Assembly (NCBI GenBank): GCA_037893245.1
Contig: JBAIAA010000701.1
Span: 310,001-374,000 of the forward strand
Length of the DNA: 64,000 nucleotides
Reading direction: 5' to 3'
Origin: Crossaster papposus
Taxonomy: Eukaryota > Echinodermata > Asteroidea > Velatida > Solasteridae
The translations under genes were made by a program, and so were the position numbers. Positions 1 to 64,000 of the stretch are shown here, in pieces (position 1 is the stretch's first letter; every line of letters begins with the position of its first letter). Below the pieces are notes generated by a model. That model was not told the origin of the DNA. It was given only the letters and a program-made list of their open reading frames with translations, and did no database searches.

Positions 1-430
1 TATAATTTGTATGTAAAATATATAATATAATGTGTATTATAAATATATAAAAAAACTATAATTATATAAAGTCATAAATATATATATAAATTAAAAACAT
101 GTATATAAACCTTATTATACATATAATTTATATATAAAACATATAAAGAAATATATAATTTGTATGTAATATATAAAAACATACATTAATATATATTATA
201 TCTTACAAAATATCAAAGTTGCAAAAATCTTTAAAAGTAACAACATATAATTGTTAAAAAATATATTTTAACTGTTATTGTTAATTTAGGAACAATATTT
301 TGGCGTTACAATATAACAAATACATTTATGACAAATATATTAATATTGTACACAAATATATATTGTGTTTTACAAATATATAAAGTTTACAAATATAAAG
401 TGTTGGCCAAATTACGGCACAAGATGGCGC
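1..430 (+). repeat. Left terminal inverted repeat (partial, runs off window)
   Basis: AT-rich sequence that is the reverse complement of 18138-18567. The four 60-base blocks I compared base by base, from about 181 to 430, matched without mismatch. The symmetry stops abruptly after AAGATGGCGC at 421-430. The right-hand copy continues about 250 bp further outward than this window shows on the left, so the full TIR is probably 650-700 bp. Confidence 0.92.
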
Positions 431-595
431 TCTGCTGAACCCGCCGAACACGTGTCGAATCAGCAGATGTCATCGGCGAATTTTGGGTGCATGCATGCTG
501 CGCGCGCGTTCGCGAGTGTACTGTGCCTGCAGTGCTAAATTAGCTAGCTAGCTAGCGCGCCGGCTGCTTTCGTCGTACCGTATAAACACGTAAGA
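421..595 (+). promoter_or_regulatory. Presumed promoter and 5' UTR of the HECT gene
   Basis: A CpG-rich stretch between the AT-rich TIR and the HECT start codon. AAGATGGCGC at 421-430 matches the YY1-type core (AAnATGGCG) common at animal transcription starts. An 8-base inverted repeat, TCTGCTGA with TCAGCAGA, lies just inside it at about 430-466. A GCTAGC-rich run sits at 541-556. No clear TATA box is seen. Promoter function is inferred from position and composition. Confidence 0.5.
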
Positions 596-3500
596 ATGGC
601 GGACCCAAACAGTCCTGTTCTGCAACAATTGCAGGACAGTGTTTCGACGCTGTCTTCTCTACTTCGAGAGTTTGGGAGGCAGCACACCGCCTTGAACAAC
701 TCGGTAGGCTCAGGCTCGTCAAACCCCGCGGCCGCCGTCACAACAAGTATGCCCCGACCAGGTTCAGCAGCAGCGACCCCGAGGAGGGGGAGATCTGCAC
801 CAGGTACGTAGTCATGGTAGTAATAATAGTATGGAGAAGTACGATGTACGTACATTTACATTTAATATGTACACTTTTTTGTAGGTCGTAACCCAAATTC
901 AGTAATGAGTAGTACACTGTACATGTAATTTACTTTTTGTTTTGATTTACACAAGTTGCATTAGGATCGGGTGCACACGCGTGTTTTATGGCATGTATGG
1001 AGGCCTGTATTTCATTGTATTTTGTTAACTGTAGACGTGGACTGGTTCCCCCCATCCCCCACCCTCTCCTCCTCTCCCCATGCATTGTGTACTATAGTAT
1101 GTTTACAACATGTGGTTCCTGTCCTGCTTGACTGCTTAGGGTTAGGCTCTGTTTTTATTAAAACAATTTCTTAAAGGAGCTTTATTTCTTAAACTTTAGC
1201 CTATTTAAAGGACTGTTTGTTTAATTTCCATAAATTCTGAGTTAAGTTTTTTATTTTTGTTTAATTCTAGTACTAGTAGAAGTAATGACCATATTATTGT
1301 GTTAGAATTCTTTAAAACAATTTTTTGATTACAAACATACTAACTTTGGCTACATTTTGCAGAAAAAAATGGACAATAACATTACTTGGCTTCATATTTT
1401 CTTAATTAGACTAATTATAATCCTAATTAGAATGCTAATTATTGTTTACTTTCATTAAAAGTCACAGTTAACATTAATTGGAGGCCAACTGTTGTTGGTT
1501 TCACTTTGAAAAGCATGTAAGGTTTCATAAAAACTTGAAAAAGCCTTTATTATAAAAGGTCATTTTTGCAAGTATTGCAGGATGTGTGCCCCTAGTTATT
1601 AAAGATTTTATTGAGTTTAAAAATATCATAATACATTAACAGAAAGGGCAATTAGTCGTACAGTCGTACAGTTAGAGCAACCTGCTTATATAAAGTATAA
1701 CTGTTTTAAAAATGAGAAAAATTTGCCAGATATTTGTGTAGATACAATTTTCTGAAAAGGCCCAAAGTTACGTAATTCCCTATTGTCCAAGTGTTGACAG
1801 CCATGACCTTGAAAAGTGATTTATGGCGACCTTTCCACAGTTTTTAATTTAGTAATTCTTGGCTTTGATGCACTGGAGTGCTATGAAACTCTTTCAACAG
1901 AAAGAAAACAGACAAAAAGCCACAGTGTCAAAGGTTCAACACTCTAGCCTAAGTGGTTTGTGAAACAAAAGAACTTGTAAAGTGAGATAAGTGATTGATG
2001 GTTGCTGATTTTTTTTCTCTCCAGTTTTAACATGCAAGTAATAATTGATGATTGCTTCCACCTGTTGCCATGGTTAGTTTATGATTGTTCTATGAAAGTT
2101 TCTTGATTCTCCCTACCAGTGACAGTGCCAGAAGAGCTACAGCGGGTCTTTGGGAGAGGCCAAGGACAGAGGCCTTATGGTATTCCCTCCAGGCGTGGAG
2201 CTGTTGCTGGTCGTTCTGGGACTGCAAGAAGCTCAGGTAATCATGGAGGTTTAGACATACTGTCTGACTGTGTAGTCTGTAGCAGTATTGAATAGGTCTA
2301 TTTTTTTACTTTTTTGCCTTTTTGATCATGTGCCTGAGAAAATAATGCTTTGTCATGCACACCAACTACTAATTTGTTTTACTGGTACGTTTTTATATAT
2401 ATTTCTTTAATAAATCTTGAACACTATTTTATTTCTCTTGAAGGGTGGCAAATATTATTTGGATATCTTGATATTCCTCTAAATTCGTTTATCGCGCACA
2501 CATTTTCCCCTGTAAAAAATTGAACTACAAGGGCAGCATCACAAAATGGATAAAGGTAGTCACATGACCACTTTACATCTTCACATTAAGTTACATGTAC
2601 TTCACATCGAGTAAAAAATTATATGTCGAGAATGTCAAGAGTTATCTTAAATTTTCTTCAATATATGCATGCATCTACATGTTTTTGTCTGCTTTTGTAT
2701 TGTTACATCAATTTGTGTGCAATATTATAATGACTTGTACCCGAGGACTGTATGCTTTGTTCTTGAAAGGGCAAGGGCACCAAGGCATTGCTTTTCTTCT
2801 GGGCACTTCTAGGTGAACATTTAATTTTTCTATTGCAACATTTCAAGGGCACTAAGGCAATGACCAGGGGTAATGGAGGCAATCACCTCTGTTGCCTCCG
2901 TGAAGTATCAGGCTTGTACTTAGTATAAATATGGGAGAGTCAACAAATTCAACTGGGAATATTAAGATCATTTTTCAATGAATAGGTAATAAGGAATCCG
3001 ATAATTTAATTTGGACCAAAGATGGCCATCTTGGCAAGCAACAAAGTGGTCAAAAAGAAGACAGCAGACAGGAAAACTTGACACGTCATAATCTGATTGG
3101 GACAATGCAGTTCTGTGTTTCCTTATATTTTCACCACATCAGCGAGTGATGAGAAATCCTGGGGTGGAAAGTCATATTGAAGGCTGTAAGCAAACTCGAT
3201 CATCTTTTTGCATTCTGCATTTAATGTGACCACTGACTGTAGGATTTTCAAGTGAGCACTTAGGGTACATTTGTACTAACTAAAATACCTTAGTACAGAA
3301 GTTTTTAACATTTCTTTGTAAGCAATAGGAATGTCTATAATTCTGTGTATACTACACTAATTTGTATTTTCTTTAAAACGGATATTACCTTAATTTATTT
3401 TTCTTTTAAAGCGACATACTTTAAAGATGTAGTCCTGTTCTTTTTCTTTTAAAGCGACATACTTTAAAGATGTAGTCCTGCTGGAGTATGAGCATGAGAT

Positions 3501-6500
3501 GGCCCCAGCAAAAGAAGATCTCCTTGAGAAGGGGTTAGTGATTACGGCAGTTGCCTTTACCAAGGCAATGGATTCCAGGGAAATTGAGGAGACAATAGAG
3601 GATGCCCTATCTTCCCACTTGTCTACCCTTAGCAAACCACGGTAAGCACAGTGTGCTGAATTTGAATTAAAGTATCTGTAGCAGAGAACTTTTAATTTTT
3701 AGAAGTCAGTTGAAAAAAAATCCTTATATTCATGCATGCTTTGGAGGTCTCGGATGAATAATAGTCGAAGTACTGATAACTTGTAAAATGTCCTCATTGT
3801 GAAATGAACATGAGTATGTACATGTTGTGGTTGTCCAGAACAACCATGAATCAAAAAATTAAAATTCTGGAAAGCTTGCCAGAAAGAGGAAACCATTGCA
3901 TTGTTAACAATTTAGAATTTTAGTGTTGTTCTCAGACAGAACTCATGAATTAATGTAACTCAAAGTATTTAAAAATGCATTACTAGTCAGAAGGAGCTGA
4001 AATTGTTCAAACTGTACATGTATTACAATTACATTTTTCTTTAAATTAATTTGTTACAAGAAAATGCTGTTGTACCCATCCTTGGCCTAGGGGCAGTCGT
4101 TAATATTTAGTATGTTTATGTTATTTGAAAAATAGCTGCCCAGATAAACAGTGTCTCGTGTTGATATTTAGTTATAAGCAGTCTTTTTTGCATACCCTCT
4201 TTTATTTGTAAAATCCCTCGATGCCCTTCCATCTTCTTCCCTCACAGTTTTGAGTTTGTTAAAGTAGCCCGCAAGCATGTCAGCATCCCGATCATAAGAC
4301 CCAACCATCTTTGGAATGGTGCTGCAGTGAAGCACTTGGCAGGCCAGGGTGACCTCTTTGTTCGTGCAACTGCACCACTACCCACCAGTGAGGTACAGCT
4401 TCTAAATTAAGTACACAAAGTACAGTGTGTATCAAACAAAAGTTAATCCGAATTCAAGGATTGATATGTTAATATGGCAAGGTTGCATTTGGATTACCTT
4501 TTTTTTATACGCACTGTATAATACCATGTGCATGTACATTTCCTATATTCCTGTGTATAGATCTGTGGATTTGTCTGAAAAGATTATGATTAGAAATACG
4601 AGGTCTTTTCTTTTTTTGCAGAGATTGCAAGGGAAAGTTCAATTAACACAAACGCCATAAGGAGAGATGTTCAATTCTCTAGTCTTGCTCACTGTCCTGA
4701 CTGTGCTTCTTCGCTCATGATGAACTGAAATGGACAATTGCAGACAGCACTGACTCACAGTGAAATTTATCAAACAAATTATCAATCCATAATGAATAGA
4801 AGCATAAAACAGCGGTACGCTGGGGGGGGGGGGGGGGGGGGGAGGGATGGGAGGGGGTAAATGCCCGCTGTACGCTTTCGCTTTCTGAAAAAAATGTCGA
4901 TTTATTTTCCCGCCCGCCACAGCTGGCATTGCGCGCATCCCACCCACGGCGCGTGCAACGGGCCGAGCGAGGGCGCTGCATGGCCAAGCCGGTCGCGCCC
5001 CGGCCTCGCATCGCGTATACGTATTGTGTACAGCAGCGCGGCGGTATACTTTACACATGTAAATTATACTGCCATTGTGCAATGAAAATGGTATGTACAT
5101 GGGATATGTACACGTACACCACGTATCCGCTGCGTGTTTTTAACAGCCGGCCACGTACGTGCACGCCATGGTTCAACTGGCACTGACAATAGCGGACAAT
5201 AAATATGCTGCACGCTGCTGCTACTGCTAGTCGTGCTGTTGACTTGGATACATTATCTGTTTATTTTCCATGTGTAGTGACAGTCGTACTCGATTAAAAC
5301 ACTGTTTGCCTACATGTATATGTAAAATAGTGTGAACAAAAATCAAGATTTTCTTCGTACACTTTTAGGGGGGGAGGGGGGGGGCTAGTTCTTAAAAAAG
5401 TGTACGGTTTGTACACTTGGAAAAATGTTGATAATTGTGAACAGCCCCTAAAGTGTGTTAAAATCACACACATTAAGTGTGAAAAATCACACACATATGC
5501 AATTACAGCCCCATTGAATATGCATTTGTTCCCCTTTTATTTGAAGCTATCCAGACTAAGTGATGATGAAGAATTGCCTGCCATTGTTTTAACCCCCACC
5601 ACTGTCTGTGTCTCTACTCCAACCTATGCAAGTGTTTCAACCCCTACTAATACCAGAGTCAGTTTCACAAGACCTACAATTGTTTCACCAAGTTATGAGT
5701 AAGGATATCGGAATGGTCATTTCAACACAGTTATAATAGCGTTATCATAAGTATAACACTCAACCCTCCTTTCATGATTTACCAGTTTTACTTAAATGCA
5801 TACAGTGCTCAATTGATTAGTTTTTGTCTTAGAGATTATGGTGTGATTCACATATTGATATGAGCTATTGGCAGTGTTGCAGTACTTGAGTCTTGACTTT
5901 CAGCCATGTCTGTACTTGAGCCAAGTTTTGCCGGACTAGGATTTGGACTACGCCCTGAAGACTTGAACTTGACTTTGATTTGTGCTTTGTGTACTTGTAC
6001 TTGGCTGTTACAATCAAACTAAGAAAGTTTCCATGATAGCTACCATGAAGTGTAAGGGCATTTGCTAATCTTAGTATTTATAAAGCTGTAACTTCTGAAC
6101 TTACCTTGATATTGAGCTATAGTTTGTACAAAGATGAATTTGACTGAAAGTGTTGTATGCAGCTAAATTTTGTTCCCAATATAATTTAAGGGAATTAGGT
6201 GGACTGACGTTATAATAACATACACATCACAAATCTTCAAGGTAATGTGCATCCTAAATTCTACTTTCTAACTTCACAATTTTTACATAACAGAGCCTAT
6301 GAACAATTGACAACTGATCAAGTGGATGAAGAAGTCAGTGAAGAGATCACTTCGAGTTTAAATATTCTCTCAACATATGTGCCATACACAGTGTGAGTAA
6401 AACTAATCCATTTGTGCAGTTCGTGGATTTTTGTTTTCATTTGTAAAACGATTATTGGTTCTGAAAAACACTGCCAAGTGTACGCCATGGAAAAGGTACT

Positions 6501-9500
6501 GAGTTCAGTGTTTGACTTGTTTTACAGGTCGTACAGTTTTACTATTGGTTTATATTGACCTGTGGATGAGGGTCCTGTTTATGATCCTGAGTTTTCATGT
6601 TGGATTGTAATATGAAGGAAGTGAATGCAAAAACAACAATGCCATATTCATGTTGTATTTTTTTCTGTGACCATTAAATCTGTCTTGGGAGGAAGAACAA
6701 ACATTACCAAAAGCAGCATTTATTAGAACAATGCTCGATCTGTAGTCATGTAGTCCATCAAATTTAATATGATGAAGGGAACATAACTACAGTTAAATTC
6801 AGGGCTCTTAGACATGCATGTAGATGGGTTTATGGGCTTTTTCTTACTTGCCATCCCCTTCCCAGTAGGCCTATGGTAAAGCTTTTGGGTATCTACTGAC
6901 CACAAATGTGGTTCTATATAAATTATTAACAGGAGTGAGAGGAGATGAAGTTAAAAATGACCTAGGGGGTACCTGGTCCTCAGTTTATTGTCTGTAACCT
7001 ATTGCACAGCGTTATATGGCAAACTGATACGATGTTTCTTTTTCTACATTTTATTTCAGAGATGAAGCTGTGATGAAACAGTACCTATATGAGTGGAGGA
7101 ATCAGATTGATGGGGATGAAGAACCAAGGCGGCTTGTTGTGAGGCGGAGGAGGCTGTTGGAAGATTGCTTCAAACGATTTCGAGGTAATGTTTTAATTCA
7201 AGGTAATATATAGTAAGCCGTGGAATTGCATGTTTGCAGAAACTGTTTGAAAATAATTCTGAATTATTTAGGACATGGGTTAATATGAGCAGACAATGTG
7301 TAATCTAAAAAAGATTTAAGAAAAAGTAAAAACACCTAAATGTACTATATGCATAATTAAGCTGATAGGCCATCATCTTTATAATGTTATCTAGAATGTT
7401 TCAAATGCACCCCTTGTCACATTGCCCTAAAAGTGTAAGGTACTTCAACTTGAAAAATATAGAAATTGTGCTAAAACCATAACTCTATTCTTTACTCTTT
7501 CAGTTATGGTTATATTTTTAAAGTGTGTGTAGTAAAAATTAAATACATTTATGTATTCAATATTTTTATATGCAAAGAGCAAGACTTTAAATCCCATATT
7601 GTTAAGATAACTGATAATAGCAAATTTGCTTGAAACTTTCTTATTGGACAATGATTGGCACATCCAATGCCTGCCTGTAAAAAAATACACCCGAGCTATT
7701 AGCGATTAACTCCACAAGTCTTGCATATGTACCTGAAGTAACCGATGAGTGAATAGAATAATTTATTCATTAACAAGTCATCAATACTTTGTGTATAATC
7801 TATCCATTATACACACTTAATCTTGTCACAAAGTCAGGTTATACTATTTTAACTCATTGCCTGCACAAAACCTGGGGTTCGTTTGTTAAAGTCATAGGAA
7901 ATTATGCAATTTGGGAATTAACCCTAACCCTCCCGGCTCGTTTGGCTAAGACATAACCTCAATCCTCCTATATCCTTCTGTAGTAAAGAGTTAAAAGCTC
8001 AAGGAACCTGGATCCTTCTAAATCCTTCTCATTTCTGCTAGTATGGCTATTGCCCTGAATCCTTCTAGATCCTCCTGCCTGCTGGGGGATGTTTTGGGGG
8101 GTCTGTGTAAACTGATTACTTATCCAACAAATTACCCTCAAACAAATGGAAGTGCCCAGTACAATGACTTTTTCATACCAGGACAAGGGCCACAGAAATT
8201 CCATTGTATGCACATGTGTTTCCTATTGATGATACATAAACATACATTGTCCAGGGACCCTTTCAGCACTGACCCACTGACCTTGCAGTATACACTTACC
8301 TTCCAGTACACACATTTGCCATGCACACAAATGCAAGCCCTAAAAATAACCAAGTCAGAAGCATGCATTCTCCATGCCATTACAATGTACACAAATGCAA
8401 GCCCTAAAAATAACGAAGTCAGAAGCAGGCATTCCCCATGTCATTACACTGTACACAAATGCAAGCCCCCTCCCCCATAACCTAGATCCTTCTGGATCCT
8501 ATTTTGGGCAAGCTGCATACAACCTCAATCCTTCTCTTTCCTCTTGTGTCAAATACAGCCCGATAACCTCAATCCTTCTCAATCCTTCTCAATCCCTCCC
8601 ATAGCAAAACCCCATCTGCCCTCAATCCTTCTGGATCCTCCTCCACTGCAATGTCCTAATAACCTCAATCCTTCTAAATCCTTCATTTTGTACAAGAGGA
8701 TTTAGAAGGATTTGGGAGGGTTAGGGTTAATGGGTAAATCCCCATTTCGTTTGTAAGTGCTATGAAATTAATTATGTTTTCGGATATTTGCAGACGACAA
8801 TACCATCGTGCCCAATCGGAAGTTGCAAGTAACATTTTTAGGAGAGGCAGGTGTGGACACTGGTGGTTTGTCCAGGGAATTGTTTACACTAGTCACACCT
8901 ATGCTGAGGGACTCGGGGCTTTTCAGGGGAACTGAAGGTGAGTCATACATGTGTATGATAATACCAACGGAGTTGGATAAGCTCTGAAAACATTATTTTA
9001 TTCTTTTGGCTCAAAATTATAAGGTCCTTAGAGTTATTGGTCTTCCCTCTAAGGTCACATAACATGACATGCTCAATTATGTACATTTGCTTCTCTTTTT
9101 TTTAAGATGTTTTTTTTTTTTTTTTTTTGGGGGGGGACACCCTGTAGAGTCAAATTCTAAAACATTGCAAAGGATATACGTTAGATCATTATTATGATAT
9201 TCATTAGGATGTTTATAAGTTCCATGGAAATGTGAAATCGCCAATTACAAAATGAAATACCTCAACTCCATCAAGAGGTAACTTCATTCCGAAATATTTT
9301 GATATTTTGTGACATGACATTGAAGGCCTGAGCTGCAGCAATTTTTCTTTGAATGCATCATGCAATGTTAACTCTGTGATAGGCCAACTGTACTACTGCA
9401 CAAATATGCAATGCACACATGAATTTTGGTTTTTTTTTTTTTTTTTCATGTTGTTTTTGGCATCAAATGTAAATGAATGGCAATGGTTGGAAAAGTAATA

Positions 9501-12500
9501 CTGTAAACCAGGGTGATTTGGTAAACTTTTTGATTGTTTTCGTGGATCACATTATCTCCAGAATGCAAGAATTGCAGCTTACTGGTTATCTTAAGCAACT
9601 ATTAGGATACAAATTGTCTATGTACACAAGGGTTATGTTAGAATGCCTTTGTGTACACAATTTTTGTCTCCTAGTAAGTGGGTAAAATAGTCCTGGCCCA
9701 CTCAATTAGGTATAGGCAAAAGATGAAAACAAGTAATATTTGATCTGTCTTGCCTCGCAGGCTTAATGGTCCCAGCAAGAAGTGCATGTGCTGTGGCAAA
9801 CCAACAGCTCAGAACCGCAGGGAAGATTTTGGCAGCTTCAGTTCTACATGGTGGACAAAAATTGTCCTTTCTTAATCCTGCAATAGGGACCTACATTTGT
9901 AATGCAGAGAGTCCAGTTATGACCATTTCACTCATACCAGATGAGTCAACAAGAGAGAAAATAAAAAAGGTAAATAAAAGTTATAATCAGTCTCCTCAAA
10001 TGAAATTTGTTGCCAACTGAACCTCATCAGTAAGCAAGCCTCCCCTATGGGTAATGTAGCAATTTTTGTTTTCAAGATCAGGCAGAGAGGTTGTTTCATT
10101 CACACAGACATTCAATAAAAATGTGTTCTTCAACACTAGATCTGTGATTGTGATAGTGAGGAACTACTGGAGCAAGCAACAGAAGATGCCATGGAAATTC
10201 TGCAGGAAATTGGGTGGAGGAGAAAGGTCACACTCGCAAACAAGAAAGAAGTAAGTTAGAGTACAAGACAGTGCATGCAGTGGGTATATAAACAGGATAA
10301 TTGTTATTCGTATTGCTGTTATTATTTGTGCAATATCACAGCATGCAAAAGGAAGTTCTTGATATCTTTTGTTGTCAGTTATCTATTATTACCATTATTA
10401 TTTTAATTTATGTTCAGTCTCATATGCAAAAAAATGTTATTTGTTTTATGAAAAACTTGGAAAACAAATTTCTTCTGTGCGTTCATAAAAACAATACCGT
10501 GTAAATTGTGGGGGCATAAACTAAACGATCACATACATTTTATAGACGGTGACAAATTGTGTACAAACTTTGCAACTGTATGTAATTGCTGAATGATAAG
10601 CCCTTTGTTTGCCACAAACAATTGATTAAAACCCCATTATCCATGCCATGCATTCAGAGGCAATTTTTCAAAAAGATTGTGTGCAAAAAAGTGACTGTCT
10701 TCAGTTTTTTCTTTGTTCAACCCAAAATTATATTTAAATGTACCCAGTCAGTTTCCCTTTCGGTTCATTACTTGATTTTTGATTAAGTGTGCAATCTAAT
10801 GATCTACACAGGTTGTACATGCTGCATGTTACTACGAGCTGATACATAAACAAAAGGGGGAGCTAGATGCACTGGTGCAGGGATTAGACTTCTTCTACCT
10901 AAAGAAATTTGGAAAGAACAAACAAGGTAATTTGACAAGACATTCACGCAATATTGTGTGACTACAAGTCTTGTTATTACAGCATTTCAATTCCTAAATG
11001 GATTTTTTTACAAAAAATTCTCAGGTTTAGATTGTCAGGTATAGATGGGATGATTCCATTTTGGACATGATACTTCTAAAGTCAAAGGTCACAGTTTTTG
11101 CAAAGTAAGTGTTGTTATTGCCATTTTTCTCTCAACAACCCTCGGCTGGATTTCGTTAATACTCGGCCCAGGTGTAGACAATCTGGTGTAAACAAATAAA
11201 ACATAGGGCGAAATCTGGTGAGGGCAAATTTCATTTAACTTGACATGAATGCCTCATTAACATGATATTCTAAAAGTTATTCAATTGTGATTATAATTCG
11301 TAAAACTTTAGTCCCATCATGCATACTTATTTGTCATACAGTTTTTGAATGATTAATCTATCTCATATGTACTGTAAATGAAATAATTAGGGTTTAAGTA
11401 AAACATGTAAAACGTCAAGGGTAAATGAATTTACCAGGAAGGCTTATGCCAAAATGTAGTTATGTTTTCTGATGAGCCAAGTCTATTGCTCGATTGTTAT
11501 CCCAAAAAAAGCAATGTTTGTGAGGATCTGTGTACAAAAGCAGTTGAGAGTTAACCAGTTGTTAACAGTCGGTTAAGTTGCTTGAAGATTGCCCAACAGA
11601 TTAAAGTTGTATTCAGTCAAAAATTACCAACATTACAGGAATCAATTGATGAAATGCTATTTCCCAAAGATGTGGTAAATCAAATTTGATTGCATCATTT
11701 TGTGGACTGGAAAAGTATACAGCTGTGTATATTTTAGCACTTTTGGCTTAGAAACAAACATGAGTAAAATGTGACAAGAAATAGTTGAAATGTTCAGCCC
11801 AAGTACACCCACTGTATACTCAGTGAATTTGTTATCTGGCTTTTATGCTGTTCGTATGTATAATGTTGCATATTTTTCATTGTTAGATTTCATCCAAGGC
11901 CTGTTTGGACAGATGCAGGACCTTGATGCCAACTGTGTTTTTGACCTGTTCGACATAGACTACAGCCCTACAGGCTCCAACAACAGAGCTAAGGAGGAAG
12001 ACACTGTGATGCACCTGCTAGACTTCATTGAGAAGTGTGATACTGGAGGTATTTATATGTGCTGTACAATAAATTTCAATGTCGTTCTGTCACAATTAAA
12101 ATGTGACTATAGTACTACATCGCATGCTTTTGGTTTTCCGTAGTATTTTGTGCCTTTATTAACTAAGGAGGCTCTTTACATTGACTTTGCGCCTTTTATA
12201 GCAGATACCACTGTTCAGTATGCTCCATTACATTTTTCCTTTAATTTACTTGCCCATTTCAGATCCAACAGTTGAAGACTGTACTCTCGGAGAACTTCTC
12301 CAATTTCTGTCTGGTGGCAGGACGGTTCCACTTGGTGGATTTACAAACAAACCTGTCATCATGTTTCATGATGACAGGTTTCCAAGGTCATCAACTTGTG
12401 TTCTTACCTTGCAACTACCAAGAGGTTGCACCACAGAGAAAGAATTTCAGGATGTAATGATTTATGGCATGAGAAATGCTCCTGGTTTTGGCCTAGTGTA

Positions 12501-12501
12501 A
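596..12501 (+). CDS. HECT-domain E3 ubiquitin ligase, G2E3-like, 13 exons
   Basis: Coding exons with GT-AG borders and matching phases: 596-803, 2120-2236, 3455-3641, 4248-4392, 5547-5698, 6294-6392, 7060-7184, 8794-8937, 9761-9969, 10140-10250, 10812-10926, 11887-12048, 12263-12501. They total 2013 nt, or 670 residues plus TAA. The start is ATG in AAGAATGGCGG. Residues 1-110 are low-complexity with a possible coil; 110-225 are a conserved-looking segment (YFKDVVLLEYEHEM); 225-300 are acidic and Thr/Pro-rich. The HECT fold runs from about 345 to 670: the N-lobe begins near FLGEAGVDTGGLSREL, and the C-lobe has the thioester cysteine in SSTCVLTLQLPRG (C637) and ends NAPGFGLV. HECT ligases accept ubiquitin on this cysteine and pass it to a lysine of the target. 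The target here is unknown. ATTAAA at 12553 may be the poly(A) signal. It resembles the multicopy G2E3-like proteins annotated in fish and invertebrates. Confidence 0.93.
804..2119 (+). other. HECT intron 1
   Basis: Non-coding 1.3-kb intron with donor GTACGT and acceptor CTACCAG. It is AT-rich with repeated TAATTA words around 1400-1445. I see no gene, RNA or recognisable transposon in it. Confidence 0.7.
2237..3454 (+). other. HECT intron 2
   Basis: Donor GTAATC and acceptor CTTTTAAAG at 3453-3454. Short open frames here (for example around 2595-2816) have no recognisable protein content. Its last 57 bases include the first copy of a duplicated acceptor, described separately. Confidence 0.65.
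3398..3480 (+). repeat. 40-bp tandem duplication spanning the exon 3 splice acceptor
   Basis: 3398-3437 and 3441-3480 are identical 40-mers with an offset of 43 bp. Each contains a polypyrimidine tract, an AAAG acceptor and the first 26 exon bases. Only the second acceptor (exon starting 3455) keeps the reading frame. The first acceptor (exon starting 3412) leads within about 13 codons to a TAA formed by the duplicated tract. Confidence 0.9.
4821..5240. other. G-tract followed by GC-rich, CpG-dense island in HECT intron 4
   Basis: A run of about 22 G is followed by a CpG-dense block at about 4900-5010, unlike the AT-rich introns around it. It then passes into ACGT-rich sequence with several GTACATG and ACGTAC words. 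It could be an inserted element end or an internal promoter. No TIR or target duplication was found, and open frames across it have no recognisable domain. Confidence 0.45.
7918..8730. mobile_element. TTAA-flanked MITE with telomere-like TIRs
   Basis: TTAACCCTAACCCTCCC at 7918-7934 has its exact 17-base reverse complement at 8714-8730. Reading TTAA as the target duplication gives termini of CCCTAACCCTCCC. TTAA targets with CCC ends fit the piggyBac pattern. The interior has no gene but many copies of AATCCTTCT/AATCCTCCT near both ends. It also has a hairpin near the right end, AAATCCTTC facing its complement around 8665-8712. It is inserted in HECT intron 7 and should leave with the intron on splicing. 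Family assignment is inferred. Confidence 0.7.
8320..8467. repeat. 64-bp tandem repeat, about 2.3 copies
   Basis: ACAAATGCAAGCCC recurs at about 8327, 8391 and 8455, giving a period of 64 bp with a few substitutions between copies. It lies inside the TTAA-flanked MITE. Confidence 0.8.
9103..9138. repeat. Poly-T/poly-G low-complexity run in HECT intron 8
   Basis: A long T run passes directly into a G8 run. The rest of intron 8 (8938-9760) holds a second T run near 9430 and nothing else I can name. Confidence 0.7.
10927..11886 (+). other. HECT intron 11
   Basis: Donor GTAATT and acceptor TTGTTAG. This is AT-rich intronic sequence of about 960 bp. I see no gene or named repeat in it. Confidence 0.65.
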
Positions 12502-12786
12502 AACATATCACTTTCAGTGTTGGTCATTTATGATGTCCAAGTACTTGCTACTATTAAACAAATTCATTTGGAATAGATTTTGAAGGGATGATAGGTGTAT
12601 AGTTATTATGATATTTGGTACGTGGCCTAAACTAATTTAGCACACCATTTCATATTTTTTTCAGGAAGATTTTACACCTCCTCTAATGACATATTGTCCA
12701 GTGAAGCATTCATCCCTGACTTTCAAAATAACAAGTGCATGCAGTTTATTTTTTCTATTTACCTGCCTGCCAAGGTTTTAACTTAA

Positions 12787-13165
12787 AGGTAGTATACACC
12801 ATTGGTAATTGCCTAAATTATCATGAATGGGTGGATTTGGGGGGTTATATTTCATAGTAAATGTCATTTAACTGACCTGTCCGAAGTTTTACAATCATGG
12901 TTGCTGAGAAAAGCAAGAAAAACGACTTTCGTTTTTAACCGGAATCTGGCAGTTTTTCTTATGTTGTTTTTGTTTTTTCGCGATCGCCGTCCGGCAATAA
13001 TGAATTTTGGTTTATACAATTCAATTTTTTGGAACAATTACATGATATCTAGGGCAATCGTTCTGCTGGATGCCTACAATCATTATTTACTTTCAAATAA
13101 TTAAGATATTTCTTAATAATTCGGTAGTAAATTTTTTCGATATCTGCAAATGGTGTATACTACCT
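12787..13165. mobile_element. 379-bp MITE with TTAA target duplications
   Basis: The left end AGGTAGTATACACCATT (12787 on) faces a right end reading ATGGTGTATACTACCT up to 13165. TTAA flanks both sides at 12783-12786 and 13166-13169. The interior is non-coding. TTAA targets are used by piggyBac and Kolobok superfamilies; the purine-rich AGG tip fits Kolobok better. It lies just downstream of the HECT stop, inside the large transposon. Confidence 0.8.
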
Positions 13166-13169
13166 TTAA

Positions 13170-15015
13170 CAAATATTAACCTACCTGTACTTTGTTTTTC
13201 CTAGGAAAAATTACGAGTAAACACAGTAATATGTAGTTAGACATACAGTGTGTTAAAAAAAACAAAAAAAACCCTATCTTTTCAGGTTAATTACCCAACA
13301 ACCAAAGTTTCGACCCCATAATGGTATGTTCAATTGAAACAAATCTTGTCTTTTTTTCATATGATATGAAATTATGATGGTAGACAATTTGAAATTGCTA
13401 CTTGAAGTTGCAGATTTAGTTTCGTTCGAGATAAGTAACTATTTATGTATGTACACATCGTAACTAGAAGAATGTCTGAGGAAAGTTGGGCTTTTGTGTC
13501 TGTTAAGCTATCTGAGCTAATTTTGTTAAAGTTGTGCCAATTATCACAGATAAACCTGAACGGAAAAAGAAAAAAAAATGATACATAAATAACAGATTCC
13601 CTCTAATTGTAACTACCATCCACCTGTTCTGAGCAAACATATTACTCTGACACTATGAATTCAGATTGCCTCTGCTCGGTCATCCATAACCATTCCATCA
13701 TACTTTCGCTGTCGCATGAAAGATGATAGAATGATGTCTCTAATAAGGTACACACTATTTAGGATTTTTTTCTGATCAATTTACCCCGATAAGATGAGTT
13801 CCTTTTTGTGTTGGACAGTGTATATATTGTATGATGTTAGCCAGTTTGTTGTGTTTCGTATTTATCCAAAGACTTAGTGGATTAAGGGCTGCATTTAATT
13901 GCAACATTCCATCTCCGATGTGATAATAAATCCAAACTTTTTTATAGAGCATTGTGCAGTAGTTTTAGGAAATCAAAATGCCAAGTTCTTTCCAACATGT
14001 TTGCAATCATTGACAGAGATTGTCTTTTTTTTACCACTTTTAAATATTGTTACCAGGGCCATCCCGGAAATCAGGAATTTGTTTGATAAGATTCTCCTTG
14101 CCCAAAAAGAGTCATTGAAGTAATCGGGAAAATTAATGCAACAATTTCATAAAAAAACGCTTTTTGGTTCTTTTTATTCACAACACATAAAATCCCAAAA
14201 ACCTTTTCCCATCAAGTCCTGAAGATAATTTAAATGAGTGATTGATTAGAAAGAAAACAAATGGGGCGACTCAAATTGCAATTTAGGTCTCGCCTGCTAA
14301 TTGCTAAGCCCCCGTAACATCTACATGGTAATGCGAGGGTTTAATTGAGGTGATTTACATTATGCCAATCTTGTTGGAATTCACCATTAATATAAATTAT
14401 AAGTTACATTTTGTACTCGACATGTTCCGTTTTTAGAAGCATTTCTTCTGTGAGAAGCTCTGGTTGTTTAGGGCCCAATTCCTTATAAATCATCAGAGGA
14501 TTTGTGACTAAGGATGTACCATTAGCATATTATAAACTGTTGTCTATCTGCATGATTGTTTGTAGTATTTTTTGGTTAACAATAAATTCTTTGTTTCATG
14601 TTACAGTTTGAAAAGCTATTTGTTGTGTGTACAGAATTTAATGCATTATGATTATTACTTTATATTAAGTTGTTTTTGGGGGGCAGTGGACTGGGGATTG
14701 AGTCTTTCAAAATCCATGCCAGATTTTGAAATGGGTCAAACTATATTTGGCGAAAAAGTTCTGTAGTGACAAATCAAACTTCATACAAAACCTGTTTAAT
14801 CTCAAATTTTTATTTTAGCAAAAATAGGAAAGTTCTCCTAACTGCACGCATGTGCACTGCAAAATAAAAGATAATTAGAGGGGTCCAGTTAGTGAAAGCA
14901 TGCAACCAACAGAGGGGAACTAAAGCAATAGCTAGCTAGCTAGCCTCCACCCTCCCTCACCAGACTGAATCCACTGATTCCCGTGTTTTGTCATGATATG
15001 ACTAAGAATAGCAAA
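13170..15015. other. Intergenic space between the convergent HECT and integrase genes
   Basis: AT-rich, with no supported gene. Open frames here are short and lack domains. On the minus strand an AATAAA (plus-strand TTTATT near 14809) lies about 200 bp past the integrase stop and is a plausible poly(A) signal. A GCTAGC run occurs at about 14930-14944. Confidence 0.6.
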
Positions 15016-17075
15016 TTAGTACATTTGTTGCAAAATATTTAAAACTTGAATGAAAATATTAATACCATAGTTATTATCATTTGCCAAAGCATGAATGTGA
15101 GACAAATCACCGAAAACCTCTTCACTAACATTTAACTGAATTTGTGGAACAACAACATTATTATCTGTTTCAATAGGCGCTAGTACATCACCATCAACTC
15201 CATACATGACTAAATCCAATGGCGTAACTTCTGCATCGTCAATTAAAACAGAAGAATAAAACAACTGAAGTGGTGATCTTCCTTCAGTTCTGATGATGTG
15301 ATTGTTCCATGTTTGTTGAAAATGCATAAGTGCTCGATTTATTCTTGGTAAAAATACAAAATGCAAGGCATACAGATGTAGATCACTATCACGATTAAGA
15401 ATATTGTTTTGTTCCATGTGCAAAAACAGTCTACTGAATGTTATTGTCACAGCACTATTGACGTCCCTCCACAACCGTTCAATTCTTTGATTGTGGACTG
15501 ACCTTCCTGCTATTAAACTACCTCTACCAGTTCCACGTTGTTCCAACATAAATTGTGCTATTTGAAAGTTTTCGGTCCCAAAATCTGTTCGTACTCTTTG
15601 GGGTAACCCGTAATGTTGCACTCCAATTCGAAAACAATCAAGTGCTGTTTCACCTAGGTTATTATTGTTGCATTGGAGATATGTGACAGTTCTAGTACAG
15701 CCGTCGATGCCTCCATGAATGACCAGCCTCCAATGTATAAGTTTATGATTTCCGTCAACATGCCTACAAGTAAAATAACAAAGCAAAAATCAAAAAACAA
15801 TAAATGTAAACTTTCAATTTGTTTGGTTTGATTTTAATTATTTAATCACTAGTTCTTGGTGAACCCTTTAGTACCAGCTGTGTGATGTAAGACATGGACA
15901 GCCTTACAAATATGTTGCACTGTGTGTGTGCAAATCAGTTTGGAAATCTCAAGGTCAAATTCAAACCCATGTGATGAACAGCTGTGGTTTGTAGGAAAAT
16001 GCAAATAAAGTGAGAGTAGATCAGAGAACTAATTTGAACAACATGAATTGAAAAAAGGGAACAATTTGTTTCATGTGTTGTATAAATAGGAGAGGTCCAT
16101 GATAAACATCATTGCCATTTAGTAGGAGTACGCGAGTATCAATAATGAGTAAAACAAACTATGAGTATGACAAATTGACATTTTCTAAGAATTTCTATTT
16201 ATAAGTAATTCAATAAAATACATGTGTTTATTTCCCTTCAATGCTGGTATCTGACAGAAATGATCATGTCTGGAGCATACTTTATATTACAATAAACAAA
16301 TGCACCCGAGAATATTTACCAGAGGCCATTGGCACGCTGGACATTGTAATGTCTCCTGTTAATGTTGTAACGTCTTCGGAGTGCAGTCGACAGAGGGTTC
16401 ACTCTGTGTATGCTGGCACGAACTCTGTGGCGCTGCAGATGTACACCTTGGTTTCTAAGAGAACCCAGTATCATCGACTGCCCTGTAGTTGGTAAAATGT
16501 CTAAGATCTCCAAAACCAATGCGTCAATCTCATGATCAGGCATATGTGTGTATGAAGTAGAGCCAAAGGGCATTCTTAGTTCATGCCGCCTGTTTCTTAT
16601 TGTCCTGACAGAAACTCCAAAAATTTCAGCAATACTGACCCAACTGAATCCTAAATCAGTGAGAAATTCAAGTTGATCTTGTGTTATATTTATGCGTGGG
16701 CGACCAACAGGCATTGCTATTGGTGTACACAGAAACACATGCTCAGCATCACACCCACTGGCAGTGGCACTGTCACTTGCATCAGTGCTACCAGTACTAC
16801 CAGTATCACTATGGTCAAGACCAACATCACTGAATAATTCAGCAGCCATTTGTAAATGTTCAGTAAGAGATGTCAGTTCTTCCTGAATTCGTAACAGATA
16901 ATCATATGAAGTTTCAGTCAAATGGTGACCAAATGGTGCAGATCTTATATCAAAGTGAGCTTCTTGATGATGTTGGTCATGTTCGACTCCTGGATCGAAT
17001 GTTGTTAATCTAGCCATAGCCTCAAAAAGTTCATTTGCTAAACCATTGATTACCTCAAGGTATGCATGCCCAGTG

Positions 17076-17106
<31 letters not shown>

Positions 17107-17563
17107 TTCTGGTAATGAAACCAAGGATCCTTCAAAAGCGCTCAAGGCACTGTAGCTCGTAAGCCAGAAGAAACCCGTAGACAGAGGCTGTGTCAGCCAG
17201 GAACACCGGGGCAAACCCCTTCTCTTAGCGAAGAGTGTTCTGGGTTCTTTTACGTGCATTATACAATTTTATAATGTTATAATTTGCTAACCCTTGTAAC
17301 TCTACTTGTAGATTTACGTCATGTTGATGCTGTCCATGGTGGGCATGGCCATTAGTACGCCGACTGAGTTCACTAACACATCCAGATGCCTGCCCCACGT
17401 ACGTGCGCAGGCGGTCGACGAATAAATCCAAATCGTCAGACCTCGAACTTCTGTTTGTTCTTTCTCGTCGCCGTACCGGAGGCATACTCACAACAGAAGG
17501 GACAACATGTACCACAATCCCATACCACAGTAATATTTTGGCAATCGTGGTCATACTAGTCAT
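15016..17563 (-). CDS. DDE integrase/transposase (HTH plus rve-like core) of the large transposon
   Basis: Two coding exons on the minus strand: 17563-16320 and 15763-15016. Donor TG|GTAAAT and acceptor TTGTAG| restore the phase at ...NGLW|HVDGNHKL. The upstream part has an Arg-rich stretch (MPPVRRRERTNRSSRS) and a likely helical region. A helix-turn-helix follows GRPRINITQDQLEFL and includes SIAEIFGVSVRTIRNR. The integrase core has D in HVDGNHK, D in RTDFGTEN and E in NQRIERLWRD, the last two 34 residues apart, a DDE arrangement. The domain cuts and joins transposon ends. The first ATG is 17563, with an in-frame stop just before it; ATG at 17485 starts directly at the basic stretch. A 240-bp insertion at 17042-17281 puts an in-frame stop after residue 112. 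The frame reopens, with ATG at 17017 offering a 481-residue protein that keeps HTH and core. Activity is therefore uncertain. Confidence 0.88.
15764..16319 (-). other. Integrase intron
   Basis: A 556-bp intron separating the HTH exon from the catalytic-core exon. Both borders are canonical on the minus strand (GTAAAT and TTGTAG). I see nothing else in it. Confidence 0.8.
17033..17290 (-). mobile_element. SINE-like insertion (about 240 bp) with 9-bp target duplication
   Basis: ATTTGCTAA occurs at 17033-17041 and again at 17282-17290, bracketing 240 bp that interrupt the integrase 5' coding region. The insert contains a TTA microsatellite at about 17078-17106, which reads as a TAA-type run on the minus strand. 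It also contains a CCTTGAGCGCTTTTG segment like tails of some invertebrate SINEs. The reading frame resumes in the same phase beyond the insert. Calling it a SINE is inference; the duplication and the interruption are seen directly. Confidence 0.6.
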
Positions 17564-18147
17564 TATTAAGCCTTACACACTCTATAGTCTATCTGCAGTT
17601 TAATCCGGCCGGCATTTGTCTCCGACTACACCATGTACGCATGGAGAAATAAGACAACGTACGTGAGCAGTTACCTAGCTAGCTGTAGCTGTACTGTACG
17701 CGCCCCGTCCGGTGTATATTATTATGTACGTGTAATGTGCTGTCCCGCGCGCGCTTTTTCTTTCCGTACCACTAACGCGTCAATTTGCCCGTTTCATTGG
17801 AATGGGGCGACTTGAATAGAGACTTTTATAACTTTTTCTATAAGACCCTATCTAGATGAGATTATTAACCAATAATTTGGGTTAATAGAAAAAGGTATAA
17901 AAGTCGTGTATACGAAAAACTAGGGACTGTATACAATTAACTAGGGACTGTATCCATTAATTTTGGTGAATTATGGCTGTCAACGTCGTTGGTCTTCATA
18001 CGGTTCCGCGTGTATCGATTCGTATTGAAGCGCGCGCTTTGGTCTCCATTCAAGTCGCCCAATTCGAATGAAACGGGCAAATTGACGCGTTAGTGGTACG
18101 GAAAAAAAAATCGCGTCCCGCGCGGCGGGCTGTGAAAGCGCCATCTT
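17564..18147 (-). promoter_or_regulatory. Integrase 5' region with nested inverted repeats
   Basis: This CpG-rich region lies between the integrase ATG and the right TIR. An imperfect inverted repeat of about 70-75 bp has arms at about 17750-17825 and 18041-18116, sharing CCGTACCACTAACGCGTCAA. A second hairpin, GACTTTTATA to TATAAAAGTC, lies inside at 17821-17905. AACTAGGGACTGTAT is directly repeated at 17918-17932 and 17939-17953. AAGATGGCGC reads inward on the minus strand at 18147-18138. These could be regulatory, or a MITE nested beside the TIR. Confidence 0.5.
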
Positions 18148-18567
18148 GTGCCGTAATTTGGCCAACACTTTATATTTGTAAACTTTATATATTTGTAAAA
18201 CACAATATATATTTGTGTACAATATTAATATATTTGTCATAAATGTATTTGTTATATTGTAACGCCAAAATATTGTTCCTAAATTAACAATAACAGTTAA
18301 AATATATTTTTTAACAATTATATGTTGTTACTTTTAAAGATTTTTGCAACTTTGATATTTTGTAAGATATAATATATATTAATGTATGTTTTTATATATT
18401 ACATACAAATTATATATTTCTTTATATGTTTTATATATAAATTATATGTATAATAAGGTTTATATACATGTTTTTAATTTATATATATATTTATGACTTT
18501 ATATAATTATAGTTTTTTTATATATTTATAATACACATTATATTATATATTTTACATACAAATTATA
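18138..18567 (-). repeat. Right terminal inverted repeat (part paired with left copy)
   Basis: Reverse complement of 1-430 without net indel. The outer part of the TIR continues to the right beyond the paired segment, but its left partner is outside the window. Confidence 0.92.
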
Positions 18568-18815
18568 TATTTCTTTATATATGTTTTATATATAAATTAT
18601 ATGTATAATAAGGTTTATATATATGTTTTTAATTTATATATATATATGATTTTATATAATTATATGTTTTTTATTTATAATACACATTATATTATATATA
18701 TTACATATAAATTATATATTTCTTTATATATGTTTTATATATAAATTATATGTATAATAATGTTTATATATATGTTTTTAATTTATATATATATATATGT
18801 TTTTATATAATTAAT
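18401..18815. repeat. AT-rich tandem repeat, about 150 bp by 2.8 copies, in the TIR
   Basis: Units starting ACATACAAATTATATATTTC occur at 18401 and 18554, and a slightly changed one starts at about 18703, giving periods near 153 and 149 bp. The third copy ends near 18815, where less biased sequence (CCCCTTTGGCTTGCC) marks the likely approach to the transposon tip. Confidence 0.8.
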
Positions 18816-19334
18816 TTATTCCCCTTTGGCTTGCCATAATTTCAAACCCAGTTGTGACTTATTAAAAGGGAAATGCACTTGGTACATTTGCAAAAGGGCT
18901 AGAGAAAAAATGGTTTCCAATGTTATAGACCAGTCACATATCCACTATATAAGCCAACAAATTGTTTCCCACTATGAAAAGCAAAGGCAGATTTTGTTTG
19001 GACTTTTCTTCCGCAAAACTGCTCAGGATTAATATGTTTTAATACATCATTTATTTATTGCAATTACCAACGTGAGTTGTGTAAACTCTAGTGACAATGT
19101 AAAGTGACGAGAGGTAACTGAAAGGAAATGAATGGCATAACAAGTAACGACCGTTTTGATTTGAAAGGAATTTTGCTTCTCATCGTTCTTATACTTTCCT
19201 ATATTAAAAATCACCAATTCGATTGCTTTTATAATCAATTTCCAATCTGATTTACTATTTCAAGCACAGGATTTTCGGGATTTTTCTATTTGTCAGGATT
19301 AAGTATTACATGTACACAGAATAAAGATGGTTTT

Positions 19335-19612
19335 GTTTCATGGTGGGAGGGGTTGTTTCATGTTGGGGGGGGGGGGGGTTCATATTGGGGGAGGGGGGGA
19401 GGGGTTGTTTCATGGTGGGGGGGGGGTTGTTTCATGGTGGGGGGGGGGGGGTTTCATGGTGGGAGGGGGGTTGTTTCATGGTGGGGGTTATGGGGGGGGG
19501 GGGTTATGGTAGGGGGTGGGGGGGGATTTCATGTTGGGGGGCGGTTCATATTGGGGGAGGGGGGGAGGGGTTGTTTCATGGTGGGGGGGGGGGGGGTGTT
19601 TCATGGTGGGGG
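19335..19612 (+). repeat. G-rich VNTR, unit 1
   Basis: Repeats built on GTTTCATGGTGGGGG with uninterrupted G runs up to about a dozen. A subrepeat starting GGTTCATATTGGGGG occurs twice. The plus strand has strong G-quadruplex potential. It lies about 440 bp beyond the kinase stop codon. Glycine-rich open frames across it are a consequence of the repeat. Confidence 0.95.
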
Positions 19613-20051
19613 AGATTTTTGTTCTTCATACCGGTAAATGCATCAGACAAGAAGACACCGCTAACTGCTGGAGGAGACCTGCTGCTGAAAAGGCAAGGAA
19701 AAGGTCTTGGAGCAACGGACTGGGCCTGCATGATGTTTTTATTTGGACTGATAAATGTAATTGCGCTTGCTGATAATCAGTTTGGTGAAATTGAGATGTG
19801 GTCATTTAGCAACAGAAACTGATACAAATTGAACCATGTCGAGTAGTGTAACCACATTTGGAGCATTAAATCTGCTTATTTTGTTCACCAAACTCGCAGG
19901 CTGCATGAGCACAAACACTGGAAAAGGGAAGGTAAAAGATACTCTTGAGGTGCAGAGGCTGCTGGGATTTGTTTCTACAGTACTGCTCTAAAAAGGTAGT
20001 TCTAACTTCCAGTATCTTGTCTCTTACCTCACCCTGCATTCAAATTATATC

Positions 20052-21974
20052 CTACTTCCAGTGTTTGGACATCTTCTTACAAATATCCGCCATTGTTGGA
20101 CGCCTTCTAAAATCAACATTCTGGCATTTTTTTCCAACTTGCCGCAATCGTCGAATTCCTGCTGCCTTTCCGATGTTGATTAGCAGGTCTCCCAATGCAT
20201 AAATTTCAGCAGGCTTGTTGAAGGGCGAGTCCCCCTCCATAACCTCTGGAGCCATCTGGGGACACTCCAGGTACATCTGGTTGATGAGATGCTCTGGAAT
20301 ACGGAGCCAGGGACCAGCCACCTCAAGACATGCATTGCCAAGATCAATAATCTTGGCAAGCCATCTTGTCTTCTTGCCCTCATTTGCTTTATACACAAGT
20401 ATGTTGTCTGGTTTAATGTCACAGTGCACATATTCGTTGTTGTGCATGTGCAGCAAGCCCTCGCACACACGCCGTACAACACGCAGCCAGTTCTTGCGGG
20501 AGAGTGCTCCCGGGGTGCCACTCCAGTCCAGAGCATCCTGTAGAGTTGTTACCGACAGGGTGTTCTTATCGCCCACAAACTCATACAGCATCGTCCGGAG
20601 GGGCCGCTGTTCCAACACACCGTACAGCTTGGGGAACGAGGGGTGCTCTCCAATGGCTGCCACAGCTATAATCTCCTGCCAAAGTGGTCCCTCCGAATCC
20701 TGTGCCTGCAGAACCTTGGCTGCAGCTACAGTGTCATCAGGCAAACGGACTGCAGTCACCTGAGCAAACGCCCCCTCTCCCACCATTCCACGGCACTGTC
20801 CATAGCGGTCGACCACAGCAGGCTTGATATGTCTGCAACTATACATCCTGCACCCAAGATGAGGATGGTAGACAATCTCCACAGTGGCGGGTTTAGGAAC
20901 AGCTCCTGGTGAGAGAGGCACTACTGGTGAGAAAGGTGCTTCCTGTGATGGAGCGCCCGGAGCTGACGGAGGGGCAACCTGTGACAGAGGGGCTACCTGT
21001 GACGGCGAGACGACCTGTGACGGCGGGGCTGCGTGTGACGGCGGGGCTGCCTGTGACGGCGGGGCTGCCTGTGAGGGCGGGACTACCTGTGACGGCGGGA
21101 CTACCTGTGACGGCGGGACTACCTGTGACGTCGGGACTACCTGTGACGGCGGGACTACCTGTGACGGCGGGGCGGCCTGTGACGGCGAGGCTGCCTGTGA
21201 CGGCGAGGCTGCCTGTGACGGCGGGACTACCTGTGAGGGCGGGACTGCCTGTGAGGGCGGGGCGGCCTGTGACGGCGAGGCTGCCTGTGACGGCGGGACT
21301 GCATGTGAGGGCGGGACTACCTGTGAGGGCGGGACTACCTGTGACGGAGAGACTGCCTGTGACGGCGGAGCTGCCTGTGACAGCGGGGGTTGCAGTGGAG
21401 TAGGGGCGTCCGGTGATGGAGGGGCTGGTGGTGAGGGAGTTGCTAATGGCGACCCAGGGGCTGCTGTAAATGGAGGGGATGCTGGCGACCCAGGGGCTGC
21501 TGATGACCCAGGGGCTGCTGATGACCCAGGAGCTGCTGATGACCCATGGGCTGCTGATGACCCAGCGGCTGCCGATGAACTAGGGACTGCTGCCGATGGT
21601 GACCCGGTGGATTTTGCCGACACAGGGGCTGCACCTCTTTTCTTTCTATGAATGACATATTCCAGAATGAAATGTTAAATAGTTTCAACTGTCAAATATT
21701 TTAGATTGATTCAGAATCAAGATATTTTGTCTTAATATTTTAAGTGTCCACTGCCTTTTGTTCTATAGAGGAAACTGTTGACTAACTTGTCAAACATACT
21801 TTGTGTCTTGCGGTACGTCTTACATTTTTTGTCAGGTTAAAGATTTTCTTTTCAAAATGAAGGGTTTTGAACCAATACATTCACAAATAAACAAGTAATT
21901 TATGTCAAAGGCATGCCCACTTACTTTTTATGGTAGAATATCGCACGTAGGGTTCTCCTCAGTCTTCCAGGCAT
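20052..21974 (-). CDS. PSQ-repeat protein kinase, copy 1 (two exons)
   Basis: Exon 1 is 21974-21925 (ATG, 16 codons plus 2 nt, donor AAAAA|GTAAGT). Exon 2 is 21645-20052 (acceptor TTCATAG|, stop TAG). The phases fit exactly, giving 547 residues starting MPGRLRRTLRAIFYHK. Residues 25-265 are Ser/Ala/Pro-rich and disordered, with about 24 six-residue PSQ(A/V)(A/V)P repeats at about 105-250. The kinase domain runs from about 303 to 545: Gly loop GEGAFAQV at 306-313, lysine in AAAKVL (327), helix C Glu in LWQEI (341), HCDIKPDNIL (424-433), DLGNAC from 451, and APE at 482-484. The ATP-, metal- and base-binding residues are kept, so it is probably active, with Ser/Thr-type KPDN. HCD replaces HRD and DLG replaces DFG. 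The helix F Asp is Glu (AEIYALG). No signal peptide or membrane segment is seen. AATAAA (minus) near 19743 is a candidate poly(A) signal. Substrates are unknown. Confidence 0.9.
20949..21383 (-). repeat. 18-bp in-frame minisatellite encoding PSQ repeats (unit 1)
   Basis: About 24 tandem copies of an 18-bp unit, on the plus strand like GGCGGGACTACCTGTGAC, each coding six residues on the minus strand. The repeat is GC-rich and free of stops in several frames, which produces long false open frames on the opposite strand. Equivalent repeats lie at the same place in every copy. Copy 6 has lost exactly one 18-bp unit. Confidence 0.93.
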
Positions 21975-24433
21975 CTTGCAGTTAAACCCTTTAGATGGAA
22001 TAAAATTAAGGACTATTAAAATAACACCAGTGTAAGGACACCTCAAGAAGTTTTATGTTTACATGATCAAATTTGGTTGCCATCACAGGGTTCCAGACTT
22101 GTAATCGAGTCATTCACATGCCACTTCACAAGTCAGTTCGGAAGTATAAAGAGGAACAATAACAAAGGCATGATTTTGTCAAAGTTCATTTCAATAGCTT
22201 GTGAGTTGACCAGAGACTAAATAACTTGTGATTGACTTGAGTGACCTGTGGTGACTTGTGACTGCCTCAATTACAACTGTGCAGGGTTTCCACTGAAATC
22301 TGAAAATCAAATCCCATGACTTTTCCAGAATTACAATATGACAATTTCCATGGCATTTATTGTAATTTTGCAGAGAAATGTTGTTTGAAAATGATACTGA
22401 TGAAAAGCTGATGTTGGGCTAATCATTTGTTCGCTTTTGAAAATGAGTTTTAATGAATAATGGCCTCCTCCTCCCCTTACAGCCATCCAATCCACCCACT
22501 TTAATATATATCAACTATACCATCAGCAAAGAAAAGACTGTCCCAAAACAGAAGAACCCCCTTCAGAATGTCAAAGTAATTCATTTGATATAAAGGGGTC
22601 ACTATGCAGTCATAGCTAGCTCTGGAGGCAAGGGGCGCCAACCCTTTCAGTGTTCCAGCTCTAGTAAACCTAAAGCCAAAGATAGGTCTGCGAGTACAGT
22701 ATAGAAAAATTGATGTATGTATTGGAAACTGGAAGACTGCCATAGCCACTACTAATACTATAGACTGGCAAGGATAATGGCCTATAAATTGATCATTATT
22801 CCGATATCCCATCAAAAACGGCCCATCCAAAATAACCCTTTCGCAATCTTGATTTCCATGGTTTTTCCAAGACTTAACCAAAAATTCCCAATTTGTCATA
22901 GCTTGTCCATGACAACTTTTCTTTCCACTACTTTTCATGACCCATGGAAACCCTACATCAGACACTTCAAGTCTAAAATATGTCCAACGGCATATATGTG
23001 CAGGTCCAATTGGACCCTCTATTCTAAAGTAAACGGTAGAAAAAATGGGCCTATAATTTTAATTACATGGGAAAACAAAATTATCCATTGGAACTTAAAG
23101 GGGTCGCAACGAGAAAGGATTTATTCCCTGCCCCTTCTCTCTCTCTCTAACAAAACAATTGTGTTAGGCCCGATAGCATAGTACTATAAAAGCAGTACGC
23201 CTACCTTTGTAATTTGTTCTGGGTTTGTTTATTAACTGTTGAAGACCTCAATTACAGTATTTCTTAAATCTGGCTACAAATCCCAAATGGCCTTGAATAT
23301 AATGTCTTTCTTACTGAGCCAAACTAGTCCCACCAAGGCCCAAGTGAAATGTTATAAAGTCCGACATTTTCCTGTTTATAGGCCTACTTAGGCTAAGCCT
23401 AAAGTTCTATACATTGAGTTTACCTACCCATTAAACAACAAATAACAAATTTGCTGGTAAATTTCTTTAGTTTTGGCATGATTTTTCGATTTTAGTGAAG
23501 TTGATGGGTAGGCCCTACCTAGCATCATAAGCATGAGTGGGGAAAATAAATGGTTTTGGTCTATCACTGTCAAAATTTGTCAACTTAATTATGCCTGCCC
23601 TTGGGTGGTTATACACTCAATCAGTCAGCCGATTAGTGTCCCAAATTTCCGGACCCCAGCTTTTTTTTTTATTATTTCGGCCTGACTAGGCTAGGCCTAC
23701 CCTAGCGTTAAACTTTGTTAACGTTAAATTTCACGGCGATGAAATTGTTAAGAATGAACCAGCATGCAGCAAGCACACGACAGATAACGTTTGTCAACAG
23801 GGGGCCCAATTTGGCAACACATTCGCGACATGATAATTATTGCACGACATGCATGAGGCCAGGAAAGTCGTGCGCCACGTTTAGTGTTTACAGGCGAGAC
23901 CCAAAACCCAGCACGCACGTAAAATTAACAACACGTTACGTTACATCAAAAAGTTAATCGACATGACCTTTACTAGCTTTGTAGAAAAATCTGGAAACTA
24001 AACTCACCGGAATGAAGAGCGATTTCGATCAACTGCCAATGAAAATCCAAAACTCAGAACAATCTGTAGCGCTATAAACGCGAAATATCGGTCTGGCTAA
24101 GTCAAGATCACACACACCGAATACATTAATTATGCACAGAACTGTCAGAAGAAATGTAAACAGTTGCCTTGGTTGTTTGTTGACGAATAGAACATGGCGG
24201 ATAAATACGTCATTCGAGTGACGCAACTAGTGTATACCATTTTTGTGTAGGGCTGTATGAACATATCCGACAAGGAAAGGAAAAATTGAAAACGAAATGC
24301 AATTCGTAAATAAACATAATAAAATAGAAGAACCAAAGCCAATTGTTTTAATTAATATCAAGGACAAAAAGTTGCAGAATTATTCTACCTACCGAGTGTA
24401 AAAATAGGAGTGTAGTAAAATTTTCAACGTACC
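21975..24433 (-). other. Presumed 5' UTR intron region of kinase copy 1
   Basis: An acceptor, CATCTAAAG|GG, lies just upstream of the kinase ATG at 21988-21990. A good minus-strand donor, CAG|GTACGT, lies at 24433-24431 in the CpG-rich patch. Other possible donors are at about 24008 (CCG|GTGAGT) and 23214 (AAAG|GTAGGC), so alternative first exons are possible. A 154-codon open frame at 22501-22965 overlaps repeat sequence and is not credible as a gene. TAGGCCTA-type words occur near 23380 and 23690. Confidence 0.45.
22282..22955. mobile_element. hAT-like non-autonomous element in each array unit
   Basis: CAGGGTTTCCA at the left faces the complement of TAGGGTTTCCATGG at the right, with CCATGACTTTTCC-type words inside both ends. 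CAGGG-type tips fit hAT elements. No clear 8-bp target duplication is seen, so it is old or wrongly bounded. Copies in the other units start near 29002, 35716, 42434, 49147, 55853 and 62603. It was present before the array amplified. Confidence 0.4.
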
Positions 24434-24720
24434 TGCCCTCCTTCCTACTACAATGGTACGGCCAACATCTACCGTACCGCCGGCCGGCGCGGGTTGCACA
24501 CTCGATCGTTCGATCGATCGAACGCGCTATACTATGTAAAACAAAAAGACAAGGAAATGACGCGCCCACTAGCGCCCTCTAGAAACGCGTCGCGTTCTAC
24601 TCGTACAGCGCGAGTGTTTACCCACCCACATCCGTGCATGTTTGTAAACATCGCTCGCTTTCGGCTATTTTTAAGCTGCACTGCGATTACTTTCCAAGCA
24701 AAATGGCATAACAAGCTGCC
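24434..24720 (-). promoter_or_regulatory. CpG-rich presumed promoter and first exon of kinase copy 1
   Basis: A CpG-dense patch containing GCCGGCCGGCGCGG and a near-perfect CGATCG palindrome at about 24503-24524. It lies directly upstream on the minus strand of the donor at 24433. It is the only clear CpG island-like sequence in the unit. Equivalent first-exon ends lie at 31153, 37867, 44585, 51298 and 58005. Copy 6 has four extra bases (GCGC) in the GCCGG block near 58053. Promoter function is inferred. Confidence 0.45.
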
Positions 24721-24907
24721 TCAATTTTTATGAAATTCAAACATTTCCGTTGGAATTTAACAAAAATTGGTCCCCACAATTTAGATTCAGACTTGTGACA
24801 AATTAAAAAATCGTACGATTCATGGCACGTGTGAGAGAACATCGGATTAATAATAACGCGTGTGTGGGGAGTACATTGGAGCTATTCGTTAAAATGTAAA
24901 CAAATCT

Positions 24908-25400
24908 GAACGGAGCATTAAGAAACTCACACAATTATTTAAAAAATGGCAAGATTTACAATGATGGCAAAATGGACCAAACGACCTGGGGTGAGAGAAA
25001 ATGTTAGAAGACGGAACACTGAAATCAATAAAACAATCTCTGAACAGAGCATTAAGAAGACCACACATTCAACAAATAAATAACAAATGGACCAATAAAA
25101 CGACCTGGGGAGAAAGAAAAGGGAAAAAGACGAGACACTGAAATTAATATTAACTGACATCCCTATTTGAACAGAGCATTAAAGAATTAGACCACACATT
25201 CAACAAATAAATAACAAATGGCACGATTGACAATAATGGCAAAAAGGACCAATAAAACGACCTGGGAAGTGGATACAAAATTAAAAAAGACAGAACACTG
25301 AAATCAATTTAGAATTAGGCTATTTTTACAGAACATTAAAGAAGACCACACATTCAATAAATAAATAAATGGCAGGATTGACTTTGGCAAAAAAAAGACA
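24908..25400. repeat. Degenerate tandem repeat of about 130-160 bp, roughly 4 copies
   Basis: The ordered words GAACAGAGCATTAA, CCACACATTCAA, AATAAATAAC, GGACCAATAAAACGACC and ACACTGAAAT recur about every 130-160 bp. Copies begin near 24908, 25038, 25170 and 25330. Equivalent blocks start near 31628, 38341, 45060, 51774 and 58486. No gene is present in it. Confidence 0.75.
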
Positions 25401-26051
25401 CACATTTACCCTGGTGACCTCCTCCTATCCCTTGCAATAATGAAGTGTATTTCACTGCTAATATTAATAGGAAAACCGATTATTCATACAGAAACAACAC
25501 TGGTAAAATAAAACACGGAATGAACATGCGAGTACTTTTTATTTTACTGTATTTTATTTCAAACCCAGTTGTGACTTATTAAAAGGGAAATGCACTTGGT
25601 ACATTTGCAAAAGGGCTAGAGAAAAAATGGTTTCCAATGTTATAGACCAGTCACATATCCACTATATAAGCCAACAAATTGTTTCCCACTATGAAAAGCA
25701 AATGCAGATTTTGTTTGGACTTTTCTTCCGCAAAACTGCTCAGGATTAATATGTTTTAATACATCATTTATTTATTGCAATTACCAACGTGAGTTGTGTA
25801 AACTCTAGTGACAATGTAAAGTGACGAGAGGTAACTGAAAGGAAATGAATGGCATAACAAGTAACGACCGTTTTGATTTGAAAGGAATTTTGCTTCTCAT
25901 CGTTCTTATACTTTCCTATATTAAAAATCACCAATTCGATTGCTTTTATAATCAATTTCCAATCTGATTTACTATTTCAAGCACAGGATTTTCGGGATTT
26001 TTCTATTTGTCAGGATTAAGTATTACATGTACACAGAATAAAGATGGTTTT

Positions 26052-26332
26052 GTTTCATGGTGGGAGGGGTTGTTTCATGTTGGGGGGGGGGGGGTTCATA
26101 TTGGGGGAGGGGGGGAGGGGTTGTTTCATGGTGGGGGGGGGGTTGTTTCATGGTGGGGGGGGGGGGGGTTTCATGGTGGGAGGGGGGTTGTTTCATGGTG
26201 GGGGTTATGGGGGGGGGGGGGGGTTATGGTAGGGGGTGGGGGGGGATTTCATGTTGGGGGGCGGTTCATATTGGGGGAGGGGGGGAGGGGTTGTTTCATG
26301 GTGGGGGGGGGGGGGGTGTTTCATGGTGGGGG
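26052..26332 (+). repeat. G-rich VNTR, unit 2
   Basis: Differs from unit 1 mainly in G-run lengths; the run before GGTTATGGTAGG is longer here. Confidence 0.93.
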
Positions 26333-26771
26333 AGATTTTTGTTCTTCATACCGGTAAATGCATCAGACAAGAAGACACCGCTAACTGCTGGAGGAGACCT
26401 GCTGCTGAAAAGGCAAGGAAAAGGTCTTGGAGCAACGGACTGGGCCTGCATGATGTTTTTATTTGGACTGATAAATGTAATTGCGCTTGCTGATAATCAG
26501 TTTGGTGAAATTGAGATGTGGTCATTTAGCAACAGAAACTGATACAAATTGAACCATGTCGAGTAGTGTAACCACATTTGGAGCATTAAATCTGCTTATT
26601 TTGTTCACCAAACTCGCAAGCTGCATGAGCACAAACACTGGAAAAGGGAAGGTAAAAGATACTCTTGAGGTGCAGAGGCTGCTGGGATTTGTTTCTACAG
26701 TACTGCTCTAAAAAGGTAGTTCTAACTTCCAGTATCTTGTCTCTTACCTCACCCTGCATTCAAATTATATC

Positions 26772-28694
26772 CTACTTCCAGTGTTTGGACATCTTCTTAC
26801 AAATATCCGCCATTGTTGGACGCCTTCTAAAATCAACATTCTGGCATTTTTTTCCAACTTGCCGCAATCGTCGAATTCCTGCTGCCTTTCCGATGTTGAT
26901 TAGCAGGTCTCCCAATGCATAAATTTCAGCAGGCTTGTTGAAGGGCGAGTCCCCCTCCATAACCTCTGGAGCCATCTGGGGACACTCCAGGTACATCTGG
27001 TTGATGAGATGCTCTGGAATACGGAGCCAGGGACCAGCCACCTCAAGACATGCATTGCCAAGATCAATAATCTTGGCAAGCCATCTTGTCTTCTTGCCCT
27101 CATTTGCTTTATACACAAGTATGTTGTCTGGTTTAATGTCACAGTGCACATATTCGTTGTTGTGCATGTGCAGCAAGCCCTCGCACACACGCCGTACAAC
27201 ACGCAGCCAGTTCTTGCGGGAGAGTGCTCCCGGGGTGCCACTCCAGTCCAGAGCATCCTGTAGAGTTGTTACCGACAGGGTGTTCTTATCGCCCACAAAC
27301 TCATACAGCATCGTCCGGAGGGGCCGCTGTTCCAACACACCGTACAGCTTGGGGAACGAGGGGTGCTCTCCAATGGCTGCCACAGCTATAATCTCCTGCC
27401 AAAGTGGTCCCTCCGAATCCTGTGCCTGCAGAACCTTGGCTGCAGCTACAGTGTCATCAGGCAAACGGACTGCAGTCACCTGAGCAAACGCCCCCTCTCC
27501 CACCATTCCACGGCACTGTCCATAGCGGTCGACCACAGCAGGCTTGATATGTCTGCAACTATACATCCTGCACCCAAGATGAGGATGGTAGACAATCTCC
27601 ACAGTGGCGGGTTTAGGAACAGCTCCTGGTGAGAGAGGCACTACTGGTGAGAAAGGTGCTTCCTGTGATGGAGCGCCCGGAGCTGACGGAGGGGCAACCT
27701 GTGACAGAGGGGCTACCTGTGACGGCGAGACGACCTGTGACGGCGGGGCTGCGTGTGACGGCGGGGCTGCCTGTGACGGCGGGGCTGCCTGTGAGGGCGG
27801 GACTACCTGTGACGGCGGGACTACCTGTGACGGCGGGACTACCTGTGACGTCGGGACTACCTGTGACGGCGGGACTACCTGTGACGGCGGGGCGGCCTGT
27901 GACGGCGAGGCTGCCTGTGACGGCGAGGCTGCCTGTGACGGCGGGACTACCTGTGAGGGCGGGACTGCCTGTGAGGGCGGGGCGGCCTGTGACGGCGAGG
28001 CTGCCTGTGACGGCGGGACTGCATGTGAGGGCGGGACTACCTGTGAGGGCGGGACTACCTGTGACGGAGAGACTGCCTGTGACGGCGGAGCTGCCTGTGA
28101 CAGCGGGGGTTGCAGTGGAGTAGGGGCGTCCGGTGATGGAGGGGCTGGTGGTGAGGGAGTTGCTAATGGCGACCCAGGGGCTGCTGTAAATGGAGGGGAT
28201 GCTGGCGACCCAGGGGCTGCTGATGACCCAGGGGCTGCTGATGACCCAGGAGCTGCTGATGACCCATGGGCTGCTGATGACCCAGCGGCTGCCGATGAAC
28301 TAGGGACTGCTGCCGATGGTGACCCGGTGGATTTTGCCGACACAGGGGCTGCACCTCTTTTCTTTCTATGAATGACATATTCCAGAATGAAATGTTAAAT
28401 AGTTTCAACTGTCAAATATTTTAGATTGATTCAGAATCAAGATATTTTGTCTTAATATTTTAAGTGTCCACTGCCTTTTGTTCTATAGAGGAAACTGTTG
28501 ACTAACTTGTCAAACATACTTTGTGTCTTGCGGTACGTCTTACATTTTTTGTCAGGTTAAAGATTTTCTTTTCAAAATGAAGGGTTTTGAACCAATACAT
28601 TCACAAATAAACAAGTAATTTATGTCAAAGGCATGCCCACTTACTTTTTATGGTAGAATATCGCACGTAGGGTTCTCCTCAGTCTTCCAGGCAT
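26772..28694 (-). CDS. PSQ-repeat protein kinase, copy 2
   Basis: Exons 28694-28645 and 28365-26772. The long-exon protein is identical to copy 1, including all catalytic motifs and the number of PSQ repeats. Confidence 0.9.
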
Positions 28695-31600
28695 CTTGCA
28701 GTTAAACCCTTTAGATGGAATAAAATTAAGGACTATTAAAATAACACCAGTGTAAGGACACCTCAAGAAGTTTTATGTTTACATGATCAAATTTGGTTGC
28801 CATCACAGGGTTCCAGACTTGTAATCGAGTCATTCACATGCCACTTCACAAGTCAGTTCGGAAGTATAAAGAGGAACAATAACAAAGGCATGATTTTGTC
28901 AAAGTTCATTTCAATAGCTTGTGAGTTGACCAGAGACTAAATAACTTGTGATTGACTTGAGTGACCTGTGGTGACTTGTGACTGCCTCAATTACAACTGT
29001 GCAGGGTTTCCACTGAAATCTGAAAATCAAATCCCATGACTTTTCCAGAATTACAATATGACAATTTCCATGGCATTTATTGTAATTTTGCAGAGAAATG
29101 TTGTTTGAAAATGATACTGATGAAAAGCTGATGTTGGGCTAATCATTTGTTCGCTTTTGAAAATGAGTTTTAATGAATAATGGCCTCCTCCTCCCCTTAC
29201 AGCCATCCAATCCACCCACTTTAATATATATCAACTATACCATCAGCAAAGAAAAGACTGTCCCAAAACAGAAGAACCCCCTTCAGAATGTCAAAGTAAT
29301 TCATTTGATATAAAGGGGTCACTATGCGGTCATAGCTAGCTCTGGAGGCAAGGGGCGCCAACCCTTTCAGTGTTCCAGCTCTAGTAAACCTAAAGCCAAA
29401 GATAGGTCTGCGAGTACAGTATAGAAAAATTGATGTATGTATTGGAAACTGGAAGACTGCCATAGCCACTACTAATACTATAGACTGGCAAGGATAATGG
29501 CCTATAAATTGATCATTATTCCGATATCCCATCAAAAACGGCCCATCCAAAATAACCCTTTCGCAATCTTGATTTCCATGGTTTTTCCAAGACTTAACCA
29601 AAAATTCCCAATTTGTCATAGCTTGTCCATGACAACTTTTCTTTCCACTACTTTTCATGACCCATGGAAACCCTACATCAGACACTTCAAGTCTAAAATA
29701 TGTCCAACGGCATATATGTGCAGGTCCAATTGGACCCTCTATTCTAAAGTAAACGGTAGAAAAAATGGGCCTATAATTTTAATTACATGGGAAAACAAAA
29801 TTATCCATTGGAACTTAAAGGGGTCGCAACGAGAAAGGATTTATTCCCTGCCCCTTCTCTCTCTCTCTAACAAAACAATTGTGTTAGGCCCGATAGCATA
29901 GTACTATAAAAGCAGTACGCCTACCTTTGTAATTTGTTCTGGGTTTGTTTATTAACTGTTGAAGACCTTAATTACAGTATTTCTTAAATCTGGCTACAAA
30001 TCCCAAATGGCCTTGAATATAATGTCTTTCTTACTGAGCCAAACTAGTCCCACCAAGGCCCAAGTGAAATGTTATAAAGTCCGACATTTTCCTGTTTATA
30101 GGCCTACTTAGGCTAAGCCTAAAGTTCTATACATTGAGTTTACCTACCCATTAAACAACAAATAACAAATTTGCTGGTAAATTTCTTTAGTTTTGGCATG
30201 ATTTTTCGATTTTAGTGAAGTTGATGGGTAGGCCCTACCTAGCATCATAAGCATGAGTGGGGAAAATAAATGGTTTTGGTCTATCACTGTCAAAATTTGT
30301 CAACTTAATTATGCCTGCCCTTGGGTGGTTATACACTCAATCAGTCAGCCGATTAGTGTCCCAAATTTCCGGACCCCAGCTTTTTTTTTTATTATTTCGG
30401 CCTGACTAGGCTAGGCCTACCCTAGCGTTAAACTTTGTTAACGTTAAATTTCACGGCGATGAAATTGTTAAGAATGAACCAGCATGCAGCAAGCACACGA
30501 CAGATAACGTTTGTCAACAGGGGGCCCAATTTGGCAACACATTCGCGACATGATAATTATTGCACGACATGCATGAGGCCAGGAAAGTCGTGCGCCACGT
30601 TTAGTGTTTACAGGCGAGACCCAAAACCCAGCACGCACGTAAAATTAACAACACGTTACGTTACATCAAAAAGTTAATCGACATGACCTTTACTAGCTTT
30701 GTAGAAAAATCTGGAAACTAAACTCACCGGAATGAAGAGCGATTTCGATCAACTGCCAATGAAAATCCAAAACTCAGAACAATCTGTAGCGCTATAAACG
30801 CGAAATATCGGTCTGGCTAAGTCAAGATCACACACACCGAATAAATTAATTATGCACAGAACTGTCAGAAGAAATGTAAACAGTTGCCTTGGTTGTTTGT
30901 TGACGAATAGAACATGGCGGATAAATACGTCATTCGAGTGACGCAACTAGTGTATACCATTTTTGTGTAGGGCTGTATGAACATATCCGACAAGGAAAGG
31001 AAAAATTGAAAACGAAATGCAATTCGTAAATAAACATAATAAAATAGAAGAACCAAAGCCAATTGTTTTAATTAATATCAAGGACAAAAAGTTGCAGAAT
31101 TATTCTACCTACCGAGTGTAAAAATAGGAGTGTAGTAAAATTTTCAACGTACCTGCCCTCCTTCCTACTACAATGGTACGGCCAACATCTACCGTACCGC
31201 CGGCCGGCGCGGGTTGCACACTCGATCGTTCGATCGATCGAACGCGCTATACTATGTAAAACAAAAAGACAAGGAAATGACGCGCCCACTAGCGCCCTCT
31301 AGAAACGCGTCGCGTTCTACTCGTACAGCGCGAGTGTTTACCCACCCACATCCGTGCATGTTTGTAAACATCGCTCGCTTTCGGCTATTTTTAAGCTGCA
31401 CTGCGATTACTTTCCAAGCAAAATGGCATAACAAGCTGCCTCAATTTTTATGAAATTCAAACATTTCCGTTGGAATTTAACAAAAATTGGTCCCCACAAT
31501 TTAGATTCAGACTTGTGACAAATTAAAAAATCGTACGATTCATGGCACGTGTGAGAGAACATCGGATTAATAATAACGCGTGTGTGGGGAGTACATTGGA

Positions 31601-32771
31601 GCTATTCGTTAAAATGTAAACAAATCTGAACGGAGCATTAAGAAACTCACACAATTATTTAAAAAATGGCAAGATTTACAATGATGGCAAAATGGACCAA
31701 ACGACCTGGGGTGAGAGAAAATGTTAGAAGACGGAACACTGAAATCAATAAAACAATCTCTGAACAGAGCATTAAGAAGACCACACATTCAACAAATAAA
31801 TAACAAATGGACCAATAAAACGACCTGGGGAGAAAGAAAAGGGAAAAAGACGAGACACTGAAATTAATATTAACTGACATCCCTATTTGAACAGAGCATT
31901 AAAGAATTAGACCACACATTCAACAAATAAATAACAAATGGCACGATTGACAATAATGGCAAAAAGGACCAATAAAACGACCTGGGAAGTGGATACAAAA
32001 TTAAAAAAGACAGAACACTGAAATCAATTTAGAATTAGGCTATTTTTACAGAACATTAAAGAAGACCACACATTCAATAAATAAATAAATGGCAGGATTG
32101 ACTTTGGCAAAAAAAAGACACACATTTACCCTGGTGACCTCCTCCTATCCCTTGCAATAATGAAGTGTATTTCACTGCTAATATTAATAGGAAAACCGAT
32201 TATTCATACAGAAACAACACTGGTAAAATAAAACACGGAATGAACATGCGAGTACTTGTTATTTTACTGTATTTTATTTCAAACCCAGTTGTGACTTATT
32301 AAAAGGGAAATGCACTTGGTACATTTGCAAAAGGGCTAGAGAAAAAATGGTTTCCAATGTTATAGACCAGTCACATATCCACTATATAAGCCAACAAATT
32401 GTTTCCCACTATGAAAAGCAAATGCAGATTTTGTTTGGACTTTTCTTCCGCAAAACTGCTCAGGATTAATATGTTTTAATACATCATTTATTTATTGCAA
32501 TTACCAACGTGAGTTGTGTAAACTCTAGTGACAATGTAAAGTGACGAGAGGTAACTGAAAGGAAATGAATGGCATAACAAGTAACGACCGTTTTGATTTG
32601 AAAGGAATTTTGCTTCTCATCGTTCTTATACTTTCCTATATTAAAAATCACCAATTCGATTGCTTTTATAATCAATTTCCAATCTGATTTACTATTTCAA
32701 GCACAGGATTTTCGGGATTTTTCTATTTGTCAGGATTAAGTATTACATGTACACAGAATAAAGATGGTTTT

Positions 32772-33047
32772 GTTTCATGGTGGGAGGGGTTGTTTCATGT
32801 TGGGGGGGGGGGGGGGGGTTCATATTGGGGGAGGGGGGAGGGGTTGTTTCATGGTGGGGGGGGGGGTTGTTTCATGGTGGGGGGGGGGTTTCATGGTGGG
32901 AGGGGGGTTGTTTCATGGTGGGGGTTATGGGGGGGGGGGTTATGGTAGGGGGTGGGGGGGGATTTCATGTTGGGGGGCGGTTCATATTGGGGGAGGGGGG
33001 GAGGGGTTGTTTCATGGTGGGGGGGGGGGGTGTTTCATGGTGGGGGA
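32772..33047 (+). repeat. G-rich VNTR, unit 3
   Basis: The first G run after CATGTT is longer than in units 1 and 2, while several later runs are shorter. This accounts for most of the change in unit length. Confidence 0.93.
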
Positions 33048-33485
33048 GATTTTTGTTCTTCATACCGGTAAATGCATCAGACAAGAAGACACCGCTAACT
33101 GCTGGAGGAGACCTGCTGCTGAAAAGGCAAGGAAAAGGTCTTGGAGCAACGGACTGGGCCTGCATGATGTTTTTATTTGGACTGATAAATGTAATTGCGC
33201 TTGCTGATAATCAGTTTGGTGAAATTGAGATGTGGTCATTTAGCAACAGAAACTGATACAAATTGAACCATGTCGAGTAGTGTAACCACATTTGGAGCAT
33301 TAAATCTGCTTATTTTGTTCACCAAACTCGCAAGCTGCATGAGCACAAACACTGGAAAAGGGAAGGTAAAAGATACTCTTGAGGTGCAGAGGCTGCTGGG
33401 ATTTGTTTCTACAGTACTGCTCTAAAAAGGTAGTTCTAACTTCCAGTATCTTGTCTCTTACCTCACCCTGCATTCAAATTATATC

Positions 33486-35408
33486 CTACTTCCAGTGTTT
33501 GGACATCTTCTTACAAATATCCGCCATTGTTGGACGCCTTCTAAAATCAACATTCTGGCATTTTTTTCCAACTTGCCGCAATCGTCGAATTCCTGCTGCC
33601 TTTCCGATGTTGATTAGCAGGTCTCCCAATGCATAAATTTCAGCAGGCTTGTTGAAGGGCGAGTCCCCCTCCATAACCTCTGGAGCCATCTGGGGACACT
33701 CCAGGTACATCTGGTTGATGAGATGCTCTGGAATACGGAGCCAGGGACCAGCCACCTCAAGACATGCATTGCCAAGATCAATAATCTTGGCAAGCCATCT
33801 TGTCTTCTTGCCCTCATTTGCTTTATACACAAGTATGTTGTCTGGTTTAATGTCACAGTGCACATATTCGTTGTTGTGCATGTGCAGCAAGCCCTCGCAC
33901 ACACGCCGTACAACACGCAGCCAGTTCTTGCGGGAGAGTGCTCCCGGGGTGCCACTCCAGTCCAGAGCATCCTGTAGAGTTGTTACCGACAGGGTGTTCT
34001 TATCGCCCACAAACTCATACAGCATCGTCCGGAGGGGCCGCTGTTCCAACACACCGTACAGCTTGGGGAACGAGGGGTGCTCTCCAATGGCTGCCACAGC
34101 TATAATCTCCTGCCAAAGTGGTCCCTCCGAATCCTGTGCCTGCAGAACCTTGGCTGCAGCTACAGTGTCATCAGGCAAACGGACTGCAGTCACCTGAGCA
34201 AACGCCCCCTCTCCCACCATTCCACGGCACTGTCCATAGCGGTCGACCACAGCAGGCTTGATATGTCTGCAACTATACATCCTGCACCCAAGATGAGGAT
34301 GGTAGACAATCTCCACAGTGGCGGGTTTAGGAACAGCTCCTGGTGAGAGAGGCACTACTGGTGAGAAAGGTGCTTCCTGTGATGGAGCGCCCGGAGCTGA
34401 CGGAGGGGCAACCTGTGACAGAGGGGCTACCTGTGACGGCGAGACGACCTGTGACGGCGGGGCTGCGTGTGACGGCGGGGCTGCCTGTGACGGCGGGGCT
34501 GCCTGTGAGGGCGGGACTACCTGTGACGGCGGGACTACCTGTGACGGCGGGACTACCTGTGACGTCGGGACTACCTGTGACGGCGGGACTACCTGTGACG
34601 GCGGGGCGGCCTGTGACGGCGAGGCTGCCTGTGACGGCGAGGCTGCCTGTGACGGCGGGACTACCTGTGAGGGCGGGACTGCCTGTGAGGGCGGGGCGGC
34701 CTGTGACGGCGAGGCTGCCTGTGACGGCGGGACTGCATGTGAGGGCGGGACTACCTGTGAGGGCGGGACTACCTGTGACGGAGAGACTGCCTGTGACGGC
34801 GGAGCTGCCTGTGACAGCGGGGGTTGCAGTGGAGTAGGGGCGTCCGGTGATGGAGGGGCTGGTGGTGAGGGAGTTGCTAATGGCGACCCAGGGGCTGCTG
34901 TAAATGGAGGGGATGCTGGCGACCCAGGGGCTGCTGATGACCCAGGGGCTGCTGATGACCCAGGAGCTGCTGATGACCCATGGGCTGCTGATGACCCAGC
35001 GGCTGCCGATGAACTAGGGACTGCTGCCGATGGTGACCCGGTGGATTTTGCCGACACAGGGGCTGCACCTCTTTTCTTTCTATGAATGACATATTCCAGA
35101 ATGAAATGTTAAATAGTTTCAACTGTCAAATATTTTAGATTGATTCAGAATCAAGATATTTTGTCTTAATATTTTAAGTGTCCACTGCCTTTTGTTCTAT
35201 AGAGGAAACTGTTGACTAACTTGTCAAACATACTTTGTGTCTTGCGGTACGTCTTACATTTTTTGTCAGGTTAAAGATTTTCTTTTCAAAATGAAGGGTT
35301 TTGAACCAATACATTCACAAATAAACAAGTAATTTATGTCAAAGGCATGCCCACTTACTTGTTATGGTAGAATATCGCACGTAGGGTTCTCCTCAGTCTT
35401 CCAGGCAT
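33486..35408 (-). CDS. PSQ-repeat protein kinase, copy 3
   Basis: Exons 35408-35359 and 35079-33486. The long exon gives the same protein as copy 1. The short exon carries one substitution near its end (G at 35361), which changes a lysine codon (AAA) to AAC, Asn, at residue 16. This is the only coding substitution I noticed in the short exons. Confidence 0.89.
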
Positions 35409-38400
35409 CTTGCAGTTAAACCCTTTAGATGGAATAAAATTAAGGACTATTAAAATAACACCAGTGTAAGGACACCTCAAGAAGTTTTATGTTTACATGA
35501 TCAAATTTGGTTGCCATCACAGGGTTCCAGACTTGTAATCGAGTCATTCACATGCCACTTCACAAGTCAGTTCGGAAGTATAAAGAGGAACAATAACAAA
35601 GGCATGATTTTGTCAAAGTTCATTTCAATAGCTTGTGAGTTGACCAGAGACTAAATAACTTGTGATTGACTTGAGTGACCTGTGGTGACTTGTGACTGCC
35701 TCAATTACAACTGTGCAGGGTTTCCACTGAAATCTGAAAATCAAATCCCATGACTTTTCCAGAATTACAATATGACAATTTCCATGGCATTTATTGTAAT
35801 TTTGCAGAGAAATGTTGTTTGAAAATGATACTGATGAAAAGCTGATGTTGGGCTAATCATTTGTTCGCTTTTGAAAATGAGTTTTAATGAATAATGGCCT
35901 CCTCCTCCCCTTACAGCCATCCAATCCACCCACTTTAATATATATCAACTATACCATCAGCAAAGAAAAGACTGTCCCAAAACAGAAGAACCCCCTTCAG
36001 AATGTCAAAGTAATTCATTTGATATAAAGGGGTCACTATGCGGTCATAGCTAGCTCTGGAGGCAAGGGGCGCCAACCCTTTCAGTGTTCCAGCTCTAGTA
36101 AACCTAAAGCCAAAGATAGGTCTGCGAGTACAGTATAGAAAAATTGATGTATGTATTGGAAACTGGAAGACTGCCATAGCCACTACTAATACTATAGACT
36201 GGCAAGGATAATGGCCTATAAATTGATCATTATTCCGATATCCCATCAAAAACGGCCCATCCAAAATAACCCTTTCGCAATCTTGATTTCCATGGTTTTT
36301 CCAAGACTTAACCAAAAATTCCCAATTTGTCATAGCTTGTCCATGACAACTTTTCTTTCCACTACTTTTCATGACCCATGGAAACCCTACATCAGACACT
36401 TCAAGTCTAAAATATGTCCAACGGCATATATGTGCAGGTCCAATTGGACCCTCTATTCTAAAGTAAACGGTAGAAAAAATGGGCCTATAATTTTAATTAC
36501 ATGGGAAAACAAAATTATCCATTGGAACTTAAAGGGGTCGCAACGAGAAAGGATTTATTCCCTGCCCCTTCTCTCTCTCTCTAACAAAACAATTGTGTTA
36601 GGCCCGATAGCATAGTACTATAAAAGCAGTACGCCTACCTTTGTAATTTGTTCTGGGTTTGTTTATTAACTGTTGAAGACCTCAATTACAGTATTTCTTA
36701 AATCTGGCTACAAATCCCAAATGGCCTTGAATATAATGTCTTTCTTACTGAGCCAAACTAGTCCCACCAAGGCCCAAGTGAAATGTTATAAAGTCCGACA
36801 TTTTCCTGTTTATAGGCCTACTTAGGCTAAGCCTAAAGTTCTATACATTGAGTTTACCTACCCATTAAACAACAAATAACAAATTTGCTGGTAAATTTCT
36901 TTAGTTTTGGCATGATTTTTCGATTTTAGTGAAGTTGATGGGTAGGCCCTACCTAGCATCATAAGCATGAGTGGGGAAAATAAATGGTTTTGGTCTATCA
37001 CTGTCAAAATTTGTCAACTTAATTATGCCTGCCCTTGGGTGGTTATACACTCAATCAGTCAGCCGATTAGTGTCCCAAATTTCCGGACCCCAGCTTTTTT
37101 TTTTATTATTTCGGCCTGACTAGGCTAGGCCTACCCTAGCGTTAAACTTTGTTAACGTTAAATTTCACGGCGATGAAATTGTTAAGAATGAACCAGCATG
37201 CAGCAAGCACACGACAGATAACGTTTGTCAACAGGGGGCCCAATTTGGCAACACATTCGCGACATGATAATTATTGCACGACATGCATGAGGCCAGGAAA
37301 GTCGTGCGCCACGTTTAGTGTTTACAGGCGAGACCCAAAACCCAGCACGCACGTAAAATTAACAACACGTTACGTTACATCAAAAAGTTAATCGACATGA
37401 CCTTTACTAGCTTTGTAGAAAAATCTGGAAACTAAACTCACCGGAATGAAGAGCGATTTCGATCAACTGCCAATGAAAATCCAAAACTCAGAACAATCTG
37501 TAGCGCTATAAACGCGAAATATCGGTCTGGCTAAGTCAAGATCACACACACCGAATAAATTAATTATGCACAGAACTGTCAGAAGAAATGTAAACAGTTG
37601 CCTTGGTTGTTTGTTGACGAATAGAACATGGCGGATAAATACGTCATTCGAGTGACGCAACTAGTGTATACCATTTTTGTGTAGGGCTGTATGAACATAT
37701 CCGACAAGGAAAGGAAAAATTGAAAACGAAATGCAAGTCGTAAATAAACATAATAAAATAGAAGAACCAAAGCCAATTGTTTTAATTAATATCAAGGACA
37801 AAAAGTTGCAGAATTATTCTACCTACCGAGTGTAAAAATAGGAGTGTAGTAAAATTTTCAACGTACCTGCCCTCCTTCCTACTACAATGGTACGGCCAAC
37901 ATCTACCGTACCGCCGGCCGGCGCGGGTTGCACACTCGATCGTTCGATCGATCGAACGCGCTATACTATGTAAAACAAAAAGACAAGGAAATTACGCGCC
38001 CACTAGCGCCCTCTAGAAACGCGTCGCGTTCTACTCGTACAGCGCGAGTGTTTACCCACCCACATCCGTGCATGTTTGTAAACATCGCTCGCTTTCGGCT
38101 ATTTTTAAGCTGCACTGCGATTACTTTCCAAGCAAAATGGCATAACAAGCTGCCTCAATTTTTATGAAATTCAAACATTTCCGTTGGAATTTAACAAAAA
38201 TTGGTCCCCACAATTTTGATTCAGACTTGTGACAAATTAAAAAATCGTACGATTCATGGCACGTGTGAGAGAACATCGGATTAATAATAACGCGTGTGTG
38301 GGGAGTACATTGGAGCTATTCGTTAAAATGTAAACAAATCTGAACGGAGCATTAAGAAACTCACACAATTATTTAAAAAATGGCAAGATTTACAATGATG

Positions 38401-39485
38401 GCAAAATGGACCAAACGACCTGGGGTGAGAGAAAATGTTAGAAGACGGAACACTGAAATCAATAAAACAATCTCTGAACAGAGCATTAAGAAGACCACAC
38501 ATTCAACAAATAAATAACAAATGGACCAATAAAACGACCTGGGGAGAAAGAAAAGGGAAAAAGACGAGACACTGAAATTAATATTAACTGACATCCCTAT
38601 TTGAACAGAGCATTAAAGAATTAGACCACACATTCAACAAATAAATAACAAATGGCACGATTGACAATAATGGCAAAAAGGACCAATAAAACGACCTGGG
38701 AAGTGGATACAAAATTAAAAAAGACAGAACACTGAAATCAATTTAGAATTAGGCTATTTTTACAGAACATTAAAGAAGACCACACATTCAATAAATAAAT
38801 AAATGGCAGGATTGACTTTGGCAAAAAAAAGACACACATTTACCCTGGTGACCTCCTCCTATCCCTTGCAATAATGAAGTGTATTTCACTGCTAATATTA
38901 ATAGGAAAACCGATTATTCATACAGAAACAACACTGGTAAAATAAAACACGGAATGAACATGCGAGTACTTTTTATTTTACTGTATTTTATTTCAAACCC
39001 AGTTGTGACTTATTAAAAGGGAAATGCACTTGGTACATTTGCAAAAGGGCTAGAGAAAAAATGGTTTCCAATGTTATAGACCAGTCACATATCCACTATA
39101 TAAGCCAACAAATTGTTTCCCACTATGAAAAGCAAATGCAGATTTTGTTTGGACTTTTCTTCCGCAAAACTGCTCAGGATTAATATGTTTTAATACATCA
39201 TTTATTTATTGCAATTACCAACGTGAGTTGTGTAAACTCTAGTGACAATGTAAAGTGACGAGAGGTAACTGAAAGGAAATGAATGGCATAACAAGTAACG
39301 ACCGTTTTGATTTGAAAGGAATTTTGCTTCTCATCGTTCTTATACTTTCCTATATTAAAAATCACCAATTCGATTGCTTTTATAATCAATTTCCAATCTG
39401 ATTTACTATTTCAAGCACAGGATTTTCGGGATTTTTCTATTTGTCAGGATTAAGTATTACATGTACACAGAATAAATATGGTTTT

Positions 39486-39764
39486 GTTTCATGGTGGGAG
39501 GGGTTGTTTCATGTTGGGGGGGGGGGGGGGGTTCATATTGGGGGAGGGGGGGAGGGGTTGTTTCATGGTGGGGGGGGGGTTGTTTCATGGTGGGGGGGGG
39601 GGTTTCATGGTGGGAGGGGGGTTGTTTCATGGTGGGGGTTATGGGGGGGGGGGGTTATGGTAGGGGGTGGGGGGGGATTTCATGTTGGGGGGCGGTTCAT
39701 ATTGGGGGAGGGGGGGAGGGGTTGTTTCATGGTGGGGGGGGGGGGGGGTGTTTCATGGTGGGGG
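39486..39764 (+). repeat. G-rich VNTR, unit 4
   Basis: Same motif order as unit 1, with its own set of G-run lengths. Confidence 0.93.
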
Positions 39765-40203
39765 AGATTTTTGTTCTTCATACCGGTAAATGCATCAGAC
39801 AAGAAGACACCGCTAACTGCTGGAGGAGACCTGCTGCTGAAAAGGCAAGGAAAAGGTCTTGGAGCAACGGACTGGGCCTGCATGATGTTTTTATTTGGAC
39901 TGATAAATGTAATTGCGCTTGCTGATAATCAGTTTGGTGAAATTGAGATGTGGTCATTTAGCAACAGAAACTGATACAAATTGAACCATGTCGAGTAGTG
40001 TAACCACATTTGGAGCATTAAATCTGCTTATTTTGTTCACCAAACTCGCAAGCTGCATGAGCACAAACACTGGAAAAGGGAAGGTAAAAGATACTCTTGA
40101 GGTGCAGAGGCTGCTGGGATTTGTTTCTACAGTACTGCTCTAAAAAGGTAGTTCTAACTTCCAGTATCTTGTCTCTTACCTCACCCTGCATTCAAATTAT
40201 ATC

Positions 40204-42126
40204 CTACTTCCAGTGTTTGGACATCTTCTTACAAATATCCGCCATTGTTGGACGCCTTCTAAAATCAACATTCTGGCATTTTTTTCCAACTTGCCGCAAT
40301 CGTCGAATTCCTGCTGCCTTTCCGATGTTGATTAGCAGGTCTCCCAATGCATAAATTTCAGCAGGCTTGTTGAAGGGCGAGTCCCCCTCCATAACCTCTG
40401 GAGCCATCTGGGGACACTCCAGGTACATCTGGTTGATGAGATGCTCTGGAATACGGAGCCAGGGACCAGCCACCTCAAGACATGCATTGCCAAGATCAAT
40501 AATCTTGGCAAGCCATCTTGTCTTCTTGCCCTCATTTGCTTTATACACAAGTATGTTGTCTGGTTTAATGTCACAGTGCACATATTCGTTGTTGTGCATG
40601 TGCAGCAAGCCCTCGCACACACGCCGTACAACACGCAGCCAGTTCTTGCGGGAGAGTGCTCCCGGGGTGCCACTCCAGTCCAGAGCATCCTGTAGAGTTG
40701 TTACCGACAGGGTGTTCTTATCGCCCACAAACTCATACAGCATCGTCCGGAGGGGCCGCTGTTCCAACACACCGTACAGCTTGGGGAACGAGGGGTGCTC
40801 TCCAATGGCTGCCACAGCTATAATCTCCTGCCAAAGTGGTCCCTCCGAATCCTGTGCCTGCAGAACCTTGGCTGCAGCTACAGTGTCATCAGGCAAACGG
40901 ACTGCAGTCACCTGAGCAAACGCCCCCTCTCCCACCATTCCACGGCACTGTCCATAGCGGTCGACCACAGCAGGCTTGATATGTCTGCAACTATACATCC
41001 TGCACCCAAGATGAGGATGGTAGACAATCTCCACAGTGGCGGGTTTAGGAACAGCTCCTGGTGAGAGAGGCACTACTGGTGAGAAAGGTGCTTCCTGTGA
41101 TGGAGCGCCCGGAGCTGACGGAGGGGCAACCTGTGACAGAGGGGCTACCTGTGACGGCGAGACGACCTGTGACGGCGGGGCTGCGTGTGACGGCGGGGCT
41201 GCCTGTGACGGCGGGGCTGCCTGTGAGGGCGGGACTACCTGTGACGGCGGGACTACCTGTGACGGCGGGACTACCTGTGACGTCGGGACTACCTGTGACG
41301 GCGGGACTACCTGTGACGGCGGGGCGGCCTGTGACGGCGAGGCTGCCTGTGACGGCGAGGCTGCCTGTGACGGCGGGACTACCTGTGAGGGCGGGACTGC
41401 CTGTGAGGGCGGGGCGGCCTGTGACGGCGAGGCTGCCTGTGACGGCGGGACTGCATGTGAGGGCGGGACTACCTGTGAGGGCGGGACTACCTGTGACGGA
41501 GAGACTGCCTGTGACGGCGGAGCTGCCTGTGACAGCGGGGGTTGCAGTGGAGTAGGGGCGTCCGGTGATGGAGGGGCTGGTGGTGAGGGAGTTGCTAATG
41601 GCGACCCAGGGGCTGCTGTAAATGGAGGGGATGCTGGCGACCCAGGGGCTGCTGATGACCCAGGGGCTGCTGATGACCCAGGAGCTGCTGATGACCCATG
41701 GGCTGCTGATGACCCAGCGGCTGCCGATGAACTAGGGACTGCTGCCGATGGTGACCCGGTGGATTTTGCCGACACAGGGGCTGCACCTCTTTTCTTTCTA
41801 TGAATGACATATTCCAGAATGAAATGTTAAATAGTTTCAACTGTCAAATATTTTAGATTGATTCAGAATCAAGATATTTTGTCTTAATATTTTAAGTGTC
41901 CACTGCCTTTTGTTCTATAGAGGAAACTGTTGACTAACTTGTCAAACATACTTTGTGTCTTGCGGTACGTCTTACATTTTTTGTCAGGTTAAAGATTTTC
42001 TTTTCAAAATGAAGGGTTTTGAACCAATACATTCACAAATAAACAAGTAATTTATGTCAAAGGCATGCCCACTTACTTTTTATGGTAGAATATCGCACGT
42101 AGGGTTCTCCTCAGTCTTCCAGGCAT
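40204..42126 (-). CDS. PSQ-repeat protein kinase, copy 4
   Basis: Exons 42126-42077 and 41797-40204. Protein identical to copy 1. Confidence 0.9.
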
Positions 42127-45100
42127 CTTGCAGTTAAACCCTTTAGATGGAATAAAATTAAGGACTATTAAAATAACACCAGTGTAAGGACACCTCAAGA
42201 AGTTTTATGTTTACATGATCAAATTTGGTTGCCATCACAGGGTTCCAGACTTGTAATCGAGTCATTCACATGCCACTTCACAAGTCAGTTCGGAAGTATA
42301 AAGAGGAACAATAACAAAGGCATGATTTTGTCAAAGTTCATTTCAATAGCTTGTGAGTTGACCAGAGACTAAATAACTTGTGATTGACTTGAGTGACCTG
42401 TGGTGACTTGTGACTGCCTCAATTACAACTGTGCAGGGTTTCCACTGAAATCTGAAAATCAAATCCCATGACTTTTCCAGAATTACAATATGACAATTTC
42501 CATGGCATTTATTGTAATTTTGCAGAGAAATGTTGTTTGAAAATGATACTGATGAAAAGCTGATGTTGGGCTAATCATTTGTTCGCTTTTGAAAATGAGT
42601 TTTAATGAATAATGGCCTCCTCCTCCCCTTACAGCCATCCAATCCACCCACTTTAATATATATCAACTATACCATCAGCAAAGAAAAGACTGTCCCAAAA
42701 CAGAAGAACCCCCTTCAGAATGTCAAAGTAATTCATTTGATATAAAGGGGTCACTATGCGGTCATAGCTAGCTCTGGAGGCAAGGGGCGCCAACCCTTTC
42801 AGTGTTCCAGCTCTAGTAAACCTAAAGCCAAAGATAGGTCTGCGAGTACAGTATAGAAAAATTGATGTATGTATTGGAAACTGGAAGACTGCCATAGCCA
42901 CTACTAATACTATAGACTGGCAAGGATAATGGCCTATAAATTGATCATTATTCCGATATCCCATCAAAAACGGCCCATCCAAAATAACCCTTTCGCAATC
43001 TTGATTTCCATGGTTTTTCCAAGACTTAACCAAAAATTCCCAATTTGTCATAGCTTGTCCATGACAACTTTTCTTTCCACTACTTTTCATGACCCATGGA
43101 AACCCTACATCAGACACTTCAAGTCTAAAATATGTCCAACGGCATATATGTGCAGGTCCAATTGGACCCTCTATTCTAAAGTAAACGGTAGAAAAAATGG
43201 GCCTATAATTTTAATTACATGGGAAAACAAAATTATCCATTGGAACTTAAAGGGGTCGCAACGAGAAAGGATTTATTCCCTGCCCCTTCTCTCTCTCTCT
43301 AACAAAACAATTGTGTTAGGCCCGATAGCATAGTACTATAAAAGCAGTACGCCTACCTTTGTAATTTGTTCTGGGTTTGTTTATTAACTGTTGAAGACCT
43401 CAATTACAGTATTTCTTAAATCTGGCTACAAATCCCAAATGGCCTTGAATATAATGTCTTTCTTACTGAGCCAAACTAGTCCCACCAAGGCCCAAGTGAA
43501 ATGTTATAAAGTCCGACATTTTCCTGTTTATAGGCCTACTTAGGCTAAGCCTAAAGTTCTATACATTGAGTTTACCTACCCATTAAACAACAAATAACAA
43601 ATTTGCTGGTAAATTTCTTTAGTTTTGGCATGATTTTTCGATTTTAGTGAAGTTGATGGGTAGGCCCTACCTAGCATCATAAGCATGAGTGGGGAAAATA
43701 AATGGTTTTGGTCTATCACTGTCAAAATTTGTCAACTTAATTATGCCTGCCCTTGGGTGGTTATACACTCAATCAGTCAGCCGATTAGTGTCCCAAATTT
43801 CCGGACCCCAGCTTTTTTTATTATTATTTCGGCCTGACTAGGCTAGGCCTACCCTAGCGTTAAACTTTGTTAACGTTAAATTTCACGGCGATGAAATTGT
43901 TAAGAATGAACCAGCATGCAGCAAGCACACGACAGATAACGTTTGTCAACAGGGGGCCCAATTTGGCAACACATTCGCGACATGATAATTATTGCACGAC
44001 ATGCATGAGGCCAGGAAAGTCGTGCGCCACGTTTAGTGTTTACAGGCGAGACCCAAAACCCAGCACGCACGTAAAATTAACAACACGTTACGTTACATCA
44101 AAAAGTTAATCGACATGACCTTTACTAGCTTTGTAGAAAAATCTGGAAACTAAACTCACCGGAATGAAGAGCGATTTCGATCAACTGCCAATGAAAATCC
44201 AAAACTCAGAACAATCTGTAGCGCTATAAACGCGAAATATCGGTCTGGCTAAGTCAAGATCACACACACCGAATAAATTAATTATGCACAGAACTGTCAG
44301 AAGAAATGTAAACAGTTGCCTTGGTTGTTTGTTGACGAATAGAACATGGCGGATAAATACGTCATTCGAGTGACGCAACTAGTGTATACCATTTTTGTGT
44401 AGGGCTGTATGAACATATCCGACAAGGAAAGGAAAAATTGAAAACGAAATGCAATTCGTAAATAAACATAATAAAATAGAAGAACCAAAGCCAATTGTTT
44501 TAATTAATATCAAGGACAAAAAGTTGCAGAATTATTCTACCTACCGAGTGTAAAAATAGGAGTGTAGTAAAATGTTCAACGTACCTGCCCTCCTTCCTAC
44601 TACAATGGTACGGCCAACATCTACCGTACCGCCGGCCGGCGCGGGTTGCACACTCGATCGTTCGATCGATCGAACGCGCTATACTATGTAAAACAAAAAG
44701 ACAAGGAAATGACGCGCCCACTAGCGCCCTCTAGAAACGCGTCGCGTTCTACTCGTACAGCGCGAGTGTTTACCCACCCACATCCGTGCATGTTTGTAAA
44801 CATCGCTCGCTTTCGGCTATTTTTAAGCTGCACTGCGATTACTTTCCAAGCAAAATGGCATAACAAGCTGCCTCAATTTTTATGAAATTCAAACATTTCC
44901 GTTGGAATTTAACAAAAATTGGTCCCCACAATTTAGATTCAGACTTGTGACAAATTAAAAAATCGTACGATTCATGGCACGTGTGAGAGAACATCGGATT
45001 AATAATAACGCGTGTGTGGGGAGTACATTGGAGCTATTCGTTAAAATGTAAACAAATCTGAACGGAGCATTAAGAAACTCACACAATTATTTAAAAAATG

Positions 45101-46203
45101 GCAAGATTTACAATGATGGCAAAATGGACCAAACGACCTGGGGTGAGAGAAAATGTTAGAAGACGGAACACTGAAATCAATAAAACAATCTCTGAACAGA
45201 GCATTAAGAAGACCACACATTCAACAAATAAATAACAAATGGACCAATAAAACGACCTGGGGAGAAAGAAAAGGGAAAAAGACGAGACACTGAAATTAAT
45301 ATTAACTGACATCCCTATTTGAACAGAGCATTAAAGAATTAGACCACACATTCAACAAATAAATAACAAATGGCACGATTGACAATAATGGCAAAAAGGA
45401 CCAATAAAACGACCTGGGAAGTGGATACAAAATTAAAAAAGACAGAACACTGAAATCAATTTAGAATTAGGCTATTTTTACAGAACATTAAAGAAGACCA
45501 CACATTCAATAAATAAATAAATGGCAGGATTGACTTTGGCAAAAAAAAGACACACATTTACCCTGGTGACCTCCTCCTATCCCTTGCAATAATGAAGTGT
45601 ATTTCACTGCTAATATTAATAGGAAAACCGATTATTCATACAGAAACAACACTGGTAAAATAAAACACGGAATGAACATGCGAGTACTTTTTATTTTACT
45701 GTATTTTATTTCAAACCCAGTTGTGACTTATTAAAAGGGAAATGCACTTGGTACATTTGCAAAAGGGCTAGAGAAAAAATGGTTTCCAATGTTATAGACC
45801 AGTCACATATCCACTATATAAGCCAACAAATTGTTTCCCACTATGAAAAGCAAATGCAGATTTTGTTTGGACTTTTCTTCCGCAAAACTGCTCAGGATTA
45901 ATATGTTTTAATACATCATTTATTTATTGCAATTACCAACGTGAGTTGTGTAAACTCTAGTGACAATGTAAAGTGACGAGAGGTAACTGAAAGGAAATGA
46001 ATGGCATAACAAGTAACGACCGTTTTGATTTGAAAGGAATTTTGCTTCTCATCGTTCTTATACTTTCCTATATTAAAAATCACCAATTCGATTGCTTTTA
46101 TAATCAATTTCCAATCTGATTTACTATTTCAAGCACAGGATTTTCGGGATTTTTCTATTTGTCAGGATTAAGTATTACATGTACACAGAATAAAGATGGT
46201 TTT

Positions 46204-46478
46204 GTTTCATGGTGGGAGGGGTTGTTTCATGTTGGGGGGGGGGGTTCATATTGGGGGAGGGGGGGAGGGGTTGTTTCATGGTGGGGGGGGGGTTGTTTCA
46301 TGGTGGGGGGGGGGGGGTTTCATGGTGGGAGGGGGGTTGTTTCATGGTGGGGGTTATGGGGGGGGGGGTTATGGTAGGGGGTGGGGGGGGATTTCATGTT
46401 GGGGGGCGGTTCATATTGGGGGAGGGGGGGAGGGGTTGTTTCATGGTGGGGGGGGGGGGGGTGTTTCATGGTGGGGGA
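46204..46478 (+). repeat. G-rich VNTR, unit 5
   Basis: The first G run, before TTCATATTGG, is the shortest among the units. Confidence 0.93.
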
Positions 46479-46916
46479 GATTTTTGTTCTTCATACCGGT
46501 AAATGCATCAGACAAGAAGACACCGCTAACTGCTGGAGGAGACCTGCTGCTGAAAAGGCAAGGAAAAGGTCTTGGAGCAACGGACTGGGCCTGCATGATG
46601 TTTTTATTTGGACTGATAAATGTAATTGCGCTTGCTGATAATCAGTTTGGTGAAATTGAGATGTGGTCATTTAGCAACAGAAACTGATACAAATTGAACC
46701 ATGTCGAGTAGTGTAACCACATTTGGAGCATTAAATCTGCTTATTTTGTTCACCAAACTCGCAAGCTGCATGAGCACAAACACTGGAAAAGGGAAGGTAA
46801 AAGATACTCTTGAGGTGCAGAGGCTGCTGGGATTTGTTTCTACAGTACTGCTCTAAAAAGGTAGTTCTAACTTCCAGTATCTTGTCTCTTACCTCACCCT
46901 GCATTCAAATTATATC

Positions 46917-48839
46917 CTACTTCCAGTGTTTGGACATCTTCTTACAAATATCCGCCATTGTTGGACGCCTTCTAAAATCAACATTCTGGCATTTTTTTCC
47001 AACTTGCCGCAATCGTCGAATTCCTGCTGCCTTTCCGATGTTGATTAGCAGGTCTCCCAATGCATAAATTTCAGCAGGCTTGTTGAAGGGCGAGTCCCCC
47101 TCCATAACCTCTGGAGCCATCTGGGGACACTCCAGGTACATCTGGTTGATGAGATGCTCTGGAATACGGAGCCAGGGACCAGCCACCTCAAGACATGCAT
47201 TGCCAAGATCAATAATCTTGGCAAGCCATCTTGTCTTCTTGCCCTCATTTGCTTTATACACAAGTATGTTGTCTGGTTTAATGTCACAGTGCACATATTC
47301 GTTGTTGTGCATGTGCAGCAAGCCCTCGCACACACGCCGTACAACACGCAGCCAGTTCTTGCGGGAGAGTGCTCCCGGGGTGCCACTCCAGTCCAGAGCA
47401 TCCTGTAGAGTTGTTACCGACAGGGTGTTCTTATCGCCCACAAACTCATACAGCATCGTCCGGAGGGGCCGCTGTTCCAACACACCGTACAGCTTGGGGA
47501 ACGAGGGGTGCTCTCCAATGGCTGCCACAGCTATAATCTCCTGCCAAAGTGGTCCCTCCGAATCCTGTGCCTGCAGAACCTTGGCTGCAGCTACAGTGTC
47601 ATCAGGCAAACGGACTGCAGTCACCTGAGCAAACGCCCCCTCTCCCACCATTCCACGGCACTGTCCATAGCGGTCGACCACAGCAGGCTTGATATGTCTG
47701 CAACTATACATCCTGCACCCAAGATGAGGATGGTAGACAATCTCCACAGTGGCGGGTTTAGGAACAGCTCCTGGTGAGAGAGGCACTACTGGTGAGAAAG
47801 GTGCTTCCTGTGATGGAGCGCCCGGAGCTGACGGAGGGGCAACCTGTGACAGAGGGGCTACCTGTGACGGCGAGACGACCTGTGACGGCGGGGCTGCGTG
47901 TGACGGCGGGGCTGCCTGTGACGGCGGGGCTGCCTGTGAGGGCGGGACTACCTGTGACGGCGGGACTACCTGTGACGGCGGGACTACCTGTGACGTCGGG
48001 ACTACCTGTGACGGCGGGACTACCTGTGACGGCGGGGCGGCCTGTGACGGCGAGGCTGCCTGTGACGGCGAGGCTGCCTGTGACGGCGGGACTACCTGTG
48101 AGGGCGGGACTGCCTGTGAGGGCGGGGCGGCCTGTGACGGCGAGGCTGCCTGTGACGGCGGGACTGCATGTGAGGGCGGGACTACCTGTGAGGGCGGGAC
48201 TACCTGTGACGGAGAGACTGCCTGTGACGGCGGAGCTGCCTGTGACAGCGGGGGTTGCAGTGGAGTAGGGGCGTCCGGTGATGGAGGGGCTGGTGGTGAG
48301 GGAGTTGCTAATGGCGACCCAGGGGCTGCTGTAAATGGAGGGGATGCTGGCGACCCAGGGGCTGCTGATGACCCAGGGGCTGCTGATGACCCAGGAGCTG
48401 CTGATGACCCATGGGCTGCTGATGACCCAGCGGCTGCCGATGAACTAGGGACTGCTGCCGATGGTGACCCGGTGGATTTTGCCGACACAGGGGCTGCACC
48501 TCTTTTCTTTCTATGAATGACATATTCCAGAATGAAATGTTAAATAGTTTCAACTGTCAAATATTTTAGATTGATTCAGAATCAAGATATTTTGTCTTAA
48601 TATTTTAAGTGTCCACTGCCTTTTGTTCTATAGAGGAAACTGTTGACTAACTTGTCAAACATACTTTGTGTCTTGCGGTACGTCTTACATTTTTTGTCAG
48701 GTTAAAGATTTTCTTTTCAAAATGAAGGGTTTTGAACCAATACATTCACAAATAAACAAGTAATTTATGTCAAAGGCATGCCCACTTACTTTTTATGGTA
48801 GAATATCGCACGTAGGGTTCTCCTCAGTCTTCCAGGCAT
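46917..48839 (-). CDS. PSQ-repeat protein kinase, copy 5
   Basis: Exons 48839-48790 and 48510-46917. Protein identical to copy 1. Confidence 0.9.
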
Positions 48840-51800
48840 CTTGCAGTTAAACCCTTTAGATGGAATAAAATTAAGGACTATTAAAATAACACCAGTGTAA
48901 GGACACCTCAAGAAGTTTTATGTTTACATGATCAAATTTGGTTGCCATCACAGGGTTCCAGACTTGTAATCGAGTCATTCACATGCCACTTCACAAGTCA
49001 GTTCGGAAGTATAAAGAGGAACAATAACAAAGGCATGATTTTGTCAAAGTTCATTTCAATAGCTTGTGAGTTGACCAGAGACTAAATAACTTGTGATTGA
49101 CTTGAGTGACCTGTGGTGACTTGTGACTGCCTCAATTACAACTGTGCAGGGTTTCCACTGAAATCTGAAAATCAAATCCCATGACTTTTCCAGAATTACA
49201 ATATGACAATTTCCATGGCATTTATTGTAATTTTGCAGAGAAATGTTGTTTGAAAATGATACTGATGAAAAGCTGATGTTGGGCTAATCATTTGTTCGCT
49301 TTTGAAAATGAGTTTTAATGAATAATGGCCTCCTCCTCCCCTTACAGCCATCCAATCCACCCACTTTAATATATATCAACTATACCATCAGCAAAGAAAA
49401 GACTGTCCCAAAACAGAAGAACCCCCTTCAGAATGTCAAAGTAATTCATTTGATATAAAGGGGTCACTATGCGGTCATAGCTAGCTCTGGAGGCAAGGGG
49501 CGCCAACCCTTTCAGTGTTCCAGCTCTAGTAAACCTAAAGCCAAAGATAGGTCTGCGAGTACAGTATAGAAAAATTGATGTATGTATTGGAAACTGGAAG
49601 ACTGCCATAGCCACTACTAATACTATAGACTGGCAAGGATAATGGCCTATAAATTGATCATTATTCCGATATCCCATCAAAAACGGCCCATCCAAAATAA
49701 CCCTTTCGCAATCTTGATTTCCATGGTTTTTCCAAGACTTAACCAAAAATTCCCAATTTGTCATAGCTTGTCCATGACAACTTTTCTTTCCACTACTTTT
49801 CATGACCCATGGAAACCCTACATCAGACACTTCAAGTCTAAAATATGTCCAACGGCATATATGTGCAGGTCCAATTGGACCCTCTATTCTAAAGTAAACG
49901 GTAGAAAAAATGGGCCTATAATTTTAATTACATGGGAAAACAAAATTATCCATTGGAACTTAAAGGGGTCGCAACGAGAAAGGATTTATTCCCTGCCCCT
50001 TCTCTCTCTCTCTAACAAAACAATTGTGTTAGGCCCGATAGCATAGTACTATAAAAGCAGTACGCCTACCTTTGTAATTTGTTCTGGGTTTGTTTATTAA
50101 CTGTTGAAGACCTCAATTACAGTATTTCTTAAATCTGGCTACAAATCCCAAATGGCCTTGAATATAATGTCTTTCTTACTGAGCCAAACTAGTCCCACCA
50201 AGGCCCAAGTGAAATGTTATAAAGTCCGACATTTTCCTGTTTATAGGCCTACTTAGGCTAAGCCTAAAGTTCTATACATTGAGTTTACCTACCCATTAAA
50301 CAACAAATAACAAATTTGCTGGTAAATTTCTTTAGTTTTGGCATGATTTTTCGATTTTAGTGAAGTTGATGGGTAGGCCCTACCTAGCATCATAAGCATG
50401 AGTGGGGAAAATAAATGGTTTTGGTCTATCACTGTCAAAATTTGTCAACTTAATTATGCCTGCCCTTGGGTGGTTATACACTCAATCAGTCAGCCGATTA
50501 GTGTCCCAAATTTCCGGACCCCAGCTTTTTTTTTTATTATTTCGGCCTGACTAGGCTAGGCCTACCCTAGCGTTAAACTTTGTTAACGTTAAATTTCACG
50601 GCGATGAAATTGTTAAGAATGAACCAGCATGCAGCAAGCACACGACAGATAACGTTTGTCAACAGGGGGCCCAATTTGGCAACACATTCGCGACATGATA
50701 ATTATTGCACGACATGCATGAGGCCAGGAAAGTCGTGCGCCACGTTTAGTGTTTACAGGCGAGACCCAAAACCCAGCACGCACGTAAAATTAACAACACG
50801 TTACGTTACATCAAAAAGTTAATCGACATGACCTTTACTAGCTTTGTAGAAAAATCTGGAAACTAAACTCACCGGAATGAAGAGCGATTTCGATCAACTG
50901 CCAATGAAAATCCAAAACTCAGAACAATCTGTAGCGCTATAAACGCGAAATATCGGTCTGGCTAAGTCAAGATCACACACACCGAATAAATTAATTATGC
51001 ACAGAACTGTCAGAAGAAATGTAAACAGTTGCCTTGGTTGTTTGTTGACGAATAGAACATGGCGGATAAATACGTCATTCGAGTGACGCAACTAGTGTAT
51101 ACCATTTTTGTGTAGGGCTGTATGAACATATCCGACAAGGAAAGGAAAAATTGAAAACGAAATGCAATTCGTAAATAAACATAATAAAATAGAAGAACCA
51201 AAGCCAATTGTTTTAATTAATATCAAGGACAAAAAGTTGCAGAATTATTCTACCTACCGAGTGTAAAAATAGGAGTGTAGTAAAATTTTCAACGTACCTG
51301 CCCTCCTTCCTACTACAATGGTACGGCCAACATCTACCGTACCGCCGGCCGGCGCGGGTTGCACACTCGATCGTTCGATCGATCGAACGCGCTATACTAT
51401 GTAAAACAAAAAGACAAGGAAATGACGCGCCCACTAGCGCCCTCTAGAAACGCGTCGCGTTCTACTCGTACAGCGCGAGTGTTTACCCACCCACATCCGT
51501 GCATGTTTGTAAACATCGCTCGCTTTCGGCTATTTTTAAGCTGCACTGCGATTACTTTCCAAGCAAAATGGCATAACAAGCTGCCTCAATTTTTATGAAA
51601 TTCAAACATTTCCGTTGGAATTTAACAAAAATTGGTCCCCACAATTTAGATTCAGACTTGTGACAAATTAAAAAATCGTACGATTCATGGCACGTGTGAG
51701 AGAACATCGGATTAATAATAACGCGTGTGTGGGGAGTACATTGGAGCTATTCGTTAAAATGTAAACAAATCTGAACGGAGCATTAAGAAACTCACACAAT

Positions 51801-52919
51801 TATTTAAAAAATGGCAAGATTTACAATGATGGCAAAATGGACCAAACGACCTGGGGTGAGAGAAAATGTTAGAAGACGGAACACTGAAATCAATAAAACA
51901 ATCTCTGAACAGAGCATTAAGAAGACCACACATTCAACAAATAAATAACAAATGGACCAATAAAACGACCTGGGGAGAAAGAAAAGGGAAAAAGACGAGA
52001 CACTGAAATTAATATTAACTGACATCCCTATTTGAACAGAGCATTAAAGAATTAGACCACACATTCAACAAATAAATAACAAATGGCACGATTGACAATA
52101 ATGGCAAAAAGGACCAATAAAACGACCTGGGAAGTGGATACAAAATTAAAAAAGACAGAACACTGAAATCAATTTAGAATTAGGCTATTTTTACAGAACA
52201 TTAAAGAAGACCACACATTCAATAAATAAATAAATGGCAGGATTGACTTTGGCAAAAAAAAGACACACATTTACCCTGGTGACCTCCTCCTATCCCTTGC
52301 AATAATGAAGTGTATTTCACTGCTAATATTAATAGGAAAACCGATTATTCATACAGAAACGCAACACTGGTAAAATAAAACACGGAATGAACATGCGAGT
52401 ACTTTTTATTTTACTGTATTTTATTTCAAACCCAGTTGTGACTTATTAAAAGGGAAATGCACTTGGTACATTTGCAAAAGGGCTAGAGAAAAAATGGTTT
52501 CCAATGTTATAGACCAGTCACATATCCACTATATAAGCCAACAAATTGTTTCCCACTATGAAAAGCAAATGCAGATTTTGTTTGGACTTTTCTTCCGCAA
52601 AACTGCTCAGGATTAATATGTTTTAATACATCATTTATTTATTGCAATTACCAACGTGAGTTGTGTAAACTCTAGTGACAATGTAAAGTGACGAGAGGTA
52701 ACTGAAAGGAAATGAATGGCATAACAAGTAACGACCGTTTTGATTTGAAAGGAATTTTGCTTCTCATCGTTCTTATACTTTCCTATATTAAAAAATCACC
52801 AATTCGATTGCTTTTATAATCAATTTCCAATCTGATTTACTATTTCAAGCACAGGATTTTCGGGATTTTTCTATTTGTCAGGATTAAGTATTACATGTAC
52901 ACAGAATAAAGATGGTTTT

Positions 52920-53201
52920 GTTTCATGGTGGGAGGGGTTGTTTCATGTTGGGGGGGGGGGGGGGGGTTCATATTGGGGGAGGGGGGGAGGGGTTGTTTCA
53001 TGGTGGGGGTTGTTGTTTCATGGTGGGGGGGGGGTTGTTTCATGGTGGGAGGGGGGTTGTTTCATGGTGGGGGTTATGGGGGGGGGGGGGTTATGGTAGG
53101 GGGTGGGGGGGGATTTCATGTTGGGGGGCGGTTCATATTGGGGGAGGGGGGGAGGGGTTGTTTCATGGTGGGGGGGGGGGGGGGGTGTTTCATGGTGGGG
53201 G
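52920..53201 (+). repeat. G-rich VNTR, unit 6
   Basis: The third repeat has TTGTTGTTTCATGG in place of the usual G run, so its internal pattern differs as well as its G-run lengths. Confidence 0.93.
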
Positions 53202-53640
53202 AGATTTTTGTTCTTCATACCGGTAAATGCATCAGACAAGAAGACACCGCTAACTGCTGGAGGAGACCTGCTGCTGAAAAGGCAAGGAAAAGGTCTTGGA
53301 GCAACGGACTGGGCCTGCATGATGTTTTTATTTGGACTGATAAATGTAATTGCGCTTGCTGATAATCAGTTTGGTGAAATTGAGATGTGGTCATTTAGCA
53401 ACAGAAACTGATACAAATTGAACCATGTCGAGTAGTGTAACCACATTTGGAGCATTAAATCTGCTTATTTTGTTCACCAAACTCGCAAGCTGCATGAGCA
53501 CAAACACTGGAAAAGGGAAGGTAAAAGATACTCTTGAGGTGCAGAGGCTGCTGGGATTTGTTTCTACAGTACTGCTCTAAAAAGGTAGTTCTAACTTCCA
53601 GTATCTTGTCTCTTACCTCACCCTGCATTCAAATTATATC

Positions 53641-55545
53641 CTACTTCCAGTGTTTGGACATCTTCTTACAAATATCCGCCATTGTTGGACGCCTTCTAAA
53701 ATCAACATTCTGGCATTTTTTTCCAACTTGCCGCAATCGTCGAATTCCTGCTGCCTTTCCGATGTTGATTAGCAGGTCTCCCAATGCATAAATTTCAGCA
53801 GGCTTGTTGAAGGGCGAGTCCCCCTCCATAACCTCTGGAGCCATCTGGGGACACTCCAGGTACATCTGGTTGATGAGATGCTCTGGAATACGGAGCCAGG
53901 GACCAGCCACCTCAAGACATGCATTGCCAAGATCAATAATCTTGGCAAGCCATCTTGTCTTCTTGCCCTCATTTGCTTTATACACAAGTATGTTGTCTGG
54001 TTTAATGTCACAGTGCACATATTCGTTGTTGTGCATGTGCAGCAAGCCCTCGCACACACGCCGTACAACACGCAGCCAGTTCTTGCGGGAGAGTGCTCCC
54101 GGGGTGCCACTCCAGTCCAGAGCATCCTGTAGAGTTGTTACCGACAGGGTGTTCTTATCGCCCACAAACTCATACAGCATCGTCCGGAGGGGCCGCTGTT
54201 CCAACACACCGTACAGCTTGGGGAACGAGGGGTGCTCTCCAATGGCTGCCACAGCTATAATCTCCTGCCAAAGTGGTCCCTCCGAATCCTGTGCCTGCAG
54301 AACCTTGGCTGCAGCTACAGTGTCATCAGGCAAACGGACTGCAGTCACCTGAGCAAACGCCCCCTCTCCCACCATTCCACGGCACTGTCCATAGCGGTCG
54401 ACCACAGCAGGCTTGATATGTCTGCAACTATACATCCTGCACCCAAGATGAGGATGGTAGACAATCTCCACAGTGGCGGGTTTAGGAACAGCTCCTGGTG
54501 AGAGAGGCACTACTGGTGAGAAAGGTGCTTCCTGTGATGGAGCGCCCGGAGCTGACGGAGGGGCAACCTGTGACAGAGGGGCTACCTGTGACGGCGAGAC
54601 GACCTGTGACGGCGGGGCTGCGTGTGACGGCGGGGCTGCCTGTGACGGCGGGGCTGCCTGTGAGGGCGGGACTACCTGTGACGGCGGGACTACCTGTGAC
54701 GGCGGGACTACCTGTGACGTCGGGACTACCTGTGACGGCGGGACTACCTGTGACGGCGGGGCGGCCTGTGACGGCGAGGCTGCCTGTGACGGCGAGGCTG
54801 CCTGTGACGGCGGGACTACCTGTGAGGGCGGGACTGCCTGTGAGGGCGGGGCGGCCTGTGACGGCGAGGCTGCCTGTGACGGCGGGACTGCATGTGAGGG
54901 CGGGACTACCTGTGAGGGCGGGACTACCTGTGACGGAGAGACTGCCTGTGACAGCGGGGGTTGCAGTGGAGTAGGGGCGTCCGGTGATGGAGGGGCTGGT
55001 GGTGAGGGAGTTGCTAATGGCGACCCAGGGGCTGCTGTAAATGGAGGGGATGCTGGCGACCCAGGGGCTGCTGATGACCCAGGGGCTGCTGATGACCCAG
55101 GAGCTGCTGATGACCCATGGGCTGCTGATGACCCAGCGGCTGCCGATGAACTAGGGACTGCTGCCGATGGTGACCCGGTGGATTTTGCCGACACAGGGGC
55201 TGCACCTCTTTTCTTTCTATGAATGACATATTCCAGAATGAAATGTTAAATAGTTTCAACTGTCAAATATTTTAGATTGATTCAGAATCAAGATATTTTG
55301 TCTTAATATTTTAAGTGTCCACTGCCTTTTGTTCTATAGAGGAAACTGTTGACTAACTTGTCAAACATACTTTGTGTCTTGCGGTACGTCTTACATTTTT
55401 TGTCAGGTTAAAGATTTTCTTTTCAAAATGAAGGGTTTTGAACCAATACATTCACAAATAAACAAGTAATTTATGTCAAAGGCATGCCCACTTACTTTTT
55501 ATGGTAGAATATCGCACGTAGGGTTCTCCTCAGTCTTCCAGGCAT
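53641..55545 (-). CDS. PSQ-repeat protein kinase, copy 6 (one repeat shorter)
   Basis: Exons 55545-55496 and 55216-53641, giving 541 residues. One six-residue repeat (AAPPSQ) is missing near the start of the PSQ tract. The frame and the whole kinase domain are unchanged. The loss is typical of slippage or unequal exchange in an 18-bp minisatellite. Confidence 0.9.
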
Positions 55546-58500
55546 CTTGCAGTTAAACCCTTTAGATGGAATAAAATTAAGGACTATTAAAATAACACCA
55601 GTGTAAGGACACCTCAAGAAGTTTTATGTTTACATGATCAAATTTGGTTGCCATCACAGGGTTCCAGACTTGTAATCGAGTCATTCACATGCCACTTCAC
55701 AAGTCAGTGCGGAAGTATAAAGAGGAACAATAACAAAGGCATGATTTTGTCAAAGTTCATTTCAATAGCTTGTGAGTTGACCAGAGACTAAATAACTTGT
55801 GATTGACTTGAGTGACCTGTGGTGACTTGTGACTGCCTCAATTACAACTGTGCAGGGTTTCCACTGAAATCTGAAAATCAAATCCCATGACTTTTCCAGA
55901 ATTACAATATGACAATTTCCATGGCATTTATTGTAATTTTGCAGAGAAATGTTGTTTGAAAATGATACTGATGAAAAGCTGATGTTGGGCTAATCATTTG
56001 TTCGCTTTTGAAAATGAGTTTTAATGAATAATGGCCTCCTCCTCCCCTTACAGCCATCCAATCCACCCACTTTAATATATATCAACTATACCATCAGCAA
56101 AGAAAAGACTGTCCCAAAACAGAAGAACCCCCTTCAGAATGTCAAAGTAATTCATTTGATATAAAGGGGTCACTATGCGGTCATAGCTAGCTCTGGAGGC
56201 AAGGGGCGCCAAACCCTTTCAGTGTTCCAGCTCTAGTAAACCTAAAGCCAAAGATAGGTCTGCGAGTACAGTATAGACAAATTGATGTATGTATTGGAAA
56301 CTGGAAGACTGCCATAGCCACTACTAATACTATAGACTGGCAAGGATAATGGCCTATAAATTGATCATTATTCCGATATCCCATCAAAAACGGCCCATCC
56401 AAAATAACCCTTTCGCAATCTTGATTTCCATGGTTTTTCCAAGACTTAACCAAAAATTCCCAATTTGTCATAGCTTGTCCATGACAACTTTTCTTTCCAC
56501 TACTTTTCATGACCCATGGAAACCCTACATCAGACACTTCAAGTCTAAAATATGTCCAACGGCATATATGTGCAGGTCCAATTGGACCCTCTATTCTAAA
56601 GTAAACGGTAGAAAAAATGGGCCTATAATTTTAATTACATGGGAAAACAAAATTATCCATTGGAACTTAAAGGGGTCGCAACGAGAAAGGATTTATTCCC
56701 TGCCCCTTCTCTCTCTCTCTAACAAAACAATTGTGTTAGGCCCGATAGCATAGTACTATAAAAGCAGTACGCCTACCTTTGTAATTTGTTCTGGGTTTGT
56801 TTATTAACTGTTGAAGACCTCAATTACAGTATTTCTTAAATCTGGCTACAAATCCCAAATGGCCTTGAATATAATGTCTTTCTTACTGAGCCAAACTAGT
56901 CCCACCAAGGCCCAAGTGAAATGTTATAAAGTCCGACATTTTCCTGTTTATAGGCCTACTTAGGCTAAGCCTAAAGTTCTATACATTGAGTTTACCTACC
57001 CATTAAACAACAAATAACAAATTTGCTGGTAAATTTCTTTAGTTTTGGCATGATTTTTCGATTTTAGTGAAGTTGATGGGTAGGCCCTACCTAGCATCAT
57101 AAGCATGAGTGGGGAAAATAAATGGTTTTGGTCTATCACTGTCAAAATTTGTCAACTTAATTATGCCTGCCCTTGGGTGGTTATACACTCAATCAGTCAG
57201 CCGATTAGTGTCCCAAATTTCCGGACCCCAGCTTTTTTTATTATTATTTCGGCCTGACTAGGCTAGGCCTACCCTAGCGTTAAACTTTGTTAACGTTAAA
57301 TTTCACGGCGATGAAATTGTTAAGAATGAACCAGCATGCAGCAAGCACACGACAGATAACGTTTGTCAACAGGGGGCCCAATTTGGCAACACATTCGCGA
57401 CATGATAATTATTGCACGACATGCATGAGGCCAGGAAAGTCGTGCGCCACGTTTAGTGTTTACAGGCGAGACCCAAAACCCAGCACGCACGTAAAATTAA
57501 CAACACGTTACGTTACATCAAAAAGTTAATCGACATGACCTTTACTAGCTTTGTAGAAAAATCTGGAAACTAAACTCACCGGAATGAAGAGCGATTTCGA
57601 TCAACTGCCAATGAAAATCCAAAACTCAGAACAATCTGTAGCGCTATAAACGCGAAATATCGGTCTGGCTAAGTCAAGATCACACACACCGAATAAATTA
57701 ATTATGCACAGAACTGTCAGAAGAAATGTAAACAGTTGCCTTGGTTGTTTGTTGACGAATAGAACATGGCGGATAAATACGTCATTCGAGTGACGCAACT
57801 AGTGTATACCATTTTTGTGTAGGGCTGTATGAACATATCCGACAAGGAAAGGAAAAATTGAAAACGAAATGCAATTCGTAAATAAACATAATAAAATAGA
57901 AGAACCAAAGCCAATTGTTTTAATTAATATCAAGGACAAAAAGTTGCAGAATTATTCTACCTACCGAGTGTAAAAATAGGAGTGTAGTAAAATTTTCAAC
58001 GTACCTGCCCTCCTTCCTACTACAATGGTACGGCCAACATCTACCGTACCGCGCGCCGGCCGGCGCGGGTTGCACACTCGATCGTTCGATCGATCGAACG
58101 CGCTATACTATGTAAAACAAAAAGACAAGGAAAGGACGCGCCCACTAGCGCCCTCTAGAAACGCGTCGCGTTCTACTCGTACAGCGCGAGTGTTTACCCA
58201 CCCACATCCGTGCATGTTTGTAAACATCGCTCGCTTTCGGCTATTTTTAAGCTGCACTGCGATTACTTTCCAAGCAAAATGGCATAACAAGCTGCCTCAA
58301 TTTTTATGAAATTCAAACATTTCCGTTGGAATTTAACAAAAATTGGTCCCCACAATTTAGATTCAGACTTGTGACAAATTAAAAAATCGTACGATTCATG
58401 GCACGTGTGAGAGAACATCGGATTAATAATAACGCGTGTGTGGGGAGTACATTGGAGCTATTCGTTAAAATGTAAACAAATCTGAACGGAGCATTAAGAA

Positions 58501-59629
58501 ACTCACACAATTATTTAAAAAATGGCAAGATTTACAATGATGGCAAAATGGACCAAACGACCTGGGGTGAGAGAAAATGTTAGAAGACGGAACACTGAAA
58601 TCAATAAAACAATCTCTGAACAGAGCATTAAGAAGACCACACATTCAACAAATAAATAACAAATGGACCAATAAAACGACCTGGGGAGAAAGAAAAGGGA
58701 AAAAGACGAGACACTGAAATTAATATTAACTGACATCCCTATTTGAACAGAGCATTAAAGAATTAGACCACACATTCAACAAATAAATAACAAATGGCAC
58801 GATTGACAATAATGGCAAAAAGGACCAATAAAACGACCTGGGAAGTGGATACAAAATTAAAAAAGACAGAACACTGAAATCAATTTAGAATTAGGCTATT
58901 TTTACAGAACATTAAAGAAGACCACACATTCAATAAATAAATAAATGGCAGGATTGACTTTGGCAAAAAAAAGACACACATTTACCCTGGTGACCTCCTC
59001 CTATCCCTTGCAATAATGAAGTGTATTTCACTGCTAATATTAATAGGAAAACCGATTATTCATACAGAAACGCAACACTGGTAAAATAAAACACGGAATG
59101 AACATGCGAGTACTTTTTATTTTACTGTATTTTATTTCAAACCCAGTTGTGACTTATTAAAAGGGAAATGCACTTGGTACATTTGCAAAAGGGCTAGAGA
59201 AAAAATGGTTTCCAATGTTATAGACCAGTCACATATCCACTATATAAGCCAACAAATTGTTTCCCACTATGAAAAGCAAATGCAGATTTTGTTTGGACTT
59301 TTCTTCCGCAAAACTGCTCAGGATTAATATGTTTTAATACATCATTTATTTATTGCAATTACCAACGTGAGTTGTGTAAACTCTAGTGACAATGTAAAGT
59401 GACGAGAGGTAACTGAAAGGAAATGAATGGCATAACAAGTAACGACCGTTTTGATTTGAAAGGAATTTTGCTTCTCATCGTTCTTATACTTTCCTATATT
59501 AAAAATCACCAATTCGATTGCTTTTATAATCAATTTCCAATCTGATTTACTATTTCAAGCACAGGATTTTCGGGATTTTTCTATTTGTCAGGATTAAGTA
59601 TTACATGTACACAGAATAAAGATGGTTTT

Positions 59630-59933
59630 GTTTCATGGTGGGAGGGGTTGTTTCATGTTGGGGGGGGGGGGGGTTCATATTGGGGGAGGGGGGGAGGGGT
59701 TGTTTCATGGTGGGGGGGGGGTTGTTTCATGGTGGGGGGGGGGGGTTTCATGGTGGGGGGGGGGGGGTTTCATGGTGGGAGGGGGGGGGTTTCATGGTGG
59801 GGGTTATGGGGGGGGGGGGTTATGGTAGGGGGTGGGGGGGGATTTCATGTTGGGGGGCGGTTCATATTGGGGGAGGGGGGGAGGGGTTGTTTCATGGTGG
59901 GGGGGGGGGGGGGGGGGTGTTTCATGGTGGGGG
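59630..59933 (+). repeat. G-rich VNTR, unit 7
   Basis: The longest version: one extra GTTTCATGGTGGGGG repeat and the longest late G run, before TGTTTCATGG. Confidence 0.93.
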
Positions 59934-60372
59934 AGATTTTTGTTCTTCATACCGGTAAATGCATCAGACAAGAAGACACCGCTAACTGCTGGAGGAGACC
60001 TGCTGCTGAAAAGGCAAGGAAAAGGTCTTGGAGCGACGGACTGGGCCTGCATGATGTTTTTATTTGGACTGATAAATGTAATTGCGCTTGCTGATAATCA
60101 GTTTGGTGAAATTGAGATGTGGTCATTTAGCAACAGAAACTGATACAAATTGAACCATGTCGAGTAGTGTAACCACATTTGGAGCATTAAATCTGCTTAT
60201 TTTGTTCACCAAACTCGCAAGCTGCACGAGCACAAACACTGGAAAAGGGAAGGTAAAAGATACTCTTGAGGTGCAGAGGCTGCTGGGATTTGTTTCTACA
60301 GTACTGCTCTAAAAAGGTAGTTCTAACTTCCAGTATCTTGTCTCTTACCTCACCCTGCATTCAAATTATATC

Positions 60373-62295
60373 CTACTTCCAGTGTTTGGACATCTTCTTA
60401 CAAATATCCGCCATTGTTGGACGCCTTCTAAAATCAACATTCTGGCATTTTTTTCCAACTTGCCGCAATCGTCGAATTCCTGCTGCCTTTCCGATGTTGA
60501 TTAGCAGGTCTCCCAATGCATAAATTTCAGCAGGCTTGTTGAAGGGCGAGTCCCCCTCCATAACCTCTGGAGCCATCTGGGGACACTCCAGGTACATCTG
60601 GTTGATGAGATGCTCTGGAATACGGAGCCAGGGACCAGCCACCTCAAGACATGCATTGCCAAGATCAATAATCTTGGCAAGCCATCTTGTCTTCTTGCCC
60701 TCATTTGCTTTATACACAAGTATGTTGTCTGGTTTAATGTCACAGTGCACATATTCGTTGTTGTGCATGTGCAGCAAGCCCTCGCACACACGCCGTACAA
60801 CACGCAGCCAGTTCTTGCGGGAGAGTGCTCCCGGGGTGCCACTCCAGTCCAGAGCATCCTGTAGAGTTGTTACCGACAGGGTGTTCTTATCGCCCACAAA
60901 CTCATACAGCATCGTCCGGAGGGGCCGCTGTTCCAACACACCGTACAGCTTGGGGAACGAGGGGTGCTCTCCAATGGCTGCCACAGCTATAATCTCCTGC
61001 CAAAGTGGTCCCTCCGAATCCTGTGCCTGCAGAACCTTGGCTGCAGCTACAGTGTCATCAGGCAAACGGACTGCAGTCACCTGAGCAAACGCCCCCTCTC
61101 CCACCATTCCACGGCACTGTCCATAGCGGTCGACCACAGCAGGCTTGATATGTCTGCAACTATACATCCTGCACCCAAGATGAGGATGGTAGACAATCTC
61201 CACAGTGGCGGGTTTAGGAACAGCTCCTGGTGAGAGAGGCACTACTGGTGAGAAAGGTGCTTCCTGTGATGGAGCGCCCGGAGCTGACGGAGGGGCAACC
61301 TGTGACAGAGGGGCTACCTGTGACGGCGAGACGACCTGTGACGGCGGGGCTGCGTGTGACGGCGGGGCTGCCTGTGACGGCGGGGCTGCCTGTGAGGGCG
61401 GGACTACCTGTGACGGCGGGACTACCTGTGACGGCGGGACTACCTGTGACGTCGGGACTACCTGTGACGGCGGGACTACCTGTGACGGCGGGGCGGCCTG
61501 TGACGGCGAGGCTGCCTGTGACGGCGAGGCTGCCTGTGACGGCGGGACTACCTGTGAGGGCGGGACTGCCTGTGAGGGCGGGGCGGCCTGTGACGGCGAG
61601 GCTGCCTGTGACGGCGGGACTGCATGTGAGGGCGGGACTACCTGTGAGGGCGGGACTACCTGTGACGGAGAGACTGCCTGTGACGGCGGAGCTGCCTGTG
61701 ACAGCGGGGGTTGCAGTGGAGTAGGGGCGTCCGGTGATGGAGGGGCTGGTGGTGAGGGAGTTGCTAATGGCGACCCAGGGGCTGCTGTAAATGGAGGGGA
61801 TGCTGGCGACCCAGGGGCTGCTGATGACCCAGGGGCTGCTGATGACCCAGGAGCTGCTGATGACCCATGGGCTGCTGATGACCCAGCGGCTGCCGATGAA
61901 CTAGGGACTGCTGCCGATGGTGACCCGGTGGATTTTGCCGACACAGGGGCTGCACCTCTTTTCTTTCTATGAATGACATATTCCAGAATGAAATGTTAAA
62001 TAGTTTCAACTGTCAAATATTTTAGATTGATTCAGAATCAAGATATTTTGTCTTAATATTTTAAGTGTCCACTGCCTTTTGTTCTATAGAGGAAACTGTT
62101 GACTAACTTGTCAAACATACTTTGTGTCTTGCGGTACGTCTTACATTTTTTGTCAGGTTAAAGATTTTCTTTTCAAAATGAAGGGTTTTGAACCAATACA
62201 TTCACAAATAAACAAGTAATTTATGTCAAAGGCATGCCCACTTACTTTTTATGGTAGAATATCGCACGTAGGGTTCTCCTCAGTCTTCCAGGCAT
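60373..62295 (-). CDS. PSQ-repeat protein kinase, copy 7
   Basis: Exons 62295-62246 and 61966-60373. Protein identical to copy 1. Its presumed promoter lies beyond the window. Confidence 0.9.
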
Positions 62296-64000
62296 CTTGC
62301 AGTTAAACCCTTTAGATGGAATAAAATTAAGGACTATTAAAATAACACCAGTGTAAGGACACCTCAAGAAGTTTTATGTTTACATGATCAAATTTGGTTG
62401 CCATCACAGGGTTCCAGACTTGTAATCGAGTCATTCACATGCCACTTCACAAGTCAGTGCGGAAGTATAAAGAGGAACAATAACAAAGGCATGATTTTGT
62501 CAAAGTTCATTTCAATAGCTTGTGAGTTGACCAGAGACTAAATAACTTGTGATTGACTTGAGTGACCTGTGGTGACTTGTGACTGCCTCAATTACAACTG
62601 TGCAGGGTTTCCACTGAAATCTGAAAATCAAATCCCATGACTTTTCCAGAATTACAATATGACAATTTCCATGGCATTTATTGTAATTTTGCAGAGAAAT
62701 GTTGTTTGAAAATGATACTGATGAAAAGCTGATGTTGGGCTAATCATTTGTTCGCTTTTGAAAATGAGTTTTAATGAATAATGGCCTCCTCCTCCCCTTA
62801 CAGCCATCCAATCCACCCACTTTAATATATATCAACTATACCATCAGCAAAGAAAAGACTGTCCCAAAACAGAAGAACCCCCTTCAGAATGTCAAAGTAA
62901 TTCATTTGATATAAAGGGGTCACTATGCGGTCATAGCTAGCTCTGGAGGCAAGGGGCGCCAACCCTTTCAGTGTTCCAGCTCTAGTAAACCTAAAGCCAA
63001 AGATAGGTCTGCGAGTACAGTATAGACAAATTGATGTATGTATTGGAAACTGGAAGACTGCCATAGCCACTACTAATACTATAGACTGGCAAGGATAATG
63101 GCCTATAAATTGATCATTATTCCGATATCCCATCAAAAACGGCCCATCCAAAATAACCCTTTCGCAATCTTGATTTCCATGGTTTTTCCAAGACTTAACC
63201 AAAAATTCCCAATTTGTCATAGCTTGTCCATGACAACTTTTCTTTCCACTACTTTTCATGACCCATGGAAACCCTACATCAGACACTTCAAGTCTAAAAT
63301 ATGTCCAACGGCATATATGTGCAGGTCCAATTGGACCCTCTATTCTAAAGTAAACGGTAGAAAAAATGGGCCTATAATTTTAATTACATGGGAAAACAAA
63401 ATTATCCATTGGAACTTAAAGGGGTCGCAACGAGAAAGGATTTATTCCCTGCCCCTTCTCTCTCTCTCTAACAAAACAATTGTGTTAGGCCCGATAGCAT
63501 AGTACTATAAAAGCAGTACGCCTACCTTTGTAATTTGTTCTGGGTTTGTTTATTAACTGTTGAAGACCTCAATTACAGTATTTCTTAAATCTGGCTACAA
63601 ATCCCAAATGGCCTTGAATATAATGTCTTTCTTACTGAGCCAAACTAGTCCCACCAAGGCCCAAGTGAAATGTTATAAAGTCCGACATTTTCCTGTTTAT
63701 AGGCCTACTTAGGCTAAGCCTAAAGTTCTATACATTGAGTTTACCTACCCATTAAACAACAAATAACAAATTTGCTGGTAAATTTCTTTAGTTTTGGCAT
63801 GATTTTTCGATTTTAGTGAAGTTGATGGGTAGGCCCTACCTAGCATCATAAGCATGAGTGGGGAAAATAAATGGTTTTGGTCTATCACTGTCAAAATTTG
63901 TCAACTTAATTATGCCTGCCCTTGGGTGGTTATACACTCAATCAGTCAGCCGATTAGTGTCCCAAATTTCCGGACCCCAGCTTTTTTTATTATTATTTCG

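Follow-up and report, generated by a model that had tools for sequence, protein, structure and literature searches.

A probable IS3EU-like transposon carrying a HECT ubiquitin ligase gene in Crossaster papposus

Introduction

To our knowledge, the cargo enzymes with which DNA transposons counter host control are few. For the IS3EU superfamily, PMC10045372 gives TA..TA termini and describes transposases that are devoid of an HHCC motif. The termini of the fungal IS3EU elements are given as TAYGG..CCRTA. In the fungal TET+ elements, a TET/JBP gene lies between genes for a transposase and an alpha-kinase that point in opposite directions; the cargo has been proposed to aid escape from silencing (PMC12730594). 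A layout of two convergently oriented genes within one transposon is, in turn, described for the RAG-like transposons (PMC7204232).

Here, we analyse a window of 64,000 nucleotides of Crossaster papposus DNA, the first 18838 positions of which are most of one DNA transposon that encodes a HECT-type ligase next to an IS3EU-like transposase. The words “hect”, “ubiquitin” and “ligase” do not occur in the main text of PMC12730594, and the literature that we searched contains no paper in which such a transposon is combined with a HECT ligase, although a description that is unpublished or confined to a database such as Repbase is possible. The original prediction knew of no transposon family defined by this gene pair; the integrase itself is of a known, IS3EU-like kind.

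Results

The element is bounded by long inverted repeats, the inner parts of which are in perfect agreement: window positions 1–431 are identical to the reverse complement of 18137–18567 at 431 of 431 bases, and BLAST lengthens the repeat to 446 bases at 98.9%. Chance is excluded as the origin of a 431-base inverted repeat. The right arm (18137–18838, − strand) is 702 bases long, with the inner 431 bases paired with the inner part of the left arm (1–431, + strand); it contains AT-rich subrepeats of ~149 bp (18393–18813) and closes with the sequence GGCTTGCCATA (18828–18838), the last 11 bases of the element. Downstream lies a tandem array (18839–64000) of units of 6711–6720 bp (6.71–6.72 kb) that are 99.3–99.6% alike in pairwise comparison; seven units fall in the window, the last of them cut by the window end, and the six that follow the first lack the element. 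Each of the seven units possesses an open Ser/Thr kinase reading frame of 534–540 aa with a long proline-rich part built of 18-nt repeats, and the first unit also contains a G-rich minisatellite (19333–19612; periods of ~22–52 bases).

The array fixes the right border of the element. Homology to all six other units begins exactly at 18839, and upstream of the junction each of these later units carries different DNA (...CTGTATTTT); since the match to six uninterrupted units starts at 18839, the border is placed at 18838, and the insertion lies within the tandem kinase-gene array or at its edge. Because 271 of the 702 right-arm bases find no partner inside the window, the element would measure ~19.1 kb, given arms of equal length. 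The extent of 1–18838 given in the original prediction is therefore correct at the array junction and too short on the left, where the arm is cut by the window and its outer ~271 bases lie beyond the window start; the left end is predicted to read TATGGCAAGCC... there. Were the element IS3EU-like, ATTTCA (18839–18844) would be the expected target-site duplication.

Two genes converge within the inverted repeats, as the original prediction had described: a HECT gene on the + strand and an rva_4 integrase gene on the − strand, with stop codons at 12501 and 15016. The HECT start codon is located 165 bases inward of the left arm, and that of the transposase ~650 bases inward of the right arm, 364 of which belong to a nested 364-bp inverted-repeat element (17752–18115) that is flanked on both sides by the 9-bp direct repeats TCCCGCGCG and is a later insertion. 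A further nested inverted-repeat element, whose inverted ends TTAAAGGTAGTATACACCATT match exactly over 21 bp, lies between the two genes (12783–13169). The sequence AAGATGGCG, which we take to be a YY1-like promoter motif, is present at the inner edges of both the left and the right arm. Among the 27 stop-to-stop open reading frames of at least 80 aa in 1–18838, nine contain exons of the HECT or transposase genes; the remaining 18 were all scanned and returned no Pfam match at E ≤ 0.01, which bears out the assertion that, apart from the two short nested elements, nothing else of substance resides within the element.

The HECT gene comprises 13 exons on the + strand (596–12501) that join in phase to encode 670 aa with a single stop at the end. 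Exons 1–6 (596–803, with the ATG at 596; 2120–2236; 3455–3641; 4248–4392; 5547–5698; and 6294–6392) were placed by eye, without a homologue, from reading frame and splice signals only. Homology guided the placement of exons 7–13: 7060–7184, in which the N-lobe starts; 8794–8937, with the GEAGVDTGG stretch; 9761–9969; 10140–10250; 10812–10926; 11887–12048; and 12263–12501, which furnishes the C-lobe, the catalytic Cys637, the Phe at position −4 and the stop. In the spliced protein, the Pfam HECT model aligns to residues 385–669 (E 3.1e-14) and Itch aligns over residues 301–668, with Cys637 of the PRSSTC motif in register with the catalytic cysteine in PRSHTC of Itch. The Phe at −4 that is typical of HECT ligases is present as F667 of 670. 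The N-terminal half of the protein has no Pfam match above cut-off, and NCBIfam gave no name to the HECT protein or to the core of the integrase. Taken together, the gene reads as full-length and open, with N-lobe, C-lobe and catalytic cysteine, and its product is a putative ubiquitin ligase. An exact 43-bp tandem duplication (3398–3480) spans the splice acceptor of exon 3, leading to two possible acceptors.

The transposase is encoded by three exons on the − strand that together furnish a 553-aa protein; the two introns, of 252 and 556 bases, have GT...AG borders. Exon 1 (17306–17485) starts with the ATG at 17485, exon 2 (16320–17053) encodes a candidate helix-turn-helix near residues 193–217 with a Pfam match under the curated cut-off, and exon 3 (15016–15763) encodes the DDE core D325, D365 and E400 and ends with the stop. 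Pfam rva_4 spans residues 296–479 (E 4.9e-73). The catalytic residues are spaced by 39 and 34 residues and are invariant in a four-sequence alignment of the window protein with three proteins from other contigs (39–46% identity). A search of the 553 aa for an HHCC or CxxC motif returned no match. With its three catalytic residues in place, the DDE transposase is intact-looking at the sequence level. A structure prediction, made for the L001 protein (see below) with two window exons, reached a mean pLDDT of 44 and was set aside.

The right terminus, ...GCCATA at 18838, fits the published IS3EU terminus patterns, as the only end of the element inside the window. We compared the DDD/E core, the TA..TA termini, the inverted repeats (>30 bp in the fungal families) and the absence of HHCC; the DDE core was judged by its Pfam domain, and likeness to IS3EU is drawn from published descriptions rather than from reference proteins. 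On this footing, the right terminus and the long inverted repeats appear to fit the IS3EU superfamily.

We then looked for relatives, which come from stray, apparently eukaryotic contigs in bacterial genome bins. A motif scan of genome contigs returned three stretches: L001 and L002, on sponge-symbiont contigs and both with rva_4, and L003, a false match in whose genome rva_4 has zero matches. L001 and L002 derive from a Cycloclasticus bin (G001) obtained from a poecilosclerid sponge, a genome with three strong rva_4 matches and a fragment. In a whole-genome search of 311 genomes from the order of this bin, strong rva_4 matches were present in two, the new one on contig 78 of G250. The whole-genome searches overlap: 18 genomes yielded G001 as strong and G011 and G019 as weak at ~24 bits; 369, 101 and 398 genomes yielded one each (G001, G250 and G001, respectively); and zero matches were found in 36 and in 350 genomes, so that G250 is the only strong match added to G001. 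No relative was found in scans of IMG/VR, nor among the plasmids scanned with the L013 integrase. Bacterial bins of the species-level genome collection contain contigs (L001, L002, L013, L014 and L015) that appear to be eukaryotic and bear spliced genes of transposons.

The G250 contig provides a second HECT/transposase pair. This contig, L013 (contig 78 in its entirety, 8233 bases), is intron-bearing and encodes a HECT reading frame of 371 aa (2123–3238, + strand; Pfam HECT E 1.5e-6) and, on the − strand, a transposase whose exons join over a 268-base GT...AG intron into an open 401-aa stretch reading LWHIDGHHKLIRW. The two genes are convergent with 185 bases between their stops, and over 254 aa the L013 integrase shares 47% identity with the window integrase; as the other element end of L013 is not on view, its HECT gene is placed beside the transposase rather than bounded within an element. 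HECT (PF00632) occurs in one of the 311 genomes of the order, on the L013 transposase contig itself. PF00632 gave zero matches in G001, in a search in which no control matched, and the L013 HECT protein found nothing besides itself in G001 and G250.

Outside the window, five contigs carry a transposase or transposase fragment, and a convergent HECT gene is present in one of them, L013, and in none of L001, L002, L014 and L015. Only L013 and L015 extend more than ~1 kb downstream of the transposase, so the pair is found in one of two; the others, with 518 bases (L001), ~0.9 kb (L002) and none (L014), are too short or decayed. In L015, ~2 kb downstream of the transposase are without HECT, and a downstream reading frame is weakly similar to aspartyl protease and reverse transcriptase, below the Pfam cut-offs. 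The original prediction had named relatives that consistently lack HECT as evidence against a two-gene family; L015 goes that way within its ~2 kb, and L013 goes the other. The two-gene transposon itself is supported, and another convergent pair, of the kind that the original prediction asked to be counted, occurs once, in L013.

Next to the gene order, the terminus is partly shared. Allowing at most one mismatch, GGCTTGCCATA is found once each in window positions 1–19300, L013 and L001, and not at all in L002, L014, L015 and the 45 kb of the array (18839–64000). The L013 match (5893–5903) is identical at 10 of 11 bases, is in the right orientation and lies 126 bp from the first transposase-side reading frame; that in L001 (2661–2671) is in the wrong orientation for the L001 transposase. 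With two mismatches allowed, the search loses its specificity: the array yields seven matches and every contig yields several, because of which a candidate in L014 (9 of 11 bases, 130 bp ahead of an ATG) is weak by itself. The sequence GTAACAAAA behind the terminus match is common to L001, L013 and L014.

The two HECT regions are far more divergent than the transposases, with 75 of 338 aligned residues identical (22%). Their similarity amounts to 11.2 bits by phmmer (E 0.83 when scaled to the PDB set) and to E 6e-5 over 48 aa by BLASTP, and the local alignment score of 71 exceeds those of all 500 shuffles. An N-terminal domain shared by both proteins, suspected by eye, was rejected (alignment score of 24 against a shuffle mean of 26), and the regions upstream of the HECT domains bear no significant similarity to each other. 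An identity of 22% does not establish one shared HECT acquisition; the sequences are compatible both with rapid evolution against a host target and with independent capture on two occasions.

Discussion

A model emerges that we regard as probable: a young cut-and-paste transposon of the IS3EU/GingerRoot type, likely autonomous, in which the gene for a HECT E3 ligase is an accessory. The inverted repeats would supply promoters for both genes. The transposase would bind the element ends with its helix-turn-helix and, going by its superfamily, would cut and join in the manner of IS3 and retroviral integrases, with each insertion making a 6-bp target duplication. The ligase would act in trans, ubiquitinating a host silencing, chromatin or repair factor to the benefit of the element; that it instead tunes the level of the transposase is less likely. 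A functional partnership between ligase and transposition, as the original prediction proposed, is plausible, and we consider host restriction, silencing or repair factors the most likely targets of the ligase, a role favoured on the analogy of the TET/JBP cargo of the fungal IS3EU elements.

The ligase gene could instead be a passenger that an IS3EU transposon captured from its host and that has no role in transposition; retention of 13 exons is as in a captured host gene, the window HECT is nearer to host-type HECTs of solved structure (TOM1, 37.5 bits; Itch, 33.8 bits) than to the L013 HECT (11.2 bits), and L015 lacks HECT within ~2 kb. We hold this to be unlikely, though the most serious competitor, given that a convergent HECT recurs beside a related transposase in L013 as the sole HECT match in 311 genomes, and that the window HECT gene has stayed open across 670 aa. 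Decidedly less probable is a self-control module in which the ligase regulates the transposase itself, through turnover or complex disassembly. Both genes start inward of identical inverted repeats and may therefore be expressed together, which would suit such a module, but the HECTs have diverged far more quickly than the transposases (22% against 47% identity), contrary to the expectation for a ligase linked to a conserved transposase.

Least of all do we credit that 1–18838 is more than one element, with a host HECT gene and an unconnected integrase element lying by chance between two short repeat copies in inverted orientation. The left end does lie beyond the window, and short inverted-repeat elements are common here, with two of them nested; yet the arms are identical at 431 of 431 bases, the right arm reaches the exact array border and ends in a sequence that fits an IS3EU terminus, and the same pair is present in L013, where a similar terminus lies upstream of the transposase. 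An extension of the accessory-gene model, in which a widespread animal IS3EU lineage is armed with fast-evolving HECTs that degrade host silencing or repair factors as a ubiquitin-based counter-defence, is possible and at present doubtful.

With the two genes side by side in L013 as well, it seems that some transposons come equipped with a means of tagging cell proteins. Some marine animals have large HECT gene expansions. A HECT-bearing transposon is a possible source of repeated HECT genes in animal genomes and, if the extension to a widespread lineage is true, these expansions may in part be copies of transposon HECTs. A ubiquitin ligase cargo would also constitute a different route from that of the TET/JBP cargo, namely protein removal in place of DNA demethylation.

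Set beside known systems, the ligase shares the HECT domain and the aligned C-lobe cysteine with HECT E3 ligases such as Itch, NEDD4, E6AP, TOM1 and HUWE1, and departs from them in residing within a transposon and in an N-terminal half without a Pfam match over cut-off. RAG-like elements have inverted repeats and, as described, the same convergent two-gene layout; by Pfam (rva_4) the window transposase belongs to an unrelated superfamily, and its partner is a HECT protein rather than a RAG2-like one. The window element resembles the fungal TET+ IS3EU elements as described in carrying cargo, and its right terminus fits theirs, whereas the cargo here is a HECT ligase and the scanned reading frames contain no alpha-kinase or TET. 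Its likeness to the IS3EU/GingerRoot elements lies in a DDE transposase without HHCC and in long inverted repeats, and its right end, CCATA, fits their terminus. From these, the window element differs in its HECT gene, in an inverted repeat of at least 431 (probably 702) bases and in its spliced transposase. As the integrase is of a known, IS3EU-like kind, the novelty, within the literature searched, resides in the cargo rather than in the class of transposon: a probably recent two-gene transposon in which the IS3EU-like part is already known and the HECT ligase is what is new.
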